DNA of 10,452 bases, from positions 1 to 10,452 of the forward strand of contig JAGDMC010000031.1 in NCBI GenBank assembly GCA_017860395.1. The letters are read 5' to 3'. Shown here in pieces: positions 1-10,452 of this stretch (position 1 is the stretch's first letter; every line of letters begins with the position of its first letter). The notes under the pieces were generated by a model that was given only the letters and a program-made list of their open reading frames with translations, ran no database searches and was not told the origin of the DNA. Source of the DNA: Bacteroidota bacterium (GTDB lineage: Bacteria > Bacteroidota > Bacteroidia > Bacteroidales > UBA932). Made by a program: the position numbers and the translations under genes.

Positions 1-1
1 C

Positions 2-1894
2 AAAAAGTTCGGGTTCGATGCTCAGGCATATAGCGGACGGGTTGCTTCCCTTTACAGAATTCCAAAACCTACTATACTCCATCTGCAAAAAAAGGACGGA
101 CTGCTCCATTTTATAGTATTGTACAAAATTCATAACGGATTTCTTCATATAATGGACCCATTGGATGGGAACATGCACCGACTCAAAATGGAAGAACTTC
201 TAGGGGAATGGAGCGGGAAACTGATAACCCTTGCCCCGGGCAGTGATTTTGAAAAAGGAAACACCGGCATTAAAACAGGTGAGAGACTGCTAAAAATTAT
301 TGTAGCCAACAAGAGAGCACTCATAAATGCGTTCCTGCTCTCTTCACTATATATAATAACGGCATTTGGAATAACACTCTTCGTTAAACAAATAATTGAC
401 AAAATCATTCCCGGTGGAGAGGCAGGTATGCTGAATAAACTTGCTGTTGCAATGCTGCTTCTTTTTTTGCTTTCATTTTTTCTGTCGTGGATGAGATCTA
501 TGCTTTTGCTTAAGACCGGAATAAAAACCGACAAAAAGATTATCGGAGAATATATCCGGCACATGGTAACCCTTCCGCAGCAATTTTTCGATTTAAGAAC
601 AACCGGCGAAATCACTTCAAGAGTTTCTGATGCCTTTAAAATACGGTCACTGGTTACGGAGACGTTTATCGGGATTGCAATTTCCGTTTCTACACTTGTA
701 CTCTCGCTTGCAATAATGTTTATAATATCCGTAAATCTTGCATATACTGCCATATTATTTGTGCCTCTGTATTTTTTAATCTACAAAATTTACGATATCT
801 ACAACAAAAAAGTATACCGCAAAATTATGGAGCAGGGTGCAATGTTCGAGAACACACTCATAGAGACAATCCGTACACAAAAGGCACTCAAGTATTTTGG
901 AAATGAAAATTTTGCCTCAGGCCGGACAAATGCAAGGCTTACAGAGTTATGCGACACATTGTTTAAGTCGGGACGGTTTGGAACCGGCGCCGGCGGAGCG
1001 GCAGAATTTGTATCAAGAGTCCTTACTGTATTAATATTATGGTTCGGAGGGAGATTTCTCATGGCAGGCGAGCTCACTTTGGGTGAACTGATCTCGTTCT
1101 TTACCATTATCTCCCTCTTTTCTGCTCCTCTTTCCGAATTAATTGGAGTAAACTCCATTTTGCGAGAAGGGATGGTTGCAGCAGAAAGACTTTTTGAAAT
1201 TATGGAACTTGATGCAGAGCCTTTGTCGGGCGGGATTACACCGGATTTATCCACTGCAGAGACTATCCGGCTTGAGGGAATAACATTTTCATATCCCGGC
1301 AGGACAACCATTTTTAAAGAACTGAATATTGAACTGAGGCGCGGAGAAATTACCGCATTAAACGGAGAGAGCGGTTCGGGAAAGAGCACCATTGCAGCAC
1401 TTATCCTGAGAATGTACCAGCCACAGGCAGGTACAATAAAAGCAGACGGGATAAACATCAATCATATCAATCTCAGCCACTGGCGATCTTCAGTTTCTGT
1501 CGTACCTCAAAATCCGGAATTATTTGATGCCACAATAATGGAGAATATTGCCCCGGGAGAAGCGGACCCTGATATTGAGAGAATCCTGAAACTATGTGAT
1601 GAACTTAATATTTCTGAATTCGTGGTAAATCTCCCCCTTGGGTTTGAAACCAGAACCGGCGAAAACGGATCCCGTCTTTCCAGAGGTCAGCAGCAAAGAA
1701 TTGCAATGGCAAGAGCTCTATACAGAAATTGCAGCATACTAATACTGGACGAAGCGACTTCCTCTCTGGACAAAGAGTCGGAAGAGTTAATAATCAGTGC
1801 CGTTTTACGCGAAAAAGCGAAGGGACGGATTATTCTGATGATTTCTCACAGCGATATAAGCAGTAGAATATCAGACAGAAGTTATAATATATAA
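2..1894 (+). CDS. Peptidase-containing ABC transporter (C39 peptidase, membrane domain, ATPase), 5' end missing
   Basis: This is a bacteriocin/peptide exporter that cuts double-glycine leaders and pumps the cargo across the inner membrane. The frame is open from base 2, giving 630 visible residues. A TTG at 119 is not the start, because residues before it belong to the C39 peptidase domain: HFIVLY carries the likely catalytic His (bases 107-109) and MDPLDG the Asp (155-157). Their 16-residue spacing equals His96/Asp112 of ComA. The catalytic Cys lies off the window, and about 60 residues are missing if the domain has normal length. Several hydrophobic segments follow (bases about 310-1170), consistent with a six-helix exporter domain. 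The ATPase domain has Walker A GESGSGKST (1364-1390), Q-loop Gln (1508), signature LSRGQ (1676-1690; usual form LSGGQ), Walker B ILILDE (to 1753) and H-loop His (1847). The two peptide genes just downstream are the natural cargo. Confidence 0.93.
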   Translation, partial: KKFGFDAQAYSGRVASLYRIPKPTILHLQKKDGLLHFIVLYKIHNGFLHIMDPLDGNMHRLKMEELLGEWSGKLITLAPGSDFEKGNTGIKTGERLLKIIVANKRALINAFLLSSLYIITAFGITLFVKQIIDKIIPGGEAGMLNKLAVAMLLLFLLSFFLSWMRSMLLLKTGIKTDKKIIGEYIRHMVTLPQQFFDLRTTGEITSRVSDAFKIRSLVTETFIGIAISVSTLVLSLAIMFIISVNLAYTAILFVPLYFLIYKIYDIYNKKVYRKIMEQGAMFENTLIETIRTQKALKYFGNENFASGRTNARLTELCDTLFKSGRFGTGAGGAAEFVSRVLTVLILWFGGRFLMAGELTLGELISFFTIISLFSAPLSELIGVNSILREGMVAAERLFEIMELDAEPLSGGITPDLSTAETIRLEGITFSYPGRTTIFKELNIELRRGEITALNGESGSGKSTIAALILRMYQPQAGTIKADGININHINLSHWRSSVSVVPQNPELFDATIMENIAPGEADPDIERILKLCDELNISEFVVNLPLGFETRTGENGSRLSRGQQQRIAMARALYRNCSILILDEATSSLDKESEELIISAVLREKAKGRIILMISHSDISSRISDRSYNI

Positions 1895-1897
1895 AAA

Positions 1898-1913
1898 GGA
1901 GGGTGCACACTCC
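1898..1913. repeat. Imperfect palindrome downstream of the transporter gene
   Basis: The 73-base gap between the transporter and the first peptide gene contains GGAGgGTGCACaCTCC, a 16-base palindrome with one mismatched pair. The heptamer TGCACAC occurs at 1904-1910 and again at 1924-1930. No T-tract follows, so this is a poor terminator candidate. It could be an operator or RNA structure, or it could be chance. I saw no TAnnTTTG promoter element in the gap, so the peptides are probably transcribed from upstream of the transporter. Confidence 0.25.
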
Positions 1914-1967
1914 GGGTGAACTCTGCACACCATAGTTCTGCAGGGATATATTAAATATTTATAAGCT

Positions 1968-2159
1968 ATGCAAAGTGAAGTGTATGAAGGATGGGGCATT
2001 GTTCCCCTGAGCGAGAGAGAGCTGCTGACCAATGGAGGAGCAGGTAAGCTTAAAAAGCTTGTAGAAATTATTGGCGCTGCAGTGGAATTTTTGCAGAAGG
2101 CAGAGAAGTACTGGCCAAATTTCCGGGATGGTTTCAAGAAAGGATGGGAGGCAGCATAA
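1968..2159 (+). CDS. Double-glycine leader peptide precursor 1 (bacteriocin-like)
   Basis: This 63-residue precursor is probably cut and exported by the adjacent C39 transporter. The leader (residues 1-24) contains LSERELLTNGG, which resembles the LSxxELxxIxGG leaders of class II bacteriocins and Bacteroidetes GG-leader peptides. Cleavage after Gly24 leaves 39 residues with net charge about +3 (eight K/R, five D/E) and no cysteine. Residues 28-48 space hydrophobic side chains as in an amphipathic helix (L28, L31, V32, I35, V39, L42). Pro50 breaks it, and a Trp/Phe/Lys-rich tail with a GxxxG motif (Gly55-Gly59) follows. The ATG at 1968 is the first possible start, since a stop codon lies at 1962-1964 in frame. 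There is no Shine-Dalgarno sequence close to it. The activity of the product is inferred; I do not recognise a named family. Its stop overlaps the next peptide's start by one base. Confidence 0.82.
   Translation: MQSEVYEGWGIVPLSERELLTNGGAGKLKKLVEIIGAAVEFLQKAEKYWPNFRDGFKKGWEAA
2146..2151 (+). promoter_or_regulatory. Shine-Dalgarno-like GGGAGG for peptide 2
   Basis: GGGAGG ends seven bases before the ATG at 2159, a good ribosome-binding spacing. Together with the TAATG overlap it favours 2159 as the start over the in-frame ATG at 2144, which would add only MGGSI. Such a motif is not seen ahead of most other genes in this window. Confidence 0.45.
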
Positions 2160-2371
2160 TGAACAGAGAGTATTGCAACAGTATGTATATTACCGCTCTG
2201 TCGGAAAGAGAATGCTCTGTGGTAAGGGGCGGTGCCGGTGACTGGGACAAGGAAATTGCCGGTTATGTTGGAATGGGTCTGGGTTATGGCATAAAAAAAC
2301 TATGGAGAGCTTTTAAGTTTATGAGTGCTAACCTCTATGAACTACAGAAAAGGGAACAGATTATAAAATAG
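2159..2371 (+). CDS. Double-glycine leader peptide precursor 2 (bacteriocin-like)
   Basis: This 70-residue precursor is likely a partner of the preceding peptide. Its leader LSERECSVVRGG fits the LSxxExxxVxGG consensus position by position (Leu -12, Ser -11, Glu -8, Val -4, Gly -2, Gly -1). Cleavage after Gly25 leaves 45 residues with net charge about +3 and no cysteine; both cysteines (6 and 19) are in the leader. The mature part starts AGDWDKE and continues into a glycine-rich hydrophobic stretch, GYVGMGLGYG (35-44), which holds two overlapping GxxxG motifs (38-42 and 40-44). A basic/aromatic segment, KKLWRAFKF, follows. Such a layout suits a membrane-inserting helix. The start overlaps the previous stop (TAATG), implying translational coupling and matched amounts of the two peptides. 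The alternative start at 2144 is less likely. Function is inferred from the leader, size and neighbours only. Confidence 0.82.
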   Translation: MNREYCNSMYITALSERECSVVRGGAGDWDKEIAGYVGMGLGYGIKKLWRAFKFMSANLYELQKREQIIK

Positions 2372-2377
2372 AGCAAC

Positions 2378-2409
2378 CCTTGTAAAATCTTTATTTACGG
2401 GGAGTTTTT
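2378..2409 (+). terminator. Putative intrinsic terminator after the peptide genes
   Basis: Seven bases after the peptide 2 stop, CCTTGTAAA (2378-2386) can pair with TTTACGGGG (2394-2402). This gives a 9-bp stem including two G-U pairs and a 7-base loop. AG and five T residues (2405-2409) follow. The stem is of modest strength, but position and T-tract fit the end of the transporter-peptide unit. Confidence 0.45.
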
Positions 2410-2423
2410 CATAAAAAATAATT

Positions 2424-2431
2424 TATCTTTG
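2424..2431 (+). promoter_or_regulatory. Bacteroidetes -7 promoter element for the TolC-adaptor-tsaB unit
   Basis: TATCTTTG matches the Bacteroidetes sigma-ABfr -7 consensus TAnnTTTG exactly. No clear -33 TTTG was found at the usual distance. The G ends only six bases before the ATG at 2438, so transcription would begin at or very near the start codon and the mRNA would be leaderless or nearly so. No Shine-Dalgarno sequence lies between. Confidence 0.6.
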
Positions 2432-2437
2432 TGACTT

Positions 2438-3760
2438 ATGAAAATAATATACAAACTCCCCGTTTTTATCCTCATATTAATCCCGACCCTGCTATCTGCA
2501 CAGCAGAAGCTCTGGAGTCTTGAGGAGTGTATTAAATACGCTTGGGATAATAACCTGAAAATCAAGCAGCAGGAGCTTGTGGTCGAAGAAAGCGACAACA
2601 ATCTGCTGCAATCTAAACTCAACTATGTTCCTTCTGTGAGCGCCTCTGTGAGTCACAGTATGAACTGGGGAAGGTCCGTGAACATGAACGACCTGCAGAT
2701 TATTGAAAATCAGCTTAGCCAGAGCACTAGTGCCTCTGCAAGAGCTTCAATAAATCTTTTTGAGGGAATGGCTAAAAACAATGACCTCAAAAGCAAACAG
2801 GTAATCAGAGAAATATCTGTTCAGGAGGTGAGCAGGATAAAAAATGACATCTCTATTGAAATTGCAAGATCCTATCTTCAGGTTCTGCTGGCAAAGGAGA
2901 TTCTGAATACTGCAAAATCCAGCCTTGCAAGTATTGACGAACAGGTTGTGAGAACGAAAAAGCTAGTGGACGCTGGTAGCCAGGCATACGGTTCGTTGTT
3001 GGAAATTCAGGCCCAGCTTGCAACAGAAAAGCTTCAGCTTACAAATGCAGAAAATCAGGTGAGCAGCAATCTTCTGTCGCTAAAACAACTTCTTGACCTT
3101 TCTACCGACAGCAGCTTTGATATTTCCCTTCCCAATCTTGACAATTTTGTTTCAGACTTCAAGGGGGTGTCCATTGATGAATTATATAGCAACTCTCTGA
3201 ATCTTCCTCAGGTAAAAAGCGTTCGTCTTAGCCGGGATAACTCAAATCTTCAGCTTGCAATAGCAAAAGGACGAAGCTACCCTACTGTTTCTTTTACGGC
3301 GGCCTATGGTTCATATTTTTCCGACACCAGGGATGTGGCCTTTATGACTCAGTTCAATGAAAACAGAAATCCTTCACTTTCGTTTGGCCTGAGCATTCCT
3401 GTTTTTAATTCATGGAGAACCAACACCGCTATTCGTAACGCCCGGATAGAAGTGAAAAAATCGGATATTAATGTAAAGAGTCAGGAACAGCTTCTTTATA
3501 AAGAAATTCAACAGGCAGCAAATGATGCTCACTCCTACTTTGCCCGCTTTAAAGCAACGGAAGACAATGTTAAGGCAATGCAGGAATCATTCAGATATGT
3601 TCAGCAGAAATTTGACGTGGGAACTCTTAATGCAACTGACTATACAGTTGCCAAGGCAAATCTTTTCAAAAGCCAGTCCGATTTCTATCAGGCAAAGTAT
3701 CAGTATATTTTCCAGCTTAAAATTCTGGATTTTTATAAAGGAAACCCTATTACACTTTAA
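2438..3760 (+). CDS. TolC-family outer membrane efflux/secretion channel
   Basis: This 440-residue outer-membrane factor forms the exit duct of tripartite export systems across the outer membrane and periplasm. A signal peptide is evident: MKIIYK, a hydrophobic core, then LLSA with likely cleavage before QQKLWSLEEC. The usual OEP opening WSLEECIKYAWDNN follows. Two long Gln/Asn/Ser-rich coiled-coil halves carry the internal repeat typical of the family, with strand regions near INLFEGMAKNN and LSIPVFNSWRTN and a closing KFDVGTLNATDYTVAK segment. The length is normal for Bacteroidetes members. The adaptor gene follows after 32 bases. The promoter just upstream makes this the first gene of its unit, so it may serve the peptide exporter, another ATPase such as a MacB-like pump located elsewhere, or both. 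Confidence 0.93.
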   Translation: MKIIYKLPVFILILIPTLLSAQQKLWSLEECIKYAWDNNLKIKQQELVVEESDNNLLQSKLNYVPSVSASVSHSMNWGRSVNMNDLQIIENQLSQSTSASARASINLFEGMAKNNDLKSKQVIREISVQEVSRIKNDISIEIARSYLQVLLAKEILNTAKSSLASIDEQVVRTKKLVDAGSQAYGSLLEIQAQLATEKLQLTNAENQVSSNLLSLKQLLDLSTDSSFDISLPNLDNFVSDFKGVSIDELYSNSLNLPQVKSVRLSRDNSNLQLAIAKGRSYPTVSFTAAYGSYFSDTRDVAFMTQFNENRNPSLSFGLSIPVFNSWRTNTAIRNARIEVKKSDINVKSQEQLLYKEIQQAANDAHSYFARFKATEDNVKAMQESFRYVQQKFDVGTLNATDYTVAKANLFKSQSDFYQAKYQYIFQLKILDFYKGNPITL

Positions 3761-3792
3761 TAAATTTCGATTACAATTTCACCCGCAATAAT

Positions 3793-5055
3793 ATGAAAAA
3801 GAGTTTTAAATGGATAATCGCAGCAGCGGTCCTAATAATAGCTGTACTGATAATATTCGGAACAAAAAATAAAAACAAGGCCATTGAGGTTACATCCGAA
3901 GTCATCTCTAAAAAAACTATTACAGAAGTCATTCCTGCCAACGGTAAGATAAGACCTGTAGTTGAGGTAAAAATATCCCCAGACGTATCCGGTGAAATAA
4001 TTGATCTCAACTTTAAAGAGGGAGATTTAGTTAAGAAGGGCGATCTTATAATTAAAATTAAGCAGGATGTGTATATATCAATGAAAGAAAGGTCAGAAGC
4101 CTCGCTTAATTCTATAAAGGCTCAGTTAACCCAGCAACTTGCACAATTCAGCCTGGTTGAGCAGACTTATAAGCGCAGCAAAACCCTTTTTGACCAGAAA
4201 GCAATTTCTGAATCGGAGTATGAGAATGCGCTTTCTCAATATAATGTTACAAAAGAGCAGATAAAAGCTGCTGAATTTAACGTTAAGAGTGCAACAGCTG
4301 CTCTTAAGGAAGCTCAGGAAAACCTTATCAAAACAACCATATATGCACCTATGGATGGCATAATTTCAAAGATGAGCGTAGAAAAAGGTGAAAGGGTTGT
4401 AGGAACAAGTCAGATGGCGGGAACAGAATTGCTTCGCATCGCAAATTTCGACCACATGGAGGTTCTTGTTGATGTTAACGAAAATGATATTATCCGTATT
4501 AAGCAAAATGATACTGCTTCCATTGAGGTTGATGCATATCCTAATCGCAAGTTCACAGGTGTTGTTACACAAATTGCAAACTCTGCAAAAAATATCGGTT
4601 CATCTGTTGAACAGGTAACAAATTTTGAAGTTAAGATTCTTATACTTCCCGAATCTTATTCTGATCTTATTGTTAACGGTAAAAATCCTTTCCGCCCCGG
4701 AATGTCTGCAACTGCATCAATCCAGACAGACAAGAAGTATAATATCCTTACAGTTCCGCTTCAGGCAATTACAACCAGAACAGACCTTAAAGGAGACACA
4801 ACTAAAAAAGCAAAACTTGCCGATGAGATGCTGGAACAGGTATTTGTCATAAAGGCCGACAATACTCTTGAAGTGAGAGAGATTACCACAGGTATTCAGG
4901 ATATTTCAAATATTGAAGTAGTTAAAGGACTCAAAGAGGGTGACAAAGTTGTTACAGGTCCTTATTCTGCTATCAGTAAAACTCTTAAGGCCGGCACTAA
5001 AGTAGCAGGAAAAAAAGAGGAGAAGGCTCCTCCGGTAAATAAAAAAGCTAAATAA
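3793..5055 (+). CDS. Periplasmic adaptor (membrane fusion protein), HlyD/RND/MacA-like
   Basis: This 420-residue adaptor links an inner-membrane pump to the TolC-type channel encoded just before it. A single N-terminal membrane segment (about residues 6-22) anchors it, with no lipobox. The first half of the barrel-sandwich (lipoyl-like) domain reads VVEVKISPDVSGEIIDLNF..GDLVKKGDLI. A coiled-coil hairpin (about residues 95-180) follows, and the second half is TIYAPMDGIISKMSVEKGERV. A beta-barrel and membrane-proximal region follow and end in a Lys-rich tail. The architecture resembles MacA/RND adaptors more than the long-hairpin HlyD of type I secretion. No MacB or RND pump gene is visible here; the only ATP-driven exporter in the window is the peptidase-containing transporter upstream. 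The stop codon overlaps the tsaB start by one base. Confidence 0.92.
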   Translation: MKKSFKWIIAAAVLIIAVLIIFGTKNKNKAIEVTSEVISKKTITEVIPANGKIRPVVEVKISPDVSGEIIDLNFKEGDLVKKGDLIIKIKQDVYISMKERSEASLNSIKAQLTQQLAQFSLVEQTYKRSKTLFDQKAISESEYENALSQYNVTKEQIKAAEFNVKSATAALKEAQENLIKTTIYAPMDGIISKMSVEKGERVVGTSQMAGTELLRIANFDHMEVLVDVNENDIIRIKQNDTASIEVDAYPNRKFTGVVTQIANSAKNIGSSVEQVTNFEVKILILPESYSDLIVNGKNPFRPGMSATASIQTDKKYNILTVPLQAITTRTDLKGDTTKKAKLADEMLEQVFVIKADNTLEVREITTGIQDISNIEVVKGLKEGDKVVTGPYSAISKTLKAGTKVAGKKEEKAPPVNKKAK

Positions 5056-5753
5056 TGTTTGTTCCGCAACTGCTTTTAATTGAAACAAGCACCGAGGTTT
5101 GTTCTGTTGCGCTCAGCCGCGGAACGGAAATTATTGCCGAAAGGATAATAAAAGAGCCAAAGGCACACGCAAGAATAATAGGCAATTTTATAGAGGAGGT
5201 CATGAAAGAGGCCTCCTCCTCTGTTGCCGCTTGCAGCGCAATAGTTGTGAGTGAAGGTCCCGGTTCATACACCGGACTCCGCGTTGGGGTATCAATAGCA
5301 AAAGGACTGTGCTATGGTTCAGGAATTCCCATGATTGCCGTGAGTTCTCTGGAACTTCTTGCAAGGCTTTGTGCAGAAAGCGGAGAAATGCCCGAAGGAG
5401 AGTTGACAATTGCACCTATGATTGATGCAAGAAGGATGGAGGTCTATACATGCAGGTATAATCGCAATTGTATTCCTGTTTCCAAAACAGAGGCACTTGT
5501 ACTGGATGAAAATAGCTTTTCCGAAGAATTATCTGCGGGACCTGTTATCTTTACGGGAGATGGCGCAAAAAAGGCAGCGGAGTTAATAAAACACGCGAAT
5601 GCCATTTTCCGTTTTACGGATGCTTCCGCCAGAGGAATGGCTGCTCCTGCATTTGAAAAATTCAATAAAAAAGAATTTGTAGACACGGCATATTTCGAAC
5701 CTTTCTATCTGAAAGATTTTGTGGCCGGTATTTCAAAGCGGTCTCTGCTCTGA
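5055..5753 (+). CDS. tsaB: tRNA threonylcarbamoyladenosine biosynthesis protein TsaB
   Basis: TsaB is the non-catalytic scaffold that pairs with TsaD (and TsaE) to place threonylcarbamoyl on A37 of ANN-decoding tRNAs in the cytoplasm. The 232 residues begin with the ASKHA-fold strand LLLIETSTEVCSVAL and carry the diagnostic GPGSYTGLRVG motif (residues 68-78), followed by KGLCYG and the VSSLELLA helix. The length is normal. The ATG at 5055 shares its A with the adaptor's TAA (TAATG), so translation is probably coupled to the adaptor and no separate promoter is seen. The link to an export operon is not mechanistically obvious; it may be an inherited gene order. The gene ends 15 bases before the convergent lipoprotein gene. 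Confidence 0.95.
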   Translation: MFVPQLLLIETSTEVCSVALSRGTEIIAERIIKEPKAHARIIGNFIEEVMKEASSSVAACSAIVVSEGPGSYTGLRVGVSIAKGLCYGSGIPMIAVSSLELLARLCAESGEMPEGELTIAPMIDARRMEVYTCRYNRNCIPVSKTEALVLDENSFSEELSAGPVIFTGDGAKKAAELIKHANAIFRFTDASARGMAAPAFEKFNKKEFVDTAYFEPFYLKDFVAGISKRSLL

Positions 5754-5768
5754 TTTTCTGTCTGAATT

Positions 5769-6914
5769 TTATCTGACCAGCGATGAGATGAGTGATTCAA
5801 GTTTTGAGTCATAAACATCTTTTGCAGCTATTGAGCCGCTTTTGTCTATAACATAGAGAGTAGGTGCTTTTTGCACATTATATGTAGTAACGGCAGGAGA
5901 AGAAGATCCGAGACCGTCACAGACATTAATCCATGGAAGTTGCTGTTCTGCAACTGTATTGGCCCACGCTGTTTTGTCCGTATCTACCGAAACCTGATAA
6001 ATTTCCAGCCCTTTAATGCTGTATTTATCATAAAGAGCCAGAAGATCTCTGTTGAATATCTTCTGATTTACATCGGTAACGGACCAGAAAAGAAGGATAA
6101 CAACCTTACCCGAAAGGTCCGAAAGTGTTCTAACCTTAGCTTTTGTATCAGGAAGAGAAATATCAGGAAAGCCAACTTCCGATGCATCAAGGAGTTTAGA
6201 ATTGAGCATATCCGATTTTCCTCTTACCGAAATTTCGTCCAGAAGTGCATTTAAATATGACGACTGCGGATATACCGGCTGAAGTGAATCATATACTCTC
6301 TGGAAAAGCAAAACATCCCTTACATCTCCAAAAAGAGGCAGATTGCCGGGGAATTTATAATAGAGAAGCGGAATATTTGTAATCGATCCGGGATTTGAAT
6401 AAAGATGTTTTATAGCAGCCTGTTTGCTTTTTACATAGAGCGATCCGAGCTCGTATCCGAGCGTGTCTTCCAGCTCTTTATTGCCGGCAAGTACAGCCTG
6501 TGCCCTCAAAGAAGACAATGAATCAAATTTTGAAGTAGCCAGAGAGAGGTTTTTCTCAATTTCAAGGAAAAGAATACTCTCCTGAGAGCCTTCTATATTC
6601 TGGTTTGCACCCAGAGTGTCTGTGGTTATGTATATATTGTCTCCCGGCAATACAACCATTGAGGCAATTTTTTTCTCTTTGTAATAAAGGAAGTAGAAGT
6701 TGGGAGCTTTACCTTCAATTTTTGCAGAATATTTTAGCAACCCGTTTTCATCTGTCTTAAGAGTGTCGACAATTTTTTGGGTATTAATTTCCAATACTTT
6801 AAGAACTACTTCACCTTTTTTTAGTCCTTCAATTTTTGCTTTAAGCGTTGCTTTGTTGGAACTGCAAGAAAAGGTAAATGCCGAAATAAGAACAAAAAAG
6901 AGGAATTTTCTCAT
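5769..6914 (-). CDS. Lipoprotein with DUF4369-like N-terminus and cysteine-less thioredoxin fold
   Basis: This is a 381-residue predicted lipoprotein. The signal peptide MRKFLFFVLISAFTFSC puts the lipidated Cys at 17. Residues about 22-115 resemble the DUF4369 domain common in Bacteroidetes thiol-disulfide proteins (beta-rich, with VVLPGDNIYITTDT). A helical linker follows, then a TlpA/AhpC-like thioredoxin domain (about 250-381) with GKVVILLFW, EIYQVSVD and the cis-Pro loop KAPTLYVID. Where TlpA proteins have WCxxC, this protein reads FWSVTDVNQ (276-284). The expected cysteines are therefore Asp281 and Gln284, and the only other Cys is 332. It cannot act as a classical dithiol reductase, so a binding or structural role is more likely. 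It lies five bases after the HIT gene and is probably the last gene of the greA unit. Confidence 0.85.
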   Translation of the reverse strand: MRKFLFFVLISAFTFSCSSNKATLKAKIEGLKKGEVVLKVLEINTQKIVDTLKTDENGLLKYSAKIEGKAPNFYFLYYKEKKIASMVVLPGDNIYITTDTLGANQNIEGSQESILFLEIEKNLSLATSKFDSLSSLRAQAVLAGNKELEDTLGYELGSLYVKSKQAAIKHLYSNPGSITNIPLLYYKFPGNLPLFGDVRDVLLFQRVYDSLQPVYPQSSYLNALLDEISVRGKSDMLNSKLLDASEVGFPDISLPDTKAKVRTLSDLSGKVVILLFWSVTDVNQKIFNRDLLALYDKYSIKGLEIYQVSVDTDKTAWANTVAEQQLPWINVCDGLGSSSPAVTTYNVQKAPTLYVIDKSGSIAAKDVYDSKLESLISSLVR

Positions 6915-6919
6915 TGTTT

Positions 6920-7318
6920 CTAAAGTTTAATTTTTGAAGAGATGCTGAGTGCAATTGCCTCCATCTCCTCTTTATCAAGTTTAAGTTTTGGTTTTCTGAA
7001 GTCAAGATCGGACTCGGAATTGAGAGGTACAAGGTGGATATGCGCATGAGGCACTTCCAGCCCAATAACGGCAACTCCTACCCTTTTGCACGGCAAAGCA
7101 TCAGCAATGCCTTTTGCAACTTTTTGGGCAAAAATGACAAGTCCCGAAAGATCGTCGTTTCCGAGGTCAAAAATATAATCGGTTTCCTCTTTGGGTATTA
7201 CCAGGGTATGCCCTTTTGCTACAGGGTTTATGTCAAGAAAAGCATAATATTTATCGCTCTCGGCAATCTTATATGAGGGAATTTCTCCCTTTGCTATTTT
7301 TGAAAAAATGGATGACAT
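6920..7318 (-). CDS. HIT-family (histidine triad) nucleotide-binding protein
   Basis: This 132-residue cytoplasmic protein of the HIT superfamily (HinT-like) probably hydrolyses nucleotide phosphoramidates or related adenylated compounds; the cellular substrate is unknown. The family opening SIFSKIAKGEIPSYKI is followed by AFLDINPVAKGHTLVIP and the catalytic triad H91-A-H93-I-H95 within PHAHIHLVP. I chose the ATG at 7318, which lies one base after the greA stop. An in-frame ATG at 7345 would add nine residues not typical of the family and would run into greA. The tight spacing with greA (1 base) and the lipoprotein (5 bases) indicates one transcript. Confidence 0.93.
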   Translation of the reverse strand: MSSIFSKIAKGEIPSYKIAESDKYYAFLDINPVAKGHTLVIPKEETDYIFDLGNDDLSGLVIFAQKVAKGIADALPCKRVGVAVIGLEVPHAHIHLVPLNSESDLDFRKPKLKLDKEEMEAIALSISSKIKL

Positions 7319-7319
7319 A

Positions 7320-7793
7320 TTATTTTGAAATTTCCAGAACTTCAAATTTTAAAACACCGGAAGGAACATTTACTTCAACTACATCTCCTTTTTTCTTTCC
7401 TATGAGAGCACGGCCAATTGGGGTTGCTGCTGCAAGCTTTCCCTCCCTGAGGTTGGCTTCGGTTTCGCCCACAAGGGTATATTCAACTACACTGTCGTTC
7501 GAAAGATTTTTCAACTTCACTTTGTTCATTATTTGAACATGAGTTGTGTTTATCCTCGACTCATCAATTATTCTGGCGTTGGCAATCATATCCTCGAGCT
7601 TGGAAATCTTTAGCTCAAGAAGGCCCTGAGCTTCTTTTGCAGCATCGTATTCTGCATTTTCCGAAAGATCTCCCTTATCCCTTGCTTCTGCAATTTGCTT
7701 TGAAATCGAGGGACGCTCCACCGAAATAAGTTGTTGAAATTCGGCTTTCAGTTTTTCTAAACCTTCTGCGGTTAGGTAGTGAATTTTTGACAT
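7320..7793 (-). CDS. greA: Transcription elongation factor GreA
   Basis: GreA enters the RNA polymerase secondary channel and stimulates cleavage of backtracked RNA. The 157-residue length is typical. The N-terminal coiled coil contains YLTAEGLEKL, ERPSISKQIAEARDKGDLSENAEYDAAKEAQ split around the tip. Its acidic tip residues Asp42 and Glu45 correspond to Asp41/Glu44 of E. coli GreA. The C-terminal FKBP-like domain includes VGETEANLREGKL, TPIGRALIGKKKGD and a VPSGVLKFEVLEI ending. It is the first gene of a likely greA-HIT-lipoprotein unit. Its own -7 element lies about 50 bases upstream, with a terminator-like hairpin between promoter and start codon, so leader-level control is possible. Confidence 0.97.
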   Translation of the reverse strand: MSKIHYLTAEGLEKLKAEFQQLISVERPSISKQIAEARDKGDLSENAEYDAAKEAQGLLELKISKLEDMIANARIIDESRINTTHVQIMNKVKLKNLSNDSVVEYTLVGETEANLREGKLAAATPIGRALIGKKKGDVVEVNVPSGVLKFEVLEISK

Positions 7794-7800
7794 AGTAGTA

Positions 7801-7835
7801 AAAAAAATTAAAAAGAATCCTGCAGGACAGGACTC
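7801..7835 (-). terminator. Terminator-like hairpin with T-tract in the greA leader
   Basis: Read on the - strand, GAGTCCTG (7835-7828) pairs with CAGGATTC (7822-7815). The stem is 8 bp with one G-U pair and the loop is five bases. T5-AA-T7 follows at once (7814-7801), a classic intrinsic-terminator form. It begins 64 bases after the ribF stop, so it may end the phosphorylase-ribF transcript. However, it also lies between the putative greA -7 element and the greA start, so greA transcripts must cross it. Confidence 0.6.
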
Positions 7836-7842
7836 TTTGTTA

Positions 7843-7850
7843 CAAAGATA
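7843..7850 (-). promoter_or_regulatory. Bacteroidetes -7 promoter element for greA
   Basis: On the - strand the bases read TATCTTTG, an exact match to TAnnTTTG and identical to the element ahead of the tolC-like gene. No strong -33 TTTG was found. Transcription would start near 7838-7835, giving a leader of roughly 43 bases. The element overlaps a small dyad, TCTTTG-TAA-CAAAGA (7848-7834), which could be an operator or chance. Confidence 0.5.
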
Positions 7851-7899
7851 ATAAATTTTAACTAAAAAAGAAATTACTCTCTAATTTTTGCCTTTATAA

Positions 7900-8814
7900 T
7901 TATCTCATATGTATTTCGTGGGATTGTAGATATTTACGGGAATTGTCCCTGTCCATGAAAAGCTGTTTTTTGAGTTCATCCAATGAGGAAAAAGCCACCT
8001 CTTCGCGCATTTTTGCAACAAATTCAATCTTTATCTTTAGTCCGTAAATGTCCTCGTCAAAATCGAGAATGTTGGTCTCAATGGTCCTTTCGTTATTATG
8101 ACCCACAGTTGGACGGATACCTATATTGGTAATTCCCCTGTACGTTTTCCCAAGAACTTCCGCACATACGGCATATACTCCATCTCCGGGCAGAATTTTC
8201 AACGGTTCGTACAGTCTCATGTTTGCAGTCGGGAATCCAATTGTTCTTCCAATTCTCATACCTTCCACAACAGCGCCTTCAAGACCGTATCTGTAACCCA
8301 AAAGTGTGTTTGCATTCTCAACGTCACCCTTGCAAAGGAAGTCTCTGATTTTTGTTGAACTGATAATGAGTCCGCTCTCTTCCTCAATAAATTCGTCCAC
8401 TCTCACAGGAGTAATACCAGCCTTGAGGGCAATTTCAAACATCTCTTCCTGAGTTTGGTTTATATCGCTTCCCACCCTGTGGTCGTAACCTATAACAAGA
8501 GTTTTAACACCAAATTTTTCACGGAGATAGTTTTTGAAATATTCCTCTGTTGTCTGTTTTGCAAAATCCTTGTCAAAATGAAGCGTATGAACATGGTCAA
8601 TGCCATACGAGCGAACTAGGGCTATTTTTTCATCAAGGGTGGTAAGCAGTCTGAATTTTGCAGCATCCTGCTGAAGTACGGCTCTCGGGTGGGGCCATAG
8701 AGTTATTATTGCAGAACTCATTCCCTGTGCTTTTGCAAGGGAAGTTATCTTGTCTATAACTGCACGGTGTCCTCTGTGAACCCCGTCAAAAAAACCTGTA
8801 GCCGCTACAACCAT
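7900..8814 (-). CDS. ribF: Bifunctional riboflavin kinase / FAD synthetase RibF
   Basis: RibF phosphorylates riboflavin to FMN and adenylates FMN to FAD in the cytoplasm. The N-terminal nucleotidyltransferase domain shows GFFDGVHRGHR (residues 7-17, the HxGH adenylation motif) and SSTKIRDFLCKGD. The C-terminal kinase domain shows GRTIGFPTANM (with the PTAN nucleotide/Mg site), GDGVYAV and a typical IEFVAKMREE ending. At 304 residues the length is near normal, but the N-terminus begins directly at the first beta strand (MVVAATGFFDG). A stop codon four codons upstream in frame rules out a longer start. The start overlaps the end of the phosphorylase gene by 10 bases, so the two are probably co-translated. 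No FMN riboswitch is seen, and none would fit inside the upstream coding region. Confidence 0.95.
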   Translation of the reverse strand: MVVAATGFFDGVHRGHRAVIDKITSLAKAQGMSSAIITLWPHPRAVLQQDAAKFRLLTTLDEKIALVRSYGIDHVHTLHFDKDFAKQTTEEYFKNYLREKFGVKTLVIGYDHRVGSDINQTQEEMFEIALKAGITPVRVDEFIEEESGLIISSTKIRDFLCKGDVENANTLLGYRYGLEGAVVEGMRIGRTIGFPTANMRLYEPLKILPGDGVYAVCAEVLGKTYRGITNIGIRPTVGHNNERTIETNILDFDEDIYGLKIKIEFVAKMREEVAFSSLDELKKQLFMDRDNSRKYLQSHEIHMR

Positions 8815-10452
8815 TTTACCAGATCAAAGTCTTGCCTGTGTGCCAGATTTGGGTTTTTGGCATAAATCCTGCCGGCAACTGTGTATACTCCTGCATTGTC
8901 GGGCAACATATCACAAACATATTTTGCAATTCCGTTTTCAAAACTGAGAGGTTTGAATTCGAAACTTTTCTTAATTACTGTTTTCTTATTCTTATCCTGC
9001 TCGGCCATAACTATCTCAACTCCTATGTCATCCGGACTAAGGTCCCCGATTGAAAGTTCAACCTCCGAATGGTATTCGTTTCCAAGAGAGAGATTTATTC
9101 TTGCACTATCGGGTTTTGTATAGCTTCTTACCTCAATGAGCGGCCACTCGCTTCGCATTTTCTTTTTCCAGAAAGCAAGTTCCCTTGCAAGGGCAAAATC
9201 GCCGGCAACAATATCTGTACTGCGTTTTGCAAGCGGAAGATAATACTGCTCGCAATAGTCTGTAATCATTCTGTTTGTAGTGAAATTGGCAGCTACTTTT
9301 GCTATGGTATTCTTTATTATCATTACCCACTCAATCGGAATTCCGCTTTCGGGGTTAGTCTTGTAGAATACCGGAGCAATTTCATTTTCAAGCATGTTGT
9401 ATATTGTGGCAGCATCCAGTTCGTCCTGAAAACTCTGGTTTTCATATGTACGCTCCATTGGAAGAGCCCAGCCTGCCCCCTCCTTATATCCCTCTACCCA
9501 CCATCCGTCAAGCACGGAGAAATGCATAACACCATTCATTACGGCTTTCTCTCCGCTGGTTCCGGAGGCTTCGAGCGGCCTTGTAGGAGTGTTCATCCAT
9601 ATATCAACGCCCTGAACCAGCCTTTTGGCCAGCGTCATATCGTATCCGGGCACAAAAACAACCTTACCTATAAACTGAGGCATAAGCGAAACCTCAACAA
9701 TATGCCGTATGAGATCCTGCCCTGCCTTGTCAGCCGGGTGTGCCTTGCCTGCAAAAACAAATTGGACCGGCTGTTTTGGATTGTTTACAATTTTATCAAG
9801 CCTTTGTAGATCCTTGAAAAGAAGGTGCGCTCTCTTGTATGTGGCAAAACGACGGGCAAATCCGATAGTAAGAATATCATCCCTTAGTGCTTCTTTAATA
9901 GCTACAACCTGTTGCGGGGTATAGTGTGTGGTTTCTGAAGTATTTGAAAGAGAATTTTTTATTGTTTTTATCATTCTGGTCCTTAGTTTGTTTCTAACGG
10001 ACCATATTCTGCTCTCCTCTATATTGTATATTCCTTCAAAGCAGCTTTTGTCGTAGTTGTGAGTTGCAAAATCATCGCCGAATGCATCGGCATGTACATC
10101 TTTCCATTCTGCAGCTGTCCATGTGGGATAGTGTACTCCGTTTGTAACATAGCCAACATGAAGTTCTTCCGGAAGATATCCGGGCCACAGCGGAGACAGT
10201 ATTTCGCGGCTCACCTTTCCGTGCAGCCAGCTTACTCCGTTAATTTCCTGTGAAAGATTGCAGGCAAGATTACTCATGGAGAATTTCTCTTCCGGGTTAT
10301 TAGGGTTCAGTTTTCCAAGGGACATCATCATCTCCCATGAAATTTTCAGCCTGGACGGATAATGGGACATGTATCCCCGGAGAAGGTCTTCCCCAAATGA
10401 GTCATGACCGGCAGGTACCGGTGTGTGTGTTGTAAAGAGAGAAGACGAGCGG
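8805..10452 (-). CDS. Alpha-glucan (glycogen) phosphorylase, GT35 family, 5' end missing
   Basis: This enzyme releases glucose-1-phosphate from glycogen or maltodextrin by phosphorolysis with pyridoxal phosphate. The frame is open to the right edge, giving about 548 visible residues. The ATG at 10370 is internal, because the codons before it encode FTTHTPVPAGHDSFGEDLLRG-type sequence that is hallmark for the family. Further motifs are YVTNGVHYPTW, GFARRFATYKRAHLL, MNTPTRPLEASGTSGEKAVMNG and LDGWWVEGY. The lysine in GTSGEK (bases 9546-9548) is the expected PLP Schiff-base residue; the usual Met before it is Glu here. The pattern fits the TIGR02094-type alpha-glucan phosphorylases. Up to about 300 N-terminal residues are off the window, and a fused domain there cannot be excluded. 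The stop lies inside the start of ribF (10-base overlap). Confidence 0.92.
   Translation of the reverse strand, partial: RSSSLFTTHTPVPAGHDSFGEDLLRGYMSHYPSRLKISWEMMMSLGKLNPNNPEEKFSMSNLACNLSQEINGVSWLHGKVSREILSPLWPGYLPEELHVGYVTNGVHYPTWTAAEWKDVHADAFGDDFATHNYDKSCFEGIYNIEESRIWSVRNKLRTRMIKTIKNSLSNTSETTHYTPQQVVAIKEALRDDILTIGFARRFATYKRAHLLFKDLQRLDKIVNNPKQPVQFVFAGKAHPADKAGQDLIRHIVEVSLMPQFIGKVVFVPGYDMTLAKRLVQGVDIWMNTPTRPLEASGTSGEKAVMNGVMHFSVLDGWWVEGYKEGAGWALPMERTYENQSFQDELDAATIYNMLENEIAPVFYKTNPESGIPIEWVMIIKNTIAKVAANFTTNRMITDYCEQYYLPLAKRSTDIVAGDFALARELAFWKKKMRSEWPLIEVRSYTKPDSARINLSLGNEYHSEVELSIGDLSPDDIGVEIVMAEQDKNKKTVIKKSFEFKPLSFENGIAKYVCDMLPDNAGVYTVAGRIYAKNPNLAHRQDFDLVKWL

Follow-up and report, generated by a model that had tools for sequence, protein, structure and literature searches.

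A putative class IIb-like two-peptide secretion operon with a pseudoknot leader in a genus of Bacteroidales

In the 10,452-nucleotide stretch of Bacteroidales DNA analysed herein (referred to as the window), two overlapping small genes, pepA and pepB, were found to encode double-glycine (GG) leader precursors (A and B) next to a C39 peptidase-containing ABC exporter (PCAT), and their organization suggests that they specify, on balance, a secreted two-peptide, class IIb-like membrane-active system. Comparison of the related sequences established the genes, their tandem layout and co-inheritance, their motifs, the selection acting on them, and the pairing and near-constant spacing of an RNA pseudoknot in front of pepA. 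In the proposed mechanism, pepA and pepB, whose frames overlap, would be translated together, the adjoining ABC exporter would cleave the precursors after the GG by means of its C39 domain, and the released peptides would exit via that exporter, the membrane-fusion protein (MFP) and the TolC protein specified by the surrounding genes. Once outside, the two presumed amphipathic helices would pair through their GxxxG faces and act as a bacteriocin on a membrane, the most probable target being related bacteria. The pseudoknot, the 3' end of which lies approximately 20 nt before pepA, would set the amount or timing of the pair's translation relative to that of the exporter. The class IIb architecture is here a chromosomal trait fixed in a Gram-negative group, with no immunity gene beside the peptides in most loci seen, which makes it testable whether the double-glycine peptides of Bacteroidales are weapons or signals.

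Operon layout and inheritance

The initial annotation had placed two overlapping GG-leader genes 73 bases after a C39 exporter, and the coordinates, leaders and domains were all confirmed. The exporter gene (positions 2-1894, plus strand; Pfam Peptidase_C39, ABC_membrane and ABC_tran) has lost its start at the contig edge, namely approximately 56 N-terminal residues including the catalytic Cys, which are present in a 96%-identical relative; the window's copy retains the C39-site His and Asp as well as the Walker A motif. Of the 26 genus exporter ORFs, 23 contain the C39 Cys motif; those without it (the window, L146 and L148) are cut by contig ends. The exporter stop (1894) is separated from the pepA ATG by a gap of 73 bases (1895-1967). 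The pepA gene (1968-2159, plus strand) encodes a 63-aa precursor with its GG at 2034-2039 (residues 23-24) and an invariant G55xxxG59, and pepB (2159-2371, plus strand) encodes a 70-aa precursor with its GG at 2228-2233 and G38xxxG42. The mature cores of 39 and 45 residues given earlier were likewise recovered, at 2040-2156 and 2234-2368, respectively. Both leaders are of the LSERE type and end in GG. In the window the pepB ATG sits on the pepA stop (TAATG); B would comprise 75 aa if the ATG at 2144 were used.

Downstream of pepB, the co-directional run continues with the genes for a TolC-type outer membrane efflux protein (2438-3760, plus strand; Pfam OEP, E 3e-45) and an HlyD/MacA-type MFP (3793-5055, plus strand; Pfam HlyD_D23 and HlyD_3), and ends with a tsaB-type gene (5055-5753, plus strand; Pfam TsaD, E 2e-26). 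The TolC gene begins 49-74 nt after pepB in 25 of 25 genus loci. The MFP cluster was present in 33 of 35 loci and was also located directly 5' of other PCATs in L131, L132 and L137. The tsaB cluster was found in 30 of 35 loci, and the tsaB-type gene probably accompanies the operon as a conserved neighbour and has no working role in it. Convergent with the operon lies a gene for a thioredoxin-like protein with DUF4369 (5769-6914, minus strand), the cluster of which was found in 29 of 35 loci. Its genes make the operon a complete unit for the secretion of double-glycine peptides, in which the TolC and MFP genes complete the export route.

In 25 of 35 loci, the exporter was preceded by a CvpA-family gene linked to ileS (for example, L111 10284-10778). 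Because it remained with ileS, away from the exporter, where the locus was rearranged (L136, L138 and L139), CvpA was set aside as a partner of the system. Approximately 6 kb 5' of the exporter lies an ECF sigma factor gene (L111 15989-16480), the cluster of which was found in 21 of 35 loci.

The tandem pair adjoining the exporter was found in 25 of 25 genus genomes, including that of the window (an assembly of 73% completeness), and in all 25 the B ATG overlapped the A stop (offset 0). These observations contradicted a lack of conservation beside homologous transporters, which the initial annotation had named as grounds for abandoning its proposal. The order CvpA - exporter - A - B - TolC - MFP - tsaB, together with the outer neighbours, recurred in the genus loci within contig reach, and the exceptions were gene-calling gaps, such as L112 without a called CvpA ORF. 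The earlier view of the two peptides as co-secreted GG products thereby gained support from their linkage to the exporter and their pairing. To the initial annotation the present analysis adds the constant location in genus and family, the GxxxG motifs common to both peptides, the TolC and MFP genes, the Abi-type gene found in one genus and the pseudoknot.

Diverged pairs were also encountered in other genera, where they occupy the equivalent position. Beyond the genus, profiles built almost wholly from genus members matched 45 (A) and 37 (B) of the 199 sampled family genomes. A family-wide A profile raised this tally to 114 of 199 genomes in 14 of 25 genera at E 0.01, a few of the weakest matches being possibly due to chance. 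In the order sample, the family-wide A profile matched 6 of 393 genomes, of which three belong to the window's genus and the other three are weak matches. The B profile matched 37 of 393 at E 0.01, four of them belonging to the window's family (E 2e-8 or better); the other order-level B matches (E 9.6e-5 or weaker) lay mostly within ORFs of 320-550 aa and were taken as noise. For comparison, 60 loci were chosen by peptide-profile match (L230 and L242, which lack the pair, were dropped), and because this match was the selection criterion they do not represent a random sample of the family. Among them, 30 loci from other genera hold the pair, and 26 of these 30 hold exporter and TolC together. 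As for the remaining loci, L212 and L240 run off the contig, L213 is without TolC or MFP in the fetched stretch, and in L214 (G213) pepA and pepB are flanked by the exporter on one side and tsaB on the other, the intervening TolC and MFP genes being missing. The exceptions L213 and L214 count against a full export unit, in that the complete set is not universal at the locus. The locus is single-copy and vertically inherited in the genus, and in its mode of inheritance it behaves like a core trait, both of the genus and of a large share of the family.

Motifs, selection and predicted structure of the mature peptides

GxxxG was present in all 60 A cores, compared with a mean of 14.2 and a maximum of 24 in shuffled cores. 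Among the 61 B cores, 56 carried GxxxG (shuffled mean 15.9, maximum 26) and the other five AxxxG, and [GA]xxxG was accordingly present in 61 of 61 (shuffled mean 30.6, maximum 42). In the loci chosen by the B profile alone (L231-L241, n = 11), A carried GxxxG in 11 of 11, and in those chosen by the A profile alone (n = 17; L211-L229 without L221 and L224), B carried GxxxG in 13 and AxxxG in four; in these subsets, the GxxxG result is partly independent of how the loci were selected. Across the family-wide alignments, the invariant columns were M1, the cleavage-site GG and G55/G59 for A, and the GG and G42 for B.

The statement of the initial annotation that both cores carry a charge of approximately +3 and no Cys held for the window (net charge +3 each, no Cys), and failed as a description of a conserved trait: the core charge varied from -5 to +4 in A (60 loci) and from -4 to +6 in B (61 loci), and Cys was present in 16 of the 61 B cores. 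The cores measured about 32-49 aa across the loci, the shortest lengths and a few inaccurate charges arising from the A cores of L231, L233 and L234, which were cut at a second GG. Pooled over five species pairs, pN/pS amounted to 0.079 for the A core and 0.050 for the B core, and to 0.124 and 0.221 for the A and B leaders, the A leader value resting on few changes (3 nonsynonymous). The B core is thus more constrained than the B leader, and the mature cores are under purifying selection, being held rather than diversified.

Each of the window cores was predicted to form a single long helix with modest AlphaFold confidence (pLDDT 71 and 61). Compared with shuffled versions of the same core, 56 of 60 A cores and 44 of 61 B cores ranked in the top 5% for hydrophobic moment; the B core of the window was not among them (p 0.081). 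Database searches retrieved homologues for both peptides (eight proteins for A and five for B). The earlier remark that the cores belong to no named family agreed with the Pfam and NCBIfam searches, in which A, B and 26 members of each gave no match above the cut-off. A PDB sequence search with the A and B profiles returned designed helices and chance matches only (best E 0.4 and 0.18, respectively).

The RNA leader in front of pepA

The 73-base gap between the exporter and pepA turned out to be conserved in structure. Immediately 3' of the exporter stop lies P0, a near-palindromic hairpin (1898-1913, plus strand) with a GGAG/CTCC stem and a GTGCAC loop, the pattern of which, GGAGNGTGCACNCTCC, occurred as a single site per genome, always at this position, in 20 of 25 genus genomes. 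The pairs of this predicted stem are invariant in the genus subset and offer no covariation there; the palindromic hairpin might pair two transcripts. P0 is followed by an H-type RNA pseudoknot (1915-1945, plus strand), in which P1 joins 1915-1918 with 1928-1931 and P2 joins 1921-1927 with 1939-1945. The window's pseudoknot ends 22 nt 5' of the pepA ATG, and the distance from the pseudoknot to the A start was 16-24 nt in 22 of the 23 genus loci measured. From this near-constant distance to the start codon, we infer that the pseudoknot gates pepA translation.

When the 95 nt 5' of A were scanned, 49 of 60 loci showed a strong pseudoknot, as against 19 of 600 shuffles. The scan keeps the best placement per sequence, by which pairing percentages on scan placements are inflated; the placements used for pairing came from 49 of the 60 loci (eight without placement and three odd ones were left out), 44 of them distinct. 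In a chosen genus subset (12 rows, nine distinct), 98.4% of the cells paired, compared with 33-62% when the partner was slid. A covariance model comprising the hairpin and P2 only (R1), trained on 12 genus genomes, the other 13 lying outside the training set, matched the element in 25 of 25, and the best match was always at the pepA gap. A regulon sought with this RNA in the genus genomes was not found, no site off the locus scoring better than E 0.008. In the 60 fetched loci, which total 712 kb, R1 gave 37 matches, all in the gap, and missed 23 loci (E 0.1).

P1, which is absent from the model, paired in 96% of 126 cells versus 36-79% when slid, in an alignment fitted without P1, and exchanged C-G for U-A (17 and 13 sequences, respectively). 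It exceeded all 500 shuffles for the cells paired and for the covariation score, and was unremarkable for the number of pairs altered on both sides and for additional pair types (45 and 469 of 500 shuffles, respectively). For P1 and P2 jointly, 42 cells were changed on both sides against a shuffled mean of 12.3. The plus strand was assigned as the structured one because the G-U pairs of P2 would be A-C mismatches on the opposite strand. A wider model (R2) reached fewer of the 199 family genomes than did the A profile, namely 54, with 59 matches at E 0.01 or better. When these 59 were compared with 65 of the pepA rows from the family-wide A profile, 46 of the 59, the best 39 among them, lay 0-120 nt 5' of a pepA match and 13 lay elsewhere; 13 of the 46 belonged to genomes outside the loci fetched earlier. 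On this evidence, the pseudoknot is a real structured leader with compensatory changes, as far as sequence comparison can tell.

The aptamers of the preQ1-I and SAM-II riboswitches are small H-type pseudoknots located just before a start codon. The element described herein resembles them in being small, H-type and just 5' of the pepA start, and differs from such aptamers in having no Rfam match, no strongly conserved loop and no second site above noise in the genus. Rfam gave 0 matches in 20 sources at the gathering score, and the window stretch itself matched only at E above 8. As no strongly conserved loop that would mark a ligand pocket was seen, the pseudoknot is not called a riboswitch; with its covarying pairs, it is a candidate RNA switch tied to one secretion operon. 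In L136, a long stretch of short tandem repeats (GAGATTATTAT type) separates the exporter from pepA, an arrangement seen in this one genome.

Relation to known systems and possible function

Class IIb bacteriocins are known mainly from Gram-positive bacteria, as weapons with a dedicated immunity gene. The present locus resembles those of lactococcin G and the plantaricins EF, JK and S in that two GG-leader precursors of helical peptides of approximately 40 aa are adjacent, a GxxxG or GxxxG-like motif is carried by both peptides, and a dedicated C39 exporter adjoins them; such motifs are reported for all class IIb bacteriocins characterised so far (PMC6382864). Unlike class IIb operons, that described herein is Gram-negative with TolC and MFP genes, fixed and vertically inherited, and in the window it carries an RNA pseudoknot leader and no immunity gene. 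The lactococcin G/enterocin 1071 models (NF038034 and NF038035) were matched only far below the cut-off (A, 15.3 bits against 37), with weak matches of NF038034 in 2 of 26 A members and of NF038035 in 1 of 26 B members (E 0.082), and membership in the lactococcin G family was therefore rejected. Because the structural marks examined are present, the window lacks an immunity gene and synergistic antimicrobial activity is putative, we refer to the pair as class IIb-like, this class being the closest by architecture, rather than as a member.

With regard to immunity, no such gene was found in the window operon, where the pepB-tolC gap is approximately 64 nt, and in 52 of the 58 loci measured, the window's genus included, this gap is too small for a gene; the dedicated immunity protein of class IIb is thus missing from the window and from these 52 loci. 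In the genus g45, a gene for a membrane protein of approximately 240 aa with EExxxR and FxxxH motifs is inserted between pepB and tolC in all six fetched loci (L235, L236 and L238-L241) and in none of the other 52. It matched Pfam PF02517 (CPBP/Abi; E 1.5e-14 to 1.6e-16) in all four of the six that were scanned. Abi proteins have been reported as the immunity proteins for plantaricins EF and JK (PMC8538875, PMC6957408), and the Abi-type gene of g45, a likeness to these plantaricins confined here to one genus, is an immunity candidate. CPBP genes also occur elsewhere in 24 of 25 genus genomes, with no listed site near the operon; being scattered off the operon, they are therefore uninformative on immunity. 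The missing immunity gene is not decisive in Bacteroidales, because bacteroidetocin producers have also been described as lacking evident immunity and as inhibiting themselves (PMC6671954).

The comparison with bacteroidetocins and class IIb bacteriocins recommended by the initial annotation led, in addition to the class IIb-like marks without an immunity gene, to the rejection of a bacteroidetocin identity. Bacteroidetocins share with the pair the Bacteroidales host, the GG leader, the C39 exporter and the lack of an evident immunity protein (PMC6671954). They are class IIa-related, contain at least two Cys and have, next to the exporter, a gene for a transmembrane protein and in most cases one for a thiol oxidoreductase, whereas the window cores have no Cys and neither gene adjoins the window's exporter. 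Class II microcins such as colicin V likewise combine a GG leader with PCAT-MFP-TolC export, and a further likeness is the CvpA-family gene 5' of the exporter in 25 of the 35 loci described herein; unlike the pair, colicin V is a single peptide, and the CvpA gene here stays with ileS in rearranged loci. The nearest earlier report is that of Bacteroidales clusters in which GG-motif precursors accompany adjoining PCATs (PMC10352776), one of which also holds PCAT, MFP and outer membrane protein genes. Those are modified-peptide (RiPP) clusters, and neither a two-peptide GxxxG pair nor an RNA element is among the features described in the accessible part of that report. In the open-access literature, as covered by titles and the starts of abstracts, neither the pair nor the RNA was described. 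A class II bacteriocin atlas previewed in PMC12648078 mentions candidates in Bacteroidota, and a Hungate1000 survey (PMC13289728) lists 21 predicted two-component clusters with AxxxA/GxxxG/SxxxS motifs; precursors of the present kind may be included in either.

Several findings were counted against a bacteriocin: no immunity gene in the window operon or in 52 of 58 gaps, cores that are neither variable nor mobile but conserved and passed on vertically, a zero or negative core charge in many relatives, the amphipathicity of the window's B core (p 0.081), and lactococcin G matches far below the cut-off. It is conceivable, with appreciably lower probability, that the peptides take the same cut-and-export route as a secreted signalling or developmental pair acting on the producer's own population, in quorum sensing or differentiation. 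A single-copy, vertically inherited genus locus, strong purifying selection on the mature parts with the B core tighter than the B leader, and the 52 of 58 loci without a gene between pepB and tolC would suit such a role, as would the non-toxin function reported for a Gram-negative PCAT, HetC in Nostoc (PMC10986499). The operon of g45 with its Abi-type gene would suit it less, and no sensor kinase was found among the annotated neighbours (a subset), though the ECF sigma factor gene is located upstream. It would, moreover, be unusual for signals to consist of two amphipathic helices that are encoded together and carry matching GxxxG motifs, which counts against this role.

A pair acting on the cell surface seems unlikely, although Caulobacter provides a Gram-negative precedent in CdzC and CdzD, two small GxxxG proteins released by type I secretion, for which extended glycine zippers, the immunity protein CdzI and contact killing have been reported (PMC5380434). 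In the Cdz manner, the helices would aggregate on the producer surface and act by contact, and the weakly charged, amphipathic cores of many relatives would be compatible with this behaviour; the cores of about 32-49 aa, however, showed on inspection no evident extended glycine zippers like those of CdzC/D, and the window operon has no gene in the place of CdzI. That the small ORFs are unexpressed or remnants was already disfavoured and is scarcely credible, because their database homologues, the tandem copies in 25 of 25 genomes and the core pN/pS of 0.08 (A) and 0.05 (B) in five species pairs argue against chance, as do the conserved start/stop overlap and the covarying RNA leader at near-constant spacing.

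The secreted class IIb-like membrane-active pair thus remains our preferred reading. A bolder version of it, which we put forward tentatively and hold to be rather improbable, is that a core two-peptide membrane-active system, kept by much of the family and gated in translation by the single-locus pseudoknot, serves a household social function instead of warfare. If true, this function would be kin communication or self-directed membrane control, exerted by an RNA-gated relative of class IIb bacteriocins.

The three order-level A matches outside the family were also inspected. L250 showed no GG peptide of this kind, and in the 3-kb loci L248 and L249 the operon genes were not found, except for a weak MFP match in L249 (E 7e-4). 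L248 and L249, from other Bacteroidales families, encode GG peptides ending in GxxxG-Y and GxxxG-W, respectively, which are possible distant relatives, and in L249 a second GG peptide is encoded nearby.
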